From the NCBI RefSeq assembly GCF_018131105.1, contig NZ_JAFCJI010000001.1:1984001-2048000 (forward strand): a stretch of 64,000 nucleotides of DNA. Reading direction: 5' to 3'. This document shows positions 1 to 64,000 of this stretch, piece after piece (the stretch's first letter is position 1; each line of letters begins with the position of its first letter). Below the pieces are notes generated by a model that worked only from the letters and a program-made list of their open reading frames with translations, was not told where the DNA came from and did not search any database. The DNA comes from Bradyrhizobium manausense (GTDB taxonomy: Bacteria > Pseudomonadota > Alphaproteobacteria > Rhizobiales > Xanthobacteraceae). The position numbers and the translations under genes are program-made.

Positions 1-653
1 TGCTGCTCACCGGCGCCGGCGGCCAGTGCATCCGTTTCCCGGTCCCCGATGTCCGCGTGTTCACCGGGCGCACTTCGATGGGTGTGCGCGGCATTGCGCT
101 TGGCGAGGGCGACAAGGTGATTTCGCTGGCGATCCTGCGTCATGTCGACACCACGTCGGATGAGCGTTCGGCCTACCTGAAGATGCGCCGTGCGGTCGCT
201 GGCGAAGCTGCGACCGATGAGGCGCCGGCCGACGCCGAGGTCGAGGAGACCTCCGGCAGCTTCCAACTCCCGCAGGAGCGCTACGCCGAGATGTCGGCGG
301 CCGAGCAGGTCGTGCTCACCGTCTCCGTCAACGGCTTCGGCAAGCGGACCTCCTCCTACGAGTACCGCACCACGGGCCGCGGCGGCAAAGGCATCGTTGC
401 CATGAGCGTCAACAACCGCAACGGAAATCTGGTCGCGTCCTTCCCCGTGGAGGATGCCGACCAGATCATGCTGGTCACCGACAAGGGCCAGCTGATCCGC
501 TGCCCGGTCGAAGGCATCCGCATCGCAGGCCGCTCGACGCAAGGTGTCATCGTGTTCGACACCGCCGAGGACGAGCACGTCGTCTCGGTCGAGCACATCA
601 CCGAAGAGGCCGAAAGCGGTAACGGCGCGAATGCGGAGACGAACGAAGAGTAA
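1..653 (+). CDS. gyrA: DNA gyrase subunit A, C-terminal part (5' end outside window)
   Basis: Only the last 216 codons are present; the frame is open from base 3 and stops with TAA at 651-653. The protein shows the repeated beta-pinwheel blades of the GyrA C-terminal DNA-wrapping domain, with the pattern G-R-(S/T)-x-x-G-V recurring (GRTSMGVRG near residue 20, GRGGKG near 125, GRSTQGV near 175) and hydrophobic blocks such as IMLVTDKGQLIRCPV. The tail after residue 200 is acidic, as in many GyrA proteins. In the complete enzyme this domain wraps DNA so that gyrase can introduce negative supercoils. ParC shares the fold, but the acidic tail and the several regularly spaced blades favour GyrA. 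Confidence 0.9.
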   Translation, partial: LLTGAGGQCIRFPVPDVRVFTGRTSMGVRGIALGEGDKVISLAILRHVDTTSDERSAYLKMRRAVAGEAATDEAPADAEVEETSGSFQLPQERYAEMSAAEQVVLTVSVNGFGKRTSSYEYRTTGRGGKGIVAMSVNNRNGNLVASFPVEDADQIMLVTDKGQLIRCPVEGIRIAGRSTQGVIVFDTAEDEHVVSVEHITEEAESGNGANAETNEE

Positions 654-666
654 CGCGAAGTCCCGC

Positions 667-697
667 AGCCCGGATGAAGCGAAGCGAAATCCAGGCT
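667..697. repeat. short intergenic palindrome downstream of gyrA
   Basis: AGCCCGGAT (667-675) and ATCCAGGCT (689-697) form an imperfect 9-bp inverted repeat around a loop made of two GAAGC-type units. It lies between the convergent ends of gyrA and kup. It looks like the small dispersed palindromes found between genes in Bradyrhizobium. There is no T-run, so it is not a classic intrinsic terminator, but it may act as a 3' end structure for both genes. Confidence 0.55.
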
Positions 698-710
698 ACC
701 GCACTGACAC

Positions 711-2624
711 CTAGATCTCCAGCTCGGTGCCGAACTCCACGACCTGCTTGGTCGGCACGCCGAAGAACGCGGCGGAGCGTTCGGCGTTGCGCTGGAGGAA
801 AGCGAACAGGCCTTCCCGCCAGACCCACATGCCCGGAATGTCCTCGCTCGGGATGATGGTCTCGCGGCCGACATAATAGGTGATGTCGGAGAGGTCGATG
901 CCGGGCAGCTTGCCCTGGCGACAGGCCAGCGTCAGTCCTTCATAGATCGTCGGGTTCTGCATAAAGCCGTAATGCAGGATCACGCGGGTAATGCCGTCGA
1001 TGATTTCGATGATTTCGGCGCGATCCTGGTCGGGGACGTGCGGCTGCTCCTCGATCAGCACGGTGACGAGGACGACGCGCTCGTGCAGGACGTGGTTGTG
1101 CTTGACGAACTGCGTCAGTGCCAGTGGCACGCCGTTCGGCGCAGACGCCAGGAAAACGGCTGTACCCGGCAGACGGGCGCTGCACTTGTTGACGGCGGTT
1201 TCGATCAGATCCTCTTCGGGCTGGCGCAGCTTGCCGCGTGCGGCCTCGACCAGCTTCACACCGCTGCGCCAGGTTAGCATCAGGAAGGCGACGAAGGCCG
1301 CAAGCAGCAGCGGAAACCAGCCGCCCTCGAACAGCTTGATCGAGTTGGCCGAGAAGAAGATGACGTCAATCACGAAGAAGAAGCCATTCACGGCGATCAC
1401 GATCCATGGCGAATAGCCCCACTGGATTGCGACCAGGGCGGCGAGCAACGTGGTGATCGCCATCAGCAGCGACACCGCGATGCCATAGGCGCCGGCGAGC
1501 GCCTCCGATGTGCCGAAGCTCAAGACCGCGCCGAGCGTCGCGGCGGCGAGCAGCCAGTTCACCAGCGGCACATAGATCTGGCCGATCGCATCGCTCGTGG
1601 TGTGGCGGATCTGCATGCGCGGCAGGAAGCCGAGCTGGATCGATTGCTGGGTCAGTGAGAACACGCCGGAGATGATCGCCTGCGAGGCGATCACGGTCGC
1701 CACGGCCGAGAACGCGACCAGCGCGTAGTGCAGGCTGTCGGGGCAAAGCTGGAAGAACGGATTCTCGATCATGTCGGGATCAGTGATCAGCAGCGCTGCC
1801 TGACCGAAATAGTTCAACACCAGTGCCGGCAGGCAGATCGCGAACCACGCGAGCCGGATCGGCAGGCGCCCGAAATGTCCCATGTCGGCATACATCGCCT
1901 CGCCGCCGGTCACCGCGAGGAAGGCGGCGCCGAGGATCGCGAATGAGACGTGGAAGTCCTGGTGAATGAGGAAGTCGAAGGCATAGAGTGGGCTCAGCGC
2001 GGCCAGCACCGCCGGCGCCTTGATGATGCCGTGGATGCCGAGCGCGGCCAACACGAAGAACCAGGCCAGCATCACCGGTCCGAAGATGCGGCCGATGAAG
2101 CCGGTGCCCTGCTTCTGCATCATGAACAGGCCGATCAGGATGACGACGGTGATGGGCACCACCGCCGGCGTGAGCGAGGGCGCGTCGACCTTGAGCCCTT
2201 CGATCGCGCTGAGCACGGAGATCGCTGGCGTGATCGCGCCGTCGCCATAAAGCAGCGCCGCGCCGACGAGGCCAACGACAAGGAGATGCGCGCGCCAGGT
2301 GCCGGACCGCGCGTGGCGGGCGTGGAGCAACGCCAGCAGTGCGACGATGCCGCCTTCGCCGCGGTTATCCGCGCGCAGGATCAGCAGCGCGTATTTCAAC
2401 GAGATGATGAGCAGCAACGCCCAGAGGATCAGCGAGGCAACGCCCAGGACAGCCTCGGGAGTCACGCTTCCGCCATGCGCGGCCGCCTTGGCCGCTTCCT
2501 TCAAGGCATAGAGGGGGCTGGTGCCGATATCGCCGTAGACCACCCCGAGGGCGCCCACGGTCATGGCAATCGGCAGCGGATCAGGATGATGATGGCCGGA
2601 AGCGACTGCGGGCGTACTGGACAA
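711..2624 (-). CDS. kup: Kup-type low-affinity potassium uptake protein
   Basis: 637 residues, the usual length of the KUP/HAK/KT family of inner-membrane K+ (H+-coupled) transporters. The N-terminus has the family signature VVYGDIGTSPLYALKEA at about residues 27-45, followed by about twelve hydrophobic segments up to residue 450. A soluble C-terminal domain of about 180 residues ends in GVPTKQVVEFGTELEI. The reading frame is intact. It converges with gyrA. A perfect 17-bp palindrome lies 65-81 bp upstream of the start codon (see 2689-2705). Rhizobia often carry several kup copies, so the exact paralogue cannot be fixed from this window. Confidence 0.95.
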   Translation of the reverse strand: MSSTPAVASGHHHPDPLPIAMTVGALGVVYGDIGTSPLYALKEAAKAAAHGGSVTPEAVLGVASLILWALLLIISLKYALLILRADNRGEGGIVALLALLHARHARSGTWRAHLLVVGLVGAALLYGDGAITPAISVLSAIEGLKVDAPSLTPAVVPITVVILIGLFMMQKQGTGFIGRIFGPVMLAWFFVLAALGIHGIIKAPAVLAALSPLYAFDFLIHQDFHVSFAILGAAFLAVTGGEAMYADMGHFGRLPIRLAWFAICLPALVLNYFGQAALLITDPDMIENPFFQLCPDSLHYALVAFSAVATVIASQAIISGVFSLTQQSIQLGFLPRMQIRHTTSDAIGQIYVPLVNWLLAAATLGAVLSFGTSEALAGAYGIAVSLLMAITTLLAALVAIQWGYSPWIVIAVNGFFFVIDVIFFSANSIKLFEGGWFPLLLAAFVAFLMLTWRSGVKLVEAARGKLRQPEEDLIETAVNKCSARLPGTAVFLASAPNGVPLALTQFVKHNHVLHERVVLVTVLIEEQPHVPDQDRAEIIEIIDGITRVILHYGFMQNPTIYEGLTLACRQGKLPGIDLSDITYYVGRETIIPSEDIPGMWVWREGLFAFLQRNAERSAAFFGVPTKQVVEFGTELEI

Positions 2625-2688
2625 CGGCGACCCCTCGCTGGGACCGCGCCGGACGGGCCATTCCGATCGGCGCGAGCATCACACAGTC

Positions 2689-2705
2689 TGCGACGGGCCG
2701 TCGCA
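2689..2705. promoter_or_regulatory. perfect 17-bp palindrome upstream of kup
   Basis: TGCGACGG-G-CCGTCGCA is a perfect inverted repeat with a single central base, 65-81 bp upstream of the kup ATG. Its size and position fit a dimeric repressor or activator operator, or a short hairpin in the kup leader. The cognate regulator is unknown. Confidence 0.35.
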
Positions 2706-2756
2706 AATTGCCATGGGGTTTATCGCGAGGATTATGACGCGGAGCTGACGGACCGC

Positions 2757-3014
2757 CTACGGCGTGCGGTCCGCCGTGACGAGCCGCGCGACGCGGATAT
2801 CAGCCTTGGTGCCGGCGCGGCGCATGCAAGACGCCTCGAAGTTCGGCCAGGCTTGCTGCGAACAGTCCCTGCCAATGGCCTTGATGTCGAGCCGGTCGCC
2901 CTTGGCGAGCGGTTGCGGCACGCTGGCTTCGACGGTTGGAGCAAAACCGGGAAGGAGGGTGAGGGCTGCAGCAACACACGCAGCAACAGCGATCGCTGAA
3001 AGAGCCTTGATCAT
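2757..3014 (-). CDS. small secreted protein, hypothetical
   Basis: 85 residues. The ATG at 3014 is chosen because an AGGGGA Shine-Dalgarno sequence precedes it and because it begins a clear Sec signal peptide (MIKALSAIAVAACVAAALTL, cleavage near residues 25-30). A longer in-frame extension exists upstream but lacks these signals. The mature part is about 55 residues, basic, with two cysteines (in DCSQQAW and ASCMRR) that could form a disulphide. It ends near a block of basic residues. The composition suggests a periplasmic protein of the small cysteine-containing kind common in Bradyrhizobium. No function can be assigned. Confidence 0.75.
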   Translation of the reverse strand: MIKALSAIAVAACVAAALTLLPGFAPTVEASVPQPLAKGDRLDIKAIGRDCSQQAWPNFEASCMRRAGTKADIRVARLVTADRTP

Positions 3015-3141
3015 TGACAGTCCCCTGTGATGCGGCCGCCACGCCCAGTTTGCGGCCCGTCGTTCGTTGGGTGGATCAGTAACCATGGCCAGTTTCCGGA
3101 TGTCTTCGCCGATGCCGGAAATGGTTTCGTTCGCGTCTCGT

Positions 3142-3174
3142 TTTGTTTCGTCGACGCCCTGAGGACGAAACAAA
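3142..3174. promoter_or_regulatory. perfect 11-bp inverted repeat between divergent genes
   Basis: TTTGTTTCGTC (3142-3152) and GACGAAACAAA (3164-3174) are exact reverse complements separated by 11 bp. They lie in the 271-bp gap between the minus-strand secreted-protein gene and coaD. A second GC-rich hairpin (CCTGTCCGG-CTTG-CCGGGCAGG, 3241-3262) sits 24 bp upstream of the coaD start. The first repeat looks like an operator for a dimeric DNA-binding protein. I see no gene in the gap itself. Confidence 0.45.
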
Positions 3175-3285
3175 CCGGGGTCTTCCGACAGGGATTGGCG
3201 GAAAAACCGGCAAGTAACTGACGGAGAAACCGACAGGGAACCTGTCCGGCTTGCCGGGCAGGGCTGGGCGCGGTAGGACGGGGAC

Positions 3286-3780
3286 ATGCCGCGCATTGCC
3301 TTCTACCCAGGTTCCTTCGACCCCATCACCAACGGCCATCTGGACGTGGTCCGGAGCAGCGTCCCGCTGTGTGACCGGCTGGTGGTCGCGGTCGGGATTC
3401 ATCCGGGCAAGAAGCCTCTGTTCTCGACCGAGGAGCGGCTCAAGATGCTTCATGACGTTTGCGGGCCGGTGGCGGCCCAAGGCGGCTGTACGCTTGAGGC
3501 CGTCACCTATGACGATCTCGCGGTCACCGCGGCGCGAAAATACGGCGCGACCATCATGATTCGTGGCCTGCGCGACGGCACTGATCTTGACTACGAGATG
3601 CAGCTCGCCGGCATGAACGGTACCATGGCGCCCGAGGTGCAAACCGTCTTCCTGCCGGCCTCTCCGTTGGTTCGCCCGATTACCGGCACATTGGTGCGCC
3701 AGATCGCCGCCATGGGCGGCGACATCTCGGCCTTCGTGCCGCCGCTTGTTGCATCCCAGCTCAAGGCAAAATTCGCCTGA
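3286..3780 (+). CDS. coaD: phosphopantetheine adenylyltransferase
   Basis: 164 residues, the normal length of CoaD, which transfers AMP from ATP to 4'-phosphopantetheine to give dephospho-CoA, the penultimate step of CoA synthesis in the cytoplasm. The nucleotidyltransferase signature [14 protein letters not shown] is at residues 8-21 and includes the T/HxGH-type motif (TNGH). The substrate-binding segment [16 protein letters not shown] is near residue 92, and the family ending [13 protein letters not shown] is present. It starts a plus-strand run with two cyclophilins and queA, a neighbourhood typical of alphaproteobacteria. Confidence 0.97.
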
Positions 3781-3820
3781 AAACGGCGCGCTTTTCCATC
3801 CCACCTGATCCGGAGTTTCC

Positions 3821-4396
3821 ATGATCCGTCGTCTCGCAATTCTTGCCACGATGTTCGTCGCGCTCATTGGCGCCGTCCCGGCGATGGCGCAGCAGCTGCC
3901 GGCCAATCTCGACAAGGCCAATGCTCTGGTCATCGACACCACCAAGGGCCGCATCATCATCAAGCTCAGGACCGACCTTGCGCCGCAGCACGCCGAGCGC
4001 CTCAAGCAGCTCGCCCGCGAGGGCTTCTACAACAACGTGCCGTTCCACCGCGTGATGGACGGCTTCATGGCCCAGACAGGCGACGGCCAGAACGGCAACG
4101 GCACCGGCGGCTCGAAATATCCGAACCTCAAGCAGGAATTTTCCAAGGTTCACTTCGCCCGCGGCATCGTCGGCATGGCCCGTCGCGGGGACAGCGTTGA
4201 TACCGCCAACTCGCAGTTCTTCATCATGTTCGCTGACGGCGGCAGCCTCGATGGCCAGTACACCGTGGTCGGCGAGGTCGTGCAGGGCATGGACGTCGTC
4301 GACAAGCTGAAGAAGGCCCCGGCCGGCTCGCCGGGCGGCACCGTCACCGATCCCGACAAGATGGTGAAGGTGCAGGTCGCCTCCGACATCAAGTAG
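3821..4396 (+). CDS. periplasmic cyclophilin-type peptidyl-prolyl isomerase
   Basis: 191 residues. A signal peptide occupies about residues 1-24 (cut after AMA, before QQLPANL). The cyclophilin core follows: [23 protein letters not shown], then GIVGMARRGDSVDTANSQFFIMF and YTVVGEVVQGMDVVD. The active-site Arg (FHRV), Phe, Met and Gln positions are present. It should catalyse cis-trans isomerisation of Xaa-Pro bonds in exported proteins. The start is supported by CGGAG upstream. It is the secreted counterpart of the cytosolic cyclophilin at 4827, with one small gene between them. Confidence 0.93.
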   Translation: MIRRLAILATMFVALIGAVPAMAQQLPANLDKANALVIDTTKGRIIIKLRTDLAPQHAERLKQLAREGFYNNVPFHRVMDGFMAQTGDGQNGNGTGGSKYPNLKQEFSKVHFARGIVGMARRGDSVDTANSQFFIMFADGGSLDGQYTVVGEVVQGMDVVDKLKKAPAGSPGGTVTDPDKMVKVQVASDIK

Positions 4397-4404
4397 CCAG
4401 GACG

Positions 4405-4830
4405 ATGGCGCGCCGCGGCGACAGGCTCCTGTTCGCTGCCGCGGCGTTGCTGTTGAGCGTCACCAGCGCGGCCGCAGAGGGCGCGCAGGTCAACACCATC
4501 CAGGAGGTCTTCCAGCACTTGCGATCCTGCTGGAAGCCGCCACCGCCGGCCAAGGCTCGCCCGCTCGACATCACGGTCGTCGTGAGCTTTAACCGGTCCG
4601 GAAACATTCTGGGCCACCCGAGGATTACCTATGAATCCGCGGAGGCTTCCGACAATGACCGGCTGCAATACCGGATCGCGGTGATGGAGGCGTTGCAACG
4701 CTGCACGCCGATGCCATTTACCGATGCAATGGCCGGCGCCGCTGCGGGACGTCCATTCGCGATCCAGTTCCGTAACCGCAAAACGTCACCTGACAAGACT
4801 TCACCTCCAACGCAAGAGAGACGAGCATGA
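4405..4830 (+). CDS. secreted protein with a TonB/TolA C-terminal-like domain
   Basis: 141 residues. A signal peptide (cut after SAAAEG, about residue 25) is followed by a domain reading [11 protein letters not shown]...[19 protein letters not shown], with two cysteines. This resembles the C-terminal fold of TonB/TolA-like proteins (V-x-V-x-F-x-R-x-G-x-(I/L)-x-G-x-P), but there is no transmembrane anchor followed by a long linker. The stop overlaps the start of the next cyclophilin by 4 bp, so translation is probably coupled. It lies 8 bp after the periplasmic cyclophilin, which suggests one operon for envelope protein folding. The domain call is by pattern only. Confidence 0.7.
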
Positions 4831-5291
4831 GCGCCACCGAAAACACATTGATCCTCGAGACCACGCAGGGCCCCGTGACCATCGAGATGCGTCCGGACCT
4901 CGCGCCCGGCCACGTCGCGCGCATCAAGGAGCTCGTTCGCGAAGGCTTCTACGACGGCATCGTGTTCCATCGCGTGATCGACGGCTTCATGGCGCAGACC
5001 GGCTGCCCGCACGGCACCGGCACCGGCGGCTCGGGCCAGAAGCTGAAGGCCGAGTTCAACAAGGAGCCGCATGTGCGCGGCACCACCTCGATGGCCCGTG
5101 CCGCGAGCCCGGATTCCGGCGACAGCCAGTTCTTCATCTGCTTCGACGACGCCCGCTTCCTCGACAACCAGTATACGGTGTGGGGCAAGGTCACCGAGGG
5201 CATGGAGAACGTCGACAAGATCAAGCGCGGCGAGCCGGTGCAGAACCCGGACAAGATCGTCAAGGCGCGGATGGCGGCCGACAAGCAGTAG
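4827..5291 (+). CDS. cytosolic cyclophilin-type peptidyl-prolyl isomerase
   Basis: 154 residues, no signal peptide, starting directly with the beta-strand [17 protein letters not shown]. The cyclophilin core is complete: [42 protein letters not shown] and [15 protein letters not shown]. Its length matches single-domain bacterial PpiB proteins. The ATG overlaps the previous stop (ATGA). A duplication of a single cyclophilin ancestor, with one copy exported, is likely, since the two proteins in this operon align closely through the catalytic segment. Confidence 0.93.
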
Positions 5292-5301
5292 GCTGCTCAT
5301 T

Positions 5302-5328
5302 CCAGGGGCGCGCGTGGCGCGCTCCTGG
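5302..5328 (+). other. GC-rich hairpin just upstream of queA
   Basis: CCAGGGGCGCGC pairs with GCGCGCTCCTGG (12 bp with one G-T pair, 3-base loop), ending 13 bp before the queA ATG. No T-run follows, so it is not a normal terminator. In the polycistronic mRNA it would sit close to the queA ribosome-binding region, where only a weak GGTAAG is visible, and could limit queA translation. It is not a preQ1 riboswitch: the C-rich loop and A-rich tail of that aptamer are absent. Confidence 0.4.
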
Positions 5329-5341
5329 TGGTAAGCTACGC

Positions 5342-6436
5342 ATGCGCACCGATCTCTTCGATTTCGATCTGCCGCCCGAGCGCATTGCATTGCGCCCGGC
5401 GAGCCCGCGCGACGCCGCCAGGATGCTGGTCGTCGAGAACGGCGTGCTGCGCGACCAGACCATCGCCGATCTGCCCCACTGGCTGAAGGCGGGCGACCAA
5501 CTCGTCGTCAACGACACCAAGGTGATCGCGGCGCAATTGAAAGGCCGCCGCATCGGCCGCGAGACCGAGCCGAAGATCGAGGCCACGCTGATCAAGCGCC
5601 TCGACGGCTCGCGCTGGCAGGCGCTGGTGAGGCCCGCGAAGAAGCTTGTCGCCGGTGATCGCATCCGCTTCGGCAATGAAGGCAAGGTCTGCCTGCTCGG
5701 TCACCTCGATGCCGAGGTCGAGGCCAAGGGAGAGGAGGGCGAGGTGACGCTGTCATTCTCGTTCCACGGCCCGACGCTGGACCAGGCCATCGAAGATCTC
5801 GGCAGCCCGCCGCTGCCGCCCTACATCGCCTCCAAGCGCACGCCTGACGATCAGGATCTCGCCGACTACCAGACCATGTTCGCGGCGAACGAAGGCGCGG
5901 TGGCGGCGCCCACCGCGGGCCTGCATTTCACGCCGGCGCTGGAGCAGGCGCTGAGCGCCCGCGGCGTCGGCATAAACCGCATCACGCTGCATGTCGGGGC
6001 GGGGACCTTCCTGCCGGTCAAGGTGGACGACACCGACGGCCACAGGATGCACGCCGAGTGGGGCACGATCTCGGCCGAGACGGCGGAGCAGCTCAACGCC
6101 GCACGCAAAAACGGCGGCCGCATCGTCGCCGTCGGGACCACGTCGTTGCGCCTGCTGGAGAGCGCAGCGGGCGAGGACGGCAAGATCCAGCCTTTTACAG
6201 CCGAGACTTCGATCTTCATCACCCCCGGCTATCGCTTCCGTGCGGTCGATATTCTGATGACGAACTTCCACCTGCCGAAGTCGACATTGTTCATGCTGGT
6301 GTCGGCCTTCGCCGGCCTGGACACGATGAAGCAGGCCTACGCGCACGCGATCGCGAATGAATACCGGTTTTATTCGTATGGCGATGCGTGTCTGTTGTTT
6401 CGGGCAGAGCCGCAGGGTGGGTTACGCCTTGGCTAA
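5342..6436 (+). CDS. queA: S-adenosylmethionine:tRNA ribosyltransferase-isomerase
   Basis: 364 residues from ATG 5342, the start matching the conserved QueA N-terminus [19 protein letters not shown]. QueA transfers the ribosyl moiety of SAM to preQ1-modified tRNA to form epoxyqueuosine. Family blocks are clear: [30 protein letters not shown] (near residue 185), [15 protein letters not shown] and [19 protein letters not shown]. The last codons (about GGLRLG) and the stop lie inside a palindromic repeat (6414-6444), so the C-terminal tail appears to be repeat-derived. tgt, the preceding step in the pathway, lies 4.4 kb downstream on the same strand. Confidence 0.96.
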
Positions 6437-6444
6437 CCCACCCT
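6414..6444. repeat. perfect 11-bp inverted repeat covering the queA stop codon
   Basis: AGGGTGGGTTA (6414-6424) and TAACCCACCCT (6434-6444) are exact reverse complements with a 9-bp loop. The unit resembles the dispersed GGGTGGGTTA-type repeat of Bradyrhizobium. The TAA of queA is the first three bases of the right arm. It also lies 10 bp before the end of asd, so it may serve as a bidirectional 3' end structure. Confidence 0.65.
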
Positions 6445-6454
6445 ACGATTTCCC

Positions 6455-7480
6455 CTACGCCATCACCCGCTGAGGCAACAACTCCGCGATCTGAACCGCG
6501 TTGAGCGCAGCGCCCTTGAGCAACTGATCGGCTGCCACGAACATCGAGATCGAATGGCCGGAGGGGTCGCTGAGGTCCTTGCGGATGCGGCCGACCAGGA
6601 CGTCGTCCTGACCCGAAGCGTCGATCGGCATCGGGAAGTAGTTCTTGACGCGATCGTCGACGACCTTCACGCCGGGCGCCTGCGCCATGATGGCGCGGAC
6701 CTGGTCTTCGGTGATCGGCTTCTCGCATTCGAAGGTGATGGCCTCGCAATGCGCGCGCAACACCGGCACGCGGACGCAGGTGACGCCGATGGCGATCTTC
6801 TCGTCCTCGAAGATCTTGCGCGTTTCCTTGATGACCTTGGTCTCTTCGTCGTTGTAGCCGGTCTCGGGGTCGACGGCGGTGTTGTGGTTGAAGAGGTTGA
6901 AGGCGTAGGGGTGCGGCATCACCTTGGGCGTATAGACCTGCCCATTGAGATTGGCGCGAGTGGACTCGACGAGCTCCTCCATCGCGGCTGCGCCGGCGCC
7001 GCTTGCGGCCTGGTAGGTCGAGATGATGACGCGCTTGATGCGGTTCTTCTGATGGATCGGCCAGAGCGGCACCAGCGCGGTGATGGCGGCGCAGTTCGGG
7101 TTCGCGATGATGCCCTTGTGATCGCGGATGCGGTTGCCGTTGACCTCGGGGATCACAAGCGGAACGTTCGGATCCATGCGGAAGGCGGAGGAATTGTCGA
7201 CCACGACAGCGCCGGCCTTGACCGCAATCGGGGCAAACTTCTTGGAGATGCCGCTGCCGGCCGAGAACAGCGCGATGTCGACGCCTTCGAAGGCGCGCTC
7301 GGTCAATTCCTCGATGACGACATTCTGGCCGCGAAATGACACCGTCTTGCCGGCGGAGCGGGCGCTGGCCAGCGCCTTGAGCTTGCCGACGCGAAAGCCG
7401 CGCTTGTCCATGGTGGCGATGAATTCGGCGCCCACCGCACCGGTGACGCCGACAATCGCGACGACGGGATCGTTACTCAC
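6455..7480 (-). CDS. asd: aspartate-semialdehyde dehydrogenase
   Basis: 341 residues from GTG 7480, chosen because GGAGG lies exactly in front; an in-frame upstream extension lacks support. The enzyme reduces aspartyl phosphate to aspartate semialdehyde with NADPH, the branch point to Thr, Met, Lys and diaminopimelate. The Rossmann motif VAIVGVTGAVGAEF is at the N-terminus. The catalytic Cys is in IIANPNCAAI, and the substrate-binding R-V-P-V and H residues are in TCVRVPVLRAHCEAI. Immediately upstream are an intrinsic terminator and a Thr-rich leader peptide, so expression is probably controlled by threonyl-tRNA charging through attenuation. Confidence 0.96.
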   Translation of the reverse strand: MSNDPVVAIVGVTGAVGAEFIATMDKRGFRVGKLKALASARSAGKTVSFRGQNVVIEELTERAFEGVDIALFSAGSGISKKFAPIAVKAGAVVVDNSSAFRMDPNVPLVIPEVNGNRIRDHKGIIANPNCAAITALVPLWPIHQKNRIKRVIISTYQAASGAGAAAMEELVESTRANLNGQVYTPKVMPHPYAFNLFNHNTAVDPETGYNDEETKVIKETRKIFEDEKIAIGVTCVRVPVLRAHCEAITFECEKPITEDQVRAIMAQAPGVKVVDDRVKNYFPMPIDASGQDDVLVGRIRKDLSDPSGHSISMFVAADQLLKGAALNAVQIAELLPQRVMA

Positions 7481-7511
7481 TATGTCCTCCATTGAGATCG
7501 ATTGAGACAAC

Positions 7512-7543
7512 AAAAAAGCCCCGGACCATCTTGGGCGGGGCTT
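7512..7543 (-). terminator. attenuator terminator in the asd leader
   Basis: On the minus strand, AAGCCCCG and CGGGGCTT form an 8-bp stem followed directly by a run of six U (the A-run 7512-7517 on the plus strand). It ends 31 bp upstream of the asd start and lies 29 bp downstream of the stop codon of the Thr-rich leader peptide. This is the place and form expected of a ribosome-dependent transcription attenuator rather than the end of a separate transcript. Confidence 0.8.
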
Positions 7544-7572
7544 CGGTAGAGCTTGATGCGTTTAGTCGACGA

Positions 7573-7644
7573 CTATGCGCGCACGCCTCCCCGGGCCCCG
7601 AAGGCCGTGGTGGTTTTGGTCGTGCGTTTGGTGGTCGTGAACAT
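7573..7644 (-). CDS. threonine-rich leader peptide of asd
   Basis: A 24-codon frame (ATG 7644 to TAG 7573) encodes MFTTTKRTTKTTTAFGARGG followed by VRA. Eight of the first thirteen residues are Thr, using ACC and ACG codons. There is no Shine-Dalgarno sequence; instead the ATG falls 8 bp after a good -10 element, so the message is probably leaderless, as known for trpL in rhizobia. A stalled ribosome at the Thr codons under Thr-tRNA shortage would be expected to prevent formation of the terminator at 7512-7543 and let RNA polymerase enter asd. The composition, the downstream gene and the terminator all point the same way. Confidence 0.85.
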   Translation of the reverse strand: MFTTTKRTTKTTTAFGARGGVRA

Positions 7645-7652
7645 GGTGGCGA

Positions 7653-7681
7653 CTTATGCGGGAGAGTCCTGCGCCCGTCAA
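7653..7681 (-). promoter_or_regulatory. sigma70-type promoter of the asd leader
   Basis: On the minus strand TTGACG (7676-7681) and CATAAG (7653-7658) are separated by exactly 17 bp. The -35 matches the consensus in five of six bases and the -10 in four of six. The predicted start falls 7-9 bp further on, at or next to the ATG of the leader peptide (7644), which explains the missing ribosome-binding site. Confidence 0.7.
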
Positions 7682-7709
7682 TGGTCTTTGGGAGGGACCG
7701 TGGCTCTCG

Positions 7710-8315
7710 TTACTTGCCCCGAACGCCCGGCGGCTCGAGGAGGACCTCCTTGAGGTCGTCGCCGCTGATGACGACAATCGCAAAATTGAGCCGGCCGCCG
7801 TCGCGCACCAGCCCGCCGCTGATGGCCTTGCCGGATGCAGCCTTCTCGGCGACGCGCACGGCGTCGGCGAGGCGATGCCTGATGCTGCCGAGGACGGCGA
7901 GATTGCTGCGATCGTCGTGGTCGAGCTCGGTGAGGGGCAGGGCGGCTTCACCGCCCATGACCTCGCCCGTCGCGGCGTTGATGGTGTAGCGCCAGATGCG
8001 GTCGTTGTGCAGGGTCTTGACCCGGTACACCGGTACGCCCGAGCCGCCGTCGAAGCTGATATCCGCCGTGGTGGCGCCGGCATGCCGGGCCTCCGCAATC
8101 GCCATGGCCTGGCTGATCGAGATCGACGAGCTGCGGAAGCGCTCGATCTCGCGGCTGACGGCCTGGCGGTCCGCCGCGGCGTCACCATCTGTCTCATTGT
8201 GAAGGGCGGTGGGTGTCGCGCCTGCCGAGACGGTCGCACGGGCCGGTGTTGCGATGAGCAGCCCCGACAGGGCGATCGCAAGCAACCCGTACACCCCTGG
8301 TCTTGTCGCGCTCAT
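7710..8315 (-). CDS. secreted PepSY-domain protein
   Basis: 201 residues from ATG 8315, which begins a signal peptide (VYGLLAIALSGLLIATPARA, cut near residue 29). The mature protein has a PepSY-like unit reading ISISQAMAIAEARHAGATTADISFDG...VPVYRVKTLHNDRIWRYTINAATGEVMG (about residues 65-125) and a second related segment, LADAVRVAEKAASGKAISGGLVR...LNFAIVVISGDDLKEVLLEP. PepSY modules are small periplasmic or membrane-associated domains, some of which inhibit proteases or sense ligands. Its promoter, about 200 bp upstream, overlaps a TetR-type palindrome (8505-8525). Its 3' end abuts the asd promoter region. Confidence 0.82.
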   Translation of the reverse strand: MSATRPGVYGLLAIALSGLLIATPARATVSAGATPTALHNETDGDAAADRQAVSREIERFRSSSISISQAMAIAEARHAGATTADISFDGGSGVPVYRVKTLHNDRIWRYTINAATGEVMGGEAALPLTELDHDDRSNLAVLGSIRHRLADAVRVAEKAASGKAISGGLVRDGGRLNFAIVVISGDDLKEVLLEPPGVRGK

Positions 8316-8504
8316 GGTCCAAACCTTCGGCCGGCGGATCTTAGGTAGCAAGTCTGCCGGATGTTCGTAAAGAAATCGCGGCCGACCTTGGGCATCGGCC
8401 GGCCGCGGAGCGTCACCACGGGCTGTACCCGTTGCTCCGATCTTAAGCGATCCGGTCCTCTTTTGGGGCTCGTGAAAAAAAGTGGCCCGCACCGCTCTAT
8501 AAAC

Positions 8505-8536
8505 AAAACCATACCGTATCGTTTTATTTCGGTCAA
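8505..8536 (-). promoter_or_regulatory. promoter and TetR-type operator upstream of the PepSY gene
   Basis: The 21-bp element AAAACCATAC-C-GTATCGTTTT (8505-8525) is a palindrome with one mismatch per arm pair. Read on the minus strand, TTGACC (8531-8536) and TATGGT (8508-8513) with 17 bp between them form a promoter whose spacer and -10 are covered by the palindrome, a normal repressor arrangement. A near copy occurs at 10746-10766 upstream of the patatin/TetR genes. Confidence 0.65.
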
Positions 8537-8585
8537 CGAAGAGGCCATCGCCCGCAGGGGACAAATCGCCGGTCTCACGGAATTG

Positions 8586-9344
8586 TCAGCGGGAAGTGCG
8601 GCGCCGTTGGGCGGCTTTGGCCGTGTCTCTTGAAGGTTCCCTCACGCGGTCGGCGGGTCCGAGCGCGCCGGCCAGGAACAGCTTGATCGCTGCGCGCATC
8701 CGCTTTTCGGCGGCCTTCAGCTCCATCGGCGTGCCGAACGTCGCCATGCGGTGGGTGTGGCCGACGACGACGTCGAGAAACACTTCGGCTGCGATCGTGG
8801 TGTCGTCGACGGCGAGCGCACCTTGCGCCACCAGATGGTCAAAGAAGCGCGCGGTGGTCGCCACGGCCTTTAGCCAGCCTTCCTCCTTGCCGAGCTTGGC
8901 GACGTCAGGGAAATTGATGGCCTGCGATGTCATCATCCTGCTGAAGGCGACCGCATCGGGTCCACAGGTAAAATTGAGCATCTCGCGTCCGATCTCGATC
9001 AGCCGCTGTTCGACCGAGATGTCGGACGAACTGCCGAGCTGCGTCTCGGCAGCGGCCGACAGCGGCGCGAGCCAGCGCGAGATCTCGCGCCTCAGCACGG
9101 CGGCGAACAGGCCGCGCTTGTCGCCGTAACGGGAGTAGACGGTCGGCTTGCTGACGCGGGCCGCTTCCGCGACCGCGTCAAGCGAGGTGGCATCAAATCC
9201 GCGATCGAGGAACAGGCGGGTGGCGACCTCGATCAGCCGCTGATCACGCTCGATCGCAGCACTCTTCGTCGGCCGGCCGCCGCGCGATTTCGACGCCTCG
9301 CGCCGAGGTGCTGCCGTTCTTGCCTTGGTCGCAGCCAATGCCAT
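8586..9344 (-). CDS. TetR/AcrR-family transcriptional regulator
   Basis: 252 residues from ATG 9344 (a TTG six codons upstream is also possible). The N-terminus is basic (KARTAAPRREASKSRGGRPTKS). The TetR helix-turn-helix follows at about residues 35-80: LIEVATRLFLDRGFDATSLDAVAEAARVSKPTVYSRYGDKRGLF. The C-terminal ligand and dimer domain has the hydrophobic pattern of the AefR-like group. It is downstream of the patatin gene on the same strand (146-bp gap), so the two may be co-transcribed. A shared palindrome before the patatin gene and before the PepSY gene suggests that this protein represses both and itself. The inducer is unknown. Confidence 0.9.
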   Translation of the reverse strand: MALAATKARTAAPRREASKSRGGRPTKSAAIERDQRLIEVATRLFLDRGFDATSLDAVAEAARVSKPTVYSRYGDKRGLFAAVLRREISRWLAPLSAAAETQLGSSSDISVEQRLIEIGREMLNFTCGPDAVAFSRMMTSQAINFPDVAKLGKEEGWLKAVATTARFFDHLVAQGALAVDDTTIAAEVFLDVVVGHTHRMATFGTPMELKAAEKRMRAAIKLFLAGALGPADRVREPSRDTAKAAQRRRTSR

Positions 9345-9490
9345 GCCCAACGATGTGCCCAATGATTCCTGCGCGTTCTGCCAGTGTGCATTGCTGTATA
9401 ACGCGCAGCAACGGGGGCGTCATCGCGAATCTGGCCGAACTGGCCGTATCGTCAACGGTCTGCGACCGAGGCCGTTCCGCCGCACGGAGA

Positions 9491-10693
9491 TCACGGCATC
9501 CGCGAGGTCCAGGCCCGTCCGCCTGCCGCTTTCTCATATCCGTATTGGTACAGCGCCCGCATATAGGCGGTGTCGAAGCCTTCGGATGGCGGTGCCGGAT
9601 AATCGCGCTCGATGTAGGAGAGATGAAATCCGAGGTGGTTGCGCTGGGCGAATTCATAGGTCGAGAAGATGATCGCGCGTGTCTGCGATTGCGTGATCGA
9701 GGACAGGCTGCGTGAGGCGACATCGATCGTGCTGTTGGCGACGAGCTCGAAGTTGCGCTCGATCTTCTTGTTGACGAGGATGTAGATGTCCATCTTCTCG
9801 TTGCCGGGCAGGCGCCCCTGGAACAGCAGCGCTTCGGGCAGCGTCAGTACCGGCGCGGTCACGCCGCCGTCGACATGCATCTCCTGAAACCTGTGACCCT
9901 GGCCTTCGGCCTCGATCAGGATCGGAGGAAACACCAGCGGGATGCTGGCGGAGGCCGCCATCACGTCGCGAAACAGTTTGAGCGCCTCGGGTGTGCCGAC
10001 CGCGGCAATCTTGCCCATGTCCCAGATCGCAGTGCGCTGGGTGTCGAGATCAGTGGTAACTACCAGCAGGCGGCGGCCTTTGGCGTTCTCGCGCGCGACC
10101 TGCGCCATGATCTCCGGCCCGACATAACGCGCCACCAACTCGCGCAGCCGCGTATTGCCGAACAGGCCGGAGCCGAACAGCACGCGCATGATGCTGGGGT
10201 CGTTCAGCAGGCTCTCGGCGATGCCGCTGGTATAGAGCTCCCGCAGCGTGTCGTCATATTGGGATCCGAGGAATGCAAACGGCGCGATCAGGCCGCCGGT
10301 GCTCACGCCTGATACGACGGAGAACGTCGGGCGGTTGCGCGCCGCGGTCCAGCCGTTCAGCACGCCGACGCCATAGGCGCCATCTGCACCGCCGCCCGAG
10401 AGTGCCAGGTAGGTCCGGCTCCCGGTCGCCTTGTCCTGCTCGAAGCTGAACTTCGTGACGGTGTCGTCGGCGTAGCGCCTGAGGCCGTCGATATCGAGCA
10501 CGCGAGAGGCACTGGCATCGGCCGCCGTGTAGGGCGTGCGGGGGAGCGAGCTGCAGGCGGCGAGCGCCAGGATGCACGCAAGTGCCAGCGACCGGGTCAG
10601 GCGGGCGACTGTCCGCTTTGTCCAGCCACCCGAGGGGGCGGACGCGTCGGTCGAAGATGTGGGGAGAGGCATTGGTTGGTGGCTGACGATCAC
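9491..10693 (-). CDS. patatin-like phospholipase, lipoprotein
   Basis: About 400 residues if the GTG at 10693 is used; ATG 10672 gives 393 and is equally possible, since neither has a strong ribosome-binding site. A lipobox L-A-A-C at residues 44-47 ends a signal segment, so the protein is probably anchored to a membrane by lipid. Patatin features: the glycine-rich oxyanion loop LSGGGADGAYG (residues 99-108), the nucleophile elbow G-V-S-T-G with Ser131, and the catalytic Asp in HVDGGV. The expected activity is lipid acyl hydrolysis. A TetR-type palindrome lies about 50-70 bp upstream, and the TetR gene follows downstream. Confidence 0.9.
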   Translation of the reverse strand: MIVSHQPMPLPTSSTDASAPSGGWTKRTVARLTRSLALACILALAACSSLPRTPYTAADASASRVLDIDGLRRYADDTVTKFSFEQDKATGSRTYLALSGGGADGAYGVGVLNGWTAARNRPTFSVVSGVSTGGLIAPFAFLGSQYDDTLRELYTSGIAESLLNDPSIMRVLFGSGLFGNTRLRELVARYVGPEIMAQVARENAKGRRLLVVTTDLDTQRTAIWDMGKIAAVGTPEALKLFRDVMAASASIPLVFPPILIEAEGQGHRFQEMHVDGGVTAPVLTLPEALLFQGRLPGNEKMDIYILVNKKIERNFELVANSTIDVASRSLSSITQSQTRAIIFSTYEFAQRNHLGFHLSYIERDYPAPPSEGFDTAYMRALYQYGYEKAAGGRAWTSRMP

Positions 10694-10745
10694 GCTTTGA
10701 CTGCCGCCGGCAATTTGCCCGCGGCATCTCGTCCAGCCCCGCTAC

Positions 10746-10766
10746 TAAACTATACTGTATCGTTTT
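10746..10766 (-). promoter_or_regulatory. second TetR-type operator, upstream of the patatin gene
   Basis: TAAACTATAC-T-GTATCGTTTT shares its right arm exactly, and most of its left arm, with the element at 8505-8525. Its minus-strand sequence contains TATAGT (10749-10754), a plausible -10 for the patatin gene, with TTGATG at 10770-10775 as a poorly spaced (15 bp) -35. It could alternatively act on tgt, which starts 103 bp away on the other strand. Confidence 0.55.
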
Positions 10767-10868
10767 GTTCATCAAGCGGCCGGCGACATCACGTCCCCGT
10801 CAACGCTATCCCGGTCTGGGGCATCGTGCGGGTTGATCGGGCTCGCCCGACACGCAATAAGCACCGCC

Positions 10869-12002
10869 ATGACTCTACCCAATCATTTCGAACTGCTCGC
10901 CACCGACGGCTCCGCGCGCACCGGTCGCCTGACCACGCCGCATGGCCTGGTGCGGACGCCTGCCTTCATGCCCGTTGGCACCGCCGGCGCCATGAAGGGC
11001 ATGCACTGGCGCGAGGTGCGCGATGCCGGCGCCGACATCGTGCTCGGCAACACCTATCATCTGATGCTGCGGCCCGGCGCCGAGCGGATCAGCGCTTTGG
11101 GCGGCTTGCAGCGGTTCACCGGCTGGAATGGACCGATGCTGACGGATTCCGGCGGCTTCCAGGTGATGTCGCTATCGGACCTGCGCAAGATCAGCGAGCA
11201 CGCCGTCACCTTCCGCTCGCATATCGACGGCGCCAAAATCGAGCTTTCGCCGGAACGCTCGATCGAGGTGCAGCGGCTGCTCGGTTCCGACATCGCGATG
11301 CAGATGGACGAATGCGTGCGGCTGCCGGCCGAGCGCGACGACATCGACCGCGCGATGCGCCTGTCGCTGCGATGGGCTGAACGCTCAAAGCGGGCCTTCG
11401 AGAGCGCGCCCGATGGCTACATGCTGTTCGGCATCGTGCAGGGCGGCGACATCCCGCAGCTGCGCCATGCGAGCGCGCAGGGCCTCGTCGAGATCGGCTT
11501 CCACGGCTATGCGATCGGCGGTCTGGCCGTCGGCGAGCCGCAGGCCGTGATGCTGGCGATGATCGACGAGACCGCGCCGGCGCTGCCGGCTGATCGGCCG
11601 CGTTATCTGATGGGTGTCGGCACGCCCGACGACATTCTCGAGGCGGTGAAGCGCGGCGTCGACATGTTCGACTGCGTGATGCCGACCCGCAATGGTCGCC
11701 ATGGCGTCGCCTTCACCCGTTTAGGCCAGGTCAACTTGCGCAACGCACGCCACGCCGACGATCCGCGCCCGCTGGATGAGGAGAGTTCATGGCCGTCGGC
11801 GCGCAATTATGCGCGCGCCTATCTGCACCATCTCGTCAAGGCCGGTGAGACGCTGGGAGCGATGCTGCTGTCCGAAATCAATATCGCTTACTACCAGTTC
11901 CTGATGCAGGGCATCAGGGACGCGATCGCACACGGAACGTTCGACGAGTTCTATCAGCGCACGCGCGAGGACTGGGCGAGGGGCGATATCGCCCCGCGCT
12001 AG
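10869..12002 (+). CDS. tgt: queuine/preQ1 tRNA-guanine transglycosylase lacking zinc cysteines
   Basis: 377 residues from ATG 10869. Tgt exchanges the wobble guanine of GUN-anticodon tRNAs for preQ1. The catalytic aspartates are present in [11 protein letters not shown] (Asp93) and [14 protein letters not shown] (Asp268), as are [11 protein letters not shown] and FGIVQGG. The zinc site is abnormal: where bacterial Tgt has C-x-C-x2-C before the RNYSRAYLxHL helix, this protein reads [18 protein letters not shown], so the three Cys are Ser306, Trp308 and Ala311; the His at the end of that motif remains. The protein is otherwise full length. Its stop codon overlaps that of the convergent gene (CTAG). 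Confidence 0.94.
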
Positions 12003-12217
12003 TTGCAGACGAGCCGCTGCTTGACGGCGTGCTTGGTGACGAAGCCGTAGCCGCAGGTGTCGCAGGTCCAGAGATAGCTGATCACGTGATCCGAGACGTA
12101 GGCGGAGGCTTCAGCGGCGACCATGGAGTCGGCGCACACAGGACAGGTGGGCAATTCGCTGCAACGCGGATCGCGCTTCGGCACTACGGTCGACAACACT
12201 TCAGCGACTGCTGACAT
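11999..12217 (-). CDS. small zinc-ribbon-like protein
   Basis: 72 residues with two C-x2-C pairs (CPVCADS near residue 25 and CDTCGYG near residue 52) plus further cysteines at CSEL and the C-terminal VCN. This is the layout of a short zinc ribbon. The motif [19 protein letters not shown] looks like small rhizobial proteins of unknown function. The start at 12217 is preceded by GGAGG. Convergent with tgt, overlapping its stop codon. Confidence 0.75.
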
Positions 12218-12345
12218 CGTGGTGACCTCCCTGCTTCGAGACCTAAGTCTAACATAAGCAGAATCAGTTGACGAGGTCGCAACACGAATGCGTTGATTTT
12301 CCGTAATTGCTTCCGCTTCGATGGCGTCTTGCCATTGGTTCCGAT

Positions 12346-12378
12346 GCTATCGCAACGCAATGTGTGCGTTGCGATAGC
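12346..12378. repeat. perfect 14-bp inverted repeat
   Basis: GCTATCGCAACGCA (12346-12359) and TGCGTTGCGATAGC (12365-12378) are exact reverse complements around a 5-base loop. It lies in the 210-bp gap between the zinc-ribbon gene and the 3' end of the beta-propeller gene, both on the minus strand. No U-run follows on either strand. It could be a 3' mRNA structure or an operator about 130 bp upstream of the zinc-ribbon gene. Confidence 0.6.
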
Positions 12379-12427
12379 GAAGATGACGTTGCGGTGATGA
12401 CATGGTGTTGGTGTCGTGTCAGGCCGC

Positions 12428-13936
12428 TTAGGGCGCCTGGATCTGGACCGGTTTTCCAACCTCGGTCATGGAGCCGGGCGCGATCACGAGATAGCGACGC
12501 GAGTCCGGCGTGTCGCTCTGCACAATCTGACGGATCGGACCGAGCGCGTTCACGATCGCCGATCCCGCCGGGTTGGTCATGAAGCCTGCCAGAGGTTCGA
12601 GCTCGCCGCTGCCGTCGGCATGCGTGGCGAGCGCCAACACGTAAGCGTGTTTCGGCTCCAGACCTGTGGCTGCGGCCTGCAACACCTGCGAAAGGCCCTG
12701 GTCGAACAGGCTGACGCTGGTCAGCGCCTTCGGGTGCTCGGAGGCTTGACCGACTGAGGCCATGGTGAAGTGCGCGACCTGGCCGGCAATACCGAGCTGC
12801 TGCAAATTCGTCGTTTCGGGACGGGTCGTATCGTCCATCACGCTCATGGCGCCATTGCCGGACTCGCGCGCAACAGGCACCGCATCGGGCACATAGGCGA
12901 CGGCCTGAGGTGCCTGGCCGATCGGGATGTTAGCAATCACGCGGTTCGTGAGCGTGTCGATCGCAGCGAGCTGGTCATCATTCTCCAGCCCGACATAGAC
13001 CCGCGAGCCATCGCCCGACGGCCAGATGCCGTGGGGTAGCCTGCCGACCTCGATGGTCGCGACCTTGGTGAAGTCGTCGGTGCGGTAGACCTGGATCTCG
13101 TTCAGGCCGCCGACGGTGATGTAGGCGAACTGTCCGTTCGCGTTACGGACGATGTTGACGTGGTTGGTGATCGGGCCCGTATCCAGCGTCTTGATCAGGT
13201 TGAAGGGAGGCCGGGCGTCGAAGACCTGCGTCTTGCCGATATCCTTCAACGTGAACCAGACCTGCGTGCCATCTGGCGTGGCTGCGAGATCAGGACAGAA
13301 CGGGCTTGCCTGCGCGACCTTGCCGACGATGGAATGATCGGCGACCGAGATGACGGTGACCTCCGGATTGAACGACGAGCAGACATAGCCGTATTTGCCG
13401 TCGGGCGAGAAGATCTGCATCCCCGGTCCGTTCGCCAGCACGATCCGCGCTTTCTCCGCGTAGCTGACGGGATCGAGCACGGCGACGTAGTTCTCGCCGC
13501 GCACGGTGACCCAGACTTCCCTGCCGTCGGGCGTGAAGAAGGCTTCATGCGGAGAGCGGCCGACATAGGTCGTGTGCTTGACCATGTTGGTCGCGGTGTC
13601 GATGAAGGTGACGGAGTTGGATCCGATCGAGACCACGGCCAGCGTGCGGTGATCGGGTGAAAATCCCATGCCGTGCACGAGCAGCTGTCCGCGGTAGAGC
13701 GGACTGAGATTCGCCGGCGAGGGCGCGCCCAGCCTGATGACGCCGAGCAGCTTGTTGTCGACGGGATCGGTGACCGAGACCGTGTTGGAGAACTGCTCGG
13801 CCGCATAGACTCGATCGTGGTGGCTGACGGGAATGTCCGCTGCGGCCGACGACCCCGGCGCTTGTCCGCTCCAGGCCGGCATCGACGAAAAGCCCGACAG
13901 GCACAGCAACGTTGTGAACGCGAGAATTCGCTTCAT
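12428..13936 (-). CDS. secreted YVTN-type beta-propeller protein
   Basis: 502 residues with a signal peptide (MKRILAFTTLLCLSGFSSMPAWS). Repeated blades of about 40-45 residues run from residue 40 to 350, each carrying a pattern such as DRVYAAEQFSNTVSVTDP, TLAVVSIGSNSVTFIDTATN, EVWVTVRGENYVAVLDP and RVYVGLENDDQLAAIDTLTNRVIA. These are typical of YncE/YVTN seven-bladed propellers. The last 140 residues form a separate domain without blade repeats. Probably periplasmic, perhaps binding a ligand or acting as a scaffold. The start is 2 bp after the stop of the DUF305 gene, so the two are one transcription unit. Confidence 0.87.
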   Translation of the reverse strand: MKRILAFTTLLCLSGFSSMPAWSGQAPGSSAAADIPVSHHDRVYAAEQFSNTVSVTDPVDNKLLGVIRLGAPSPANLSPLYRGQLLVHGMGFSPDHRTLAVVSIGSNSVTFIDTATNMVKHTTYVGRSPHEAFFTPDGREVWVTVRGENYVAVLDPVSYAEKARIVLANGPGMQIFSPDGKYGYVCSSFNPEVTVISVADHSIVGKVAQASPFCPDLAATPDGTQVWFTLKDIGKTQVFDARPPFNLIKTLDTGPITNHVNIVRNANGQFAYITVGGLNEIQVYRTDDFTKVATIEVGRLPHGIWPSGDGSRVYVGLENDDQLAAIDTLTNRVIANIPIGQAPQAVAYVPDAVPVARESGNGAMSVMDDTTRPETTNLQQLGIAGQVAHFTMASVGQASEHPKALTSVSLFDQGLSQVLQAAATGLEPKHAYVLALATHADGSGELEPLAGFMTNPAGSAIVNALGPIRQIVQSDTPDSRRYLVIAPGSMTEVGKPVQIQAP

Positions 13937-13938
13937 GA

Positions 13939-14358
13939 CTATTTTTCCCGTTGTTTGCGAACCAGTGCCGCTGTGGTTGTCGGCGGCGGTTGATCAAGCG
14001 CAAGCCGCATGACGGCGATCTCCTGCTGCTGATCGACAATGATTTCCTGGGCGATGCGCCGCAGGGATTCGTTCCGGCCGTAACGCAATTCGGACTGCGC
14101 CATCGCGATGGCGGCGCGGTGGTGCGGGATCATCATGGCGGAGAAATCCCGATCGACATCGCCCGATGGCGCGATGTCCATGTCGCTCATCATGCGATGC
14201 ATCGCGGTCTGGTTCTCAGCCATGAACGGCGCTTCATCGCCGCACAGCTCGGACATCATCATCTGCGATGCCATATGCACGGGTTGGCTGCCGAACCTGG
14301 CGCCGCCCGCGTATGCGACGACGGACAGCGGCAGGGCGACCGCGAGGGTCTTCCACAT
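13939..14358 (-). CDS. DUF305-family exported protein
   Basis: 139 residues. A hydrophobic N-terminal segment (TLAVALPLSVVAYAGG) can serve as signal or anchor. The DUF305 motif DFSAMMIPHHRAAIAMAQ is at about residues 70-87, and the second helix motif IIVDQQQEIAVMR follows near residue 108. Members are small four-helix-bundle (ferritin-like) proteins, often linked to metal, especially copper, handling; many Met and His residues here (HMASQMMMSE, MHRMMSDM) agree. It directly precedes the beta-propeller gene, so the pair may work together in the periplasm. Confidence 0.88.
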   Translation of the reverse strand: MWKTLAVALPLSVVAYAGGARFGSQPVHMASQMMMSELCGDEAPFMAENQTAMHRMMSDMDIAPSGDVDRDFSAMMIPHHRAAIAMAQSELRYGRNESLRRIAQEIIVDQQQEIAVMRLALDQPPPTTTAALVRKQREK

Positions 14359-14376
14359 AGGTTGTTCCTCAGGTGA

Positions 14377-14517
14377 TCATTTCGCGATCTGGTCGAGCTT
14401 CCAGAGCAGGGTGAGATTCCAGAGCGGGTCGTAGCGCGGCGCTGCGAGCAGTCGGAACTTCATTGCAGTCATTTTGGAGAAGGAATTCATCGTGACTTGT
14501 CTCGAAGCAGAAGACAT
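14377..14517 (-). CDS. possible small protein, hypothetical
   Basis: A 46-codon frame from ATG 14517 (or 37 codons from ATG 14490) ends LLWKLDQIAK 18 bp before the DUF305 gene on the same strand. It is poor in recognisable features and has no convincing ribosome-binding site. It may be a real leading gene of the propeller operon, or part of its 5' leader. Weak call. Confidence 0.25.
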   Translation of the reverse strand: MSSASRQVTMNSFSKMTAMKFRLLAAPRYDPLWNLTLLWKLDQIAK

Positions 14518-14723
14518 CAGCAGGTGCGGCGCATATTGCCTGCGGGGTCGTTGAGAGACACCTGAAAACGTCTGCAAGCGATTGAGTATCCGTGCGAATG
14601 TGAAATTGAGGTGGGTTGATGGAAGTCGTTCGCGCGTGTTGCTATTGTGATTGCGCCGACGTTGACGGTCGTGCGATCCAGACGCACGAGGAACGTCGCG
14701 AATCGTCGTAAAGGGAGTTGATC

Positions 14724-15701
14724 ATGGACGCATCGTCCAAAACGGGCGCAGGACACCAACCCGGCCGCGGCCGCATCTATGACTCGATCGTGGAGGCTTT
14801 TGGCGACACGCCGGTCGTGCGCTTGCGTCGGCTGCCGGGCATGCATGGCGTCAATGCGACCATTCTCGCCAAGCTTGAATATTTCAATCCGGCCGCGAGC
14901 GTGAAGGATCGCATCGGCGCGGCCATGATCATCGCCATGGAGAAGGCGGGCATCATCAAGCCCGACACCGTGCTGATCGAACCGACTTCCGGCAACACCG
15001 GCATCGCGCTCGCCTACGTTGCGGCGTCGCGTGGTTACCGTTTGAAGCTGGTGATGCCCGAATCGATGTCGGTCGAGCGGCGCAAGATGCTCGCCTTCCT
15101 CGGCGCCGAGCTGGTGCTGACGCCGGCCGCCCAGGGCATGAAAGGCGCGATCGCCGCGGCCGAAGAGCTCCTGAAGACGACGCCGAATTCGGTGATGCCG
15201 CAGCAGTTCAAGAACCTCGCCAATCCCGAGGTGCATCGTCGCACCACGGCGGAGGAGATCTGGAACGATACATCAGGCAACATCGACTTCTTCGTCGCCG
15301 GCGTCGGCACGGGCGGGACCATCACCGGTGTCGGTCAGGTGCTGAAGCCGCGCAAGGCCTCCTTACGCGTGGTGGCGGTGGAGCCCGAAGAGAGCCCGGT
15401 GCTGTCGGGCGGCCAGCATACGCCGCACAAGATCCAGGGTCTCGGCGCGGGCTTCGTGCCCGACATTCTCGATCGTTCGGTGATCGACGAGATCGTCAAG
15501 ATCAACTCGACCACTGCAATCGAGATGTCGCGGGCGCTGGCGCGGCATGAGGGCATCCCGGGCGGGATCTCCTCGGGGGCGGCGATCGCCGCAGCGCTCG
15601 AAATCGGCAGGCGGCCGGAAGCTGCGGGAAAAACCATCCTGGCTATAGTGCCGTCCTTCTCCGAGCGTTATCTTTCGACAGTGTTGTTTGAGGGAATCTA
15701 G
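14724..15701 (+). CDS. cysK: cysteine synthase A (O-acetylserine sulfhydrylase)
   Basis: 325 residues; ATG 14724 follows AAGGGAG with 6-bp spacing. It is a PLP enzyme that forms cysteine from O-acetylserine and sulfide. The PLP lysine lies in AASVKDRIG (about residue 57), the substrate loop is [11 protein letters not shown], and the phosphate-binding glycine loop is [12 protein letters not shown]. The C-terminal half has [13 protein letters not shown]. The length and the E-P-T-S-G-N-T-G motif are those of CysK, not of cystathionine beta-synthase (no CBS domains). An antitoxin-like small gene begins 2 bp after the stop. Confidence 0.95.
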
Positions 15702-15703
15702 GC

Positions 15704-15946
15704 ATGGCGGATCAACCACCGAGGCGGCCGCGGACATTGGGCGATGCGCGCACCGAAGCAGAGGCCGCATTCAAGAAGGTGACGGCAAAGGTCGCTGCGC
15801 CGCTCCCGAAGCAGAACGTGGCGCCTGGCATCAAGGAACAGGTCACGCTGCGAATTGATCAGGATGTGCTGGAGTTCTTCCAGCAGGGTGGTCCCGGTTG
15901 GCAGGACCGCATCAACGAGGCACTGCGCAAGGCTGCGGGGAAGTAA
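15704..15946 (+). CDS. BrnA-like antitoxin without an adjacent BrnT
   Basis: 80 residues. The C-terminal half VTLRIDQDVLEFFQQGGPGWQDRINEALRKA matches the ribbon-helix-helix-like end of BrnA antitoxins, whose family hallmark is R-x-D-x-D-V-(L)-x-x-(F/Y)-x-x-x-G-x-G-(W/Y)-Q. The N-terminal part is basic and proline-rich. BrnA normally neutralises the BrnT ribonuclease encoded just upstream. Here the upstream gene is cysK (2-bp gap) and no BrnT-like frame lies nearby. It may be a solitary DNA-binding protein co-transcribed with cysK. Confidence 0.7.
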   Translation: MADQPPRRPRTLGDARTEAEAAFKKVTAKVAAPLPKQNVAPGIKEQVTLRIDQDVLEFFQQGGPGWQDRINEALRKAAGK

Positions 15947-15994
15947 GCGCCTGCGGGGTCAGTACCTCCGCATGAGACGCATCTCCATCTCAGT

Positions 15995-16075
15995 CATTGC
16001 GAGGCGCTCTTTGCGACGAAGCAATCCAGACTATTGCCGCGGAAAGTCTCTGATTGCTTCGCTGCGCTCGCAATG
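15995..16075. repeat. dispersed palindromic intergenic repeat
   Basis: An 81-bp element begins CATTGCGAGGCGC and ends GCTGCGCTCGCAATG. Its outer arms pair with each other, and inner arms GCGACGAAGCAATC and GATTGCTTCGC pair again around ATTGCCGCGGAAAG. This GAAGCAATCCAGA-type unit is a common dispersed repeat in Bradyrhizobium and relatives. It sits between the BrnA-like gene and the terminator of the convergent caspase-like gene. Confidence 0.75.
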
Positions 16076-16106
16076 TCGGCGTATGTGGCGACGGCATTGC
16101 CCAACG

Positions 16107-16133
16107 AAAAAGCCCAGCGTGAGCCGGGCTTTC
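16107..16133 (-). terminator. intrinsic terminator of the caspase-like gene
   Basis: On the minus strand AAAGCCCGGC and GCTGGGCTTTTT form a stem with a short loop followed by a U-run. It lies 22 bp after the stop codon of the caspase-like gene. Confidence 0.75.
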
Positions 16134-16154
16134 TGTGTTTGGGAGAGAAGTGCC

Positions 16155-17588
16155 TCAGCGGCGGAACATGCCGCCCATCATGCCGCCAACCACGCCGCCC
16201 ACGAAGGCTGCGCCGGCGTCACCGCCACCACCGCCGCCGCTGTGACGCGGCGCGGGAGCGCTCTGGGCCTGTGCAGGGGCACGGCGGGCCGGCTTTGGGC
16301 TGTCCTCGCTCGCAGTGGCCGGTGCGGCCGCCACGATCTCGGAGAGCAAGGCCTTGTGCTGGAGCTTGTTCAGGAAGCCCGTCGACGGATAGCCGCGGGC
16401 GGCCTGCCAGCGCTTCAGCACGGTGCGGGTCTCGTCGTTGAACGCGCCAGTGACCTTGGTGTCGAAGCCGAGGCCGTTGAGGCGGCGCTGCACGTCGCGG
16501 CGCTGCCCCTTGTCGAGGCCGATCTGGTCTTCGGTGAGCTGGCTGGCGGGATCGGTGAATGTTGCGGGATCAACGCCGGCATTGAGGTTGCGGGTCGTGG
16601 TCGACGGCCCGTTCTGAATCGCGGCGAGCCGCGCCAGCGCCAGTGCCTTGAACTGGCCGTTTGGATAGGTGGAGAGATAGGCGTTGAGCTCTTCCGGCTT
16701 GTTGGTTTCCTTCACCGAGCGCCAGTACTCGAGCTCGACACCGTCGGAGTTGCTGGTGGCCGCGGCCGCCGGCGCGCCGCTCGAGGCCGTCGGTGCCGCA
16801 TTGGCGACCTGGGTGGCCGGCGCCTGATTGAGGTAAACCGCGCCAATCAAATTGGTGTGGCCCCAGGGCAGCTGGCCCTTGTGGGTCTCCTCGTTCACCT
16901 GCGCGCGGACCGAGGTCATCGCCTGCTGGATCTCGACGCCGGGCTTGGTGATGTTGTCGATCAGCGCGCGGGTAAAGGGGCTGTTGTTGCCCTCCTGGCC
17001 GTCGAGCGCGGTCTGGCCGGGGCCGGTGGCGAATGCGATCAGCGTACCTTCGCCGGATTTCATCTCGGCGAGACCGCTGCCGACATTGACGCTGCGGGTG
17101 GCGGAGTTCGACTTGATCTTGGCGGCAAACGGATTGTCGCGGCAGGCGTCGAGGAACACCAGCTTGACCTTGGCATCGCCCATGGTCTGGTCGAGCGTCA
17201 GGTCGATGTTGATGGCGGCGCCGAGCTTGACGTCCATCTCCGACTTGATGTCGGCATCGACAGGCAGGAGATAGTTGGTGCCGCCGACGGCGATGCCGTG
17301 GCCGGCATAATAGAACACTGCGACGTCGGAGCCCTGTGCCTTGCGGCCGAAATCGAGCAGCTTCTCCGTCATCTGGTCGCGGGTGAGGTTGGATCCTTCA
17401 ATCACCTCGAAGCCGACATTGCGCAGGGTGGCCGCCATGGCTTTTGCGTCGATCGGCGGGTTGGGCAATTGTGCGACGTTCTTGTAGGCACCGTTGCCGA
17501 CGACGAAGGCGACGCGGCGGTCCGCCTTCGCGGCGCTGACCGACAGCGCCATGCACATCAGCGAAACGATGATGGTGAGAGTGCGCAT
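16155..17588 (-). CDS. secreted caspase-like (peptidase C14) protein with peptidoglycan-binding-like domain
   Basis: 477 residues from ATG 17588, which begins a signal peptide (LTIIVSLMCMALSVSAAKA). The p20-like domain occupies about residues 23-260: RRVAFVVGNGAYKN, the catalytic His in FYYAGHG (His97) and the catalytic Cys in LVFLDACRDNPF (Cys149). A repeat-like region with YWRSVKETNKPEELNAYLSTYPNGQFKALA follows. A peptidoglycan-binding-type helical domain (DVQRRLNGLGFDTKVTGAFN, about residues 365-410) comes next, and a proline/alanine stretch and glycine-rich end (MMGGMFRR) close it. It is probably an envelope cysteine endopeptidase. Its upstream region holds a Crp/Fnr-like palindrome at 17744-17759. 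Confidence 0.9.
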   Translation of the reverse strand: MRTLTIIVSLMCMALSVSAAKADRRVAFVVGNGAYKNVAQLPNPPIDAKAMAATLRNVGFEVIEGSNLTRDQMTEKLLDFGRKAQGSDVAVFYYAGHGIAVGGTNYLLPVDADIKSEMDVKLGAAINIDLTLDQTMGDAKVKLVFLDACRDNPFAAKIKSNSATRSVNVGSGLAEMKSGEGTLIAFATGPGQTALDGQEGNNSPFTRALIDNITKPGVEIQQAMTSVRAQVNEETHKGQLPWGHTNLIGAVYLNQAPATQVANAAPTASSGAPAAAATSNSDGVELEYWRSVKETNKPEELNAYLSTYPNGQFKALALARLAAIQNGPSTTTRNLNAGVDPATFTDPASQLTEDQIGLDKGQRRDVQRRLNGLGFDTKVTGAFNDETRTVLKRWQAARGYPSTGFLNKLQHKALLSEIVAAAPATASEDSPKPARRAPAQAQSAPAPRHSGGGGGGDAGAAFVGGVVGGMMGGMFRR

Positions 17589-17743
17589 CTGAAATCCCCA
17601 ACAGAATCGAATGATAGGCAGCAACAAATTGGCGTCGAACCTATACGAAAGCGCCGGACCTCGCGCCAGCAAAACGACGGTTCACCCAACTGACTCAACC
17701 CATTGCCTTGTGATCGAATGTGCACGATGGAATGCCCCTCCAA

Positions 17744-17759
17744 CGTGATCCAAATCACG
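17744..17759. promoter_or_regulatory. Crp/Fnr-type palindrome upstream of the caspase-like gene
   Basis: CGTGAT-CCAA-ATCACG is a perfect inverted repeat with the half-site GTGAT/ATCAC, a variant of the TTGAT FNR half-site. It lies about 160 bp upstream of the caspase-like ATG and just beyond the 3' end of the DMT transporter gene. The distance is long for direct activation, so its role is uncertain. Confidence 0.4.
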
Positions 17760-17799
17760 CTTGACCACTTTGATTGGTCGCGCCAGGCAGCGCGCGGGT

Positions 17800-18678
17800 T
17801 CACTGCGCGCGGGCGGGAACGGGGCTGGTGGCCGGCTTCAAATTGAGCAGATTGCCGCACAGGATCAGGGCCGCGCCGAGGACAGTCCAGGCGTCGAGCC
17901 GCTCGGAATACAGCAGCCAGCCCGCGGTCGCGGTGAGGGGAACCCGCAGGAAGTCCATGGGAACCACGATCGTCGCGTCCGCATAGCGCAGCGCGCTGGC
18001 CAGGCAGTAGTGCGAAAAAGTGCCGCAGACCCCGATGACGAAGAGCCAGCCCCAGAGCGTGGCCGACGGCCAGGCCCAGACGTAGAGCGTCGGCACGAAG
18101 CCGACGACCATCTGGACCATGATCATCCAGAACAGGATCGATAATGCGCTTTCGGTCCGGGTCAGCGATTTCGCCAGAGCCATGGAGATGCTGAAGCCGA
18201 TCGCGGCCCCGAGCGCGATCAACTGGCCCGGATTGATCTCGCCGGTGGCCGGCCGCACGATCATGACGACGCCGACGACGCCAAGCGCGACGGCCGCGAT
18301 CTTCCAGACGGTCATGCGCTCGGCCAGGAAGGTTGCGGCGAGCAGCGCGGTCCAGATCGGCATCGTGAATTCGATCGCGACGACCTGGCCGATTCCGATC
18401 AGCGTCAACGCGTAGAACCATCCGAGCTGCGCGAAATAATGCACGCCGTTGCGAGCGAGGTGCTGGGGCAGACGCTTGGTCGCGACGGCCTTGAAGCCGC
18501 CGGACCTGTAGATGATCGGCAGCAGCAGCGTGAAGCCGATCAGCGAGCGAACCTCCATGATCTGGAAAACGTTCAGGTCGCGCGTGGTCTCGCGCCCGGC
18601 CACCGCCATGACCAGCATCAGGGACAGCCAGCCGGCCATCCACAGCGCGGCCATCGTTCGTGACGGTGTTGTGCTCAT
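17800..18678 (-). CDS. EamA/DMT-family transporter
   Basis: 292 residues with about ten hydrophobic segments arranged as two EamA halves. The first half includes VRSLIGFTLLLPIIYRSGG and FTMPIWTALLAATFLAERMTVWKIAAVALGVVGVVMIVRP; the second ends with VPMDFLRVPLTATAGWLLYSERLDAWTVLGAALILCGNLL. These halves and the glutamate in AERMT/SERLD before the fourth and ninth segments mark the drug/metabolite exporter superfamily. It should export a small metabolite; the substrate cannot be inferred. It is divergent from the RidA gene. Confidence 0.88.
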   Translation of the reverse strand: MSTTPSRTMAALWMAGWLSLMLVMAVAGRETTRDLNVFQIMEVRSLIGFTLLLPIIYRSGGFKAVATKRLPQHLARNGVHYFAQLGWFYALTLIGIGQVVAIEFTMPIWTALLAATFLAERMTVWKIAAVALGVVGVVMIVRPATGEINPGQLIALGAAIGFSISMALAKSLTRTESALSILFWMIMVQMVVGFVPTLYVWAWPSATLWGWLFVIGVCGTFSHYCLASALRYADATIVVPMDFLRVPLTATAGWLLYSERLDAWTVLGAALILCGNLLNLKPATSPVPARAQ

Positions 18679-18822
18679 CGATGCGGGAGACCGAACTCGA
18701 GGGGGAGGCCGGTATCGGCGACATTGCCGCTGTTTGCAACGGCCAAATCTGCGGATGCAGCGATGCAGGATGGCGTGCTAAGCCAAGCGCAGACCAACAA
18801 GAAAATCGGGAGATATCCGCTC

Positions 18823-19221
18823 ATGCGTATCTTGCAGCCAGCCGAATGGAAAAAGCCGCGTGGTTTCTCGCATGGCGTGGTGGCGGAGGGGCCGGGCCGC
18901 TGGATCGTGCTGGCCGGGCAGACTGGCGGCGATGAGGCCGGCAATTACGAATCCGACATGGCCGCCCAGGTCGCGACTGCGCTGAAGCGGATCATCAAGC
19001 TGCTCGCAGAGGCCGGCGCCGGCCCCGAGCATATCGTGCGCCTGACCTGGTACCTGACCAGCCGCGGCGAATACGAGGCCGCGGGCGCCGGCATCGGTGC
19101 GGCCTGGAAGGAGACGCTCGGACGCAATTTCCCTCCGTCGACGCTGCTCTATATCGGCGGCCTCGTCGACGACCGCGCCAAGGTCGAGATCGAGGTCACG
19201 GCGTTCGTGCCGAACCCATAA
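18823..19221 (+). CDS. RidA/YjgF-family protein
   Basis: 132 residues from ATG 18823, preceded by GGGAGA. The fold markers are present: FSHGVVAEGPGRWIVLAGQTGG, DMAAQVATALKRIIKLLAEAGAGPEHIVRLTWYL and the C-terminal VEIEVTAFVPNP. Classical RidA deaminates reactive imines and has an Arg in the (I/V)R-x-(N/T)-x-(E/F) region near the C-terminus; here the corresponding position in KVEIEVTA is not Arg, so this may be a non-archetypal member. The stop codon overlaps the minus-strand terminator of the next gene. Confidence 0.87.
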   Translation: MRILQPAEWKKPRGFSHGVVAEGPGRWIVLAGQTGGDEAGNYESDMAAQVATALKRIIKLLAEAGAGPEHIVRLTWYLTSRGEYEAAGAGIGAAWKETLGRNFPPSTLLYIGGLVDDRAKVEIEVTAFVPNP

Positions 19222-19247
19222 AAAAGACCCGGCGAGGTCGCCGGGTC
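19220..19247 (-). terminator. intrinsic terminator of the 19273-20116 operon
   Basis: GACCCGGCG and CGCCGGGTC form a perfect 9-bp stem with a 4-base loop, followed on the minus strand by six U. It lies 25 bp after the stop of the minus-strand secreted-protein gene, and its U-run coincides with the TAA of the RidA gene. Confidence 0.85.
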
Positions 19248-19272
19248 GATGATCGTGTCGGGTGCTGTCGGC

Positions 19273-19758
19273 TTACTTCGACAGCGAGATGTTGGCGCCG
19301 CGGAACTGGCTGTCGGCGCGCATGGTGACGTTCTGCTTGTTGCCTGAGGTCCGCAGCGAGATGTTGGCGTTGAAGCCGGCGGTCGCGGCGACCAGGTCGT
19401 AGTTTCCGCCGTTCCCCTTGCCTTGCAACGAGCCGCTGATGTTGCGGCTGGTCTCGCTCCAGTTGCCGACGATGGCGCCGCCCTCGGCCTTGACGTTGGC
19501 GCCGAGGTTGAACTTGTAGGCGTCGCTGGCGCAGGTCAGCGACATCTCCATGGTCGGGCCGACCGGAGCGTATTTGGCGCGGCAGCGGATCCGCTCGGTC
19601 GAGCCATCTTCCAGGGTGACGGTGCCGGAGCCGCTCCAGCTTCCCGCCAGCGGCGCGAAGGGGCCGACCTGGGCCTTGCTCTCCGTGCTCATGGCAACAG
19701 CTGTCACAAACAAAACGGCGGCCGCCACGAGCAGCCGCCGATTGAGGATGTTAGTCAC
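19273..19758 (-). CDS. secreted hypothetical protein
   Basis: 161 residues if translation begins at GTG 19758, 7 bp after the stop of the upstream gene; this start gives a clean signal peptide (RRLLVAAAVLFVTAVAM, cut near SKA-Q). An ATG further up would overlap the upstream gene. The mature protein is beta-rich and has two Cys (RIRCRAKY and LTCASDAY). Recurring phrases such as GSWSGSGTVTLEDGSTERIRC and SGSLQGKGNGGNYDL suggest a small lipocalin- or barrel-like periplasmic protein. It resembles its upstream neighbour in style. No function is known to me. Confidence 0.72.
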   Translation of the reverse strand: MTNILNRRLLVAAAVLFVTAVAMSTESKAQVGPFAPLAGSWSGSGTVTLEDGSTERIRCRAKYAPVGPTMEMSLTCASDAYKFNLGANVKAEGGAIVGNWSETSRNISGSLQGKGNGGNYDLVAATAGFNANISLRTSGNKQNVTMRADSQFRGANISLSK

Positions 19759-19765
19759 GAATAGC

Positions 19766-20116
19766 TTATTGGCGCGATGCTTCCCACCGCCCGCTGCACG
19801 GTATGCCTGCAGATGCTCCATTCCACTTCCCCGATCCGGCGTTGCCGCTGAGTTGACCGTTGGCATATGCACCATTGATCGAAACTTTCACAAGACCCCC
19901 ACTGCCGATGGTGCCGGAAACGTTAGCGCCGGGCGCGGTGATCTTGCCGTCGGCAACCGTCAGCATGGAGCTTGCGCTCGGTTCGCAGGTGCCGGTCTTG
20001 GTCACGATGGTGACCTGCCAGTTGCCGTCATAGGGGGTCTGGGCGAAGGCGGGCGCGGCGAAAGCGGCGGTGAAAACCGAGGCGGCACAGAACGCCGCAA
20101 TGCGAGCAAAACGCAT
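19766..20116 (-). CDS. small secreted hypothetical protein
   Basis: 116 residues with a strong signal peptide (RIAAFCAASVFTAAFAAPAFA, cut before QTPYDGNW). The mature part of about 90 residues begins YDGNWQVTIVTKTGTCEPS and ends GIPCSGRWEASRQ; two Cys could form a disulphide. The opening (D-G-x-W-x-x-x-x-x-x-x-G-x-C) resembles that of the downstream protein, so the two may be diverged relatives. First gene of a two-gene minus-strand operon ended by the terminator at 19220-19247. Confidence 0.75.
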   Translation of the reverse strand: MRFARIAAFCAASVFTAAFAAPAFAQTPYDGNWQVTIVTKTGTCEPSASSMLTVADGKITAPGANVSGTIGSGGLVKVSINGAYANGQLSGNAGSGKWNGASAGIPCSGRWEASRQ

Positions 20117-20333
20117 GAATTTCGTCCTTGAATCTGTCTGATATGCTGACTGTTATTCGGACAAAATGTGACAGAAATTTGGTGCGATGCAAAGTTGAAA
20201 ATTGTTCCTGTGGAAACAATGGTTTATTTGCGTTTTCGGCTTCGATTTTCGAAGCGGAATCAAGGCCCCCTCACGTTAATCGTTAATTGGGGCGGAGGGA
20301 GCGACTCGGGACAGGCGGCTTACTCGGGCTGAC

Positions 20334-20921
20334 TTAGGACAGGCTTGGGGCGGAGGTCGCGAACTGCTCGTCCTGCGCCTTGGACGGCAGGGCCTTGTGG
20401 ACCTTGGCATAGTCGATCACATCGGCCAGCAGCTTGAGGCCGAGCGGAGCCAGTGCACGCTCCCAGAGCTCGCGGGCGGTCTCGCCCTTCTTCACGAAGC
20501 ACCATTCCTGGGCGGCGATGGCGCCGGCGTCCATACGCTCGGCAAGATGATAGATCGTGCCGCCGGCGATCGGGTCGCCTTCCTTGATCGTCCATTCCAC
20601 CGCGGCCTTGCCGCGATGGCGCGGCAGCAGCGAGGGGTGATAGCCGATCCCGCCGAGCTTGGCGGCCGCCAGCGCGTCCTTGCCGATCCGGGCATGGCTA
20701 TGGGCCGTGATGATCAGGTCGGTGTCGGGGGCGATCTCGGAGGCCACCACCAGCTTTGGATCGGCCTGCACCACCACCTCGATGCCGGCAGCCTTGGCGG
20801 TCGCGGCCAGGCGGTCGTCGGCGTCGGCCACCACGACCCGCACGACCCCAACGCCGTGTTCGCGGAGCATGTTCAGGGTGGTCACGCCGAAATGGCGGGA
20901 GCCGACGAGGGTAATGCGCAT
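20334..20921 (-). CDS. formyltransferase-like protein
   Basis: 195 residues, the size of the catalytic domain only; methionyl-tRNA formyltransferase has about 310 with a C-terminal OB domain that is absent here. Family features: N-terminal Rossmann strand MRITLVGSRHFGVTTLNML, the loop GYHPSLLPRHRG (about residues 92-103) with the conserved His, and the Asp in YHLAERMDAGAIAAQE. The Asn that usually stands two residues before that His is Gly here. A formyl- or hydroxymethyl-tetrahydrofolate-using transferase is the best guess; the substrate is unknown. It stands alone, with no fmt or def partner nearby. Confidence 0.75.
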   Translation of the reverse strand: MRITLVGSRHFGVTTLNMLREHGVGVVRVVVADADDRLAATAKAAGIEVVVQADPKLVVASEIAPDTDLIITAHSHARIGKDALAAAKLGGIGYHPSLLPRHRGKAAVEWTIKEGDPIAGGTIYHLAERMDAGAIAAQEWCFVKKGETARELWERALAPLGLKLLADVIDYAKVHKALPSKAQDEQFATSAPSLS

Positions 20922-21109
20922 GATTGTCCGATCCGTGCCGCGGCTGCGTCATCCCCCGATAACACGTCCGGCCGCCCTGTCACCACCTGCGCGGCGTTTG
21001 CGCCGGTTATCAACAATGCGAAGGGGGCTGGCGCAATGAACTCCGCCATTGCGCTGCCGGCTGTTCCGGTGCTTCGATACGCATGGTGCGACCTGTCCGG
21101 AGCGAGCCC

Positions 21110-21394
21110 ATGCGAAACGCGTGGTTTATCCTTCCCGCCATCCTGATTGCGGCAGCTCCGGCTCATGCCGGCGGGCCCTATCCGGTGGTGCCGCCGGAAA
21201 CCGGCGTCGCGCCGTTCATCGGCCCGACCTGGGACGCCTATCGCTGCGCGGATGGGACGATCTTCAATTTCTACCACGGTGCCTATTACGGCGAGGAGCC
21301 GCCGGCGCTTGATCGCGGCTATGCCTACAGGCCGTATTATCGCTACAGCGCCTATCGCAAATGGCCGCGCAAATATGTCTGTGTCACGGACTGA
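21110..21394 (+). CDS. small secreted tyrosine-rich protein
   Basis: 94 residues from ATG 21110, preceded by GGAG. A signal peptide (MRNAWFILPAILIAAAPAHA) is followed by a proline- and tyrosine-rich mature region with ADGTIFNFYHGAYYGEEPP and YAYRPYYRYSAYRKWPRKYVC. Two Cys (RCADG and VCVTD) may pair. Such short exported Tyr/Pro/Arg-rich proteins are common in Bradyrhizobium; the function is unknown. Confidence 0.72.
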   Translation: MRNAWFILPAILIAAAPAHAGGPYPVVPPETGVAPFIGPTWDAYRCADGTIFNFYHGAYYGEEPPALDRGYAYRPYYRYSAYRKWPRKYVCVTD

Positions 21395-21440
21395 GCCGTT
21401 GCCGCGCGGACACGGTCGACAGCAATCATCCCAGTGCCGG

Positions 21441-21578
21441 TTCCTCTGTTTGGTTTTTAACAGAAGGAATTAGCCGTTTGCCGCTAGACTACGCGCACCG
21501 GGGCTGGCCAAATTTCATTCCGGATCCGTTTTCAAACCCGGCTAAAGGCCGCTGGCATGATCGCCAGCGGCCTTTTTT
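21441..21578 (+). ncRNA. candidate small RNA or long 3' leader ending in an intrinsic terminator
   Basis: The stretch after the tyrosine-rich gene holds no coding frame. It contains a hairpin TTCCTCTGTT / AACAGAAGGAA (21441-21469, one bulge) and ends in a very strong terminator: GGCCGCTGGC / GCCAGCGGCC around ATGATC, followed by six T (21547-21578). The terminator is 150 bp after the nearest stop codon, long for an ordinary 3' UTR. I see no convincing promoter inside, so it may be either a 3'-end-derived small RNA or the 3' UTR of the upstream gene. Confidence 0.4.
21547..21578 (+). terminator. strong intrinsic terminator
   Basis: A perfect 10-bp GC-rich stem (GGCCGCTGGC with GCCAGCGGCC), 6-base loop, then TTTTTT. 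The strongest plus-strand terminator in the window. Confidence 0.9.
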
Positions 21579-21676
21579 ATTGCTGCCACCCCAAAATCAT
21601 CAAACGGTAACGCGTTCTCAACCTCGCTGTCGTATCGACGAATCCGTCGCGGATTTGTATTGCGTACCGCGACACC

Positions 21677-21718
21677 AAAAATGTCCCGCCGGTGCGAGTG
21701 CGCCGCGCGGGCATTTTT
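21677..21718 (+). terminator. terminator-like inverted repeat just before a small gene
   Basis: AAAAATGTCCCGC (21677-21689) pairs with GCGGGCATTTTT (21707-21718) with one bulge; the right arm ends in a T-run on the plus strand and the left arm gives one on the minus strand. It ends 15 bp before the ATG of the small gene at 21734. It may be an attenuator for that gene or a bidirectional terminator. No leader peptide was recognised upstream. Confidence 0.45.
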
Positions 21719-21733
21719 GCCGGGGCCGATGTC

Positions 21734-21970
21734 ATGTCGAACGCAATTGCGCAGATCGTGGACGCCTATGTGCGGCTGAAGAACCGCCGTGGCCTCGACG
21801 AGCTGATGATGCACAGGCAGCGGCTCGCCGTCGATCTGAAGAGCAGGTCAGGCGCCTATGATTTCAGCCTGCCGATCGGCAAGATCGACGAGGAGATCGC
21901 GATCATCGAGCAGGGTCTCAGCCGCCTCAAGGCTGAATCCGCCGAGACGGGCACGCCGCGTCCGGTCTGA
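21734..21970 (+). CDS. small helical hypothetical protein
   Basis: 78 residues from ATG 21734. The sequence is highly charged and predicted helical: IVDAYVRLKNRRGLDELMMHRQRLAVDLKSRS, then IGKIDEEIAIIEQGLSRLKAES. There are no cysteines, signal peptide or membrane segments. It is probably a cytosolic coiled-coil or helical-hairpin protein. The unusual feature is the terminator-like repeat placed directly before the start. It converges with another helical small gene (5-bp gap). Confidence 0.65.
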   Translation: MSNAIAQIVDAYVRLKNRRGLDELMMHRQRLAVDLKSRSGAYDFSLPIGKIDEEIAIIEQGLSRLKAESAETGTPRPV

Positions 21971-21975
21971 CGCGC

Positions 21976-22278
21976 TCAATCGTGCCGACCGCCCTGGATC
22001 ACGGTGAACAGCGGCCGCGCTGCGGTCGGCTCCTCGAGCAATTCCTCCACCAGCGCGGTTGCCGCATCGACATATTTGCGCGTGGGCTTGTCGAGCTCGC
22101 GCTTCGCCTCGTCATCGAGTGCGATCTTGGCGGCCTCGACCAGCTTGCGCATGCGCGCGCCGTGGTCGTCGCCCGCCGTCAGAGTCGCGCGCGCCAGCGA
22201 GCGCAGCACGAACAGCTCGCCCTCGAGGCGGAGCAGACGGTCGTTGAGCCTGGTGATGACGGCGTTGAGGTCGGCCAT
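21976..22278 (-). CDS. small coiled-coil hypothetical protein
   Basis: 100 residues. The N-terminal part LNAVITRLNDRLLRLEGELFVLRSLARATL has a clear leucine heptad pattern, followed by a charged helical region (KLVEAAKIALDDEAKREL) and a C-terminal LFTVIQGGRHD. It is probably a cytosolic oligomerising protein. It lies 92 bp downstream of the acetoacetyl-CoA synthetase gene on the same strand. Function unknown. Confidence 0.7.
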   Translation of the reverse strand: MADLNAVITRLNDRLLRLEGELFVLRSLARATLTAGDDHGARMRKLVEAAKIALDDEAKRELDKPTRKYVDAATALVEELLEEPTAARPLFTVIQGGRHD

Positions 22279-22370
22279 GGCACATTTTCGTTGCGGACGA
22301 TGCCGCCTGATCTAGCGGCGATCCGTGAACGGAGTGCAAACAGCACCGGCGCAATTGAGACCATCTCCCG

Positions 22371-24422
22371 TCAGGCCGCGGTTCGCGCCAGATAGTCGCG
22401 CGCAAAGGCGAGGTACCAGTCGAGGCAGGCGGGATTGGCCATCGCCTCCTTGTTGATGACTTTCTCGACGGGCTGGCCGAGCAGCAGCTTCTTGATCGGC
22501 AGCTCCTGCTTCTTGCCGGACAGCGTGCGCGGGATCTCTGCGACCGCAAAAATCTCGTTCGGCAGGAAGCGGCGGGACAGGCCGGCCTCGATCGCCTTGT
22601 TGATCCTGGCCAACATCGCGCTGTCGAAGGCAACGCCTTCGCGCAGCACGACGAACAGCGGCATGTAGCTGTCGCGCCCGAGATATTCGAGGTCGACGAC
22701 GAGGCTGTCGAGCACCTCCGGCAGCGCCTCGATCGCGGAATAGAGCTCGCTGGTGCCCATGCGCAGCCCGTGCCGGTTGATGGTCGCATCGCTGCGGCCG
22801 TAGATCACGCAGGAGCCGTCCGGATTGATCTTGAGCCAGTCGCCGTGCCGCCAGACGGGGCCGCGACCGCTGCCGTCGAAATTATCGGGATAGGTCTCGA
22901 AATAGCTGGCGAGATAGCGCGCGTTGCCCTTGTCGTTCCAGAAATAGAGCGGCATCGACGGCATCGGCTCGGTGCAGACGAGCTCGCCGACCTCGTCGAT
23001 CACGGCGCGGCCCTGTTCGCTGAAGGCTTCGACGGCGGCGCCGAGCAGGCGGCACTGCATCGCGCCCGGCGTCTGCGGCAATTCGCGGTTGCCACCGATG
23101 AAAGCGCCGGCGAAATCGGTGCCGCCGGAAATGTTCGCCCACCAGATGTCGGCCTGCGCCGCGCTGCCGTTGATTTTCGACAAGCCGGCGAAGCGCGCGT
23201 TGAACCAGGCCTGCGTGTCGGCGCTGAGCGGCGAGCCGGTCGAGCCGAGGCAGCGCAGCCGCGACAGATCGCCGGCGGCGGTGAGATCGATCTCCGCCTT
23301 GGTGCAGTTGGCAAAGAACGCCGCGCCGGCGCCGAAGAAGGTCGCTTTCGACTGCGCCACGAAACGCCACAGTGTGGACCAGTCGGGCTTGTCCCGGGTG
23401 CCGCCGGGGCTGCCGTCGAAAATGCAGCAGGTGGTGCCGCTCAGCAGCCCGCCGACCTGGCTGTTCCACATGATCCAGCCGGTCGACGAGTACCAGTGAT
23501 AACGCTCGCCGAACGAATTCTCGTGGTAGGAGCAGCCGATGTCGTTGTGCAGGCCGAGCAGCGCCAGCACCACGATGACGATGCCGCCATGGCCATGCAC
23601 GATCGGCTTCGGCAGCCCGGTGGTGCCGCTGGAATAGACGATCCAGAGCGGATGATCGAACGGCAGCCACATCGGCTCGAAGGCGTCGATCGCAGCGCTC
23701 GTCCTTGCGTTGATCTCGGAGAGCAGGGCGTCCGGTGCCGCAGGCGCGGCGGCTTCGCTGTGCAGGATGACGTGCTCGACTGACGGCAGCGATCGCCGCA
23801 ACTCGGCGACGACGTCCTTGCGGTCGTGCTTGCGGCCGGCATAGGTGACGGCATCGCAGGCGATCAGCACCTTCGGTTCGATCTGCTTGAAGCGGTCGAT
23901 CACGGCAGGCGCGGCCATATCGGGGGCGCAGAGGCTCCAGACCGCGCCGATGCTGGCGCTGGCGAGAAACGCGATGATGGTCTCGGCGATGTTGGGCAGA
24001 TAGGCCGCAATGCGGTCGCCGGGCTTGATCCCCTTGTCCTTCAGATGCAGCGCGAGCGCGGCTGCCTTGCGCCGCAGCGCCGGCCAGCTGGTCTCATGAA
24101 GCCGGCCATCCTCGCCGCTGCTGACGATCGCGGGCAGGCCCGCGGCATGCGCCGCGTCGACATGCCGGAACACCTGCCGCGCATAGTTCACGTTAGCGCC
24201 GGGAAACCAGACCGCGCCGGGCATCTTGCGCTCGGTGATGGCGGCCGCAAACGGCGTCGGCGATTGCAGATCGTAATAATCCCAGATGCTGCGCCAGAAC
24301 GCATCGAGATCGCGCACCGACCATTGCCGCATCTCCTCGTAATTCGAGAAGGTCAGGCCGCGCCGCGCGGCGAGCCAGTTGCGGTAGAGGGCGATCTGCG
24401 GAACGAAAGGAGCGGTCATCAT
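22371..24422 (-). CDS. acetoacetyl-CoA synthetase
   Basis: 683 residues, the length of AACS-type ANL-superfamily ligases, which activate acetoacetate with ATP and CoA. Motifs in order: the N-terminal ACAS segment with WSVRDLDAFWRSIWDYYD, then VWFPGANVNYA. The AMP-binding P-loop YSSGTTGLPKPIVHGHGG is near residue 270, followed by YHWYSSTGWIMWN, and the C-terminal lysine region RTLSGKKQELPIKKLL. The exact order and the WYSSTGWIMWN segment favour acetoacetyl- over acetyl-CoA synthetase. A FixK-type box lies 143 bp upstream. It probably serves PHB turnover or ketone-body use together with the CoA-transferase at 50438. Confidence 0.9.
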   Translation of the reverse strand: MMTAPFVPQIALYRNWLAARRGLTFSNYEEMRQWSVRDLDAFWRSIWDYYDLQSPTPFAAAITERKMPGAVWFPGANVNYARQVFRHVDAAHAAGLPAIVSSGEDGRLHETSWPALRRKAAALALHLKDKGIKPGDRIAAYLPNIAETIIAFLASASIGAVWSLCAPDMAAPAVIDRFKQIEPKVLIACDAVTYAGRKHDRKDVVAELRRSLPSVEHVILHSEAAAPAAPDALLSEINARTSAAIDAFEPMWLPFDHPLWIVYSSGTTGLPKPIVHGHGGIVIVVLALLGLHNDIGCSYHENSFGERYHWYSSTGWIMWNSQVGGLLSGTTCCIFDGSPGGTRDKPDWSTLWRFVAQSKATFFGAGAAFFANCTKAEIDLTAAGDLSRLRCLGSTGSPLSADTQAWFNARFAGLSKINGSAAQADIWWANISGGTDFAGAFIGGNRELPQTPGAMQCRLLGAAVEAFSEQGRAVIDEVGELVCTEPMPSMPLYFWNDKGNARYLASYFETYPDNFDGSGRGPVWRHGDWLKINPDGSCVIYGRSDATINRHGLRMGTSELYSAIEALPEVLDSLVVDLEYLGRDSYMPLFVVLREGVAFDSAMLARINKAIEAGLSRRFLPNEIFAVAEIPRTLSGKKQELPIKKLLLGQPVEKVINKEAMANPACLDWYLAFARDYLARTAA

Positions 24423-24558
24423 GTATCGGCTTCAGTTGCGGGGAGGGCGAACTTAGCCGCTGTCGCACGCCAGCAAAAGCCGCGCATCCGCGTCGAATGG
24501 CAGGCATGACGCCGCCTTCCCGCGTCGTATTCGGCATGTTCCGATGCGGCAGCCACGG

Positions 24559-24572
24559 TTGATCTAAGTCAA
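24559..24572. promoter_or_regulatory. FixK/FNR-type box between AACS and a secreted-protein gene
   Basis: TTGAT-CTAA-GTCAA matches TTGA-N6-TCAA with symmetrical half-sites. Its centre is about 143 bp upstream of the AACS start and 95 bp upstream of the plus-strand gene at 24661, so either could be the target. Confidence 0.6.
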
Positions 24573-24660
24573 CGCAGCCCGGGCTCCGGCGGCCACGTTG
24601 GGTTGGACCGCGTTGGGGCGGTCCCCATCACCACTTTGCGTGCACCGAGGGAGGATCACG

Positions 24661-24918
24661 ATGCGTCTTTCGATGAAGTCAATATCTGCCGCAGCGATCG
24701 CGGTTGCCGGTCTGCTGGGATTTGCGAATATCACGCTCAGCCCGACACCCGCGAATGCCGTGGTCTATTGCCAGTACGTCGATTATCCGCCGTCATGCGT
24801 CGCGAGGGCCGGCGTGGTGCTGCGGCCGCGTCCGGTTGCGCGTGCTGCGGTTCGTGCCGGTACCGCGAGCGGGACCAATCTGAATGGCGGCGTCAATCGC
24901 GTCGGCGTGCGCCGCTAG
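24661..24918 (+). CDS. small secreted hypothetical protein
   Basis: 85 residues; ATG 24661 follows GGGAGG. A signal peptide (MRLSMKSISAAAIAVAGLLG, cleavage near PANA-VVYC) is followed by a short Cys-pair segment YCQYVDYPPSC and an Arg-rich end VLRPRPVARAAVRAG...RVGVRR. The mature protein is about 50 residues and strongly basic. It belongs to a type of short exported proteins often seen in Bradyrhizobium. A FixK-type box lies upstream. Confidence 0.75.
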   Translation: MRLSMKSISAAAIAVAGLLGFANITLSPTPANAVVYCQYVDYPPSCVARAGVVLRPRPVARAAVRAGTASGTNLNGGVNRVGVRR

Positions 24919-24981
24919 GCGGACGGCTTGCGGGTCGCGAAGTCCGGTCACGGAAGGATCCGGCTTCGGGACCTGCGATTG

Positions 24982-25209
24982 CTAATACTGCACCCCGGCC
25001 CAGCGGCGGCCGAACACGGCCGGCTTGGTCTTCACCGCCTGCCAGCCGAAGAAATGGTGCTTGCCGGACCAGCTATGCACCACGCTGCTGCAAATGCTGC
25101 ATTTGAAGCTGCCGGTATGCGGCTCGCCGTGCTCCTCCCGGGTCGCGGTGTAGTTCATGCCGCAACCGGTGCAGGTGAATTCCTCGATCGTCCAGATGCT
25201 GTTGGCCAT
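24982..25209 (-). CDS. small zinc-ribbon protein
   Basis: 75 residues from ATG 25209. Two C-x2-C motifs (CTGCGMNY near residue 12 and CSICSSVVH near residue 37) form a probable zinc ribbon; the rest is short and aromatic (HHFFGWQAVKTKP). A longer in-frame upstream extension is rejected because this start matches the Cys-rich domain better. Probably a metal- or nucleic-acid-binding protein; function unknown. Confidence 0.72.
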   Translation of the reverse strand: MANSIWTIEEFTCTGCGMNYTATREEHGEPHTGSFKCSICSSVVHSWSGKHHFFGWQAVKTKPAVFGRRWAGVQY

Positions 25210-25466
25210 TGTACCGCAAGTGTTTTGGGACCTGCGACGAAGCCTAGGTGCGAGCCTTTGCATCGGCGTAAACCGGTCGGCCGAAATCCGGTTAATCGTC
25301 GTTAGGCAAACCTCGCGGTAGCAATTGATATTGCAGGTTTTTCCCGGTTTTTTCAGCGCCCGTCAGTCCAAATCGCGCCGCCGGTCGGTCCAAGCGCATC
25401 CTCGAGCGGACAGTTAGATTTTACCCCGCAGCCTCGATTGAGAGGCGGACAAACGGGGGACGTGCC

Positions 25467-26189
25467 ATGGGGAAGAAACTGGTTCTGACGGCTGCGCTGT
25501 TGTCGCTGGCAACGCCGGCCTTTGCGGCCGATATGATCGAGCGCGCGCCGGTGAAGGCGCCGATACCGCCGGCACCGATCTTCACCTGGACCGGATTCTA
25601 TATCGGTGCCCATGGCGGCGGGGCCTGGAGCAAATGGACCGGCATCGACCCGACCGATCCGACGTCGACTTGGAGTTCGGTCTCGGCGAGCGGCGGCGTG
25701 GTCGGCGGCCAGATCGGGGGCAACTATCAGATCAGCAATTTCGTGGTTGGCCTCGAGGGCACCGGGGCCTGGTCGAGTGTCACGCTGAATGCCGGCGGCC
25801 CGTTCGGCGGCGGTGCCGGCTTCAACCTGTCGGTGAAGAACGACTATATCGCGACGGTCGCCGGACGCTTCGGCGTCGCCTTCGACCGCGTGCTGCTTTA
25901 CGCCAAGGGCGGTGCGGCGTTCACCCGCGACAAGTACAGTGCCAATAACGGCCTGGCCGGCGCGCTCGCCGGCTCCGCCGCAGGCAGCTTCAACCGCACC
26001 GGCTGGCTCGCCGGCGGTGGCGTCGAATGGATGTTCATGCCGAACTGGTCGATGCGGGCCGAGTACAACTACCTCGGCTTCGGCGCCATCACCGAGCAGC
26101 CGGTGACGACGGGCAATCTGGTCTCATCGCCGGCCAATGTGAAGCTGAACATCCAGACCGCCACGGTGGGCATCAACTATCACTTCTAG
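25467..26189 (+). CDS. outer-membrane beta-barrel protein (Omp25/31-like)
   Basis: 240 residues with a signal peptide (KKLVLTAALLSLATPAFAAD). The mature N-terminus has a proline-rich stretch (APVKAPIPPAPIFTWTGFYIG) typical of rhizobial and Brucella Omp25/31-type barrels. Alternating glycine-rich amphipathic strands follow (GAHGGGAWSKW, VVGGQIGGNYQISNF, VAGRFGVAFDRVLLYAKGG). The chain ends in VGINYHF with a terminal Phe, the outer-membrane insertion signal. It is an eight-stranded barrel of the porin-like immunogen family. The 3' end overlaps a convergent small gene. Confidence 0.92.
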   Translation: MGKKLVLTAALLSLATPAFAADMIERAPVKAPIPPAPIFTWTGFYIGAHGGGAWSKWTGIDPTDPTSTWSSVSASGGVVGGQIGGNYQISNFVVGLEGTGAWSSVTLNAGGPFGGGAGFNLSVKNDYIATVAGRFGVAFDRVLLYAKGGAAFTRDKYSANNGLAGALAGSAAGSFNRTGWLAGGGVEWMFMPNWSMRAEYNYLGFGAITEQPVTTGNLVSSPANVKLNIQTATVGINYHF

Positions 26190-26442
26190 CCTGTGCAGGG
26201 GCCGAGACCTCGGGCTTGCGATCCGCGTCGGCCCGCCCGGGCCGCATGTCGCGGTCGATGCGCATCTGCACACGCCGGATGGCCAGCAGGGGCAACCGGC
26301 CCTGGACCCGTCCGGAGCGGACCCTGTCGCCGATCGTGTAGCCGTAGCGCCAATAGCCGGGTGCGGCATTCGGCTCGATCGCATAATGAATGCCGCGGTG
26401 AATACCTGCGTGCACTTCGGGCTCTCGGGGGTGGCGCGCCAT
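26173..26442 (-). CDS. hypothetical protein overlapping the barrel gene end
   Basis: 89 residues. The middle, EPNAAPGYWRYGYTIGDRVRSG followed by LLAIRRVQMRIDRD, has protein-like composition with many Arg, and its frame looks like a real gene rather than antisense noise. It overlaps the convergent barrel gene by 17 bp. No family is recognised. The start could also lie further in (an ATG inside the frame). Confidence 0.45.
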   Translation of the reverse strand: MARHPREPEVHAGIHRGIHYAIEPNAAPGYWRYGYTIGDRVRSGRVQGRLPLLAIRRVQMRIDRDMRPGRADADRKPEVSAPAQARSDS

Positions 26443-26593
26443 GCTTCGGGAATGCCCGGCGGGACAAGGCGTTCCTAATCGGCTGGTGCCGCACCCAATT
26501 CCGCTCGTCTTGACGCCCGGCCCGGGGCTCGCAATAACGCTGGGCCGCGCAAGAGCCGGAACCCGCGTTGATGCCGCAAGGAAAGCCGTGCCT

Positions 26594-27688
26594 GTGAAAA
26601 GTCTGCGTCAGCTCCTGACGGGCGAGGATGTCATTCAGCTCGTGATCCGGCTCGGCCTGTTGGCGCTGCTGATCATCTGGTCCTTCCTGATCATCCGGCC
26701 GTTCGTGCCGATCCTGGCCTGGAGCTCGGTGCTCGCGGTGGCGTTCTATCCGGCGTTCAGCTGGGTCGCCAAGGTACTCGGCGGACGGCCCAAGACCGCC
26801 GCCGCGATCCTGACCCTGATCACGCTCGGCATCGTGCTCGGCCCCGCCACCTGGCTCGGCCTCAGTGCCGTGGACGGGGTGAGGGAGCTCGCGCACGAGC
26901 TCGGCACAGGTGATCTCGCGCTGCAGTCGGCGCCCGAGCAGATCAAGTCGTGGCCCCTGATCGGGCCGACGCTCTACGAGCTGTGGGACCAGGCCTATAA
27001 CAACATCCGCGCCGTGTTGCGCGAGGTTGCGCCCTATCTTCAGCCGCTGGCGGGACCGCTGTTGGTGCTCGCGGGCGATGCCAGCCTCGGCACGCTCCAG
27101 TTCCTGGTCTCGGTGTTCGTGGCCGGCTTCCTGTTTCCGCACGGGCCAAGGCTGGTTGCGGCCGGACGTGGTTTCCTGTCGCGCATCGTGCCCGAGCAGA
27201 GCGAGCATTTCCTCGAGCTTGGCGGCGCCACCATCCGCGCCGTGGCGCAAGGCGTCATCGGCGTCGCCATCGTGCAGGCGCTGCTGGCCGGAATCGGCTT
27301 CAAGCTCGCGGCCGTGCCCAGCGCGGGCCTGCTCGCCTTCATCGTGCTGCTGCTGTCGATCGTTCAGATCGGCGCGTTCCTGGTGCTGCTGCCCGTCATC
27401 ATCTGGATCTGGACCGCCAAGGACGTCACCACGGCGCTGGTGCTCACCGTGTTCTTCGTCGTGGTCGGCTTCATCGACACCATGTTGAAGCCGCTGGTGA
27501 TGGGACGTGGTCTCAACACGCCCACCATCGTGATCTTCGTCGGTGTCATCGGCGGCACGCTCGCCCACGGCATTGTCGGCCTGTTCATCGGGCCGATCAT
27601 CCTGTCGGTGGCGTGGGAGATCGCGGCGGCATGGATCGGCTCGGCGGGGAAGCGGGCGGCAGAGCCGCCCATGGCCGACGAGACCTGA
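26594..27688 (+). CDS. AI-2E family (TqsA-like) membrane protein
   Basis: About 364 residues; GTG 26594 is preferred because it aligns with the start of the paralogue at 43386 (GTG 26588, two codons upstream, is possible). Eight or so hydrophobic segments and the family blocks (FVPILAWSSVLAVAFYPAFSW, IVPEQSEHFLELGGATIRAVAQGVIGVA, PLVMGRGLNTPTIVIFVGVIGG) identify the AI-2E permease family, whose members export or transport small molecules or ions. The two copies in this window differ only conservatively along their length. No FixK box lies upstream here, unlike the other copy. Confidence 0.9.
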   Translation: MKSLRQLLTGEDVIQLVIRLGLLALLIIWSFLIIRPFVPILAWSSVLAVAFYPAFSWVAKVLGGRPKTAAAILTLITLGIVLGPATWLGLSAVDGVRELAHELGTGDLALQSAPEQIKSWPLIGPTLYELWDQAYNNIRAVLREVAPYLQPLAGPLLVLAGDASLGTLQFLVSVFVAGFLFPHGPRLVAAGRGFLSRIVPEQSEHFLELGGATIRAVAQGVIGVAIVQALLAGIGFKLAAVPSAGLLAFIVLLLSIVQIGAFLVLLPVIIWIWTAKDVTTALVLTVFFVVVGFIDTMLKPLVMGRGLNTPTIVIFVGVIGGTLAHGIVGLFIGPIILSVAWEIAAAWIGSAGKRAAEPPMADET

Positions 27689-27710
27689 TCGCGCGGCACG
27701 CGCGGATTAC

Positions 27711-27735
27711 AACTGTCTAGCAAGATGTGGACAAT
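27711..27735. promoter_or_regulatory. imperfect operator-like inverted repeat (distal)
   Basis: AACTGTCTA and TGGACAATT are weakly complementary arms separated by 7-8 bp. The half-sites resemble those of the perfect palindrome at 27769-27794 (CTTGTCTA / TAGACAAG), with one base deleted in each. It may be a second, weaker site for the same regulator, 58 bp upstream of the other. Confidence 0.35.
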
Positions 27736-27768
27736 TGCCGGGGGCGGCGTCGACCGGACCGGCCATCG

Positions 27769-27794
27769 AACTTGTCTAATGAAATAGACAAGTT
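27769..27794. promoter_or_regulatory. perfect 10-bp palindrome at the NUDIX gene start
   Basis: AACTTGTCTA and TAGACAAGTT are exact reverse complements around a 6-bp spacer (ATGAAA), ending 3 bp before the NUDIX ATG at 27798. The site covers the place of the ribosome-binding site; it could be a protein operator, or in RNA a hairpin that closes the start. There is no Shine-Dalgarno sequence between it and the ATG. Confidence 0.65.
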
Positions 27795-27797
27795 ACG

Positions 27798-28226
27798 ATG
27801 GCATCCAGATTCTTTTCTCGGTTTGCGACAGGTATGGCGAAGTCTTCCAAGCTGGTTGCCGCCAAACGCGGCAAGGTTTTGTTGGTCAGGCGACGGGTGG
27901 ACGGCCTCTGGATGTTCCCGGGGGGCCGCAAGCGTGCGCGCGAAACCGACAAGGCCTGCCTCCGGCGTGAGATCAAGGAGGAGCTGCCCAAGCTGAAGCT
28001 CGGCCGGATCAGTCTCTGGAAGGAAGTGACGGCCAAGAACAAGCGTTCGGGCCGCAAGATGAGCGATGCCATCTTCATCGCCAAGAGCGCCAAGGGGCGC
28101 CTCGCCATCGGCGACAAGAAGGAGCTCGACCGCGCCGCCTGGCAGAAGCCGCGGGGAATTCGGCTGACCGCCACCTCGCGCTACATCCGCGATCGGCTGT
28201 TTCCGAGGAAGCCACGGCGGAGCTAG
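27798..28226 (+). CDS. NUDIX hydrolase
   Basis: 142 residues from ATG 27798 (a shorter protein from ATG 27834, MAKSSKLVAAKRGKVLLV, is also reasonable). The Nudix box GRKRARETDKACLRREIKEE (Gx5Ex7REIxEE) is at about residues 43-62; the usual final glycine of the box is a proline region (ELPKL). Nudix enzymes hydrolyse nucleoside diphosphates linked to other groups; the substrate here is unknown. The protein is rich in Lys/Arg (KRGKVLLVRRR, RKPRRS). Two palindromes lie directly upstream, the nearer one overlapping the start region. Confidence 0.85.
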   Translation: MASRFFSRFATGMAKSSKLVAAKRGKVLLVRRRVDGLWMFPGGRKRARETDKACLRREIKEELPKLKLGRISLWKEVTAKNKRSGRKMSDAIFIAKSAKGRLAIGDKKELDRAAWQKPRGIRLTATSRYIRDRLFPRKPRRS

Positions 28227-28270
28227 CCGCGCCGGATGTGACAAATAGTCCGGCCATCCCGCACGGCATG

Positions 28271-28286
28271 TGTGAACCAGTTCACA
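28271..28286 (+). promoter_or_regulatory. CRP-type palindrome at a candidate small-RNA promoter
   Basis: TGTGAACCAGTTCACA fits TGTGA-N6-TCACA exactly. Its centre (28278.5) is about 40 bp upstream of a predicted start near 28319, placed 7 bp after CTATAG (28307-28312), the spacing of class II Crp/Fnr activation. The regulator is inferred from the motif only. Confidence 0.5.
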
Positions 28287-28318
28287 AACCGCCGCTGAAA
28301 GGACTGCTATAGAGGCGT

Positions 28319-28378
28319 TATTGCCTTACCAATTGATTTTTTTGAAACGCCCCAGCGCCCGCAAGCGCTGGGGTTTTT
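28319..28378 (+). ncRNA. candidate ~60-nt small RNA
   Basis: After the -10 element CTATAG the sequence runs about 30 bases without a coding frame. It then forms CCCCAGCGC / GCGCTGGGG (28350-28373, 6-base loop) followed by five T, a good intrinsic terminator. It lies 123 bp after the NUDIX stop codon. A short, terminated transcript with its own Crp-type site is plausible; an alternative is a 3' UTR of the NUDIX gene. Confidence 0.4.
28350..28378 (+). terminator. intrinsic terminator
   Basis: CCCCAGCGC-CCGCAA-GCGCTGGGG followed by TTTTT, plus strand. Perfect 9-bp GC stem. Confidence 0.85.
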
Positions 28379-28380
28379 CG

Positions 28381-28697
28381 TATGAGCTTGGCCATCCGCG
28401 GGCGGAGATATTTCCGTAGCTGATGGCTGTCGCAAGCATCGGACTGTCAGCCCTCTGGCTGAAAGCTGCGCCGGGAAGCCCGGTTGTGACCCGTTGCGGA
28501 CATTGCAGACAATTGGCATCGTCGCGCGATGATCAACAACTGACTTGCCGATATGGGTACATGGGCCGTCTGTTTGATTGCTCATCGCGCTGCTTGCATG
28601 AGCGCAGTGGCCCGTGTGTTGCCGGTACACCAGCATCATTACATCAATTGGATTCCATTGGCTTGTCACGAGCCGCTGTTGGATGGGAGGACAGAAC
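28381..28697. other. 317-bp gene-free stretch before the VOC gene
   Basis: No convincing coding frame on either strand. The base composition is visibly less GC-rich than the neighbours. A GGGAGG ribosome-binding site for the VOC gene sits at its end (28685-28690). Possibly the edge of transferred or decaying DNA; nothing more is seen in it. Confidence 0.5.
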
Positions 28698-29159
28698 ATG
28701 CAAATCAACGGTGTTGCCCACACATTCATCACAGCCGGAAATTTTTCGTCTGCACGCGCTTTCTATGGACAGCTATTGCCATTTCTGGGCCTTACGATCG
28801 TTGCCGATACTGTGAACACCTTCTATTGCGTCGGTGGTCGTACCGGTTTCGGCATTCATGCTCCGGCAGAGGAGTATGCCGGGCAACGATTCCGCCAGGG
28901 CTCTGTCGGGCTGCATCACCATTGCTTTCGTGCGCGAGAACGTGCCGACGTCGACGAGGTCTATGAATTTCTCTTAAAGATCGGCGCACATATCGTCCAT
29001 GAGCCGCAGGAGGACAGTTTTGCTCCTGGCTACTACTCGGTGCTGTTTGAAGATCCAGACGGTACACGGTTGGAGATCAATCATGTCCCGGGCAAAGGAC
29101 TTCTCGCGCCCAACACAGAGATCGGCGGCGGCTATGCCGACGGTTCGCAGAACGGCTAG
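28698..29159 (+). CDS. VOC-family (glyoxalase-fold) protein
   Basis: 153 residues from ATG 28698, preceded by GGGAGG. The vicinal-oxygen-chelate fold is recognised by VAHTFITAGNFSSARAFYGQLLPFLGL at the N-terminus, LHHHCFRARERADVDEVYEFLLKIGAHI in the middle and VLFEDPDGTRLEINHVPG near the end. Candidate metal ligands are the first His (AHTF), a central His (HHH) and the Glu of LEINH. VOC proteins include glyoxalase I, extradiol dioxygenases and resistance proteins; the specific activity is not clear. Less GC-rich codon use than neighbours suggests transfer. Confidence 0.83.
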   Translation: MQINGVAHTFITAGNFSSARAFYGQLLPFLGLTIVADTVNTFYCVGGRTGFGIHAPAEEYAGQRFRQGSVGLHHHCFRARERADVDEVYEFLLKIGAHIVHEPQEDSFAPGYYSVLFEDPDGTRLEINHVPGKGLLAPNTEIGGGYADGSQNG

Positions 29160-29285
29160 CCGGAATTACCGCTTCGCACCTTGAGGTCCGCCGTCGAAGC
29201 TAGAGTGGACTAAACTCTGAAGATGCCATTATCCGCTCGCGGTCCATCTGCGGCCACGAGCAGAGTCCAAGGGACGCGCCGCTGC

Positions 29286-29573
29286 TTAGCCCTGCCGCCG
29301 CAGGAACCCCGTGATCGTGACTTTCTCCCAGATGCCGGCGGCCGCGAACGGATCGGCGCGATTGAAGGCCTCGACCTCTGCACGGCTGGGGGCCTCGATC
29401 AGGAACAGGCTGCCAATCATGGTGGCGCCGTCGTCGGCGACCAGCGGTCCTGACATCACGATCTTGACGCCGAAGCGGGATGTGTCGCTGAGGAAAGTCT
29501 TGTGAGCGTCGTAATTGGCAATCCGCGTCGGCAGTGCGCCGGTGCGGTCGACGGCATGAATGGCGAACAGCAT
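29286..29573 (-). CDS. YciI-family protein
   Basis: 95 residues, the usual size. Family markers: FAIHAVDRTGALPTRIANYDAHKTFL with the conserved Asp-His near residue 22, SGPLVADDGATMIGSLFLIEAPSRAEVEAFNRADPF, and the ending W-E-K-V-T-I-T-G-F. YciI-like proteins have a ferredoxin-like fold, and relatives act in chlorinated and other aromatic catabolism. It is the last gene of the catabolic operon (71-bp gap after the substrate-binding protein), so a role in the same pathway is likely. Confidence 0.85.
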   Translation of the reverse strand: MLFAIHAVDRTGALPTRIANYDAHKTFLSDTSRFGVKIVMSGPLVADDGATMIGSLFLIEAPSRAEVEAFNRADPFAAAGIWEKVTITGFLRRQG

Positions 29574-29643
29574 GATGACTCCAGTCTTCTTGGGGACGGC
29601 TGCGTCATCAGCCGTCCCATGGCTTGATTGGAACGAGGCGCGG

Positions 29644-30618
29644 TTACTTCGCGCTGAGCTTGCCGGCTTCTTCGAAGGTCGGGCAGGTGCGCTGCTCGAG
29701 CGGCTGGTCGAACGGCTGGTAATTGTCCTTGGTGATGACGGTGGGCTTCAGCACGATCTCGCTGATGACAGGCTGCCCGCGCAAGCTGCGGACCGCCATC
29801 ATGGTGCCGAGACAGCCCTGGTAAAAGCCGTTGTAGTCGCCGCTCGCCAGCAGCTTTCCCGTCTTGATGGCGTCGATGGCCTCCTTGGTGCCGTTGATGC
29901 CGATCACCTGGGCCTTGCGGTTGGCGCCGTCGAGCGCCTCGATCGCGCCGACTGCCATGGCGTCGTTGGCGGCGAGCACGCCGTCGATCTGCGAATTCGA
30001 CTGCATCAGGTTTTCCATGACCTGGAGGGCCTGGAGCCGCTGATAGTTGCCGGGCTGCGAGGCCAGCAGCTTGGCGCCCGGGTTCTCCTTCAGCGCGTCG
30101 TTGAAGCCGCGGACGCGGTCGACATTGGTCAGCGAGCCCTTGACGCCCTCGATGATGACGATGTTGCCCTTGCCGCCGAGCGTCTTGAGCAGGAAGCGCG
30201 CTGTCTCGAGCCCGAGGCTGTAATCGTCGGCGCCGACGAAGGAGAGGAATTTCCCGCCGGCCGAGCGGTCGGTGATGTTGACGACGGGAATCTTGGCGTC
30301 GTTGATCTTCTCGACACCGGGCACCATCGCCTTGTAGTCGACAGGCGTGAAGACGATCGCGCTCGGCTTCTTCACCACGACGTCCTCGATCTGACTGAGC
30401 TGCTCGGGGATCGAGTCCGGCTTGGTCGGAATATACTGAAGCGTCTTGGCGTTCAGCGTCTTCGCCATGTTGTCGGCACCGACCCGCACCGTCTGGAAGA
30501 ACGGGTTGGTCTGGTTCTTGGTGAACACGGCGATGGTCTCGCCGTCGGCGCGCGCCTGCGTCGTGAACGCGGCTGCCATCACCAGCGGCAGTGCGAGATA
30601 GCCCAGTCTCTGTTTCAT
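29644..30618 (-). CDS. ABC transporter substrate-binding protein, ribose/CUT2 type
   Basis: 324 residues with a signal peptide (KQRLGYLALPLVMAAAFTTQARA). It is a periplasmic-binding protein of the RbsB class: TIAVFTKNQTNPFFQTVRVGADNMAKTLNAK, QIEDVVVKKPSAIVFTPVDYKAMVPGVEKINDAKIPVVNIT and VDGVLAANDAMAVGAIEAL-like blocks. It would deliver a solute to the two permeases upstream in the operon. The CUT2 class covers pentoses, autoinducer-2 and many small polyols or aromatic glycosides; here the genes around it suggest the precursor of an aromatic or heterocyclic substrate. Confidence 0.92.
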   Translation of the reverse strand: MKQRLGYLALPLVMAAAFTTQARADGETIAVFTKNQTNPFFQTVRVGADNMAKTLNAKTLQYIPTKPDSIPEQLSQIEDVVVKKPSAIVFTPVDYKAMVPGVEKINDAKIPVVNITDRSAGGKFLSFVGADDYSLGLETARFLLKTLGGKGNIVIIEGVKGSLTNVDRVRGFNDALKENPGAKLLASQPGNYQRLQALQVMENLMQSNSQIDGVLAANDAMAVGAIEALDGANRKAQVIGINGTKEAIDAIKTGKLLASGDYNGFYQGCLGTMMAVRSLRGQPVISEIVLKPTVITKDNYQPFDQPLEQRTCPTFEEAGKLSAK

Positions 30619-30661
30619 GTCGTCTCCATCCCCATTTTGGTTTGTTGGATTGCTTGCGAAC

Positions 30662-31639
30662 TCATTGCGCGCGGCGGCGCGTTTTCATGTCGAGCCAGAC
30701 CGCGACGATCACGATGATGCCGGTGACGAGCGGCTGCCAATTGGCGCTGACTGACAACAGGTTCATGCCGTTGAGCACCAGCGTCAGGATCAGCGCGCCG
30801 ATGAAGGTTCCGAACACGGTGCCGACGCCGCCGAACAGCGAGGTGCCACCGATCAGCACGGCAGCGATCGCCGGCAAGGTCAGGCTTTCGCCGATGTCGG
30901 CCTCGGCGGAATTCAGCCGGGACAGGAAGATGATCGAGGCCAGCCCCGCCATGGTGCCGGAGACGGCATAGACCAGCAGAAGCCGCCGCGTGACGGGAAT
31001 GCCGGAGAGGCGGGCGGCAACCGGATTGGCGCCGATCGCATAGATCTCCTGGCCCCAGATCGTGCGCTGGGCAAACAGCGTTCCGATCCCGAGGAACACC
31101 AGCAGCAGATAGACCGGGATCGGCAGGCCGAACAGATAGCCGCTGCCGATCTGGCGGAAGCCGGCCGGGAAGCCGTGCAGCGTCTCGCCCGCCATGTACC
31201 AATAGGTCAGGCCGTTCAGCACCCAGAGCATGCCGTAAGTGGCGATGAAGGAGGGGATGCGCAGCGCCGTCACCATGATGCCGTTGAGGAGACCGACGAT
31301 GCCGCCGCAGGCAAGCCCGGTCAGGATGCCGAGCGCTGGCGAGCCGGTCGAGTGGATCACGGTCCCGGCGATGCAGGCGGACAGCGCGACATTGGCGCCA
31401 ACCGAGAGATCGAGGCCGGCGGTGAGCACCACCAGAGTCAGGCCCGAGGCGATGAAGAAAGTCAGGCTCGCCTGGCGCAAGACGTTGAGGATGTTGCCGA
31501 GGCTGAGGAAGGAATCGTTCAGCACCGCCAGCGCGGCGCAGATCAGGAACACGGCGAGCAGCCGATAGAACAGCTGGATTGCGTCCTGTGACAGGAACGA
31601 ACGTGGCGGCGACAGCGCTTCCTTGCTGATGTCGGTCAT
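30662..31639 (-). CDS. ABC transporter permease, ribose/CUT2 type (second subunit)
   Basis: 325 residues, about ten hydrophobic segments in the BPD_transp_2 pattern. Diagnostic blocks: FIASGLTLVVLTAGLDLSVGANVALSACIAG and NPVAARLSGIPVTRRLLLVYAVSGTMAGLASIIFLSRLNSAEADIGES, then TSLFGGVGTVFGTFIGALILTLVLNGMNLL. Overlaps the first permease by 4 bp. Two different permease genes imply a heterodimeric channel. Confidence 0.93.
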   Translation of the reverse strand: MTDISKEALSPPRSFLSQDAIQLFYRLLAVFLICAALAVLNDSFLSLGNILNVLRQASLTFFIASGLTLVVLTAGLDLSVGANVALSACIAGTVIHSTGSPALGILTGLACGGIVGLLNGIMVTALRIPSFIATYGMLWVLNGLTYWYMAGETLHGFPAGFRQIGSGYLFGLPIPVYLLLVFLGIGTLFAQRTIWGQEIYAIGANPVAARLSGIPVTRRLLLVYAVSGTMAGLASIIFLSRLNSAEADIGESLTLPAIAAVLIGGTSLFGGVGTVFGTFIGALILTLVLNGMNLLSVSANWQPLVTGIIVIVAVWLDMKTRRRAQ

Positions 31640-32586
31640 GACCGGCTCCGCAGGCCGTCGAGGAACAGCGCGACGATGACGAGGACGCCGACGCTTGCGA
31701 CCTGCACCGAGGAGGGCAGCGAGATCAGGTTCAGCCCGTTGCGCAACACGCCGACGGCGATGACGCCAAGGAGCGTTCCGAGCAACCAGCCATTGCCACG
31801 CTCGAACGAGGTGCCGCCGACGGCGACCGCCGCGATCGCATCGAATTCGAGCCCGAGGCCCGCGGTCGGGTGCCCCGAATTCATACGCGCGGTCATCAGG
31901 AGGCCCGCGATGCCGGCCATGGTGCCGCCGAGCGCGTAGACAGCGATCAGGAGCTTGTTCGGCGACAGGCCGGCATACCTCAGCGCCTCGCGATTGCCGC
32001 CGAGGGCGAACACGTAACTGCCGAAGCGGGTGTGATAGAGCAGGCCGTGAAAGACCCCGTAGCTCACGAGCGCCAGCACGATCGGCAGGGGGATGCCTGC
32101 CAGCGTCGCTGAATAGATGTCGCGCACGCTGTGGGGAATGCCGACCACGCTCTGGCCGTCGGAGACGATCAGCGACAGGCCCTGCGCCATGCCAAGCGTG
32201 CCGAGCGTCGCCACGAAGGGCGGGATGCCCAGGATAGCAACCAGCCAGCCGTTGACGGTGCCGAAGGCCGCGCCGACCAGCACGCCGGCGCCAAGGCCGA
32301 GCAGCATCGACTTGGTCGCAAGCGAGACGATGGCGACGCAGAGCGACGTCAGCGTCAGCACCGCGCCCATCGAAAGATCGAGTCCCTCGGTCATGATGAT
32401 CAACGTCATCGGCAGCGCCAGCATGGTCAGGATGGTCGACTGCACCAGCACGTTGGAGAGATTGGCCGGGGTGAGGAAGCCGGGCGCAATGGCACCGAAC
32501 AAAACAATGAGTGCGCCGAGCACGATGGCGACGCCGGGAATGCGCTGCAGCGGATTGGAATGGGAAACGACCGCGGCCTCACGCAT
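31636..32586 (-). CDS. ABC transporter permease, ribose/CUT2 type (first subunit)
   Basis: 316 residues with the BPD_transp_2 hydrophobic pattern: LPMTLIIMTEGLDLSMGAVLTLTSLCVAIVSL, FALGGNREALRYAGLSPNKLLIAVYALGGTMAGIAGLLMTARMNSGHPTAG and TSFERGNGWLLGTLLGVIAVGVLRNGLNLI. The start overlaps the end of the ATPase gene by 8 bp and the end overlaps the next permease by 4 bp, so the translation of all three is coupled. Confidence 0.93.
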   Translation of the reverse strand: MREAAVVSHSNPLQRIPGVAIVLGALIVLFGAIAPGFLTPANLSNVLVQSTILTMLALPMTLIIMTEGLDLSMGAVLTLTSLCVAIVSLATKSMLLGLGAGVLVGAAFGTVNGWLVAILGIPPFVATLGTLGMAQGLSLIVSDGQSVVGIPHSVRDIYSATLAGIPLPIVLALVSYGVFHGLLYHTRFGSYVFALGGNREALRYAGLSPNKLLIAVYALGGTMAGIAGLLMTARMNSGHPTAGLGLEFDAIAAVAVGGTSFERGNGWLLGTLLGVIAVGVLRNGLNLISLPSSVQVASVGVLVIVALFLDGLRSRS

Positions 32587-34105
32587 GATGCATCCCCAAT
32601 CGCACGATGTTCTCCTCGGTCAGCTCGTTGCGCGCAAGATGCCCGGCGACGCGGCCCTCGCGCATCACATAGGCGCGGTCGCAGACATGGCAGATCTCGA
32701 TCTGCTCGGAGGAGATCATCAGGGCCGCGGCGCCTTCGGCGACCAGCCGGTCGATCAACGCAAAGATCTCCGATTTGGCGCCGACATCGATGCCCCGTGT
32801 CGGCTCGTCGAAGATGAAGAGCTTTGCGCCGGCTGCCAGCCACTTGCCGATCACCACCTTCTGCTGGTTGCCGCCTGAGAGCAGGCCGACGGTCTGGCGT
32901 GCACTCGGGGTCGCGATGCGGAGCTGCCGGATCAGGCCATCTGCGCTGCGCTGGCCGCTGCGCGGATCGAACAGCCCGCTCGGGAACAGTTTTCGCAGGG
33001 CCGACACGACGAGATTGTCGCCGACCGAACGCAGCAGCGCGAGCCCCTCGCTCTTGCGGCTTTCCGGAATCAGCGCGATGCCACGGCGGGCGGCCACGTC
33101 AGGTTCGCCCGAGATCGGCTTGCCCTCGAACACGATCTCGCCCGACGCAACCGGATCGGCGCCGAAGATCGCGCGCGCGACTTCAGTGCGGCCGGATCCG
33201 ACCAGCCCGCAGAGGCCGACGATCTCGCCGCGGCGCACCTCGATGTTGATGTCGGAGATGCCACTCGGTGAGGTCAGGCCCTTGACCTGAAGCAGCACTT
33301 CGCCGGGCTTGTCGGCGAAGTTGCGCGGATAGGTCATGTCGACGGTGCGGCCGACCATCATGCGGACGAGCTGATCGGGCGTGACGTCGGCCGGCTTGAC
33401 GCCGTCGATGCGGCGGCCGTCGCGCAGCACTGTGATGCGGTCGCCGAGCGCGAACACTTCGGCCATGCGGTGTGAGATATAGACGATGGAGACGCCGTCG
33501 GCCTTCAGCCGCGCGATCAGCGCGAACAGCAGCTCGGTCTCGCGGTCGGAGAGCGCGGCGGTCGGTTCGTCCATCACCAGGATGCGCGCGTTCTGGCTGA
33601 TGGCTTTCGCGATCTCGACCATCTGCTGCTGGGCGACGCCAAGTGTGTTGACGACGATGGACGGGTCGATGTCGAAGCCGATCGTGTCGAGCAGGCGCCT
33701 GGCATCGGCCAGGATCTTGCGGCGATCGATGGTTCCAGGGATCCGGCCTTTCGGCTCGCGGCCGAGGAAGATGTTCTGGGCGATGTCGAGATAGGGGACG
33801 AGCGAGAACTCCTGGAAGATCACGGCGATGCCGAGCTTCTGCGCGTCCGCCGTCGAGGCGATCGTGACCTTCTCGCCTTTGTAGAAGAACTCGCCGGCAT
33901 CCGCGCTGTAGGCGCCGCACAGCACCTTCATCAGGCTCGACTTGCCGGCGCCGTTCTCGCCGAGCAGCATGTGCACTTCGCCGGGGTAGAGTGCAAAGGA
34001 CACATCATCCAGCGCCTTGACGCCCGGAAACGTCTTGCTGATGCCGCGCAGTTGCAGCAGCGGTACCGCCGCGGTCTCGCCGGGATCGTTCACGTGGGCG
34101 TTCAT
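32579..34105 (-). CDS. ABC transporter ATP-binding protein, ribose/CUT2 type (double ATPase)
   Basis: 508 residues with two tandem ATPase domains, as in RbsA/MglA. Domain 1 has Walker A GENGAGKSS (about residues 52-60) and Walker B ILVMDEPTAALSDRE. Domain 2 has the degenerate loop GLVGSGRTEVARAIF, the signature LLSGGNQQKVVIGKWLA and Walker B LFIFDEPTRGIDVG. The gene overlaps the FAD-oxidase gene upstream by 4 bp. It energises import by the two permeases that follow. Confidence 0.95.
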   Translation of the reverse strand: MNAHVNDPGETAAVPLLQLRGISKTFPGVKALDDVSFALYPGEVHMLLGENGAGKSSLMKVLCGAYSADAGEFFYKGEKVTIASTADAQKLGIAVIFQEFSLVPYLDIAQNIFLGREPKGRIPGTIDRRKILADARRLLDTIGFDIDPSIVVNTLGVAQQQMVEIAKAISQNARILVMDEPTAALSDRETELLFALIARLKADGVSIVYISHRMAEVFALGDRITVLRDGRRIDGVKPADVTPDQLVRMMVGRTVDMTYPRNFADKPGEVLLQVKGLTSPSGISDINIEVRRGEIVGLCGLVGSGRTEVARAIFGADPVASGEIVFEGKPISGEPDVAARRGIALIPESRKSEGLALLRSVGDNLVVSALRKLFPSGLFDPRSGQRSADGLIRQLRIATPSARQTVGLLSGGNQQKVVIGKWLAAGAKLFIFDEPTRGIDVGAKSEIFALIDRLVAEGAAALMISSEQIEICHVCDRAYVMREGRVAGHLARNELTEENIVRLGMHHA

Positions 34106-35493
34106 GGCCGCGCTCCCGCAAAGATCTTGCCGGGGTTCATCAATCCCAGAGGATCGAGCGCGGTCTTGATCGACCGCATCACGTCGACGGCTTCACCGAG
34201 CTCGTCGGCGAGATAGTCGATCTTGCCGAGCCCGATGCCGTGCTCGCCGGTGCAGGTGCCGTCCATCGCGATGGCGCGGGCGACCATGCGGGCCTGCAGC
34301 GCCTTGGCGCCGTCGATCTCCTCCGGCTTGGCGGGATCGACCAGGATCAGCATGTGAAAATTGCCGTCGCCGACATGGCCGACGATGGGCGCGGTAAAGC
34401 CGTGTTCGTCGGCATCCCTGCGGGTGTCGGTCAGGCATTCGGCGAGTCGCGAGATCGGCACGCAGACATCGGTGATGACGGCGCGCGCGCCGGGCCGCAG
34501 GCCGAGACCGGCATAGAGCGTGTTGTCGCGGGCATGCCAGAGGCGGCTGCGGTCTTCCGGCGCCTTGGCCCATTCGAAGCCGCGGCCGCCATGCTCGGCA
34601 GCGATCGCCTGCGCCAGTTCGGCCTGCTCGGCAACCGCGCTCTCCGAGCCGTGGAATTCGAAGAACAGCGTCGGCGCCTCGCGATAGCCGAGTTTTGCGT
34701 AGGCATTGATGCCGCGCATCATGACGTCGTCGAGCAGCTCCACGCGCGCTACCGGAATGGCCGCCTGGATGATGCCGATCGCGGTATCGACCGCGTTGTG
34801 GAGGGTGTCAAAGCTGCACACCGCCGCCGAGATGGCCTGCGGCAATGGATGCAGTTTGAGCGTGATTTCGGTGATGACGCCAAGCGTGCCCTCGGCGCCC
34901 ACGAACAACCGGGTCAGATCGTAGCCGGCCGCGGATTTGCGTGCACGCTTGGCCGTGCGGATCACGCGGCCGTCGGCAAGCACCACTTCCAGCGCCATGA
35001 CATTGTCCTTCATGGTGCCATAACGCACCGCCATGGTGCCGGAGGCGCGCGTCGACGTCATGCCGCCGATCGAGGCGTCCGCGCCGGGGTCGATCGGGAA
35101 GAAGAGGCCAGTGCCGCGCAGCTCCGCATTGAGCTGCTTGCGGGTGATGCCGGGCTGCACCACGACATTCATGTCGCTGTCGTGGACATCAAGCACCTTG
35201 TTCATGCGCGCGAAGTCGATGCAGACGCCGCCTGCGACCGCCGACGCATTGCCTTCGAGCGAGGTGCCGGCCCCGAACGGCACGATCGGCATGCCTGCGC
35301 CGGCGCAGAGCCTGACGATCTCGACGACTTCCGCCGTCGTCTCGGGGAAGACGACGATGTCGGGGGGCAGGGCGCGATAGTAAGATTCGCTCTGACCATG
35401 CTGATCGAGCACACTGCGCGCGACGGTCGCACGCGGACCGATCACGCCCGTGAGGCGCTCGGCCAAAGCGGCAGTGTCGATCCGCGGTCCCAT
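34102..35493 (-). CDS. FAD-linked oxidase (GlcD/D-lactate dehydrogenase type)
   Basis: 463 residues from ATG 35493, preceded by GGGGAGAG. The N-terminal FAD-binding (PCMH) domain contains VFPETTAEVVEIVRLCAGAGMPIVPFGAGTSLEGNA and MNVVVQPGITRKQLNAELRGTGLFFPIDPGADASIGG. The C-terminal FAD_oxidase_C domain ends HGIGLGKIDYLADELGEAVDVMRSIKTALDPLGLMNPGKIF. Members oxidise 2-hydroxy acids (glycolate, D-lactate, 2-hydroxyglutarate and others). In this operon it could oxidise a 2-hydroxy-acid side chain or fragment. Confidence 0.92.
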   Translation of the reverse strand: MGPRIDTAALAERLTGVIGPRATVARSVLDQHGQSESYYRALPPDIVVFPETTAEVVEIVRLCAGAGMPIVPFGAGTSLEGNASAVAGGVCIDFARMNKVLDVHDSDMNVVVQPGITRKQLNAELRGTGLFFPIDPGADASIGGMTSTRASGTMAVRYGTMKDNVMALEVVLADGRVIRTAKRARKSAAGYDLTRLFVGAEGTLGVITEITLKLHPLPQAISAAVCSFDTLHNAVDTAIGIIQAAIPVARVELLDDVMMRGINAYAKLGYREAPTLFFEFHGSESAVAEQAELAQAIAAEHGGRGFEWAKAPEDRSRLWHARDNTLYAGLGLRPGARAVITDVCVPISRLAECLTDTRRDADEHGFTAPIVGHVGDGNFHMLILVDPAKPEEIDGAKALQARMVARAIAMDGTCTGEHGIGLGKIDYLADELGEAVDVMRSIKTALDPLGLMNPGKIFAGARP

Positions 35494-35552
35494 CGTCTCT
35501 CCCCGTCGTCCTTGTCGCGGACCGTTGTCGGTCCGTCGATTCGACATTCGGC

Positions 35553-36437
35553 TTACGCCGCTTGCGCCTTGCTCGCGACCTGCTTCAGGCCGAAATCATA
35601 GTTGAGGTGATAGTAGGCCGCAGCCACCGTGCGACCATCCGGCGCACGGCCGGCGGGGCAGTGCGCGAAGTCATGGATCAGGCTGTCCTTGACGCCGAAC
35701 ACCACGTCGCTGTCGAGATATTTGTCGCCCGCGACGAACACGTGCGTCACCAGCTGCTCGAAGCCCGGCGCCGAGATCATGAAATGCACGTGCGCCGGAC
35801 GCCAGGGATGGCGGCCCTGGGCTTCCAGCATCTCGCCGACCGGACCGTCATGCGGGATCGGATACGCCGCGGGCTTGATCGACCAGAAATGGAAGCGGCC
35901 GTTCTGGTCGGTGTGGAAGCGCGCGCGCATCGCGAGATTGCCGATCTCGTCGAGCTGCTGCACGTCATAATAGCCGTCATTGTCGGAATGCCAGACGTCG
36001 ACCACGGCGCCCGCGAGCGGCTTGCCGTCGACCGTCGAGACCGAACCGGTGACGATCATGGGATCGCCTTCCATGGTCCCGGAAATATCATCGCCGCTCT
36101 GCTTCTCGGGCGCGGCCTGGACGAAAAACGGACCCAACACGGTGGTCTCGGTCGCGCCGTCCGGCACCGGATGGTTGACCGCATCGACCAGCATGGAGGC
36201 GCCGAGCGTGTCCGACAGCAGGATGAACTCCTGGCGGTTGCCGTCGCACATGTGGCCGGTGCGGGTCAGGAAGTCGATGCCGTATTCCCATTCCTTCTGG
36301 GTCGGCCTGATTTCGCGCAGGAAGGCGTGGAGGTGGCGCACCAGCGCCTCGCTGACCTGCTTGATGCGCGGATCGGTTGCGCCTGCGATGCGCTCGAGCA
36401 CGGCGTTGGTGATGTTGGTCTCGCTGAAATTACGCAA
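35553..36437 (-). CDS. intradiol ring-cleavage dioxygenase, hydroxyquinol 1,2-dioxygenase type
   Basis: 294 residues, the length of hydroxyquinol/catechol 1,2-dioxygenases. The N-terminal helical linker domain (about residues 1-100) is present. The Fe(III) ligands can be placed: Tyr157 (DGYYDVQ), Tyr192 (AYPIP), His216 and His218 (HPWRPAHVHFMI), with spacings matching the family. It should cleave hydroxyquinol (or catechol) between the hydroxyls to give maleylacetate (or muconate). The maleylacetate reductase in the same operon favours hydroxyquinol. Confidence 0.9.
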   Translation of the reverse strand: MRNFSETNITNAVLERIAGATDPRIKQVSEALVRHLHAFLREIRPTQKEWEYGIDFLTRTGHMCDGNRQEFILLSDTLGASMLVDAVNHPVPDGATETTVLGPFFVQAAPEKQSGDDISGTMEGDPMIVTGSVSTVDGKPLAGAVVDVWHSDNDGYYDVQQLDEIGNLAMRARFHTDQNGRFHFWSIKPAAYPIPHDGPVGEMLEAQGRHPWRPAHVHFMISAPGFEQLVTHVFVAGDKYLDSDVVFGVKDSLIHDFAHCPAGRAPDGRTVAAAYYHLNYDFGLKQVASKAQAA

Positions 36438-36452
36438 GTTCGTCTCCGTCGA

Positions 36453-37355
36453 TCAGAGTTTGGGCTCGGCAAGGCCGGAAAGCCGTTCGAGATGCTTCAC
36501 GGTCGCGATGAAGTCGGTCTCGCCGTCGCCTTGCGCGACCAGCGCGCCATAGGTCTCGCGCACCTGGGCTGCGAGCTGAAGCGGCACGCCGACGGCATGG
36601 CCGGCGCCGAGAATGAGGTCGAGGTCCTTGGCCATCTGCTTGCAGGAGAAGCTCGAGACGAAATCGCGGCTGCGCAGCGGCGCGGTCTTGTATTTCACCA
36701 TCGGCGAGGCGACGGCGCTCTCGTCCAGCACCTTCAGGATGTCCTGCCAGCCGATGCCGCCCTTGCGCGCCAGCGCCAGGCTCTCGGCCATCATCGCAGC
36801 CGAGACCGCGATCATGAGATTGACCGCGAGCTTTGCGTAGCGCGCTTCCTCGCTGGCACCGAGATAGGTCTGCGCGCGCGTAAAACTCGCAAACAGCGGC
36901 TTTGCACTTTCGAACGCGTCCCTGGGACCCGACACGAAGCAGCTCAGCGCGCCGGTGTGGACGATGCTGGCATTGCCGGACACCGGCGCCCTGAGATAGG
37001 CGATCCCGCGGGCCTGGGCTGCGGCATCGACCTCGGCCGAGGCCTCCGCACTGACCGTGCTGGTCTCGATCAGTACCGCCTTCGGCGCCATCGCGCCGAT
37101 CAGCCCGGTCGGGCCGAGCATCACCGCGCGCAAGGCGGCGTCGTCGGGAAGGGATGTGATGACCACAGCCCGGCCATTGACGGCCTCGGCGGGAGACGTC
37201 GCGACAGCGATGCCGTGCTCGCGTGCCTCGCTGAGCCGCGCCGCGCTCTGGTCGAACGCGAAGACGCCAAAGCCAGCCTTGGCGACGAGTTGCGACATCG
37301 GCAGGCCCATCTTGCCGATACCGATGAAGGCGACCTGTTTGCTTGGTTCAGTCAT
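36453..37355 (-). CDS. 3-hydroxyisobutyrate-dehydrogenase-like NAD(P) oxidoreductase
   Basis: 300 residues from ATG 37355. N-terminal Rossmann domain VAFIGIGKMGLPMSQLVAKAGFGVFAFDQ, the substrate loop LRAPVSGNASIVHTGALSCFVSG (near residue 118), and the catalytic Lys in EEARYAKLAVNLMIAVSAA with the conserved Asn. The helical C-terminal domain contains KQMAKDLDLILGAG. It belongs to the beta-hydroxyacid dehydrogenase family (HIBADH, tartronate semialdehyde reductase, GLYR1-type). The position in the operon suggests oxidation or reduction of a beta-hydroxy acid or aldehyde intermediate. Confidence 0.9.
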   Translation of the reverse strand: MTEPSKQVAFIGIGKMGLPMSQLVAKAGFGVFAFDQSAARLSEAREHGIAVATSPAEAVNGRAVVITSLPDDAALRAVMLGPTGLIGAMAPKAVLIETSTVSAEASAEVDAAAQARGIAYLRAPVSGNASIVHTGALSCFVSGPRDAFESAKPLFASFTRAQTYLGASEEARYAKLAVNLMIAVSAAMMAESLALARKGGIGWQDILKVLDESAVASPMVKYKTAPLRSRDFVSSFSCKQMAKDLDLILGAGHAVGVPLQLAAQVRETYGALVAQGDGETDFIATVKHLERLSGLAEPKL

Positions 37356-37374
37356 TGTTGTTGTCCGTTGGCCG

Positions 37375-38739
37375 CTATTGTGCGGCGTGCCCTTGTCGTT
37401 CGATATCCCGCACCAGCCGCCGGCCGGATTGCGCGAGCAGTTCCTTCTTCGCCGCGAGCCCGTCCACCAGCAGTTTCCCGTTCCGCTTCTTCCAGCGGCC
37501 TTCAATCATCACCGCCTCGATATTGGCGAGGCTCGTCTGCATCACCACGGTGGCGACGGGATCGTGGACCGGGAAGAGATTGAGATCGTCGGCGTTGATG
37601 ATGACGAGATCGGCGAGTTTGCCCGGCGTCAGCGAGCCGATCTGGCTCTCGCGGCCGAGCATGCGCGCACCCGAGGTCGTGACCCAGGCCAGCGCCTCGC
37701 GCGCGGGAATTGTTGTCGTCGCGGGGATCGTGCCCTCGCTCTTGCGCATCTCCGCGTTGTCGAGCGCGCGCTGAATCGACAGCGCCACGCGGGCTGCCGA
37801 GAAGAGATCGCCTGCCAGCACGGACTCCAGATCGATGCCGATGGTCGGGCGCACGCCGCGCTTGAGCAGCCGGCCGGTGATTGGAAAGCCGTGGCCCTGG
37901 ATCATCTCATTCTCGGGAGTCACCGAGAAGGTGACGCCGAGATCGATCAGCTTTTGCAGAAGCGCGTCGGGCAGATCGTTGCCGTGGACAATGTTGACGA
38001 AGGGGCCGACCATGCCGGCCTCGATCAGCTTCTCCCAGCCGCCTTGCGTCTTTGCCGGACCGCCGCCCTGATGCATCGAGGCGATCAGGCCGAGCTCCCG
38101 CGCCAGCCGAAAATCATGCAGGGACACGTCGAGCGTCGAATAATGCGGACCGAGAATGGCGAGCCCGAGCGTCACCAGCCCATTGCTGTCGGCGAGGGGA
38201 CCGGCCAGCAACCGCTCGACCTCGCGGCGGGGATGCGGCACCTCCGAGAAATGCGGCTGGCCCGGCTTCGGCTCGGGCTTCGGCGAGCCGTGGAAGAACG
38301 CGGCGCGGATGCCGCTCTCGATCAGGCCGCGCACGGCGGCGTCGGTATGATCGGGCGTCGGATTGTTGTGGCACCAGTCGACCAGCGTGGTGGCGCCGCA
38401 ATTGATCTGGTTCAGCGCGCCGACGAGCGTGGCGATGTAGATGTCGTCGGGGGTGAACAGGGTCGCGAGCCCCGCATGCATGCGGCGGAAATATTCCAGC
38501 AGCGTCCAGTTCGCAGCATACCCGCGCAACGCCGTCTGCCAGGTGTGCATATGCGCGTTGATCAGCCCGGGGATGACGATGCGCCCGCGTCCGTCGACGA
38601 TCTCGGCATCTGCAGCGTCGATGCCGGGACGCACCTCGGCGATCCGCCCGTTCTCCAACAGCACATCGCCAGCACTGAGATCGCCGATGCGATCGTCCAT
38701 GCTGATGATGGTTGCCGATTGGATGAGCGTACGCGTCAT
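37375..38739 (-). CDS. ATZ/TRZ-type metal-dependent amidohydrolase
   Basis: 454 residues, a size typical of the chlorohydrolase/deaminase subgroup of the amidohydrolase superfamily. The HxH metal motif is in PGLINAHMHTWQTALRG (about residue 62). Further metal or catalytic positions lie in SMHQGGG, VHGNDL and GIDLES (Asp). The chain ends with IGSLTPGKLADLVII. Members hydrolyse C-N or C-Cl bonds on rings or deaminate purine- and triazine-type compounds. Here it may open the pathway by deaminating or deamidating an aromatic or heterocyclic substrate. The stop overlaps the start of the neighbouring gene by 1 bp (TAATG). Confidence 0.88.
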   Translation of the reverse strand: MTRTLIQSATIISMDDRIGDLSAGDVLLENGRIAEVRPGIDAADAEIVDGRGRIVIPGLINAHMHTWQTALRGYAANWTLLEYFRRMHAGLATLFTPDDIYIATLVGALNQINCGATTLVDWCHNNPTPDHTDAAVRGLIESGIRAAFFHGSPKPEPKPGQPHFSEVPHPRREVERLLAGPLADSNGLVTLGLAILGPHYSTLDVSLHDFRLARELGLIASMHQGGGPAKTQGGWEKLIEAGMVGPFVNIVHGNDLPDALLQKLIDLGVTFSVTPENEMIQGHGFPITGRLLKRGVRPTIGIDLESVLAGDLFSAARVALSIQRALDNAEMRKSEGTIPATTTIPAREALAWVTTSGARMLGRESQIGSLTPGKLADLVIINADDLNLFPVHDPVATVVMQTSLANIEAVMIEGRWKKRNGKLLVDGLAAKKELLAQSGRRLVRDIERQGHAAQ

Positions 38740-39818
38740 TACGCCACCGCTTTGGTCGCGACCGGCGGCTCGCCGGTCCAGGCGCGCGCGATCAGGTCGC
38801 GGATAGCGCCCCGCTCGAGCGGGCGCGGATTCCAGTAGGCATTGGTCACCGCGAGGTCAGCCGCCTTGTCGATACCGCTCTCGGGCATGCCCATATCGCG
38901 CAGCGCGACCTTCGCGCCCAACTGCCTGGCAAGATCGAAAAGCCCCTGCGATGCGTCCGCCGCACCGATCGCACGCGCGATCCGCGCCATCGCGTCAGGC
39001 ACCGCGGGCGCATTATAGGCCAGCGCATGCGGCAGCACGATCGTATGCGTCTCGGCGTGCGGCAGGTCAAACGTGCCGCCGAGCGTGTGGCAGAGCTTGT
39101 GATGCAGCGCCATGCCGACGGTGCCGAGACACACGCCACACAGCCAGGCGCCGTAGAGCGCATCGCTGCGCGCGGCGCGATCGTCGGGCTTCGCCGCAAT
39201 CGCGGGCAGGGCACGTGCCAGCGCGCGAATGCCTTCTTCGGCCATCAGCGAGGTGACCGGGTTGGTGTCGCGCGCATAAAGCGCTTCGACCGCATGCGCG
39301 ATGGCGTTGATGCCGGAGGTGGCCGTGAGGCCAACCGGCAGCGTCATCGTCAGGTCGACGTCGTAGATGACGGTCTCAGGCAGCACGGCGGTATCGCGAA
39401 CCGTGGTCTTCAACCCGTTCTCGGTCTGGCCGAGGATCGGCGTCATTTCCGAGCCGGCGTAGGTGGTGGGAATGCAGAGCTGGTTGATTCCGGTGCGCAA
39501 GGCCAGCGCCTTGCCGAGACCCGTCGTCGAGCCGCCGCCGAGCGCGACCACGCAATCGGCGTCGCACGCTTTCATCGCCGCAATCGCGTGCGTGGTGACC
39601 TCGACGGGCGTGTGCATCGTCGCGCCGGCGAAGAGGCCGGCATAGAGCGGGCCGAGCGCCTGACCGAGCGCCTTGCCTTGCGCTTCCTGCTGTGGGGTCG
39701 TCAGCACCAGCGCGCGTTGACCGCCGAAGCGCTCGACCTCCGCCTTGGCCGCGGCCAGCGTCCCGCTGCCGAACACGACGCGGCAAGGCAGATTTTCAAA
39801 GGTGAACGAACCGATCAT
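38739..39818 (-). CDS. maleylacetate reductase
   Basis: 359 residues, an iron-containing/III-type alcohol dehydrogenase fold. Blocks: FENLPCRVVFGSGTLAAAKAEVERFGG, the NAD(P) loop CVVALGGGSTTGLGKALALRTG, then IPTTYAGSEMTPILGQTE, which is characteristic of maleylacetate reductases, and the metal-region histidines in INAIAHAVEAL and HHKLCHTLGG. It reduces maleylacetate to 3-oxoadipate with NAD(P)H, the step after hydroxyquinol ring cleavage. Overlaps the Dabb gene by 4 bp and the amidohydrolase gene by 1 bp. Confidence 0.92.
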   Translation of the reverse strand: MIGSFTFENLPCRVVFGSGTLAAAKAEVERFGGQRALVLTTPQQEAQGKALGQALGPLYAGLFAGATMHTPVEVTTHAIAAMKACDADCVVALGGGSTTGLGKALALRTGINQLCIPTTYAGSEMTPILGQTENGLKTTVRDTAVLPETVIYDVDLTMTLPVGLTATSGINAIAHAVEALYARDTNPVTSLMAEEGIRALARALPAIAAKPDDRAARSDALYGAWLCGVCLGTVGMALHHKLCHTLGGTFDLPHAETHTIVLPHALAYNAPAVPDAMARIARAIGAADASQGLFDLARQLGAKVALRDMGMPESGIDKAADLAVTNAYWNPRPLERGAIRDLIARAWTGEPPVATKAVA

Positions 39819-40138
39819 GCGCCGGTCTCTTTGACGGGATAGTCGACCTGGAAACGCCCGATCCGCAAGTCACCGAGTTCTTCTCGCACGCGCAGGTGCT
39901 CAGGATGGCTGGCATAGGCCTTCAGCGCCGCGCTGTCGGTAAACTCCGAGACGAGGACAACGTCGCAGGCATAGTCGACATCGCTGACATCGACGCCAAT
40001 CTCGATATGGGTGAGGCCGTCGATCCGGCCCTTGAGGCCTTCGAACAGGGTTTTGACCTTGGTCCGGGCCGCCAAGCGCTCCGCCTGGGTCTCCCCGCGC
40101 AGCCGCCACATCACGATGTGCTTGATCGGACCCGACAT
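39815..40138 (-). CDS. Dabb (stress-responsive alpha/beta-barrel) protein
   Basis: 107 residues from ATG 40138. Dabb motifs are clear: IKHIVMWRLRGETQAERLAARTKVKTLFEGLKG, IEIGVDVSDVDYACDVVLVSEFTDSAALKAYASHPEHLRVREEL and the ending RIGRFQVDYPV. Dabb proteins are dimeric ferredoxin-fold barrels; some act on polyketide or aromatic intermediates. First gene of the catabolic operon, 107 bp from the divergent LysR gene. A catalytic or a binding role is equally possible. Confidence 0.87.
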   Translation of the reverse strand: MSGPIKHIVMWRLRGETQAERLAARTKVKTLFEGLKGRIDGLTHIEIGVDVSDVDYACDVVLVSEFTDSAALKAYASHPEHLRVREELGDLRIGRFQVDYPVKETGA

Positions 40139-40198
40139 TTCCCAAAATTCCCCGCCTGCGATCTTGTTTGTTGGGGCCATTTTGCCTTGCAGAAATCG

Positions 40199-40217
40199 GA
40201 AATAAAGGTCAAATTTC
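40199..40217. promoter_or_regulatory. LysR-type binding box between the Dabb operon and the LysR gene
   Basis: GAAAT-N9-ATTTC (GAAATAAAGGTCAAATTTC) is a symmetric element of the LTTR T-N11-A kind, 29 bp before the LysR start and 61 bp before the Dabb start. It would suit autoregulation and activation of the divergent operon. Confidence 0.5.
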
Positions 40218-40245
40218 GTAAGTCTCTTTTCCATTATGAGGAAGA

Positions 40246-41166
40246 ATGGACCGGCTTCTCCAGCTTGAGGTGTTTTCCAGGACGGCCGAACTCGGCAGTC
40301 TCTCCAAGGCCGCGGACACCTTGCGGATGTCGAACGCGGCGGCGAGCCGGCACCTCAGCGCGCTGGAGGAGCGGCTCGCGGTCCGGCTGATCGAGCGCAA
40401 CACCCGCCGGCAATGGCTGACCGAGGCCGGGCAGGAGCTCTTGCAGCGGTGCAGCACGCTGTTGAACGAGTTGGCCGAAGCCGAGGATGCCGTCAGTGAT
40501 CGCGCGCTGTCGCCCAAGGGCATGCTGCGCGTCACCAGCTCGCTGTCGTTTGCGATGATCTACATGGCACCGATGCTGCCGGCGTTTCGCAAGCTCTATC
40601 CGAAGCTCGACGTCCAGATCATCGCCGCCAACCGTTACCCTGACTTCATCGAGGCCGGCATCGACGTCGCGATCCGCACGCGGGAGCAGGAGCCTGACTC
40701 CAACATCATCATTCGCCGCATCGGACAGATGCGCCGCGTGCTGGCGGCCGCACCGTCCTATCTCGCGACGCGCGGCATCCCGCAGCATCCCGCCGATCTC
40801 GCCCGCCACGACATGCTGGTCTACAACCTGGCCAACGATCCCTATTCGTTGCGGCTGAGCCAGGGTAGCACGACGCAGACCGTCCGCATCGCGCCGACGC
40901 TCGACAGTAATGATGGCCAGATCATCTGCGGCGCCGCGCGCGCCGGGCTCGGCATCCTGATCCAGCCGCTTTACATCGTGCAGGGCGATATTGCGGCCGG
41001 CAAGCTCGTGCCCGTTTTGACCGACTGGGAACTGCCGCTGCTCACGATGAACGTGGCGTACCAGAACCGCGTCCGGTTGCCGGCGAAGATCAGGGTGTTT
41101 TCGGACTTTCTGGTCGGCCACATCCGCGCGCAGTCGGATGCCGGGATCTGGATCGAGGCGACCTAG
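40246..41166 (+). CDS. LysR-family transcriptional regulator
   Basis: 306 residues, the standard LTTR length. N-terminal helix-turn-helix MDRLLQLEVFSRTAELGSLS with KAADTLRMSNAAASRHLSALEERLAVRL; the effector domain begins near residue 90 (GMLRVTSSLSFAMIYMAPMLPAFRKLYPKLDVQII). It is divergent from the eleven-gene catabolic operon and is likely its activator, responding to a pathway intermediate such as hydroxyquinol or maleylacetate; the effector is inferred from position only. Confidence 0.92.
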   Translation: MDRLLQLEVFSRTAELGSLSKAADTLRMSNAAASRHLSALEERLAVRLIERNTRRQWLTEAGQELLQRCSTLLNELAEAEDAVSDRALSPKGMLRVTSSLSFAMIYMAPMLPAFRKLYPKLDVQIIAANRYPDFIEAGIDVAIRTREQEPDSNIIIRRIGQMRRVLAAAPSYLATRGIPQHPADLARHDMLVYNLANDPYSLRLSQGSTTQTVRIAPTLDSNDGQIICGAARAGLGILIQPLYIVQGDIAAGKLVPVLTDWELPLLTMNVAYQNRVRLPAKIRVFSDFLVGHIRAQSDAGIWIEAT

Positions 41167-41172
41167 TCGACG

Positions 41173-41463
41173 CTATTCCGATCGGCCCTGCACCCGCGCT
41201 CGAGTGATTGAGGATCGCGACCGGGGAGCCGCGCGCTGCTCGGGCGGCGCAGCGATCCTGATCTCGTCTGCCTCTCGCTGTTCCTTCCGGGCTTTCCGCG
41301 CGTTTTTCATGGCGCGCTTGATGAAGGGATGCGGCGAGTCCTCCGCGAAGAACAGCACCACCTCGCAAGACGGACATTGCCTGGAATAGCCGTCCTGCAG
41401 CCGTCCCGCGCGATCGCGAAACATCGTCTTGCAACGCGTGCACTGGATCTGGACAGAACTCAT
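41173..41463 (-). CDS. zinc-ribbon-like hypothetical protein
   Basis: 96 residues. Two C-x2-C motifs (CTRCKTMF near residue 8 and CPSCEVVLFF near residue 30) make a likely zinc ribbon; the remainder is strongly basic and polar (KNARKARKEQREADEIR, RAAPRSRSSITRARVQGRSE). It may bind nucleic acid. The frame converges with the LysR gene, 6 bp away. No family name can be given. Confidence 0.72.
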   Translation of the reverse strand: MSSVQIQCTRCKTMFRDRAGRLQDGYSRQCPSCEVVLFFAEDSPHPFIKRAMKNARKARKEQREADEIRIAAPPEQRAAPRSRSSITRARVQGRSE

Positions 41464-41583
41464 GCGCCGACAACAATGACCATTGGAAATCGGCGGCTAC
41501 GGTGAGCCGAATATCTGAACAAATCCTCAATGCCGACTGCGACCTGATTGCACGCGTCGCGTGCAATCGCGCCCGAGCCGTCA

Positions 41584-41826
41584 CTATTGCTGCTTCGCCG
41601 CCATCGCGTCCAGGCAGTGATTGAGGAAGTCGGTGCGGTCGCGCGGCAGCACTTTCGCCAGATCCGCCTTCTGGGCGCATTCGCGCTGGCGGACCTGCTC
41701 GGCGCGACGCTTCTCCGCAGCCTCGCGGTACTCGGGCGCAACCTTGCTGGGATCGACGAGGGCCTGGGATCGGGCAGGCGCCGTGGCAAGCAGCGCAATG
41801 GCTGCGATGAAAATGACCTGTTTCAA
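41584..41826 (-). CDS. small secreted hypothetical protein (TTG start)
   Basis: 80 residues. The start is a TTG at 41826, supported by GGAGG six bases in front and by the signal peptide it opens (KQVIFIAAIALLATAPARS). The mature region is charged and helical, with VDPSKVAPEYREAAEKRRAEQVRQRECAQKADLAKVLPRD and two Cys near the end (RECAQ and HCLDA). Probably periplasmic. Function unknown. Confidence 0.72.
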   Translation of the reverse strand: MKQVIFIAAIALLATAPARSQALVDPSKVAPEYREAAEKRRAEQVRQRECAQKADLAKVLPRDRTDFLNHCLDAMAAKQQ

Positions 41827-41964
41827 ATGAGCCTCCGTAAAAGGCCCATCCTAGCGCCCGGGTGCGGCCGGCTCAACGGTCTGTGTGATTGGCGCAGCCG
41901 ATGGCGTGGGCTGTCCGACCCGGTCGCGTCCGGCTCGGCGGCATCAACTATGGAGTGATGTCCC

Positions 41965-42207
41965 TCACTTCGGGACGTGGTCGATCTTGTGCACCAAATG
42001 ACCGGTGTCGTGATCACGACGCAACTGGCTCAGCGACGTCTCGTTCAACTGATGCAGGACCTCGCTGAGTGTTGTCGTATCCGGATACCCGGCCGCAAAA
42101 CTCCTTCCATAGATCTTGCGCAACGTACCGAGCAGCGTGTTGCCGTGTTTCTTGCTGATTGCGCCATCCTTGTCCCGGTGGCGACTATCCAGGCCGGGTT
42201 CCTTCAT
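41965..42207 (-). CDS. small hypothetical protein
   Basis: 80 residues; ATG 42207 follows GGGAG with good spacing. Soluble, with the stretch KKHGNTLLGTLRKIYGRSFAAGYPDTTTLSEVLHQLNETSLSQL and a His/Asp-rich end (RRDHDTGHLVHKIDHVPK). This type is common in Bradyrhizobium genomes, and I recall no functional name for it. Confidence 0.7.
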   Translation of the reverse strand: MKEPGLDSRHRDKDGAISKKHGNTLLGTLRKIYGRSFAAGYPDTTTLSEVLHQLNETSLSQLRRDHDTGHLVHKIDHVPK

Positions 42208-42434
42208 GTGTCACTCCCTGTGTGGCGTCTGCGCGCCTGAACGGAGCGTGCGCCCAGAAGAGACGATTGGCAACGACGTGGCAGGGGGAGTTGAGGGGCG
42301 TCGTGCGGCGCCGCAATAGCGCTTCGTGCGAGCTTCCATCCAGCTTGCGACGCTGCCCTGGATTCCCGGCGCGCGGACCGGCGCACCACACAATGCGGGC
42401 TTGCACGATCGGAGCTGATGCGATGGGGAGAAGG

Positions 42435-42605
42435 CTAGGCTGCCTGCTCCTCGAACGAGGTATAGACCCGGCCATTGGGATCGACGATCTGAACGTCGCG
42501 GCACCCGTCCTGGATCAACTCCCTGGCCTTCTTCAGGGCGGCGGCGAGCGACTCGCGCTTGAGGTTCACAACGCCTGCCGTGTCGAAACCGGTGATTTCA
42601 AACAT
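42435..42605 (-). CDS. small hypothetical protein
   Basis: 56 residues from ATG 42605, preceded by AGGAGG. The compact mixed alpha/beta sequence (MFEITGFDTAGVVNLKRESL, then AALKKARELIQDG, then VQIVDPNGRVYTSFEEQ) is protein-like. It reads like a short stand-alone domain. Function unknown. Confidence 0.7.
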   Translation of the reverse strand: MFEITGFDTAGVVNLKRESLAAALKKARELIQDGCRDVQIVDPNGRVYTSFEEQAA

Positions 42606-42696
42606 GCCGCTCCTCCTGTTTGGTCGAATCCTACACCTTTCCAGCGGGTTGTCTTCTGGCTTTTTTGGGCTGGGCGGATGGAACAGGGGGCAGGAT

Positions 42697-43248
42697 TTAG
42701 CGCGGTGCAGCATCACTTTGCGGTAAGCCGGTGAGGTTCAGCACCAGATGGATCGTGTCGGGATCCCGCTTGGGCGCGGTCACGAAGCCGAGCCGGCTGA
42801 ACACCTGGCGCATCGCACTGTTCTCGGCGAGGACCTCCGCGACCAGTTCCGTCAGCCCGGCCTCGCGCGCGAGGACAATGAGGTCACGCGCGATCCTCGT
42901 GCCGATGCCGCGACCCTGCCAGGCGTCGATCACCATGAAGGCCATCTCGGCGCGGCCGGGATCCGCGACGACGTAGCGCCCGCCGCCGACGATGATGCTG
43001 CGGCCCGCATCGTCGACACAGGCCACCAGCGCCACATGATGCACGAAATCGATCTCCATGAAGAAGTCGCGCTCCCGCTCTGAAAAATGCTTCTTCGGGA
43101 TGAAGAAGCGGCGCTGACGCGATTGTGCGCTGGTCTGGTCGAGCGCAGCCAGCATTCCGACTTCATCATCGGGGCGAAGCGCGCGGATCTCGATCGGTGT
43201 GCCGTCGCGCAGTCGCTCGTGTCGCAGGTAGCTCGCGGCCTCAGTCAT
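42697..43248 (-). CDS. GNAT-family N-acetyltransferase
   Basis: 183 residues. GNAT fold markers: IEIRALRPDDEVGMLAALDQ (strand 1, helix 1), HHVALVACVDDAGRSIIVGGGRYVV, the acetyl-CoA loop MAFMVIDAWQGRGIGTRIARDLIVLA (Q-G-R-G-I-G-T) near residue 110, and VAEVLAENSAMRQVFSRLGF. It is similar in form to the acetyltransferase half of protein lysine acetyltransferases or to small-molecule GNATs. Divergent from the second AI-2E gene with a FixK-type box between them. Confidence 0.88.
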   Translation of the reverse strand: MTEAASYLRHERLRDGTPIEIRALRPDDEVGMLAALDQTSAQSRQRRFFIPKKHFSERERDFFMEIDFVHHVALVACVDDAGRSIIVGGGRYVVADPGRAEMAFMVIDAWQGRGIGTRIARDLIVLAREAGLTELVAEVLAENSAMRQVFSRLGFVTAPKRDPDTIHLVLNLTGLPQSDAAPR

Positions 43249-43304
43249 ACGATGGTTCTCGCAGCGCCCATGGGGCGATCACGCCGCCGACCGCGCTCAA
43301 CTGC

Positions 43305-43318
43305 TTGATCTGGATCAA
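43305..43318. promoter_or_regulatory. perfect FixK/FNR box between the GNAT and AI-2E genes
   Basis: TTGAT-CTGG-ATCAA fits the FNR/FixK palindrome exactly. It is centred 75 bp upstream of the AI-2E start (43386) and 63 bp upstream of the divergent GNAT start (43248), so it could serve both. Confidence 0.75.
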
Positions 43319-43385
43319 GCCTGCCGCGCGAGCGGGGCCAATACGCTTGGCGAGCGCCGCTTCCCGCGAAGACACAGGCTCCATC

Positions 43386-44477
43386 GTGAAGACCTTTCGT
43401 AGCTTTCTGCCCGCCGACGCCGTCGTCCAGCTCGTGATCCGGCTGGCGTTGCTCGCGATGCTGATCATCTGGACGTTTTTGATCATCAAGCCCTTCATTC
43501 CGATCCTGACCTGGAGCGCGGTACTGGCGGTGGCGTTCTATCCGGCCTTCAGCTGGCTCGCCAAATTGCTTGGCGGCAGACCGCGGACCGCGGCTGTCAT
43601 CCTCACGGTGGTCATGCTTTGCATCGTCATCGGCCCGGCGGCGTGGCTTGGCCTCAGTGCCGTCGACGGGATCAGCGATATCGCAAGGCAGATCAGCGCT
43701 GGCGATCTCGCGCTTCACGCGGCTCCGGAGCAGATCAAGAGCTGGCCCTTGATCGGCCCGCAGCTCTACGATTTCTGGAATCTGGCCTACACCAATATCC
43801 GCGCCGTGCTGAAGGAGGTGACGCCTTATCTGAAGCCGCTTGCCGGATTCATGTTGTCGTTCGTCGGCAGCGCCGGCGTCGGCACGCTTCAGTTCCTGCT
43901 GTCGGTGCTGGTGGCCGGCCTCCTGTTTCCCTACGGGCCGCAGCTTGCCGGGGCGATCCGCGGCTTTCTGTTCCGGATCGTGCCGGAACAGAGCGAGCAT
44001 TTTCTCGAGCTCTCCGGCGCGACCATTCGCGCGGTGTCGCAAGGCGTGATCGGCGTTGCCATCATTCAGGCCTTGCTCGCCGGCATCGGCTTCAAGATCG
44101 CTGCCATTCCGAGTGCGGGCCTGCTCGCTGTCATCGTTCTGTTGCTTTCGATCGTCCAGATCGGCGCGGCCATCGTTCTGCTTCCCGTCGTCATCTGGCT
44201 CTGGATGGACAAGGACGTAACCACGGCACTGCCTCTGACCATATTCTTCGTCATCGTCGGTCTGCTCGACAACGTTCTGAAGCCGCTGGTGATGGGACGC
44301 GGGTTGACCACGCCCACGCTCGTCATCCTGATCGGGGTGATCGGCGGAACGCTCGCGCACGGCATCATCGGTCTCTTCATCGGGCCGATCATTCTGGCGG
44401 TCGCCTGGGAACTCGCCGCTGCCTGGATCCGCATCGAGCGCGCCGCGCCGGCGGCTGATGTTGTCGCCGACCGTTGA
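43386..44477 (+). CDS. AI-2E family (TqsA-like) membrane protein, second copy
   Basis: About 363 residues from GTG 43386, chosen to match the first copy at 26594 (both start V-K-(S/T)-(L/F)-R). The family blocks are nearly the same: FIPILTWSAVLAVAFYPAFSW, IVPEQSEHFLELSGATIRAVSQGVIGVAI and PLVMGRGLTTPTLVILIGVIGG. The proteins differ mainly by conservative changes. Unlike the first copy, it lies behind a FixK-type box, and its stop overlaps the next FixK box (44474-44487). It may be a low-oxygen isoform. Confidence 0.9.
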   Translation: MKTFRSFLPADAVVQLVIRLALLAMLIIWTFLIIKPFIPILTWSAVLAVAFYPAFSWLAKLLGGRPRTAAVILTVVMLCIVIGPAAWLGLSAVDGISDIARQISAGDLALHAAPEQIKSWPLIGPQLYDFWNLAYTNIRAVLKEVTPYLKPLAGFMLSFVGSAGVGTLQFLLSVLVAGLLFPYGPQLAGAIRGFLFRIVPEQSEHFLELSGATIRAVSQGVIGVAIIQALLAGIGFKIAAIPSAGLLAVIVLLLSIVQIGAAIVLLPVVIWLWMDKDVTTALPLTIFFVIVGLLDNVLKPLVMGRGLTTPTLVILIGVIGGTLAHGIIGLFIGPIILAVAWELAAAWIRIERAAPAADVVADR

Positions 44478-44487
44478 CCTAAATCAA
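44474..44487 (+). promoter_or_regulatory. FixK/FNR-type box upstream of the DUF3141-pta-ackA-fabI operon
   Basis: TTGAC-CTAA-ATCAA, one base off the perfect palindrome, centred 60 bp upstream of ATG 44541. TTGAAT at 44509-44514 is a plausible -10, giving a start near 44521 and a site centred at about -40.5, the class II position. Confidence 0.75.
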
Positions 44488-44540
44488 CGTCCGCTGATGC
44501 AGTGCACATTGAATGGTCATGCGCGACGACGAGGTCGAAC

Positions 44541-46787
44541 ATGGCGACAGAAAATATGAAACTGCCCGGCGGCCCGATGTCGGGCCTTGTCTCATCCGCA
44601 GTCGAATACATGGTCGATGCCGGACAGCGCAGCGTGCTGTTCCTGGACATCATGCGCCAGCGCGGCGATCAGTATCGCGACCACGTCGCGCAAACGGCGC
44701 CGCATGTGCTGCAATATGCTGCCGAATTGATCACCGACGGCCGCAAACTGGACGAGCCGGTCAATTACGCGCTGGTGCGCATCATTCCGCCGAAGGATGT
44801 CGAGATCGACATGACAAGGCGGCCGTTCGTCGTGATCGATCCGCGCGCCGGGCATGGCCCTGGCATCGGCGGCTTCAAGGCCGACAGCGAGATCGGTGTC
44901 GCGATGAAGGCGGGACATCCCTGCTATTTCATCGGCTTCCTGCCCGAGCCGGTGCCGGGCCAGACCATCGAGCGTATCGCGCGCGCGGAAGCGAAATTCA
45001 TTGAGACCGTCATCGACCGACATCCCGATGCCGACGGCAAGCCCTGCGTGATCGGCAATTGCCAGGCCGGCTGGGCGCTCATGATCCTGGCCTCGCTGCG
45101 GCCGGAACTGTTCGGTCCCCTGATCATCGCCGGCGCACCGCTAGCTTATTGGGCAGGCGTGCACGGCCAGTTTCCGATGCGCTATTCCGGCGGCCTGATG
45201 GGTGGCAGCTGGCTGACGGCGCTGACCAGCGACCTCGGTGCCGGCAAGTTCGACGGCGCATGGCTGGTGCAGAATTTCGAGAACCAGAACCCGTCGAACA
45301 CGCTCTGGACCAAGCAATACAACGTCTATTCCAAGGTCGACACTGAAGCCGAGCGCTATCTCGATTTCGAGCGCTGGTGGGGCGGGCACGTCAACCTCAA
45401 TGCCGAGGAGATCCAGTTCATCGTCGACGAGCTGTTCATCGGCAACAACCTCGCCGCTGGCCGCATCGAGATGTCGGATGGGGAGAAGGTCGACCTTCGC
45501 AACATTCGCTCGCCGATCGTGGTGTTCTGTTCCAAGGGCGATAACGTCACCCCGCCGCAGCAGGCGCTGGACTGGATCCGGGAATGCTACGCCGATGTCG
45601 ACGAGATCAGAGCCTATGGCCAGACCATCGTCTACACCGTTCACGAAAGCATCGGCCATCTCGGCATCTTCGTGTCCGGCGGCGTGGCGAAGAAGGAGCA
45701 CGCCGAATTCTCCAGCAATATCGACCTGATCGATGTGCTGCCGCCCGGGCTCTATGAGGCCACGTTCGAGGCGCGCGGCGACGACACGCTCAACGCTGAT
45801 CTTGCGGCCGGGCAATGGGTGATGCGCTGCGAGGCCCGGACGCTCGATGATATCCGCGCCATGGGTGGCAATTCACCTGAGGACGAGCGGCGCTTTGCGG
45901 CTGCCAAGCGCGTCTCCGAGCTCAATCTTGCGGCCTATCAGAAATTCATGCGACCGTGGGTAAAGGGCATGGTGACGCCGCAACTCGCCGAATGGGCGCG
46001 CAACATGCACCCGCTGCGGTTGCAATATGAGGCCTTCAGCAGCAAGAATCCCTGGATGGCCACGATCAAGTCCGCGGCCGATCGGGTGGAGGACAATCGC
46101 AAGCCGGTCTCGAAGGACAATCCATTCCTGGCTTTCCAGGAGCAGATGTCCAGGCAGATCGTCCACGCGCTCGATAGCTGGCGCGACGCTACGGAAGCGA
46201 TGAGCGAGACCATCTTCCTCAACCTCTACGGTTCGCCCGTGCTTCAGTCCGCCCTCGGCATCGACCCGAATTCAGCGCCGTCGCGCCGGCGCGAGATGTC
46301 GGCGGAGCATCAAGCGATGCTCGGGAAGCGCATTGCCGAGCTGAAATCCCACATCGGCGAGGGCGGTCTTCGCGAGGCGACACTCCGGGCGCTGCTCTAT
46401 GTCGGCTCGGCGCGCGGCATGGTCGACGAGCGCAGCGTCGAGGCGTTGCGGCAGGTCCGGCGCGACCATGCAGGCCCGCGAATGACGCTCCATGAATTCA
46501 AGATGCTGGTGCGCGAGCAATTCTTCATGCTGCTGCTCGATCGCGATGCGGCGCTGGCCGCGATCCCCAAACTGTTGCCTGACGACATGAGCCAGCGGCG
46601 CGCCGCCTTCACGGCGATGCGTGAGGTGCTGTCGGCGAGCGAAGACATCAGCGGCGAACGCGCCAACCGCCTCAAGCGTGTCGCCGAGCTTTTCGGCCTG
46701 GATGGGGAAGGAGAGTCGACGTCGAACGTCGCCCCTTTCGACCCTCGGGTCGATCCCAAGATCGATCCCGCGGCAAGAGCGTCGTAA
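44541..46787 (+). CDS. DUF3141 protein, PHB-synthase-like alpha/beta hydrolase
   Basis: 748 residues from ATG 44541, preceded by GAGG. The central region resembles poly-hydroxyalkanoate synthases and related alpha/beta hydrolases: FVVIDPRAGHGPGIGGFK, AMKAGHPCYFIGFLPEP, and the elbow VIGNCQAGWALMILASLRPEL with Cys at the PHA-synthase nucleophile position (G-N-C-x-A-G; synthases have G-x-C-x-G-G). The C-terminal 300 residues are helical. It heads the operon with pta, ackA and fabI, as in other rhizobia, where a phosphate-stress operon orfA-pta-ackA is known in Sinorhizobium meliloti. The molecular role is unknown. Confidence 0.88.
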   Translation: MATENMKLPGGPMSGLVSSAVEYMVDAGQRSVLFLDIMRQRGDQYRDHVAQTAPHVLQYAAELITDGRKLDEPVNYALVRIIPPKDVEIDMTRRPFVVIDPRAGHGPGIGGFKADSEIGVAMKAGHPCYFIGFLPEPVPGQTIERIARAEAKFIETVIDRHPDADGKPCVIGNCQAGWALMILASLRPELFGPLIIAGAPLAYWAGVHGQFPMRYSGGLMGGSWLTALTSDLGAGKFDGAWLVQNFENQNPSNTLWTKQYNVYSKVDTEAERYLDFERWWGGHVNLNAEEIQFIVDELFIGNNLAAGRIEMSDGEKVDLRNIRSPIVVFCSKGDNVTPPQQALDWIRECYADVDEIRAYGQTIVYTVHESIGHLGIFVSGGVAKKEHAEFSSNIDLIDVLPPGLYEATFEARGDDTLNADLAAGQWVMRCEARTLDDIRAMGGNSPEDERRFAAAKRVSELNLAAYQKFMRPWVKGMVTPQLAEWARNMHPLRLQYEAFSSKNPWMATIKSAADRVEDNRKPVSKDNPFLAFQEQMSRQIVHALDSWRDATEAMSETIFLNLYGSPVLQSALGIDPNSAPSRRREMSAEHQAMLGKRIAELKSHIGEGGLREATLRALLYVGSARGMVDERSVEALRQVRRDHAGPRMTLHEFKMLVREQFFMLLLDRDAALAAIPKLLPDDMSQRRAAFTAMREVLSASEDISGERANRLKRVAELFGLDGEGESTSNVAPFDPRVDPKIDPAARAS

Positions 46788-46816
46788 CGCGGATTGGCAC
46801 AAGCGGGAGTGACAGG

Positions 46817-47779
46817 ATGTCGGCAGATACGACGCAAGCCCAGTCTGGCAGCAAATACGACCGCCTGATCGCGGCGGCGAGGGCCGCACCGCCGACGCCG
46901 ACGGTCGTGGTGCACCCGTGCGACGAGACTTCGTTGCGCGGTGCCGTCGACAGCGCCAGCGCCGGCATTATCCGGCCGATCCTGGTCGGGCCCGAGCGCA
47001 AGATCAGGGATACCGCCGCCAAATTCGACCTCGATGTCTCCGGCTTCGAGATCGTCGACGCTGCACATAGCGACGATGCCGCCGCCAAGGGCGTCGAGCT
47101 GGTCCATTCCGCGCGTGGCGAACTGCTGATGAAGGGCAGCCTGCACACCGACGAGTTGATGCGCGCCGTCACTGCCAAGACCGGCGGCCTGCGCACAGAC
47201 CGGCGCATCAGCCATGTCTTCGTCATGGACGTGCCTGCCTATGCCGAGACCATCTTCGTCACGGACGCCGCCATCAATATCTTTCCCGATCTCGACGCCA
47301 AGCGCGACATCATCCAGAACGCAATCGATCTCTACAACCAGGCCGGCTTCGGCTCGAAGCCGCGTGTGGCGATCCTGTCGGCAGTCGAGACGGTGACCTC
47401 AAAAATTCCTTCGACGATTGAAGCGGCTGCCCTCTGCAAGATGGCCGATCGCGGCCAGATCACCGGGGGCGTGCTCGACGGTCCGCTCGCGTTCGATAAT
47501 GCCATTGATCCGGAGGCCGCGCGGATCAAGGGCATCGCTTCCGAAGTCGCGGGACGGGCACAGATCCTGATGGTTCCGGATCTGGAGTCCGGCAACATGT
47601 TGGCCAAGAACCTCGCTTACTTCGCCAAGGCGGATGGAGCCGGCATCGTGCTCGGCGCCCGTGTGCCCGTGGTCCTGACCTCGCGAGCGGACTCGGCGCG
47701 GGCGCGGATGGCGTCCTGTGCGGTGGCCGCGCTCTATGCACACGCCAGGCGCCAGAAGGCGCCGACAGTGGCGGCGTGA
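46817..47779 (+). CDS. pta: phosphate acetyltransferase (short, PTA/PTB type)
   Basis: 320 residues, the short PTA_PTB class without the N-terminal regulatory domain. Blocks: [76 protein letters not shown] and [31 protein letters not shown]. It interconverts acetyl-CoA and acetyl phosphate. The R-x-S-H-(V)-F phrase is typical of phosphate acetyl/butyryltransferases. It lies 29 bp after the DUF3141 gene and abuts ackA, so acetyl phosphate would be passed directly to acetate kinase. Confidence 0.92.
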
Positions 47780-47784
47780 TCGCC

Positions 47785-48999
47785 ATGGACACGATCCTGG
47801 TTGTCAATGCCGGCTCCTCCAGCGTCAAGTTTCAGGTCTATTCGGCCGAGGGCGACGGCGTGCTCCGCCGCCAGATCAAGGGACAGATGGACGGCATCGG
47901 CAGCCGTCCGCGCTTGCGCGCCAGCGGCGCGGGCGGCGATACGCTGGCCGATCGCGCCTATCCGATCGAAGCGGTGCCCGATGTTCCCGCCGCCATGGCG
48001 GTCGCCGGCAACTGGCTGCGGGATGAGATCCGGGTCACGCCGATCGCAGTCGGCCACCGGGTCGTCCATGGCGGTCCGGACTTTTCCAGACCGGTGCTGA
48101 TTGACCACGGCGTGGTGTCGCGTCTCGAACGCTTTGTCAGCCTGGCGCCGCTGCATCAGCCGCACAATCTTGCGCCGATCCGTTCGCTGCTCGCGAATTT
48201 CCCGACGCTGCCACAGGTGGCGTGTTTCGATACGGCATTTCACCGCACCCACGATTTGGTTGCCGATCACTATGCCATCCCGCACCAGCTCTATGCCGAG
48301 GGTGTCAGGCGCTACGGCTTTCATGGTCTTTCCTACGAATACATCGCCCGGACGCTCCCCAGCGTGGCGCCCGATCTCGCAAAGGGCCGCGTGATCGTCG
48401 CCCATCTCGGCAGCGGCGCCTCGATGTGCGCGATGAAGGACGGGCGCAGCGTCGAGAGCACCATGGGCTTCACGGCGCTCGACGGGCTGCCGATGGGAAC
48501 GCGACCGGGGCAGATCGATCCCGGCGTGGTGCTCTATCTCATCTCCGAGAAGGGCATGCCGGCGGCGAAAGTGCAGGACTTCCTCTACCGCGACTGCGGC
48601 CTGAAAGGGCTATCCGGCGTCAGCAACGACATGCGCGAGCTGGAGGCGAGCGCCGATCCGCATGCGCGGCTCGCGATCGACTATTTCGTTTATCGCATCG
48701 GCCTCAACGCCGGCATGCTGGCTGCGGCCTTGCAGGGCCTGGACGCCTTCGTCTTCACGGCCGGCATAGGCGAGAACTCGGCGTCGATCCGCGCGCGCAT
48801 CGCCGAGCAGCTCGGTTGGCTCGGCGTCACGCTCGACGCCGCCGCGAATGCCCGTCATGCGCGGCTGATCTCGCGCGCCGACAGCCGGATCCCCGTCTAT
48901 GTCGTGCCGACGGACGAAGAGCTGATGATCGCGCAGCACACGCTGTCGCTGCTGATGAATGGTCGATCGACCAACACAAGACCTGAGAGGGTGTCATGA
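47785..48999 (+). CDS. ackA: acetate kinase
   Basis: 404 residues from ATG 47785; a GTG at 47776 overlapping the pta stop is a possible alternative. Acetokinase signatures: [16 protein letters not shown] at the N-terminus, [30 protein letters not shown], the phosphate-binding loop [18 protein letters not shown], and [16 protein letters not shown] near the end. The last is the conserved F-T-(A/G)-G-I-G-E-N motif. It produces ATP and acetate from acetyl phosphate. It couples with pta, and it ends 4 bp into the fabI start. Confidence 0.95.
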
Positions 49000-49784
49000 T
49001 CCCCGTATTCCCTGACAGCAAGGTCGCCCTCAAGGGCAAGAAGGGCCTGGTCGTCGGCATCGCCAATGACCAGTCGATCGCCTGGGGCTGTGCGCGGGCG
49101 TTTCGCGCGCTCGGCGCCGATCTTGCCGTGACCTATTTGAACGATCGGGCGAAGAAACATGTCGAGCCGCTGGCGCAGGCGCTGGCCGCGCCGATCTTCA
49201 TGCCGCTGGACGTGATGGTCGAAGGCCAGACCGAGGCGGTGTTCGAACGCATTGCATCGGAATGGGGGCAGCTCGACTTCGTGCTTCATTCGATCGCTTT
49301 CTCGCCGAAGGAAGCTTTGCATGGTCGCGTCGTCGATGTCGGCCGCGACGGCTTCCTCAAGACCATGGACGTGTCGTGCTGGTCGTTCATGCGCATGGCG
49401 CATCTGGCCGAGCCCCTGATGAAGAATGGCGGTACGTTGTTCACGATGACGTATTACGGCAGCCAGATGGTGGTGGAGAACTACAACGTGATGGGCGTCG
49501 CCAAGGCCGCGCTCGAAGCCTCCGTCCGCTACATCGCCGCGGAGCTTGGCCCGAAGGGCATTCGCGTGCACGCGATCTCGCCGGGCCCGCTGGCAACGCG
49601 TGCGGCGTCAGGCATTCCCGAGTTCGACGAGCTGATGGACAAGGCGCAGTCGAAGGCGCCGTCGCGCAGTCTGGTCAGCATCGACGACGTCGGCAATGCC
49701 ACCGCGTTCCTCGCGCTCGACGGTGCCAAGCTGATCACCGGCGGCGTGCTCTATATCGACGGCGGTTATCACATCATCGATTGA
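48996..49784 (+). CDS. fabI: enoyl-[acyl-carrier-protein] reductase
   Basis: 262 residues, the length of FabI. N-terminal nucleotide-binding segment [20 protein letters not shown] (the FabI form G-x-x-x-x-x-S-I-A), [15 protein letters not shown], and the catalytic Tyr and Lys in [23 protein letters not shown] (Y-x6-Y-x6-K type). C-terminal YIDGGYHI. It reduces the enoyl-ACP double bond with NADH. In rhizobia such an operon-borne fabI is a second copy besides the housekeeping one, tying fatty-acid elongation to acetate metabolism. Confidence 0.93.
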
Positions 49785-49965
49785 CGCGCGAAATCGTCCG
49801 CTGTCGCGGCCGGCAGGCTCGGAAGCAAAGGGCTGATCATGCCATTATGCCGGTGTGTTGCCCGACGGAGCAACCGTTTTTCCGGCGGAAATTGTCGCGG
49901 ACGGAAAAGCGCAACGACTCCACGCAGCCGCCTACTGTGCATGGGGTTGTTTTCGAGTTTTTCGC

Positions 49966-50424
49966 TCAGCGATAGTGCAGGGCGATGAGCTCGGCGACGC
50001 AGGCCGGCTTCTTGCCGCCCTCGATCTCGATCACGAGGTGATAGTTCACGCGGAGGCCGTCCGGCGGCACGTCCTCGGCCTCAGCAACGCTGACGCGGCC
50101 GCGCAGCTTCGAGCCCGCCGGCACCGGCGCGAGGTACCTGATACGGTCGGCGCCGTAGTTGAGCGTATTGCGCAGGCCCTTCAGGCCAATCACCGAGCGG
50201 ATGAAGAGCGGGGCGAGCGCGAGCGACAGCAGGCCATGGGCGATGGTCTTGCCGCCGGGCATCTCCCTGGCGGCGCGCGCCTGATCGACATGGATCCACT
50301 GTTCGTCGCAGGTCGCCTCCGCAAACTGGTTGATGCGATCCTGCGTTACTTCGACCCAGTCGCTGACGCCGATCTCGGTGCCGACGGCGGATTTGATCTC
50401 GTTGAAGTCGCTGAATACCCGCAT
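49966..50424 (-). CDS. MaoC-family (R)-specific enoyl-CoA hydratase-like protein
   Basis: 152 residues, single hot-dog domain. The hydratase motif is VTQDRINQFAEATCDEQWIHVD, with the catalytic Asp and His in D-x(4-5)-H (DEQWIH), followed by IAHGLLSLALAPLFIRSV and VPAGSKLRGRVSV. Such proteins (PhaJ-like) hydrate enoyl-CoA to (R)-3-hydroxyacyl-CoA. It follows the CoA-transferase genes by 13 bp, so it may link beta-oxidation intermediates to PHA synthesis. Confidence 0.88.
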   Translation of the reverse strand: MRVFSDFNEIKSAVGTEIGVSDWVEVTQDRINQFAEATCDEQWIHVDQARAAREMPGGKTIAHGLLSLALAPLFIRSVIGLKGLRNTLNYGADRIRYLAPVPAGSKLRGRVSVAEAEDVPPDGLRVNYHLVIEIEGGKKPACVAELIALHYR

Positions 50425-50437
50425 AACCGTTTCCCGA

Positions 50438-51088
50438 TCAAAGTTTCATTTCCGGGACATGGTCGGGCACGGCGAGTTCGGCCTCCGTGACGGCCAAGAC
50501 CTCGCCGACGCTGATGCCGGGCGCGGTCTCCAGCAGCGTCGCCTTGCCATCGGGGAAGCCGATCACGGCCATGTCGGTCACCACCAGGCTCACCGGCCGC
50601 GCAGAGGTCAGGGGCAGGTTGCATTTCGCGACAATCTTCGACTTGCCCTTGGCGGCGTGCTGCATGGCGACGATGACTCGCTTGGCGCCGCTGACGAGGT
50701 CCATCGCGCCGCCCATGCCCGGCACCATCTTGCCGGGGATCATCCAGTTGGCGAGATGGCCCTGCGCATCGACCTGCAGGCCGCCGAGCACGGTGACATC
50801 GACATGGCCGCCGCGGATCAGCCCGAACGACATCGCGCTGTCGAAGGTCGCCGCCCCCGGAAGCGCGCTGATCGGCCGGCCGCCGGCATCGGTCAGCAGC
50901 GGATGCGCCATGCCTTGCTCGGGAATCGGCCCTGTGCCGATCAGCCCGTTCTCGGACTGGAAAAAGACCTTGAGGTCCGATGGCACGTAGTTCGCGACCA
51001 GCGTCGGGATGCCGATGCCGAGATTGACGAGGTTGCCGCTCTTCAGTTCCTTGGCGACGCGCCGGGCGATGATGATCTGGGGATCCAT
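50438..51088 (-). CDS. 3-oxoacid CoA-transferase, subunit B
   Basis: 216 residues. Catalytic subunit of the succinyl-CoA:3-oxoacid (or acetate CoA) transferase family: LGIGIPTLVANYVPSDLKVFFQSENGLIGTGP, with the catalytic Glu in the S-E-N-G motif (near residue 46), followed by DSAMSFGLIRGGHVDVTVLGGLQVDAQGHLANW. It transfers CoA between an acyl-CoA and acetoacetate or another oxoacid. Subunit A lies 3 bp upstream. Together they give a second acetoacetate-activating route in the window besides AACS. Confidence 0.93.
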   Translation of the reverse strand: MDPQIIIARRVAKELKSGNLVNLGIGIPTLVANYVPSDLKVFFQSENGLIGTGPIPEQGMAHPLLTDAGGRPISALPGAATFDSAMSFGLIRGGHVDVTVLGGLQVDAQGHLANWMIPGKMVPGMGGAMDLVSGAKRVIVAMQHAAKGKSKIVAKCNLPLTSARPVSLVVTDMAVIGFPDGKATLLETAPGISVGEVLAVTEAELAVPDHVPEMKL

Positions 51089-51091
51089 GGT

Positions 51092-51739
51092 TCACCCGTT
51101 CGTAATGAGGTAGTCGACGAGCGGCGCCGGCGTCACGACGTGGTCGGGCCCGATGACGCCGACCGGAACGATATTCTCCGCGGTGACGATGACCGTGTCG
51201 GCCGCCATCGCCATGATCGGATTGAAATTGCGGGAGGTCAGCGCGTAGGCGAGGTTGCCGAGGTAGTCGGCGAGGAAGGCATGGACAAGTGCGTACTGCG
51301 CTCGCAACGCGGTCTCCAGCAGGAATGGCTTGCCGTCCACCTCGATCTGGCGCTTGCCCTCGGCGACGAGCGTGCCGACACCGGTCGGCGTCAGCACGCC
51401 GCCGAGGCCGCAGCCGCCGGCCCGGATGCGCTCGACGAAAGTGCCCTGAGGCACCAGGTCGACCGCAAGCTGGTTGCCCAGCATCTGCTGCTGCGCCTTC
51501 GGATTGAGCCCGATATGGGTAGCGGTCAGCTTCGAGACCTGCCCGGCATCGAACAGCTTGCCGACACCCTTGCCCGGCGTGGCGGCGTCATTGCAGATCA
51601 GGGACAGGCCGGTCTTGTTCTGCCTGACGAGTTCGTCGAGCAGACGCTCGGGCGTGCCGACGCCCATGAATCCGCCGACCATGACGCTGGCGCCGGCCGG
51701 GATCATCGCAACGGCTTCTTCGACGGAAACGGCCTTCAT
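51092..51739 (-). CDS. 3-oxoacid CoA-transferase, subunit A
   Basis: 215 residues. Subunit A motif: VSVEEAVAMIPAGASVMVGGFMGVGTPERLLDELVR (the G-G-F-x-x-x-G-x-P loop), then LVPQGTFVERIRAGGCGLGGVLTPTGVGT and the C-terminal IMAMAADTVIVTAENIVPVGVIGPDHVVTPAPLVDYLI. A FixK-type box lies 73 bp upstream of its start, within the 89-bp gap after the hypothetical gene. It forms an operon with subunit B and the MaoC gene. Confidence 0.93.
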   Translation of the reverse strand: MKAVSVEEAVAMIPAGASVMVGGFMGVGTPERLLDELVRQNKTGLSLICNDAATPGKGVGKLFDAGQVSKLTATHIGLNPKAQQQMLGNQLAVDLVPQGTFVERIRAGGCGLGGVLTPTGVGTLVAEGKRQIEVDGKPFLLETALRAQYALVHAFLADYLGNLAYALTSRNFNPIMAMAADTVIVTAENIVPVGVIGPDHVVTPAPLVDYLITNG

Positions 51740-51804
51740 GGACGGAACTCCGGTCGGCAGGCTTGAGAGACGGATGGATGTTGGAGGTGGGCGGTCTTGC
51801 AGCG

Positions 51805-51818
51805 TTGATCTGCGTCAA
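51805..51818 (-). promoter_or_regulatory. FixK/FNR-type box upstream of the CoA-transferase genes
   Basis: TTGAT-CTGC-GTCAA matches TTGA-N6-TCAA; centred 72 bp upstream of the subunit A start. Nearly the same sequence pattern (GTCAA right half) as the box near AACS at 24559. Confidence 0.65.
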
Positions 51819-51828
51819 GGCCGCTGGT

Positions 51829-52425
51829 TCATTCGCGCACGACGACATCGATGCTTGCGAGAACTTCGCGCCAAAGCCGGCGGACCTCGCCATGCCGCCG
51901 TTCGAGCGCTGCGCTGACGGCGTCCCGGAAGGGAATCAGGTCGGGTCCTTTCAGAAACAGGATCTGCGCCTGGAGCAGCCGGCTGCTCTCGAACTCGATC
52001 CGGCGCAGCGCGAACACGAATGGATCATTCGCGCCGGCCTCCGTCGGCAGCAGCGCGGCCGGCCGGATGCCGGCGTGCACGGCATGGGCGAGCGTCGCAA
52101 GGTGGATCGCCTGCGCACGGGCGTGATCGGTGATACCTTCGATCGGAGCGGGCAGCCATGCCATCTCCCAGGACGCGGCCATGGGGCCGAGAGCGAGGTC
52201 CGGGGCCCACGCGGTTGCGCGCATGAGCAGCGAGACCATCTCGCTCTCGCGATAGAACTGTGCGTTCAACTCAGTCTGCCAGGCCGCATCGAATTTCGCA
52301 GGGAGGGCGAGCCCAAATTGCCGCGCCAGCGCGCCATGGGCCGAGACGAGGAACGCAGCGACCCGCGTCTGCTGGCGCGGCGGTACCCGACCATCGGCTT
52401 CCAGCGGTCCGAGAAAAGCACTCAT
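51829..52425 (-). CDS. hypothetical protein in the hydrolase/CoA-transferase operon
   Basis: 198 residues, alpha-helical, with no signal peptide or membrane segment. Two segments stand out: VSLLMRATAWAPDLALGPMAASWEMAWLPAPIEGIT (hydrophobic, Trp-rich) and FALRRIEFESSRLLQAQILFLKGPDLIPFRDAVSAAL. Gene context (overlapping the alpha/beta hydrolase by 4 bp, followed by CoA-transferase) suggests a part in storage-polymer or acetoacetate metabolism, possibly as a granule- or enzyme-associated protein. This is inferred from position. Confidence 0.65.
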   Translation of the reverse strand: MSAFLGPLEADGRVPPRQQTRVAAFLVSAHGALARQFGLALPAKFDAAWQTELNAQFYRESEMVSLLMRATAWAPDLALGPMAASWEMAWLPAPIEGITDHARAQAIHLATLAHAVHAGIRPAALLPTEAGANDPFVFALRRIEFESSRLLQAQILFLKGPDLIPFRDAVSAALERRHGEVRRLWREVLASIDVVVRE

Positions 52426-53348
52426 GTCGTCGTCCTCTGCACCGGGATCGCGCGCAGATGGTCATAACCCTCGGGGAAGGGCGTAAAAGCTCCGCCGGGA
52501 GTTTCCGGCGCGATCAGCACCTGCTTGTTGCCCTGCCAGCGGCCGGCCATCACGTCCTCGGCGAAGCGGGCCAGGAGGTCGGCGGTCAGCGCGGCCTTCT
52601 CCAGCGTGAAGGCGTGATAGGCCCGGGGGACGATGACGAGCGCGCTATCGGGAATTTCGACGCGCAGGGTCTCGTGCAGGGCGCGCGGTGTGAGGAAGTC
52701 GAACTCACCGTTCAGGATCATGGTCGGCATGGCGATGGATGAAAGCTGCGACGTCAGCGGCTTGAAGTCGAGAAAGGACTCCATCAGGTTCTGCAGCGCG
52801 TAGACGTCGTTGACCAGCCAGCCCTGCCGCTTGACGCTGTCGAGCTTGTCCAGCAGCGGCTGCAGCCACTGATCGGACAGGTTCATCGGCAGCAAAAGGT
52901 CCTGGAGATATCCGGTGCCTCCGAGGATAAGCCCGGTGCGCAGGGCGTTGCCGATCAGCAGCAGTTGCGGCGACAGCTCCGCAAAGCAGCTCATGGGCAC
53001 GAGCCCGGACAGCCGGCCACCGTGTTCGATCGCATAGCGCAGTGCGATCAGGCCGCCAAAGCTGATGCCGCTGAGGAAGATTGGTCCATCACCGAGCTCG
53101 CCGATCAGGCGATGCAGCACGGCGATGTGGTCATCCTGGTTGATGAACAGCGCAGGTTTGTCGGAAATGCCCTGGCCGAGCAGGTCGAATGTCGCCACCC
53201 GGAAGTGCCGCGCCATCAGCGCATCGCGATAGGCCCCCCATAGCTCCGAATATTGCGTGAGACCGTTGACGAGCACATAGGCGGGCGCGCCCGCAGGGCC
53301 GTCGAGCTCATAGCGGATTCGGTACGAGCCATGACTGAGGAAAGGCAT
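52422..53348 (-). CDS. alpha/beta hydrolase
   Basis: 308 residues. Features: V-L-V-N-G-L-T-Q oxyanion region (AYVLVNGLTQYSELWG), FDLLGQGISDKPALF, the nucleophile elbow G-I-S-F-G (FLSGISFGGLIALRYAI, about residue 93), catalytic Asp in MILNGEFDFLTPRAL and His in RAYHAF. Alkyl-chain ester hydrolase or PHB-depolymerase-like are both possible. It is divergent from the large hydrolase at 53477 with a FixK-type box between. It ends 4 bp into the following hypothetical gene. Confidence 0.85.
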   Translation of the reverse strand: MPFLSHGSYRIRYELDGPAGAPAYVLVNGLTQYSELWGAYRDALMARHFRVATFDLLGQGISDKPALFINQDDHIAVLHRLIGELGDGPIFLSGISFGGLIALRYAIEHGGRLSGLVPMSCFAELSPQLLLIGNALRTGLILGGTGYLQDLLLPMNLSDQWLQPLLDKLDSVKRQGWLVNDVYALQNLMESFLDFKPLTSQLSSIAMPTMILNGEFDFLTPRALHETLRVEIPDSALVIVPRAYHAFTLEKAALTADLLARFAEDVMAGRWQGNKQVLIAPETPGGAFTPFPEGYDHLRAIPVQRTTT

Positions 53349-53404
53349 TGCGAGGGACCGGCGTGATGATGGCAGGGATCCTCAACACCGACGTGAACGA
53401 TCCA

Positions 53405-53418
53405 TTGAGCTAAATCAA
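53405..53418. promoter_or_regulatory. FixK/FNR-type box between two divergent hydrolase genes
   Basis: TTGAG-CTAA-ATCAA, one base off the perfect palindrome. Its centre lies 63-65 bp from both start codons (53348 minus, 53477 plus), so it can serve two divergent promoters. Confidence 0.65.
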
Positions 53419-53476
53419 ACCTCGGTTTGAAGCCCCGCCTAGCCTTCGCGCAAAACATCGCCAGGAGGGTTTCGTC

Positions 53477-55984
53477 ATGACCGGGAGAAGCGCACTCAAG
53501 CGTTGCTTCGTCAGCCTGATCTTGTTGCTGGTCGGCACCGCACTCGCGGTGGCGCAGCCGTTCACGCGCCGCTCGTCGCAGGTGCAGCATGACGGGCTCA
53601 AGAAATCCTACGAGATCGCGAACTTCCGCCTCGGCGGCAAGTACGACCTTTCCGATCCGTCGAAATGGGAGAACGGCGGCGAGGGCGGTGTGACGCTGGA
53701 ATCGCTCGGCGCCGGCAAGCTGCGGACCGCCTACATCGCGATCGGCAACGCCCGGCGCAATGCGGCTGGGGAGATCACCAATGCGGTCGTGATCAACTCC
53801 TATTATTCCGGCGACTCCACCGACATGTATGAGCAGTGGGTCAAAGGCGCAGCCCTGTCGGGCGGCGTTCCCATCATCGGACCCGGCCGGCCGATCGACA
53901 CCGACCGCTACTATGTCATCATGGTCGATCCGCTCGGCACCTGGGGCGCCAGCAAGCCGTCGGACGGTCTCGGCATCAAGTTTCCGCAGTACAGCTACTA
54001 CGACATGGTGCAGGCAAATTATCGCCTGCTGCGTGACGAGCTGAAGGTTGCGCGCGTCGCGCTGGTCACCGGCGTCTCCATGGGCGGTACCCAGACCTAT
54101 GTCTGGGGCGTGATGCATCCGGAATATATCAACGCGCTGATGCCGATCGGCGGTACGACGCAGTCGGATGGCGACGATCCTGTCGGCAATTGGACCTTCC
54201 AGATGATGACGGCCGCGATCCAGGGCGATCCGGTCTGGCAAGCGACCAAGGGCGACTATTACAAGCTGCCAAAGGAGCAGCATCCGGTGCCTGGCGTAGC
54301 CTTCGGCTGGTCGATCCTGGGTATGACCGGCTACGACTTCACTTTCCGCACCAGCCAGAATTGGGGCGCAGTGCAGCCCGAAATCTTCTATTGGGATCCG
54401 CCGAACGAGAAGGCGGGCCTGAACGTCATCAACCGCGCCAAGCTCTATGACGCGGTCGACCTCGTCTGGCGCAACCGTGTCGGCGAAACCCACAACATCA
54501 ATCCTTATCTCGGCCGCATCCAGGCGCGCACGCTGGTGATGCACATCACCAACGACCTCTGGCTCAACTTCAAGCTGGCACAGCAGGCGGTCGAACGCGT
54601 GCCGGGCGCGGACCTGATCGCACAGGAAAGCCCGGTCGCCCATTACGGCGTGTTTCCGATCATCAACCAGCGCAAGAACGATCCGAAGTTCGTCGCGTTC
54701 ATGGACGACGTGGCCAGCCTCGATCGCGCGCAGAAATTCGTCGACAAGAACTATCGCGTGCCTGGTGTCGCCGACGACATCGATCCCAAGAAGTCATTCT
54801 GGAAAGACTCTGTGACCTACCCGTATCCGGTCAAGTACGCCAACGCCAAAGAGAAGGACGGCAACTCGTGGCAGATCGGCTACATGGATGAGTACAACGG
54901 CACCGACAAGGATCCGAAGGTGCTCGTCATCATCCACGGCAAGGGCGCGTTCGGCGGGCATTACGGCAACATCATGCAGTATGCCTTGCGCAGCGGCTTG
55001 CGCGTGATCGTACCCGACCTGCCGCATTACGGCATGTCCGGGCCCGGCAATCTCGACAAGAGCCCCGCGCGCACCATGCAGGACATGCGCGAGGTGATCT
55101 ACGATCTCGTCGTCAACCAGCTCGGTGTGAAGAAAGCCTATTATCTCGGCCATTCGCTCGGCGGCCAGTTCGTGATGGGTTATGCGCTGACCTGGCCGGA
55201 TGCGGTGCAGGGGCTCGCACTCGAGGCGCCGTCGGGTCTCGAGGAGTATCCGCGCGAGATCACCATCGCCAAGGACAAGAAGGCAAAACTGTTCGACCCG
55301 ACCTTCGACCACGACTTCGACAAGTGGAAGGCGACCTGGGACCAGACTGGCATTCTGGCCGCGGAGAAGGCGCGGGATGAGCAGAGCGTCCGGGACTTCT
55401 TCTACTTCAAGAAGCGCGATCCGAACACGGGGGCGGTGGCAGCATCGAAGAGCGGCTACTTCTTCAGTGATAGCGAATATGCCCGCTTCCATACGGACCA
55501 ACGCGTTGGGCTCATCAAGGGTAACCCCAGGGAGCTCGATCAATGGTGCAACGTCTTCATCTACGACATCTACACCATCGGAGCAGAGCTTCAGCAGGAC
55601 GATCCGAAGAACCTCTATGAGCGGCTCACGCAGATCAAGGCGCCGATCTTCCTGGCGTTCGGCGACAAGGAGCCGTTCATCCCGACGCCGGCGTTCAATG
55701 GGCTGACGGATCTCGGTCGAGACGTGATCTCGCCGTTCATGACGCGGATGACGAATGCCGGCAACCGGCCGATGCTCAAGATCTATCCCGAGACTGGCCA
55801 CTTCATCCACACCGACAATCCGGTCGAGTATTCGACCGATGTCGTGGATTTCGTGACGAGAGGGACCGTCGACACGTCATCGCCGCAAGGCATCGACCGC
55901 ATGATCAAGGGGGCCGTGGTTTCCGCCCTGCCGGTGGCGCCGACACCGCCGGGAGCCGCACCCACGGCTGGCCTCAACAAATAG
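53477..55984 (+). CDS. secreted two-domain alpha/beta hydrolase
   Basis: 835 residues, unusual for this fold because it contains two hydrolase domains. A signal peptide (FVSLILLLVGTALAVAQ) is followed by a homoserine-acetyltransferase-like domain (MetX type): INSYYSGDSTDMYEQWV, FPQYSYYDMVQANYRLLRDEL and the elbow LVTGVSMGGTQTYVWG (Ser201). A second domain begins near residue 480: VLVIIHGKGAFGGHYGNIMQYALRSGLRVIVPDLPHYGMSGPG, elbow YLGHSLGGQFVMG (Ser560), ending with IYPETGHFIHTDNP (His). Both nucleophiles are intact. The neighbourhood of two more hydrolases, a phasin-like protein and FixK boxes suggests polymer or ester turnover. Exported, so probably outside the cytoplasm. Confidence 0.88.
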   Translation: MTGRSALKRCFVSLILLLVGTALAVAQPFTRRSSQVQHDGLKKSYEIANFRLGGKYDLSDPSKWENGGEGGVTLESLGAGKLRTAYIAIGNARRNAAGEITNAVVINSYYSGDSTDMYEQWVKGAALSGGVPIIGPGRPIDTDRYYVIMVDPLGTWGASKPSDGLGIKFPQYSYYDMVQANYRLLRDELKVARVALVTGVSMGGTQTYVWGVMHPEYINALMPIGGTTQSDGDDPVGNWTFQMMTAAIQGDPVWQATKGDYYKLPKEQHPVPGVAFGWSILGMTGYDFTFRTSQNWGAVQPEIFYWDPPNEKAGLNVINRAKLYDAVDLVWRNRVGETHNINPYLGRIQARTLVMHITNDLWLNFKLAQQAVERVPGADLIAQESPVAHYGVFPIINQRKNDPKFVAFMDDVASLDRAQKFVDKNYRVPGVADDIDPKKSFWKDSVTYPYPVKYANAKEKDGNSWQIGYMDEYNGTDKDPKVLVIIHGKGAFGGHYGNIMQYALRSGLRVIVPDLPHYGMSGPGNLDKSPARTMQDMREVIYDLVVNQLGVKKAYYLGHSLGGQFVMGYALTWPDAVQGLALEAPSGLEEYPREITIAKDKKAKLFDPTFDHDFDKWKATWDQTGILAAEKARDEQSVRDFFYFKKRDPNTGAVAASKSGYFFSDSEYARFHTDQRVGLIKGNPRELDQWCNVFIYDIYTIGAELQQDDPKNLYERLTQIKAPIFLAFGDKEPFIPTPAFNGLTDLGRDVISPFMTRMTNAGNRPMLKIYPETGHFIHTDNPVEYSTDVVDFVTRGTVDTSSPQGIDRMIKGAVVSALPVAPTPPGAAPTAGLNK

Positions 55985-55992
55985 GACCGCGC

Positions 55993-56856
55993 ATGGCGAG
56001 GGTGCAGGCGGGTGAGGTCCAGCTGGGCTGGCGCAGTTGGGGAGAGGGCGACGTCACCATCGTCTTCATCCACGGCAATCTCGCCAGCAAGGACTGGATC
56101 GAACTCGCGGCACCCTTGTTTCCGTCGGGCCTCCGCGTCATCGGCATCGATTGGCGCGGCTGCGGCGACAGCGATCGGCCGAAGCCGACTGCCGACTATT
56201 CGAACTACTCCATGCAGCAGCACGCCGACGATATGCTGGCGGCGCTCGATACTCTGGGTATCGGTTACTGCCACCTCGCCACGCATTCGACCGGTGGCAT
56301 CATCGCTGCTCGCATGCTGCTTGCGCAGCCGCAGCGGTTCGGCCGTGTATTCGCGCTCGATCCGGTGACGCCACTTGGCATGGCTTTCAATGCCGACCAG
56401 ATCGGCCTGTTCCGCGCGATGATGGCGAGCAAGGAGCTGACGCGAACAATCATGGCGACGGCGGCTTCGTCGCTGTTCGTGCCCGACAGCATGGCGCCGA
56501 ACGCGGTTCCTCGCTTCCGCGAAGGCTTGGGAGAAATCCAGTCCTTGTTCGAACGCATCATCGATCAGACGTTTGGCGTCTCCGAGGGGATCTGGATCGG
56601 CACGCCCGTCAACTTGACGCGAGAAAGAGAAAGCCGCGTGCTTGAGCACCGCATGAAGGAGCTGCGGCATCCGCATCTGGTGCTGTGGGGCGAATGGGAT
56701 GGCTGGATTCCGCCAGCCGATCTGCGCGCCATGGCGGAAGCGATGCCGGACTGCCGGCTCGTGATCGTGCCCCGCATCGGACACTCGATGAATCTCGAAA
56801 TGCCGGCGCTCTATGCAGGCTATTTCGGTGCCTGGTTTGGAGGACTCCCCGCGTAA
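55993..56856 (+). CDS. alpha/beta hydrolase
   Basis: 287 residues. Canonical features: IVFIHGNLASKDWIELAAPLF, IDWRGCGDSDRPKPTADYSNYSMQQHADDMLAALDTL, an elbow HLATHSTGGIIAARMLLAQPQ (A-x-H-S-T-G-G; Ser near residue 98) where the first glycine of G-x-S-x-G is Thr, Asp in LVLWGEWDGWIPPADL and His in RIGHSMNLE. Begins 8 bp after the large hydrolase stop and precedes the phasin-like gene; probably one operon. Confidence 0.86.
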   Translation: MARVQAGEVQLGWRSWGEGDVTIVFIHGNLASKDWIELAAPLFPSGLRVIGIDWRGCGDSDRPKPTADYSNYSMQQHADDMLAALDTLGIGYCHLATHSTGGIIAARMLLAQPQRFGRVFALDPVTPLGMAFNADQIGLFRAMMASKELTRTIMATAASSLFVPDSMAPNAVPRFREGLGEIQSLFERIIDQTFGVSEGIWIGTPVNLTRERESRVLEHRMKELRHPHLVLWGEWDGWIPPADLRAMAEAMPDCRLVIVPRIGHSMNLEMPALYAGYFGAWFGGLPA

Positions 56857-56882
56857 CCGCCAACTTCGCAAGGAAAAACGCA

Positions 56883-57233
56883 ATGGCAGATATCAATCCG
56901 TCGACCGAGAACGTTCGCGCGATGCTGACCGAGGCGCTGGCCCGCCTGCGCAAGGCCAATGCCGGCTATTTCGAGTTGCTGGAAAAGAGCCTGGGCTCGT
57001 CGCCATTGCCGATTGCGAGTCAGGCCAAGGAGTTTTGCGGCTTCATGGAGCGCAACGTCACGGCGACCTTCGATCTCGGCGACAGGCTGATCAACGCCAA
57101 GGATATGCAGGATGCGCTGAAGCTTCAGGCCGAATTTTTCCAGGACCAGATGCGAACGTTGACCGATCAGGCCAGAACAGCCGGCGAGGCCGCAATGAAA
57201 TCGGCGGGCGGCATGTTCATTCCGAAGTCCTGA
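56883..57233 (+). CDS. phasin-family protein
   Basis: 116 residues from ATG 56883, preceded by AAGGA. Predominantly helical: NVRAMLTEALARLRKANAGYFELLEKSL, AKEFCGFMERNVTATFDLGDRLINAKDMQDALKLQAEFFQDQMRTLTDQARTAGEAAMKSAGG. The pattern A-x-D-x-x-x-A-L-x-x-Q-x-E-F-x-x-x-x-x-x-x-x-(A/E)-x-x-x-x-x-x is typical of phasin-2 proteins, amphipathic coats of PHA granules. It lies 26 bp after the hydrolase, in a cluster with acetoacetate metabolism genes, which supports storage-granule function. Confidence 0.82.
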   Translation: MADINPSTENVRAMLTEALARLRKANAGYFELLEKSLGSSPLPIASQAKEFCGFMERNVTATFDLGDRLINAKDMQDALKLQAEFFQDQMRTLTDQARTAGEAAMKSAGGMFIPKS

Positions 57234-57284
57234 CTGCCGTCGTACAGTGGGCGGGACACCACGTTCTTAGAAGGAGGACGCGTC

Positions 57285-57770
57285 ATGTTCAGATATTTGC
57301 TGGCGGCTTTCGCCATCCTCGTTCTGCTCGGCGCAACGCTAATGCCTGACGATGCTTTCGCCCGCAGGGGCGGTGGCGGAGGTGGCCGCGGTGGCGGCGG
57401 CTTCCATGGCGGCGGCGGGCGCGCGCATGTTTCGGGCGGCGTTGGGCGCTATCATGGAGGCGGCGGACGTCACTATGCAGGACGGCCGCGGCCCAGCCAT
57501 CCCATCGCCGGTCGTCCGGGACGTCCAAGCCATCCGATCGCAGGTCGCCCAGGACGGCCGGGGTATCCGATCGCGGGCCGGCCGGGTTATCCCGGCTATG
57601 GCGGTCGCTATCCCTATTATCCACGTCGTGGCCTCGCCTACGGTGCCGCGGCCGGAGCTGCTGCCGCTGGCGCCTATTACGGCAGCGGTTACTACAACCA
57701 GGGTTGCTACTACGACACCTACGGCAATTGGATCTGTCCACAACAAGATCCCTATTACTCCGGCTATTGA
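57285..57770 (+). CDS. secreted Gly/Tyr/Pro-rich repeat protein
   Basis: 161 residues; ATG 57285 follows GGAGG. N-terminal signal peptide (YLLAAFAILVLLGATLM). A glycine-rich block (residues 29-63), then three tandem 11-residue repeats, (P-S-H/P-G-Y)-P-I-A-G-R-P-G-(R/Y) at residues 70-102 (57492-57590), then YPGYGGRYPYYPRRG and a Tyr-rich end with two Cys. Low-complexity exported protein of unknown role, possibly cell-surface. Confidence 0.72.
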   Translation: MFRYLLAAFAILVLLGATLMPDDAFARRGGGGGGRGGGGFHGGGGRAHVSGGVGRYHGGGGRHYAGRPRPSHPIAGRPGRPSHPIAGRPGRPGYPIAGRPGYPGYGGRYPYYPRRGLAYGAAAGAAAAGAYYGSGYYNQGCYYDTYGNWICPQQDPYYSGY

Positions 57771-57832
57771 CGAGCGTGAGGGCGCGCTCCGTACCTTGCT
57801 CCGCCATGTGCCACTGAGGTCTGGTTGATCCT

Positions 57833-58282
57833 ATGCTGCTGCAATTGACGGTCGGCGCGCTGGTCAGCGCGATCAATATCGGAATCCACGCGCTGGTCAC
57901 CGTCGTTGCGATTGCGATCGCCCGAAGCATAGGCCTTCGCAAAACCGAGCGACCCAGATTGCAACTGATGGGTGTGATGATTGCGGCGGCCGCAGCCCTG
58001 AAGGTCGCGCACATGCTCGAAATCGTGGTGTGGGCCTGGACGTATCATATCGTCCAGGCCGCCGATCCCGGTAGCGATCTGCTCTATTTTGCCTTCGTCA
58101 ATTACACCACGCTCGGCTATGGCGATATCGTGCCTGTGCAGGCATGGCGCCTCATCGGTCCGCTGACGGCCATGAACGGTGTCCTGCTGTTCGGCTGGTC
58201 GGCCGCCGTCCTGTTCGAGGTTTTGCGCAAGACGCTCGACCATCTCGCCGATGTCAAGGCGCCCGGATTCTCGTGGTCGTAG
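57833..58282 (+). CDS. two-TM potassium-channel-like protein
   Basis: 149 residues. The potassium selectivity filter T-L-G-Y-G-D is at residues 93-98 (FAFVNYTTLGYGDIVPV), flanked by a long N-terminal hydrophobic region (VGALVSAINIGIHALVTVVAIAIA, LMGVMIAAAAALKVAHMLEIVV) and a second hydrophobic helix (LIGPLTAMNGVLLFGWSAAVLFE). This is the Ion_trans_2 layout. The ending is short, with no regulatory domain. It may conduct K+ or act as an envelope channel; single-gene context gives no further clue. Confidence 0.83.
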   Translation: MLLQLTVGALVSAINIGIHALVTVVAIAIARSIGLRKTERPRLQLMGVMIAAAAALKVAHMLEIVVWAWTYHIVQAADPGSDLLYFAFVNYTTLGYGDIVPVQAWRLIGPLTAMNGVLLFGWSAAVLFEVLRKTLDHLADVKAPGFSWS

Positions 58283-58306
58283 TCCGAACAGCAGGGTGCG
58301 CGTGGC

Positions 58307-58996
58307 ATGGGTGATATCGCAACATCGGGGCTATTCGCCGATTTTCTGTTTGGCTTCGGCGCGCTGTTCGCGATCATCAATCCTTACGGGCTTGCTTTCA
58401 TTTTCCTGGACAAGACGAGGGGCCTGTCCGAGGAGGAGCGCGCGAGCCTTGCGCTGCGCGTTGCCGGATATGCCTTCGTGGTCCTGCTGGTGTCGCAGTT
58501 TCTCGGCAGCCAGATCCTCAACTTTTTCGGCGTCACCATGCCGGCGCTCCGGATCGCCGGCGGCCTCGTGGTCGCCGCGACCGGCTGGTCCATGCTGCAC
58601 GCCCCGTTGGGGCCGGCTGGACCTCACGAGGCTTCAACTTCCGATCTTGCGACCATGAAGCGAATGGCTTTCTTTCCGCTTACGATCCCGTTGACGACCG
58701 GGCCGGGCACGATCGCGACAGCCATCGCAATCGGGATCAGCCGAAGGGACAGCCTCGACGCGATGTTCGGATCGTCGGTTGTGTCCCTTGTCGTCGCGAT
58801 CGCTGTGACTGCGGCGATTTACCACGCTTACCGGAAATCGAGCGCGATGGCGCGCATGTTCGGCGAGGAAGGCACCAGCGTCGTCACAAAACTGTCAGCA
58901 TTCCTGCTGCTCTGCATCGGGGTGCAGATTATCATCACAGGGGTATCGGACGTCGCGCGGTCGATTCTTGAAGGCCTATCGCGCACCGTGCAGTAG
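58307..58996 (+). CDS. MarC-family membrane protein
   Basis: 229 residues, six predicted hydrophobic segments. MarC (UPF0056) markers: FGFGALFAIINPYGLAFIFLDKT at the N-terminus, GSQILNFFGVTMPALRIAGGLVVAATGWSML, LTIPLTTGPGTIATAIAIGI and LSAFLLLCIGVQIIITGV. The family is annotated as a multiple-antibiotic-resistance-related integral membrane protein, without a proven transport substrate. It begins 24 bp after the channel gene, so both may be in one transcript. Confidence 0.88.
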   Translation: MGDIATSGLFADFLFGFGALFAIINPYGLAFIFLDKTRGLSEEERASLALRVAGYAFVVLLVSQFLGSQILNFFGVTMPALRIAGGLVVAATGWSMLHAPLGPAGPHEASTSDLATMKRMAFFPLTIPLTTGPGTIATAIAIGISRRDSLDAMFGSSVVSLVVAIAVTAAIYHAYRKSSAMARMFGEEGTSVVTKLSAFLLLCIGVQIIITGVSDVARSILEGLSRTVQ

Positions 58997-59011
58997 ATGT
59001 TTCCGGCCGGA

Positions 59012-59695
59012 TCAGGACTGGAGGTCCAGACTTGCGAGCTGGTCCCGGTCCAGCAGCACGATCTGGCGCTGGGTGTTGCCGATGAAGCCGAGAATGCCGA
59101 GCTCGTGCAGCCGCGACAACGCGCGTGAGACAGTTTCCAGCGTCAGGCCGAGATAATCGGCGATGTCGCGCCGGGACATCGGTAGCGCCATGACGCCGGC
59201 GGCCGTCAGGCGCTTGTCCATCTCGAGCAAGAAGGCTGCGACCCGCTCCAGTGAGGTCTTGCGGCCGAGCAGCAGCATATGGTCTTCGGCGTGCTGGAGA
59301 TTGTTGGTGGTCATGCTGAGCAGATTCTTGGCGACCATGGCGTCGCTTTCGGCCACGATTTCGAGGCTCTGCCGCTTGACGAGGCGTACATGGGTATCGA
59401 CGATCGCTTCCGCCGTGAAGCGGTGCTCGCCACCGTTCTCCAGGCCGAAGATGTCGCCGGCCAGATGAAACGCGCCGATCTGCCGGCGGCCGTCCGAGAG
59501 CAGCTTGTAGCTTCGTACCGCTCCCGACTTGACTTGATAGACGTAGTCGGCGGGTTCTTTCTCGCCGTAGATTTCGGTGCCCTTCTTGTAGGAAAATTCG
59601 CTTAAACTGACGAGCGGATTTGAATCGCTGGTCATTCCGAGGTCACGGAGGGAATTGGGGCGCAGTGCGGAATCTGTCGATGTGCGAACAAACAT
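59012..59695 (-). CDS. FixK-like Crp/Fnr-family regulator without cysteines
   Basis: 227 residues from ATG 59695, preceded by GAGGAG. The cNMP-binding-like N-terminal domain (about residues 20-130: YKKGTEIYGEKEPADYVYQVKSGAVRSYKLLSDGRRQIGAFHLAGDIFGLENG) is followed by a helix-turn-helix SRRDIADYLGLTLETVSRALSRLHELG. The recognition helix E-T-V-S-R is that of FNR/FixK proteins, which read TTGAT half-sites. No Cys occurs anywhere, so it is not an Fe-S-sensing FNR; the form fits FixK1/FixK2-type proteins. The FixK-type boxes in this window may be its targets. Confidence 0.9.
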   Translation of the reverse strand: MFVRTSTDSALRPNSLRDLGMTSDSNPLVSLSEFSYKKGTEIYGEKEPADYVYQVKSGAVRSYKLLSDGRRQIGAFHLAGDIFGLENGGEHRFTAEAIVDTHVRLVKRQSLEIVAESDAMVAKNLLSMTTNNLQHAEDHMLLLGRKTSLERVAAFLLEMDKRLTAAGVMALPMSRRDIADYLGLTLETVSRALSRLHELGILGFIGNTQRQIVLLDRDQLASLDLQS

Positions 59696-59701
59696 GGCCA
59701 A

Positions 59702-59999
59702 CTCCTCAGCTCATCGCCGAATTGGTCTGTCAGACTGGACTTTTGCAGGGAATGCGCCGCGCTGATCCCACTCCCGCTGAGGTTGATTTACGACCAAGGC
59801 TGTATTTCAATCCATTGTCCTAAGGTGCATGGTACCAAGGGACATCGGTTGTGTTTGTTGCGCGGGATGAGAAGACGGTTGCAGTCGCCGTGAGCGCATC
59901 CCGTTTCGAAGCACATGCGACCATTGTCGAGCTGTTTGACAAGACGTTCAAAACGTAGAGGACTTCATTGCATCTTGATGGATCTGGCGAGAGGTAAAG
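59702..59999. other. 298-bp gene-free divergent intergenic region
   Basis: Lies between the FixK-like and FixJ-like genes, which diverge from here. No coding frame. A partial TTGAT half-site (59783) lacks a matching right half. I could not identify promoters with confidence. It ends with GAGAGG before the GTG start of the FixJ-like gene. Confidence 0.5.
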
Positions 60000-60623
60000 G
60001 TGCCCGGTCTGGTACATGTGGTCGACGACGACGCTTCATTCCGGACGGCGATCGAGCGCCGGCTGAAGCTTGCGGGCTATGAGGTCGTGACCTACGCGAC
60101 GGCTGAGGATTTGCTCAGTGCCGATCCCGACGACACGCAACCGGGATGCATCCTTCTCGACGTGCGGATTCCCGGGCTGAGCGGGCCGGACCTGCAGGGG
60201 CGACTGATCGCCCAGGGGTCGACGCTGCCGATCATCTTTCTAACCGGGCATGCCGACACGCCGACCACGGTGCGGGCCATCAAGGCCGGAGCAGAGGATT
60301 TTCTGACCAAGCCGGTGTCCTCGGAGCAGTTGCTTGACGCGATCGAGCGCGCGCTGGCGCGGCAGAACGCCGCGCATGCGCAGCGCGGCAGGCTCGAGAC
60401 GTTCCGTACACGCCTCGCGACGTTGACCCAACGCGAACGGCAGGTGTTCGATCTCATCGTGCGCGGCCGGATCAACAAGCAGGTCGCGCATGCACTTGGA
60501 ACGACCGAGCGCACCGTGAAGGCGCACCGTCACCAGGTGATGGAAAAGATGCAGGTGCAATCGCTCGCCGAACTCGTGTCGCTCGCGGAGCGACTCGGAA
60601 TGATCGATGCGAACAGCCAGTAG
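60000..60623 (+). CDS. FixJ-family response regulator
   Basis: 207 residues from GTG 60000, with AGAGG in front. Receiver domain: VVDDDASFRTAIERRLKLAGYEVVTY with the acidic pocket, phospho-acceptor Asp54 in LLDVRIPG, Thr in FLTGHAD and Lys in FLTKPVS. Output domain: the LuxR-type helix-turn-helix LTQRERQVFDLIVRGRINKQVAHALGTTERTVKAHRHQVMEKMQVQSLAELV. No histidine kinase lies nearby, so its partner is elsewhere. In rhizobia FixJ controls fixK; the proximity of a FixK-like gene is suggestive. Confidence 0.92.
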   Translation: MPGLVHVVDDDASFRTAIERRLKLAGYEVVTYATAEDLLSADPDDTQPGCILLDVRIPGLSGPDLQGRLIAQGSTLPIIFLTGHADTPTTVRAIKAGAEDFLTKPVSSEQLLDAIERALARQNAAHAQRGRLETFRTRLATLTQRERQVFDLIVRGRINKQVAHALGTTERTVKAHRHQVMEKMQVQSLAELVSLAERLGMIDANSQ

Positions 60624-60671
60624 CTGATCGGGCAAAACGCGACGCGATTCCAGGTCACGGTCGAGGGTTGT

Positions 60672-61241
60672 TCATTCGTCGACATACTGCTCCAGCGTCT
60701 TTGCCGGCGCGCCCTCGTAGACGGACGCGAACTGCGCAAGCGGTATCGATGTCGTCAACGCAAGCAGATTGGCATCGACAACTTCTAACGCCAGTACTTT
60801 GCCGGACTCCATCTCCTTGATCATGGCTGGGTCGGCCACGTCAGCTGCGATGCACGTATTGGTGGCGCACCAATTATAGGGGACCCGACGAGCCGAGCCC
60901 TGATCGACCGTCACCTTTGCCGGCTGTTGTAGATACATGCCGACAGGCATGAACAGTTGCAGGCGCACCGTCGGCGAGTCTTCGCGCTCGATTAGGTCTA
61001 CGCGAAGTGCCGTTTGCCCTGTCGGAAATTTTCCGGTGATCGATGTTCGACAGAGCTTGGGCGCGCCGCCCGCCTTGAAGCAGATCTTCTGCCAGTCACC
61101 AAATGTGACGTCCTTGGCTTGGCGCTGGCCTCGCGTTGCAACCTCGGCAGGCTTGTCGGCCTGCGCCATCACCTTCTGCGCGGCGAGGCTGACGACAGCG
61201 AGGACCAGGAAACCGGAAAGATAATGAAGAGGGTGAGGCAT
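60672..61241 (-). CDS. IalB-type invasion-associated-locus-B protein
   Basis: 189 residues from ATG 61241 (AGGAG upstream). Signal peptide (YLSGFLVLAVVSLAAQKVMA). The IalB domain is recognised by VTFGDWQKICFKAGGAPKLCRTSITGKFPTGQTALRVDLIEREDSPTVRLQLFMPVGMYLQQPAKVTVDQG and NWCATNTCIAADVADPAMIKEME. Four Cys are in the expected spacing. Function in the family is envelope-related and unclear outside pathogens. It is preceded on the same strand by the alpha/beta hydrolase. Confidence 0.85.
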   Translation of the reverse strand: MPHPLHYLSGFLVLAVVSLAAQKVMAQADKPAEVATRGQRQAKDVTFGDWQKICFKAGGAPKLCRTSITGKFPTGQTALRVDLIEREDSPTVRLQLFMPVGMYLQQPAKVTVDQGSARRVPYNWCATNTCIAADVADPAMIKEMESGKVLALEVVDANLLALTTSIPLAQFASVYEGAPAKTLEQYVDE

Positions 61242-61264
61242 CGTCGCGACTCCTGAGTTCAGGC

Positions 61265-62149
61265 TCATTTTTGCGCGTCGAGAAATTTGCTCACGATTGG
61301 CGACCAGATCGGGATCGCGTCCGGTGAGCCGATAAAATAGTGACCCTCGTTGCCGAACGGCGGCATCAAATGGTACTCCGCCTTGCCGCCGGCGGCCGTG
61401 AAGGCCGCGTGCATGCGCTTCGACAACTCGGGGCCGAAGAACGTGTCGTTCTCGATGTAGATCCACAGCATCGGTATCCGCGAGGTACGGCCGAAAATCC
61501 CCGTCGCCTCGACGAGCTTGTCGGGCGCGCAATTGTTGTTCGGCTTGCCATCAACACGGCCGCCACGTCCGGCGGCGAAAGTGATGATGGCTTTCACTTC
61601 CGGCGGGTTCACGCTTGATAATGCTATGGACGCCCAGCCACCGGCGGATTGACCGACGACGATGATGTCCTTTGGAATGATGCGTTTCTCGGCGGTCAGA
61701 TAGTCGATGATCCAGCGATCGACCTGCGCGACCGCGAGGCCGGCATCGGGGAAATTGGGGTGATCACACTTGCCAATCTTGGAGAAGAACGGACCGTACA
61801 GCCCGCGTTCCGGAATATCGATCGCAGCCGCGCCATAACCGGTGCCAACGGGCGCGACCACGAGATAGCCGCGCTTTGCAAACCACTTGGCGGCGTCGCG
61901 AAACTCCACCATCGGGAAGAAGCTGCGGTCAGCCATGTTGAGAGAAACGCCGTGGTTCATGATGACGAGCGGGAAGGGGCCGTCGCCGACTGGACGCACG
62001 AGATAAGCGAACATCGGCAAGGGCAAGGTCAGCGCCCAGAGTTCTTCCTGGATGCGGATCTCGTCCTCGGCGCGCGCGGGAGCGGCGATGGCGAGGAAGA
62101 CAAGGATCGCTCCCACGAGCGCGCGGAGGACTACGGACAGGGGACGCAT
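61265..62149 (-). CDS. secreted dienelactone-hydrolase/PET-hydrolase-like alpha/beta hydrolase
   Basis: 294 residues from ATG 62149, with GGAG upstream; a second ATG 15 bp upstream overlaps the AspT-type gene stop and is also possible. Signal peptide (VLRALVGAILVFLAIAAPARA). The fold is clear: FPLVIMNHGVSLNMADRSFFPMVEFRDAAKWFAKRGYLVVAPVG, the nucleophile elbow VVGQSAGGWASIAL (G-Q-S-A-G), catalytic Asp in IENDTFFG and His in GNEGHYFIG. Acts on an ester in the periplasm. It follows the AspT-type gene by 11 bp. Confidence 0.85.
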   Translation of the reverse strand: MRPLSVVLRALVGAILVFLAIAAPARAEDEIRIQEELWALTLPLPMFAYLVRPVGDGPFPLVIMNHGVSLNMADRSFFPMVEFRDAAKWFAKRGYLVVAPVGTGYGAAAIDIPERGLYGPFFSKIGKCDHPNFPDAGLAVAQVDRWIIDYLTAEKRIIPKDIIVVGQSAGGWASIALSSVNPPEVKAIITFAAGRGGRVDGKPNNNCAPDKLVEATGIFGRTSRIPMLWIYIENDTFFGPELSKRMHAAFTAAGGKAEYHLMPPFGNEGHYFIGSPDAIPIWSPIVSKFLDAQK

Positions 62150-62160
62150 TACGATCTCCG

Positions 62161-63849
62161 TCATCCCGAATAGGTAGCCGCGACCACGATCGGGCCGAGC
62201 ACGGTCAGCACGACGTTTCCGACCGCATAAGGCACGGCGACGCCGAGCACCGGCGTCTGGCTCTCGGCAATGTCGCAGGCGCCGGTCACGGCGGCGTCGA
62301 CTGTCATGGCGCCCGCCAGCGCGCCGCAGGTCACCACGGGGTTCATCCGCAGGACGTAGTATGCGACCAGCGTTCCGACTGTGAGCGGGACCAGTGTGAC
62401 AACGATGCCCATGCCGACGAGCAGCAGGCCATGGGCCTGGATCGCGGACCATGCTGCAAGGCCATTGCCGAGCCCGATCGCGGCGATGAAGCCGCCGAGG
62501 CCTAGATCGCTCAGGGTCTGCTGCGCTGCCGGCGGCATTGCGCCGAAGGTGGGATTGCGCGAGCGAATCCAGCCGCAGACGAGGCCGGCAACGAGCGCGC
62601 CGCCTCCGCCGCCGAGCGTCAGCGCAACGCCGCCGACCTTGAAGCTGGCGAGACCGGCCAGAAGGCCGACAGCGATGCCGGCGGCGACGAACGCGATATC
62701 GGTACGATCGCTGGTGTTCAGGGCGTGACCGACTTGCGCTGTCGCGCGCGCGATATTGCTGCTGCTGCCGACCAGCGTCATGACGTCGCCGACATAGACG
62801 CGCGTGTCGGGGCTGAGTGGCACTTCGCGGCCCATCCGGGTCAGCGCGCGCAGGAAGACGCCACGCGCATCGGCGCCGACGATGTCGGCAACCTCGCGGA
62901 TCGACCGGCCATGCAGCTTGCGATTTTCCACGAGCACGTCGATGACGTTGCCAGGGAGGCCGCGCAGCAGCTGGTCGGCGTCGATTTCGGCACCGATGAT
63001 CGGCTTTGCCGCGACGATCGACGCGGTTGGGCCGGTGAGGACGATGTCGTCACCATTTTCAAGAATGGCGTCGGGCTGGGGAGTGATGTCGGCGCCACCA
63101 CGGACGATCCGCTCGACGACCGTGCGGCTGCCAACCTCGGCCTCGATGGCCAGGACGGTGCGACCGGCGGCAGTCGAGACCCGATAGGCCCGCGCCTGGA
63201 ATTTGCGATAGGACAGGTTCTCCGCCTTCGCGGGTGAGCCGCCGGCAAGCTCCGCTTCCAGTTTCGCCGCCTCTGACTTGAGGTTAATTCCCATCAGCCG
63301 CGGCGCGACGAAGGGCACGAACAGCAGCGTGAGGATGTAGCCAAGCACGTAAGTCACGGCATAGCCGGCGGCGATATTGGCTTCCTGTTGCTTCAGGACG
63401 TCGGCGGCGAGGCCGAGCTGCGCCATCGCGCCCGATGCGGTGCCGATGACGGAGGATTGGGTCAGCGCACCGGCGGTGAGGCCTGCGGCCGTGCCGGTAT
63501 CAAGCTTGAACAGATGGGCGAAGATCAGCACGAGCACGAGGCCCGTGCCGCCGATCACCAGCGCCAGCACAACTTGCGCCAGTGTTCGGATGCTCAGGGA
63601 GGCGAAGAACTCTGGCCCCGACCGGTAGCCGATCGTGAAGACGAACAGGCTGAACAGGATCGCGCGGAGGATCGGCGGGAAGGAAAAGCTGCCGAGCTGC
63701 CCGATCAGGACGGCCACGATCAGGATGCAGGCGGTGGTGCCGATCGAGAAGCCGCTGATCTTGATGCGGCCGAGAGTGGTGCCGATCGCAATTGCCAGCA
63801 ACAGGAAAATTTCCGGAGCGGTGGAGATCATCCACCTGACGGTTTCCAT
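62161..63849 (-). CDS. aspartate:alanine exchanger-type (AspT/YidE) transporter
   Basis: 562 residues from ATG 63849, preceded by GGGGAG. The family has two duplicated hydrophobic YidE halves (first: TLGRIKISGFSIGTTACILIVAVLIGQLG; second: GGFIAAIGLGNGLAAWSAIQ) and two RCK_C-like domains between them (RTVLAIEAEVGSRTVVERIVRGGADITPQPDAILENGDDIVLTG and its repeat near SPDTRVYVGDVMTLVGSS). AspT exchanges aspartate for alanine in some bacteria. A perfect FixK-type box is centred 65 bp upstream. Confidence 0.88.
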   Translation of the reverse strand: METVRWMISTAPEIFLLLAIAIGTTLGRIKISGFSIGTTACILIVAVLIGQLGSFSFPPILRAILFSLFVFTIGYRSGPEFFASLSIRTLAQVVLALVIGGTGLVLVLIFAHLFKLDTGTAAGLTAGALTQSSVIGTASGAMAQLGLAADVLKQQEANIAAGYAVTYVLGYILTLLFVPFVAPRLMGINLKSEAAKLEAELAGGSPAKAENLSYRKFQARAYRVSTAAGRTVLAIEAEVGSRTVVERIVRGGADITPQPDAILENGDDIVLTGPTASIVAAKPIIGAEIDADQLLRGLPGNVIDVLVENRKLHGRSIREVADIVGADARGVFLRALTRMGREVPLSPDTRVYVGDVMTLVGSSSNIARATAQVGHALNTSDRTDIAFVAAGIAVGLLAGLASFKVGGVALTLGGGGGALVAGLVCGWIRSRNPTFGAMPPAAQQTLSDLGLGGFIAAIGLGNGLAAWSAIQAHGLLLVGMGIVVTLVPLTVGTLVAYYVLRMNPVVTCGALAGAMTVDAAVTGACDIAESQTPVLGVAVPYAVGNVVLTVLGPIVVAATYSG

Positions 63850-63907
63850 GGTCGAACTCCCCTGGGGGCGCTTTCGCGCGATTTGATTTGTGGCGTGGGA
63901 AGTTTGC

Positions 63908-63921
63908 TTGATCCAGATCAA
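63908..63921 (-). promoter_or_regulatory. perfect FixK/FNR box upstream of the AspT-type gene
   Basis: TTGAT-CCAG-ATCAA fits the palindrome exactly and is centred 65 bp upstream of ATG 63849. The remaining 79 bp to the end of the window hold no gene that I can support. Confidence 0.75.
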
Positions 63922-64000
63922 GCTCTGGCGGTGACGCGACGACGCCTATGGCGGCATGAAGAGCGTGTGTCCGGTATTGCCGACATGAGTACCCTCGACG

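Follow-up and report, generated by a model that had tools for sequence, protein, structure and literature searches.

The accessory aspartate-semialdehyde dehydrogenase gene asd2 of Bradyrhizobium manausense, located on the minus strand of the 64,000-nucleotide (64-kb) stretch of DNA that was analysed (the window), is very probably controlled by ribosome-mediated transcription attenuation in response to the supply of both threonine and lysine. The support for this proposal comes from analysis in silico, namely from the conservation of a short leader ORF, the pattern of selection within it, the terminator that follows it and the gene family to which asd2 belongs. Elements of this kind are known, and the present case is of interest for its dual signal, its accessory target and the extent to which similar leaders recur. 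A first-pass annotation of the same DNA had proposed a threonine-codon attenuator of asd; the lysine codons and the paralog status of asd2 are points that were absent from it.

The locus is read on the minus strand throughout. A predicted promoter of the leaderless type occupies 7653..7681 (TTGACG at 7681-7676, a 17-nt spacer and CATAAG at 7658-7653), with 8 nt between CATAAG and the leader ATG at 7644, and the predicted start of the asd2 transcript is this ATG or a position no more than about 2 nt from it. The leader ORF MFTTTKRTTKTTTAFGARGGVRA (7573..7644) consists of 23 codons and a stop, and carries eight Thr among its first 13 residues plus two Lys; the putative sensor codons 3-13 (TTTKRTTKTTT, 7606..7638) contain a core of T5, K6, T8, K10 and T11 at 7632-7612. 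After the leader stop, 28 nt precede an intrinsic terminator hairpin, GAAGCCCCGCC..CCGGGGCTT, which folding places at 7515..7544, with a U-run of six T residues at 7517-7512. A predicted antiterminator (7536..7600) would form through the pairing of codons 15-22 with 7560-7536, a segment that includes the 5' arm of the terminator. The GGAGG ribosome-binding site of asd2 (7486..7490) lies 5 nt ahead of the GTG at 7480, with which the gene begins (6455..7480, 341 aa). The Thr-rich 23-residue peptide, the promoter elements, the terminator with six U and the GGAGG and GTG of asd had all been read from the sequence in the first-pass annotation, and each was found in place when the locus was reread and folded. 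A scan of 6300-8300 with E. coli-type consensus rules returned 0 promoters and 0 terminators. The promoter was missed because the scan requires the -10 element to end in T, which CATAAG does not, and the terminator because only loops of 3-8 nt are allowed, the outer loop here being 12.

The identification of the downstream gene as asd, made in the earlier reading, stands insofar as the protein passes the cut-offs of TIGR01296 asd_B (405.0 bits, cut-off 324.2) and PRK14874 (433.9, cut-off 223), and has to be qualified insofar as the gene is an accessory copy. Besides asd2, the genome has one other asd gene, at G000:C1:4156677, with 46% identity between the two; this other gene is named asd1 and regarded as the housekeeping gene because 148 of 150 genomes from across the order contain a relative of it at E 1e-90 or better. 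In the family sample, matches to asd2 at E 1e-92 or better were present, among those listed, in 103 of the 107 genomes of the genus and in 2 of the 47 genera of the family; a smaller, overlapping sample of the genus gave 35 of 36 genomes. A tree of 67 proteins splits asd1 from asd2 with 100/100 support. The enzyme acts where the routes to lysine (and diaminopimelate), threonine, methionine and isoleucine diverge, and the gene family (the asd_B equivalog) belongs, as is characteristic of attenuators of this class, to the pathway of the amino acids that the leader would sense. No Lys/Thr leader was found upstream of asd1 either in eight Bradyrhizobium loci (seven different genes, L157 and L165 being one gene) or in L169, from one other member of the family, the best ORFs having 2-4 such residues in 10.

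Additional copies of asd2 were noticed in two Bradyrhizobium genomes, at L311 (G438:C1:1897908) and L312 (G424:C92:18419), each with its own Thr/Lys leader (L120 and L116, respectively); the neighbours of the L311 copy are presumably a transposase gene and a groEL gene. The record that contains L037 (JAUEPE010000002.1) is titled 'Frankia sp. RB7' and is probably mislabelled; its asd2 is 98% identical to the gene in the window and is preceded by a typical leader.

One could suppose that the arrangement in the window is no more than the ordinary terminator of the upstream gene lying beside a meaningless Thr-rich ORF, and indeed the ORF upstream of the locus runs in the same direction and ends at 7710. 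This explanation is, however, extremely improbable. The two strands of the window contain 1018 start-to-stop ORFs of 10 aa or more, among which the leader is the sole one with 9 of 10 residues Lys or Thr, the runner-up having 7, and when the 300 nt ahead of asd2 were subjected to 5000 dinucleotide shuffles, none exceeded 6 Lys/Thr in 10; a chance ORF was rejected on these two counts. Moreover, leaders precede asd2 in distant genera too, and the leader is kept, with selection of a coding type, in all of the loci that were compared within and near the genus.

That comparison, which had been put forward as a check in the first-pass annotation, was carried out on 155 asd2 loci (110 and 45 from two rounds; L150 comes from another genus of the family), taken from named and unnamed collections in which the same strain may be represented twice. 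A Thr/Lys leader is retained in 155/155, as is the terminator, and changes in the core codons are mostly synonymous; the outcome that the first-pass annotation had named as refuting its reading, loss of the Thr codons within an otherwise conserved region, was not observed. The leader is 22-24 codons long (23 in 150 of the loci) and contains 3-9 Thr and 1-3 Lys; its best 10 residues include 5-9 Lys plus Thr, as against 0-5 in the best reverse-strand ORF. CATAAG is equidistant from the ATG in 137 of the loci and TTGAC stands at -37 from the ATG in 142, while the terminator has the form of GGGGC followed by 6-7 T in 152 loci and of GGGGCC followed by 5 T in the remaining three. The codon counts given below refer to the 84 distinct 23-codon leaders in this set, in which the core residues T5, K6, T8, K10 and T11 are constant in 80, 81, 77, 82 and 83 cases, respectively, and the residues V, R and A at the end of the leader in 80, 82 and 71. 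Clustered codons for products of the pathway, under coding selection, and a terminator between leader and gene in every locus are what one finds in the attenuator class.

Selection within the leader was estimated by pooling all pairs of the 84 sequences irrespective of kinship. Over codons 2-13, dN/dS is 0.58 (1.28 and 2.01 in the wrong frames +1 and +2), and over the five core codons it is 0.16; over codons 14-23 it is 2.77, with a pS of 0.08 and with GGA at codon 19 in 84/84. Since dN/dS is low in the early codons and synonymous sites are nearly frozen in the late ones, the first half of the leader is kept as codons and the second half as RNA, and the reversed pattern of codons 14-23 fits what is expected where RNA pairing matters.

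The frozen second half also bears on how the leader might act. The available passages of PMC7298713 describe the trp attenuator rnTrpL of S. meliloti as leaderless, with a transcript that begins at the leader ATG, as a source of trans-acting products and, with experimental support, as an attenuator (trpL) on only one of several trp operons. From this description, it resembles the asd2 leader in that the ATG of a short ORF forms the 5' end of the transcript (a start that is predicted in our case) and in attenuation, which is likewise proposed here, and differs in that it carries Trp codons before trpE(G) and the asd2 leader Thr and Lys codons. The precedent of the leaderless rnTrpL/peTrpL, together with the conserved V, R and A of the peptide end, would suit a scheme in which the main role of the terminated RNA, or of the leader peptide, is exerted in trans and asd2 is controlled in cis only secondarily. 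We consider such a scheme quite improbable, given that the synonymous conservation of codons 14-23 fits RNA pairing, that all 155 loci have the leader before asd2 (they were, though, found through asd2), and that the six strongest matches of an RNA model of the leader (R1) in 119 genomes, all of 93 bits or more, are at asd2. As a family-wide finder, R1 was rejected; among the matches listed, the many weaker ones are mixed and some are probably due to chance.

With respect to the signals, the threonine attenuator of the first-pass annotation is upheld by the conservation of the Thr codons and is probably incomplete, the Lys AAA codons being conserved equally well. Where Lys occupies positions 6 and 10 of the 84 leaders, it is encoded by AAA in 162 of 163 cases. 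In these leaders as a whole, AAA and AAG number 186 versus 23, and the asd2 genes at all 155 loci have 36 versus 2744. The corresponding counts are 63 versus 22 in 36 leaders that precede asd1 in other families (4 versus 340 in 17 gene bodies) and 23 versus 24 in 18 asd2 leaders from outside Bradyrhizobium (13 versus 140 in the gene bodies). Because the Lys codons are as conserved as the Thr codons and are nearly always the rare AAA, dual sensing of Thr and Lys is likelier than the sensing of Thr alone, and the recurrence of this rare and possibly slowly supplied codon in leaders of differing layouts would favour Lys as a second signal. The choice of AAA may also reflect a need for unstructured, A-rich RNA. 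It is conceivable, if unlikely, that the attenuator responds to threonine only and that Lys is retained because AAA prevents structure in that stretch or because Lys is required in the peptide: Thr outnumbers Lys by 8 to 2 in the leader of the window, and an A-rich AAA would leave the track of the ribosome open. Against this, K6 and K10 (81 and 82 of 84) match the best Thr codons in constancy, positions 12-13 interchange Thr, Lys and Ala, and Lys and Thr are mixed both in the asd1 leaders of other layout and in the distant asd2 leaders; moreover, the asd branch leads to both amino acids.

The switch expected of a dual Thr/Lys attenuator was modelled by folding the early transcript (the RNA up to the 5' arm of the terminator) for 28 of 29 representative loci. 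The modelled ribosome covered 15 nt before and 13 nt after the first base of the A site, and L061 was left out because its terminator arm does not fit the pattern that was applied. With the A site at any of codons 3-11, pairing between leader codons 14-19 and the 5' arm of the terminator has a mean probability of 0.84-0.88, and the value is 0.51, 0.28 and 0.13 for stalls at codons 12, 13 and 14 and 0.46 without a ribosome. The mean energy of the early fold is about -29 kcal/mol for codons 3-11, versus -14.7 once the ribosome has reached the stop codon, a state in which a short 2:3 pairing stays in the early transcript (mean 0.63). In the model, the range of stalls that would open the antiterminator, codons 3-11, fits the position of the most conserved codons (5-11). 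Synonymous recoding of codons 14-23 (100 recodings each) reduced the mean pairing probability from 0.87 to 0.48; the real fold ranks among the best 5 of 100 in 13 of the 28 representatives, and more than 10 of the 100 recodings are at least as stable in 10 of them.

From these features we infer the following course of events. Transcription would begin at the leader ATG or in its immediate vicinity, with a ribosome trailing the polymerase. With charged Thr-tRNA and Lys-tRNA both plentiful, the ribosome would reach the stop codon and cover part of the 5' arm of the antiterminator, whereupon the GCCCCG/CGGGGC hairpin would form and transcription would end in the U-run. With either tRNA scarce, the ribosome would pause at codons 3-11, and codons 15-22 would remain available for pairing with 7560-7536, which would capture the 5' arm of the terminator and allow RNA polymerase to read into asd2. 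In the event that the leader is not translated, its RNA would fold on itself and the terminator would form. The layout of ribosome-mediated attenuation that had been recognized in the first-pass annotation is thereby reinforced, both by the leader and terminator of all 155 loci and by the antiterminator that folding predicts for a stalled ribosome. On this mechanism asd2 would serve as a booster copy beside an asd1 without a leader of this kind and, if the proposal is true, a single leader responsive to two end products would constitute a compact integrating switch on a spare enzyme copy. The layout predicts that stalls at codons 3-11 open the gene and later ones do not, and that limitation for threonine and limitation for lysine both act.

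In the full-length RNA (153 of the 155 loci), the terminator has a mean probability of 0.95 without a ribosome and 0.93 with the ribosome at the stop codon, and of 0.48 with the ribosome at codon 11 and 0.61-0.72 with the ribosome at codons 3-8. Because the full-length RNA at equilibrium often prefers the terminator even with the ribosome on codons 3-8, the switch must be kinetic, as is likewise the choice in the trp paradigm. The fold of the whole leader has a z of only -1.75 versus shuffles. Covariation gave no support to the antiterminator hairpin, nor to the terminator hairpin in the 29 representatives, in which 96% of the cells are paired, because the sequence hardly varies.

Genes of the asd2 type, at E 1e-100 or better, occur in 32 of 386 genomes and 19 of 266 genera of the class; 30 of the 32 matches were taken as loci, and 28 of these are from outside Bradyrhizobium. 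Upstream ORFs with at least 6 Lys/Thr in 10 residues, of which MSPKTKATTKTKKPFRASVIARA and MSKRTQTTTTMTKKTTLRGGLFVMRAA are examples, precede 18 of these 28 genes, as compared with 0/28 on the reverse strand. L331 and L342, the nearest relatives of the Bradyrhizobium asd2 (node 100/98), both have a leader and a terminator with a U-run. The more distant L289 has MAMMTKTSMTKKTIRSRGGLFGMGD and a similar terminator, and it is the one locus with a leader among six distant loci of a phylum sample, L290-L294 scoring 2-3 with no Lys/Thr leader. A strict terminator scan was positive for 4 of the 18 distant asd2 leaders, and several further ones show, by eye, the same G+C-rich hairpin with a T-run that is shorter or absent. 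Inspection of 14 of these sequences indicates that many of the 18 retain the hairpin without the T-run and that several have CCGTCTC..GGAGAC near the start codon, a pairing that might mask the ribosome-binding site.

Housekeeping asd genes of the order were sampled at one to four upstream regions per family label, with the Bradyrhizobium loci and four loci that carried no label, L159-L162 (scores 7-9; L160 is the same gene as L175), left out. A score of at least 6 Lys/Thr in 10 was reached by 36 of the 66 upstream regions, versus 0/66 on the reverse strand, and at least one member at 6 of 10 was found for 24 of the 47 labels, L205 (Lys/Ser-rich) being doubtful among the 24. When compared with their own shuffles, 38 of the 66 did better at p below 0.05, as did 2 of 28 from outside the order (the 28 best matches among 101 such genomes that had one). 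The leader threshold was missed by 10 of the 28 distant asd2 genes and by 30 of the 66 housekeeping genes. In the housekeeping leaders the Lys/Thr cluster mostly lies near the end of the ORF, and the strict scan found a terminator of -9 kcal/mol or better after 0 of the 36; some, among six that were inspected by eye, have a CTCTCCC..GGGAGAG pairing near the start codon, and in several the GGGAGAG-type partner is the ribosome-binding site. To judge from their sequences, these leaders perhaps use translational attenuation, and we would read them as alike to the asd2 leaders in function, with no claim of homology. Five housekeeping asd leaders from other Hyphomicrobiales, L229, L193, L180, L227 and L228, were seen by eye to be without a T-run. 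Upstream of homoserine dehydrogenase genes, no leader with at least 6 Lys/Thr in 10 was found at the 19 loci with a start placed by motif (of 22 loci, 3 were dropped for lack of a start motif).

We incline, with a little more confidence than doubt, to the view that asd2 and its dual Thr/Lys leader form a conserved alphaproteobacterial module that has been inherited or transferred as a whole, its read-out having been swapped between a terminator with a U-run and a translation-blocking hairpin, and that the Lys/Thr leaders of housekeeping asd arose or were retained across the Hyphomicrobiales. Dual end-product sensing at asd would then be the norm in this group rather than an exception, since such leaders also precede the housekeeping gene across this order. 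Judging from the conserved layout, there might be many unannotated leader peptides in alphaproteobacteria.

Among known systems, the thr attenuator of enterobacteria (thrL) combines codons for products of the pathway, alternative hairpins and an intrinsic terminator, controls thrABC and senses Thr and Ile; the asd2 leader shares with it the product codons and the terminator and differs in its target. Vitreschak et al. reportedly carried out a comparative survey in 2004. Rfam families gave no match in the window at gathering cut-offs, and Thr_leader gave none in 7400-7800 at E up to 10, the lone match to that interval being a weak one to asX2 on the other strand (21.2 bits, cut-off 70, E 0.063); identity with a known RNA family was rejected, Rfam being without a match in the window. 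Our search, which left most subscription journals outside its range, found no published description of the asd2 leader element. According to the available passages of PMC2864571, an asd RNA motif (RF01732) occurs in Lactobacillales, and an attenuator-like sequence before asd of S. mutans is cited there; control at the RNA level upstream of asd is suggested in that group as it is here, and the Rfam library gave no match at the present locus. The start sites of B. japonicum have been mapped in PMC4842269, in the main text of which 'asd' and 'semialdehyde' are absent, and 'aSD' in the passages shown of PMC7143759 means anti-Shine-Dalgarno.

The closest parallel is SEP5 of S. meliloti, which the available text of PMC10117765 presents as a translated small ORF in the 5'-UTR of an 'aspartate dehydrogenase' gene, with six Thr codons and three Lys codons in a cluster; it is described there as conserved only in Sinorhizobium and suggested to act in post-transcriptional regulation, and the downstream gene is probably asd. 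According to the first-pass annotation, no such leader of asd is known to have been described for rhizobia, a statement that is weakened by this suggestion as far as the published description of SEP5 goes. By that description, SEP5 is like the asd2 leader in placing a Thr/Lys cluster before a gene of the aspartate pathway. Its cluster is near the 3' end of the ORF, a layout that is often shared by the housekeeping asd leaders of the order; the leader of the window is not of this SEP5-like kind, having an N-terminal cluster, a terminator and asd2 as its gene.

Other leaders were noticed in the course of the analysis. A leaderless-type leader lies ahead of most of a set of genes at L343-L351 (L351 being that of the window genome), L301 and L304, which we take to be DapA-like; in Bradyrhizobium it reads MITKSCAIVSKKGPHPGTSDFCAR, with AAA AAA, some of the others have one Lys, and the terminator is of the form CCCCGCC..GACGGGG. 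At L352, the most distant DapA-like locus, no leader was seen. A lysine attenuator on a dapA paralog is possible on the basis of these sequences. A further Bradyrhizobium leader, MIKCSRKVNFNHMTRFGWAVEGVVR or similar, with a G+C-rich terminator, is present at L305 421-548 (+) and L307 1956-2091 (-), and leaders of the same type are found at L308 362-488 (+), at L309 389-518 (+) and in the window genome at G000:C6:68320-68447. They have no obvious amino-acid signal and lie about 0.64-0.76 kb upstream of an ORF that presumably encodes the large subunit of a molybdenum hydroxylase.
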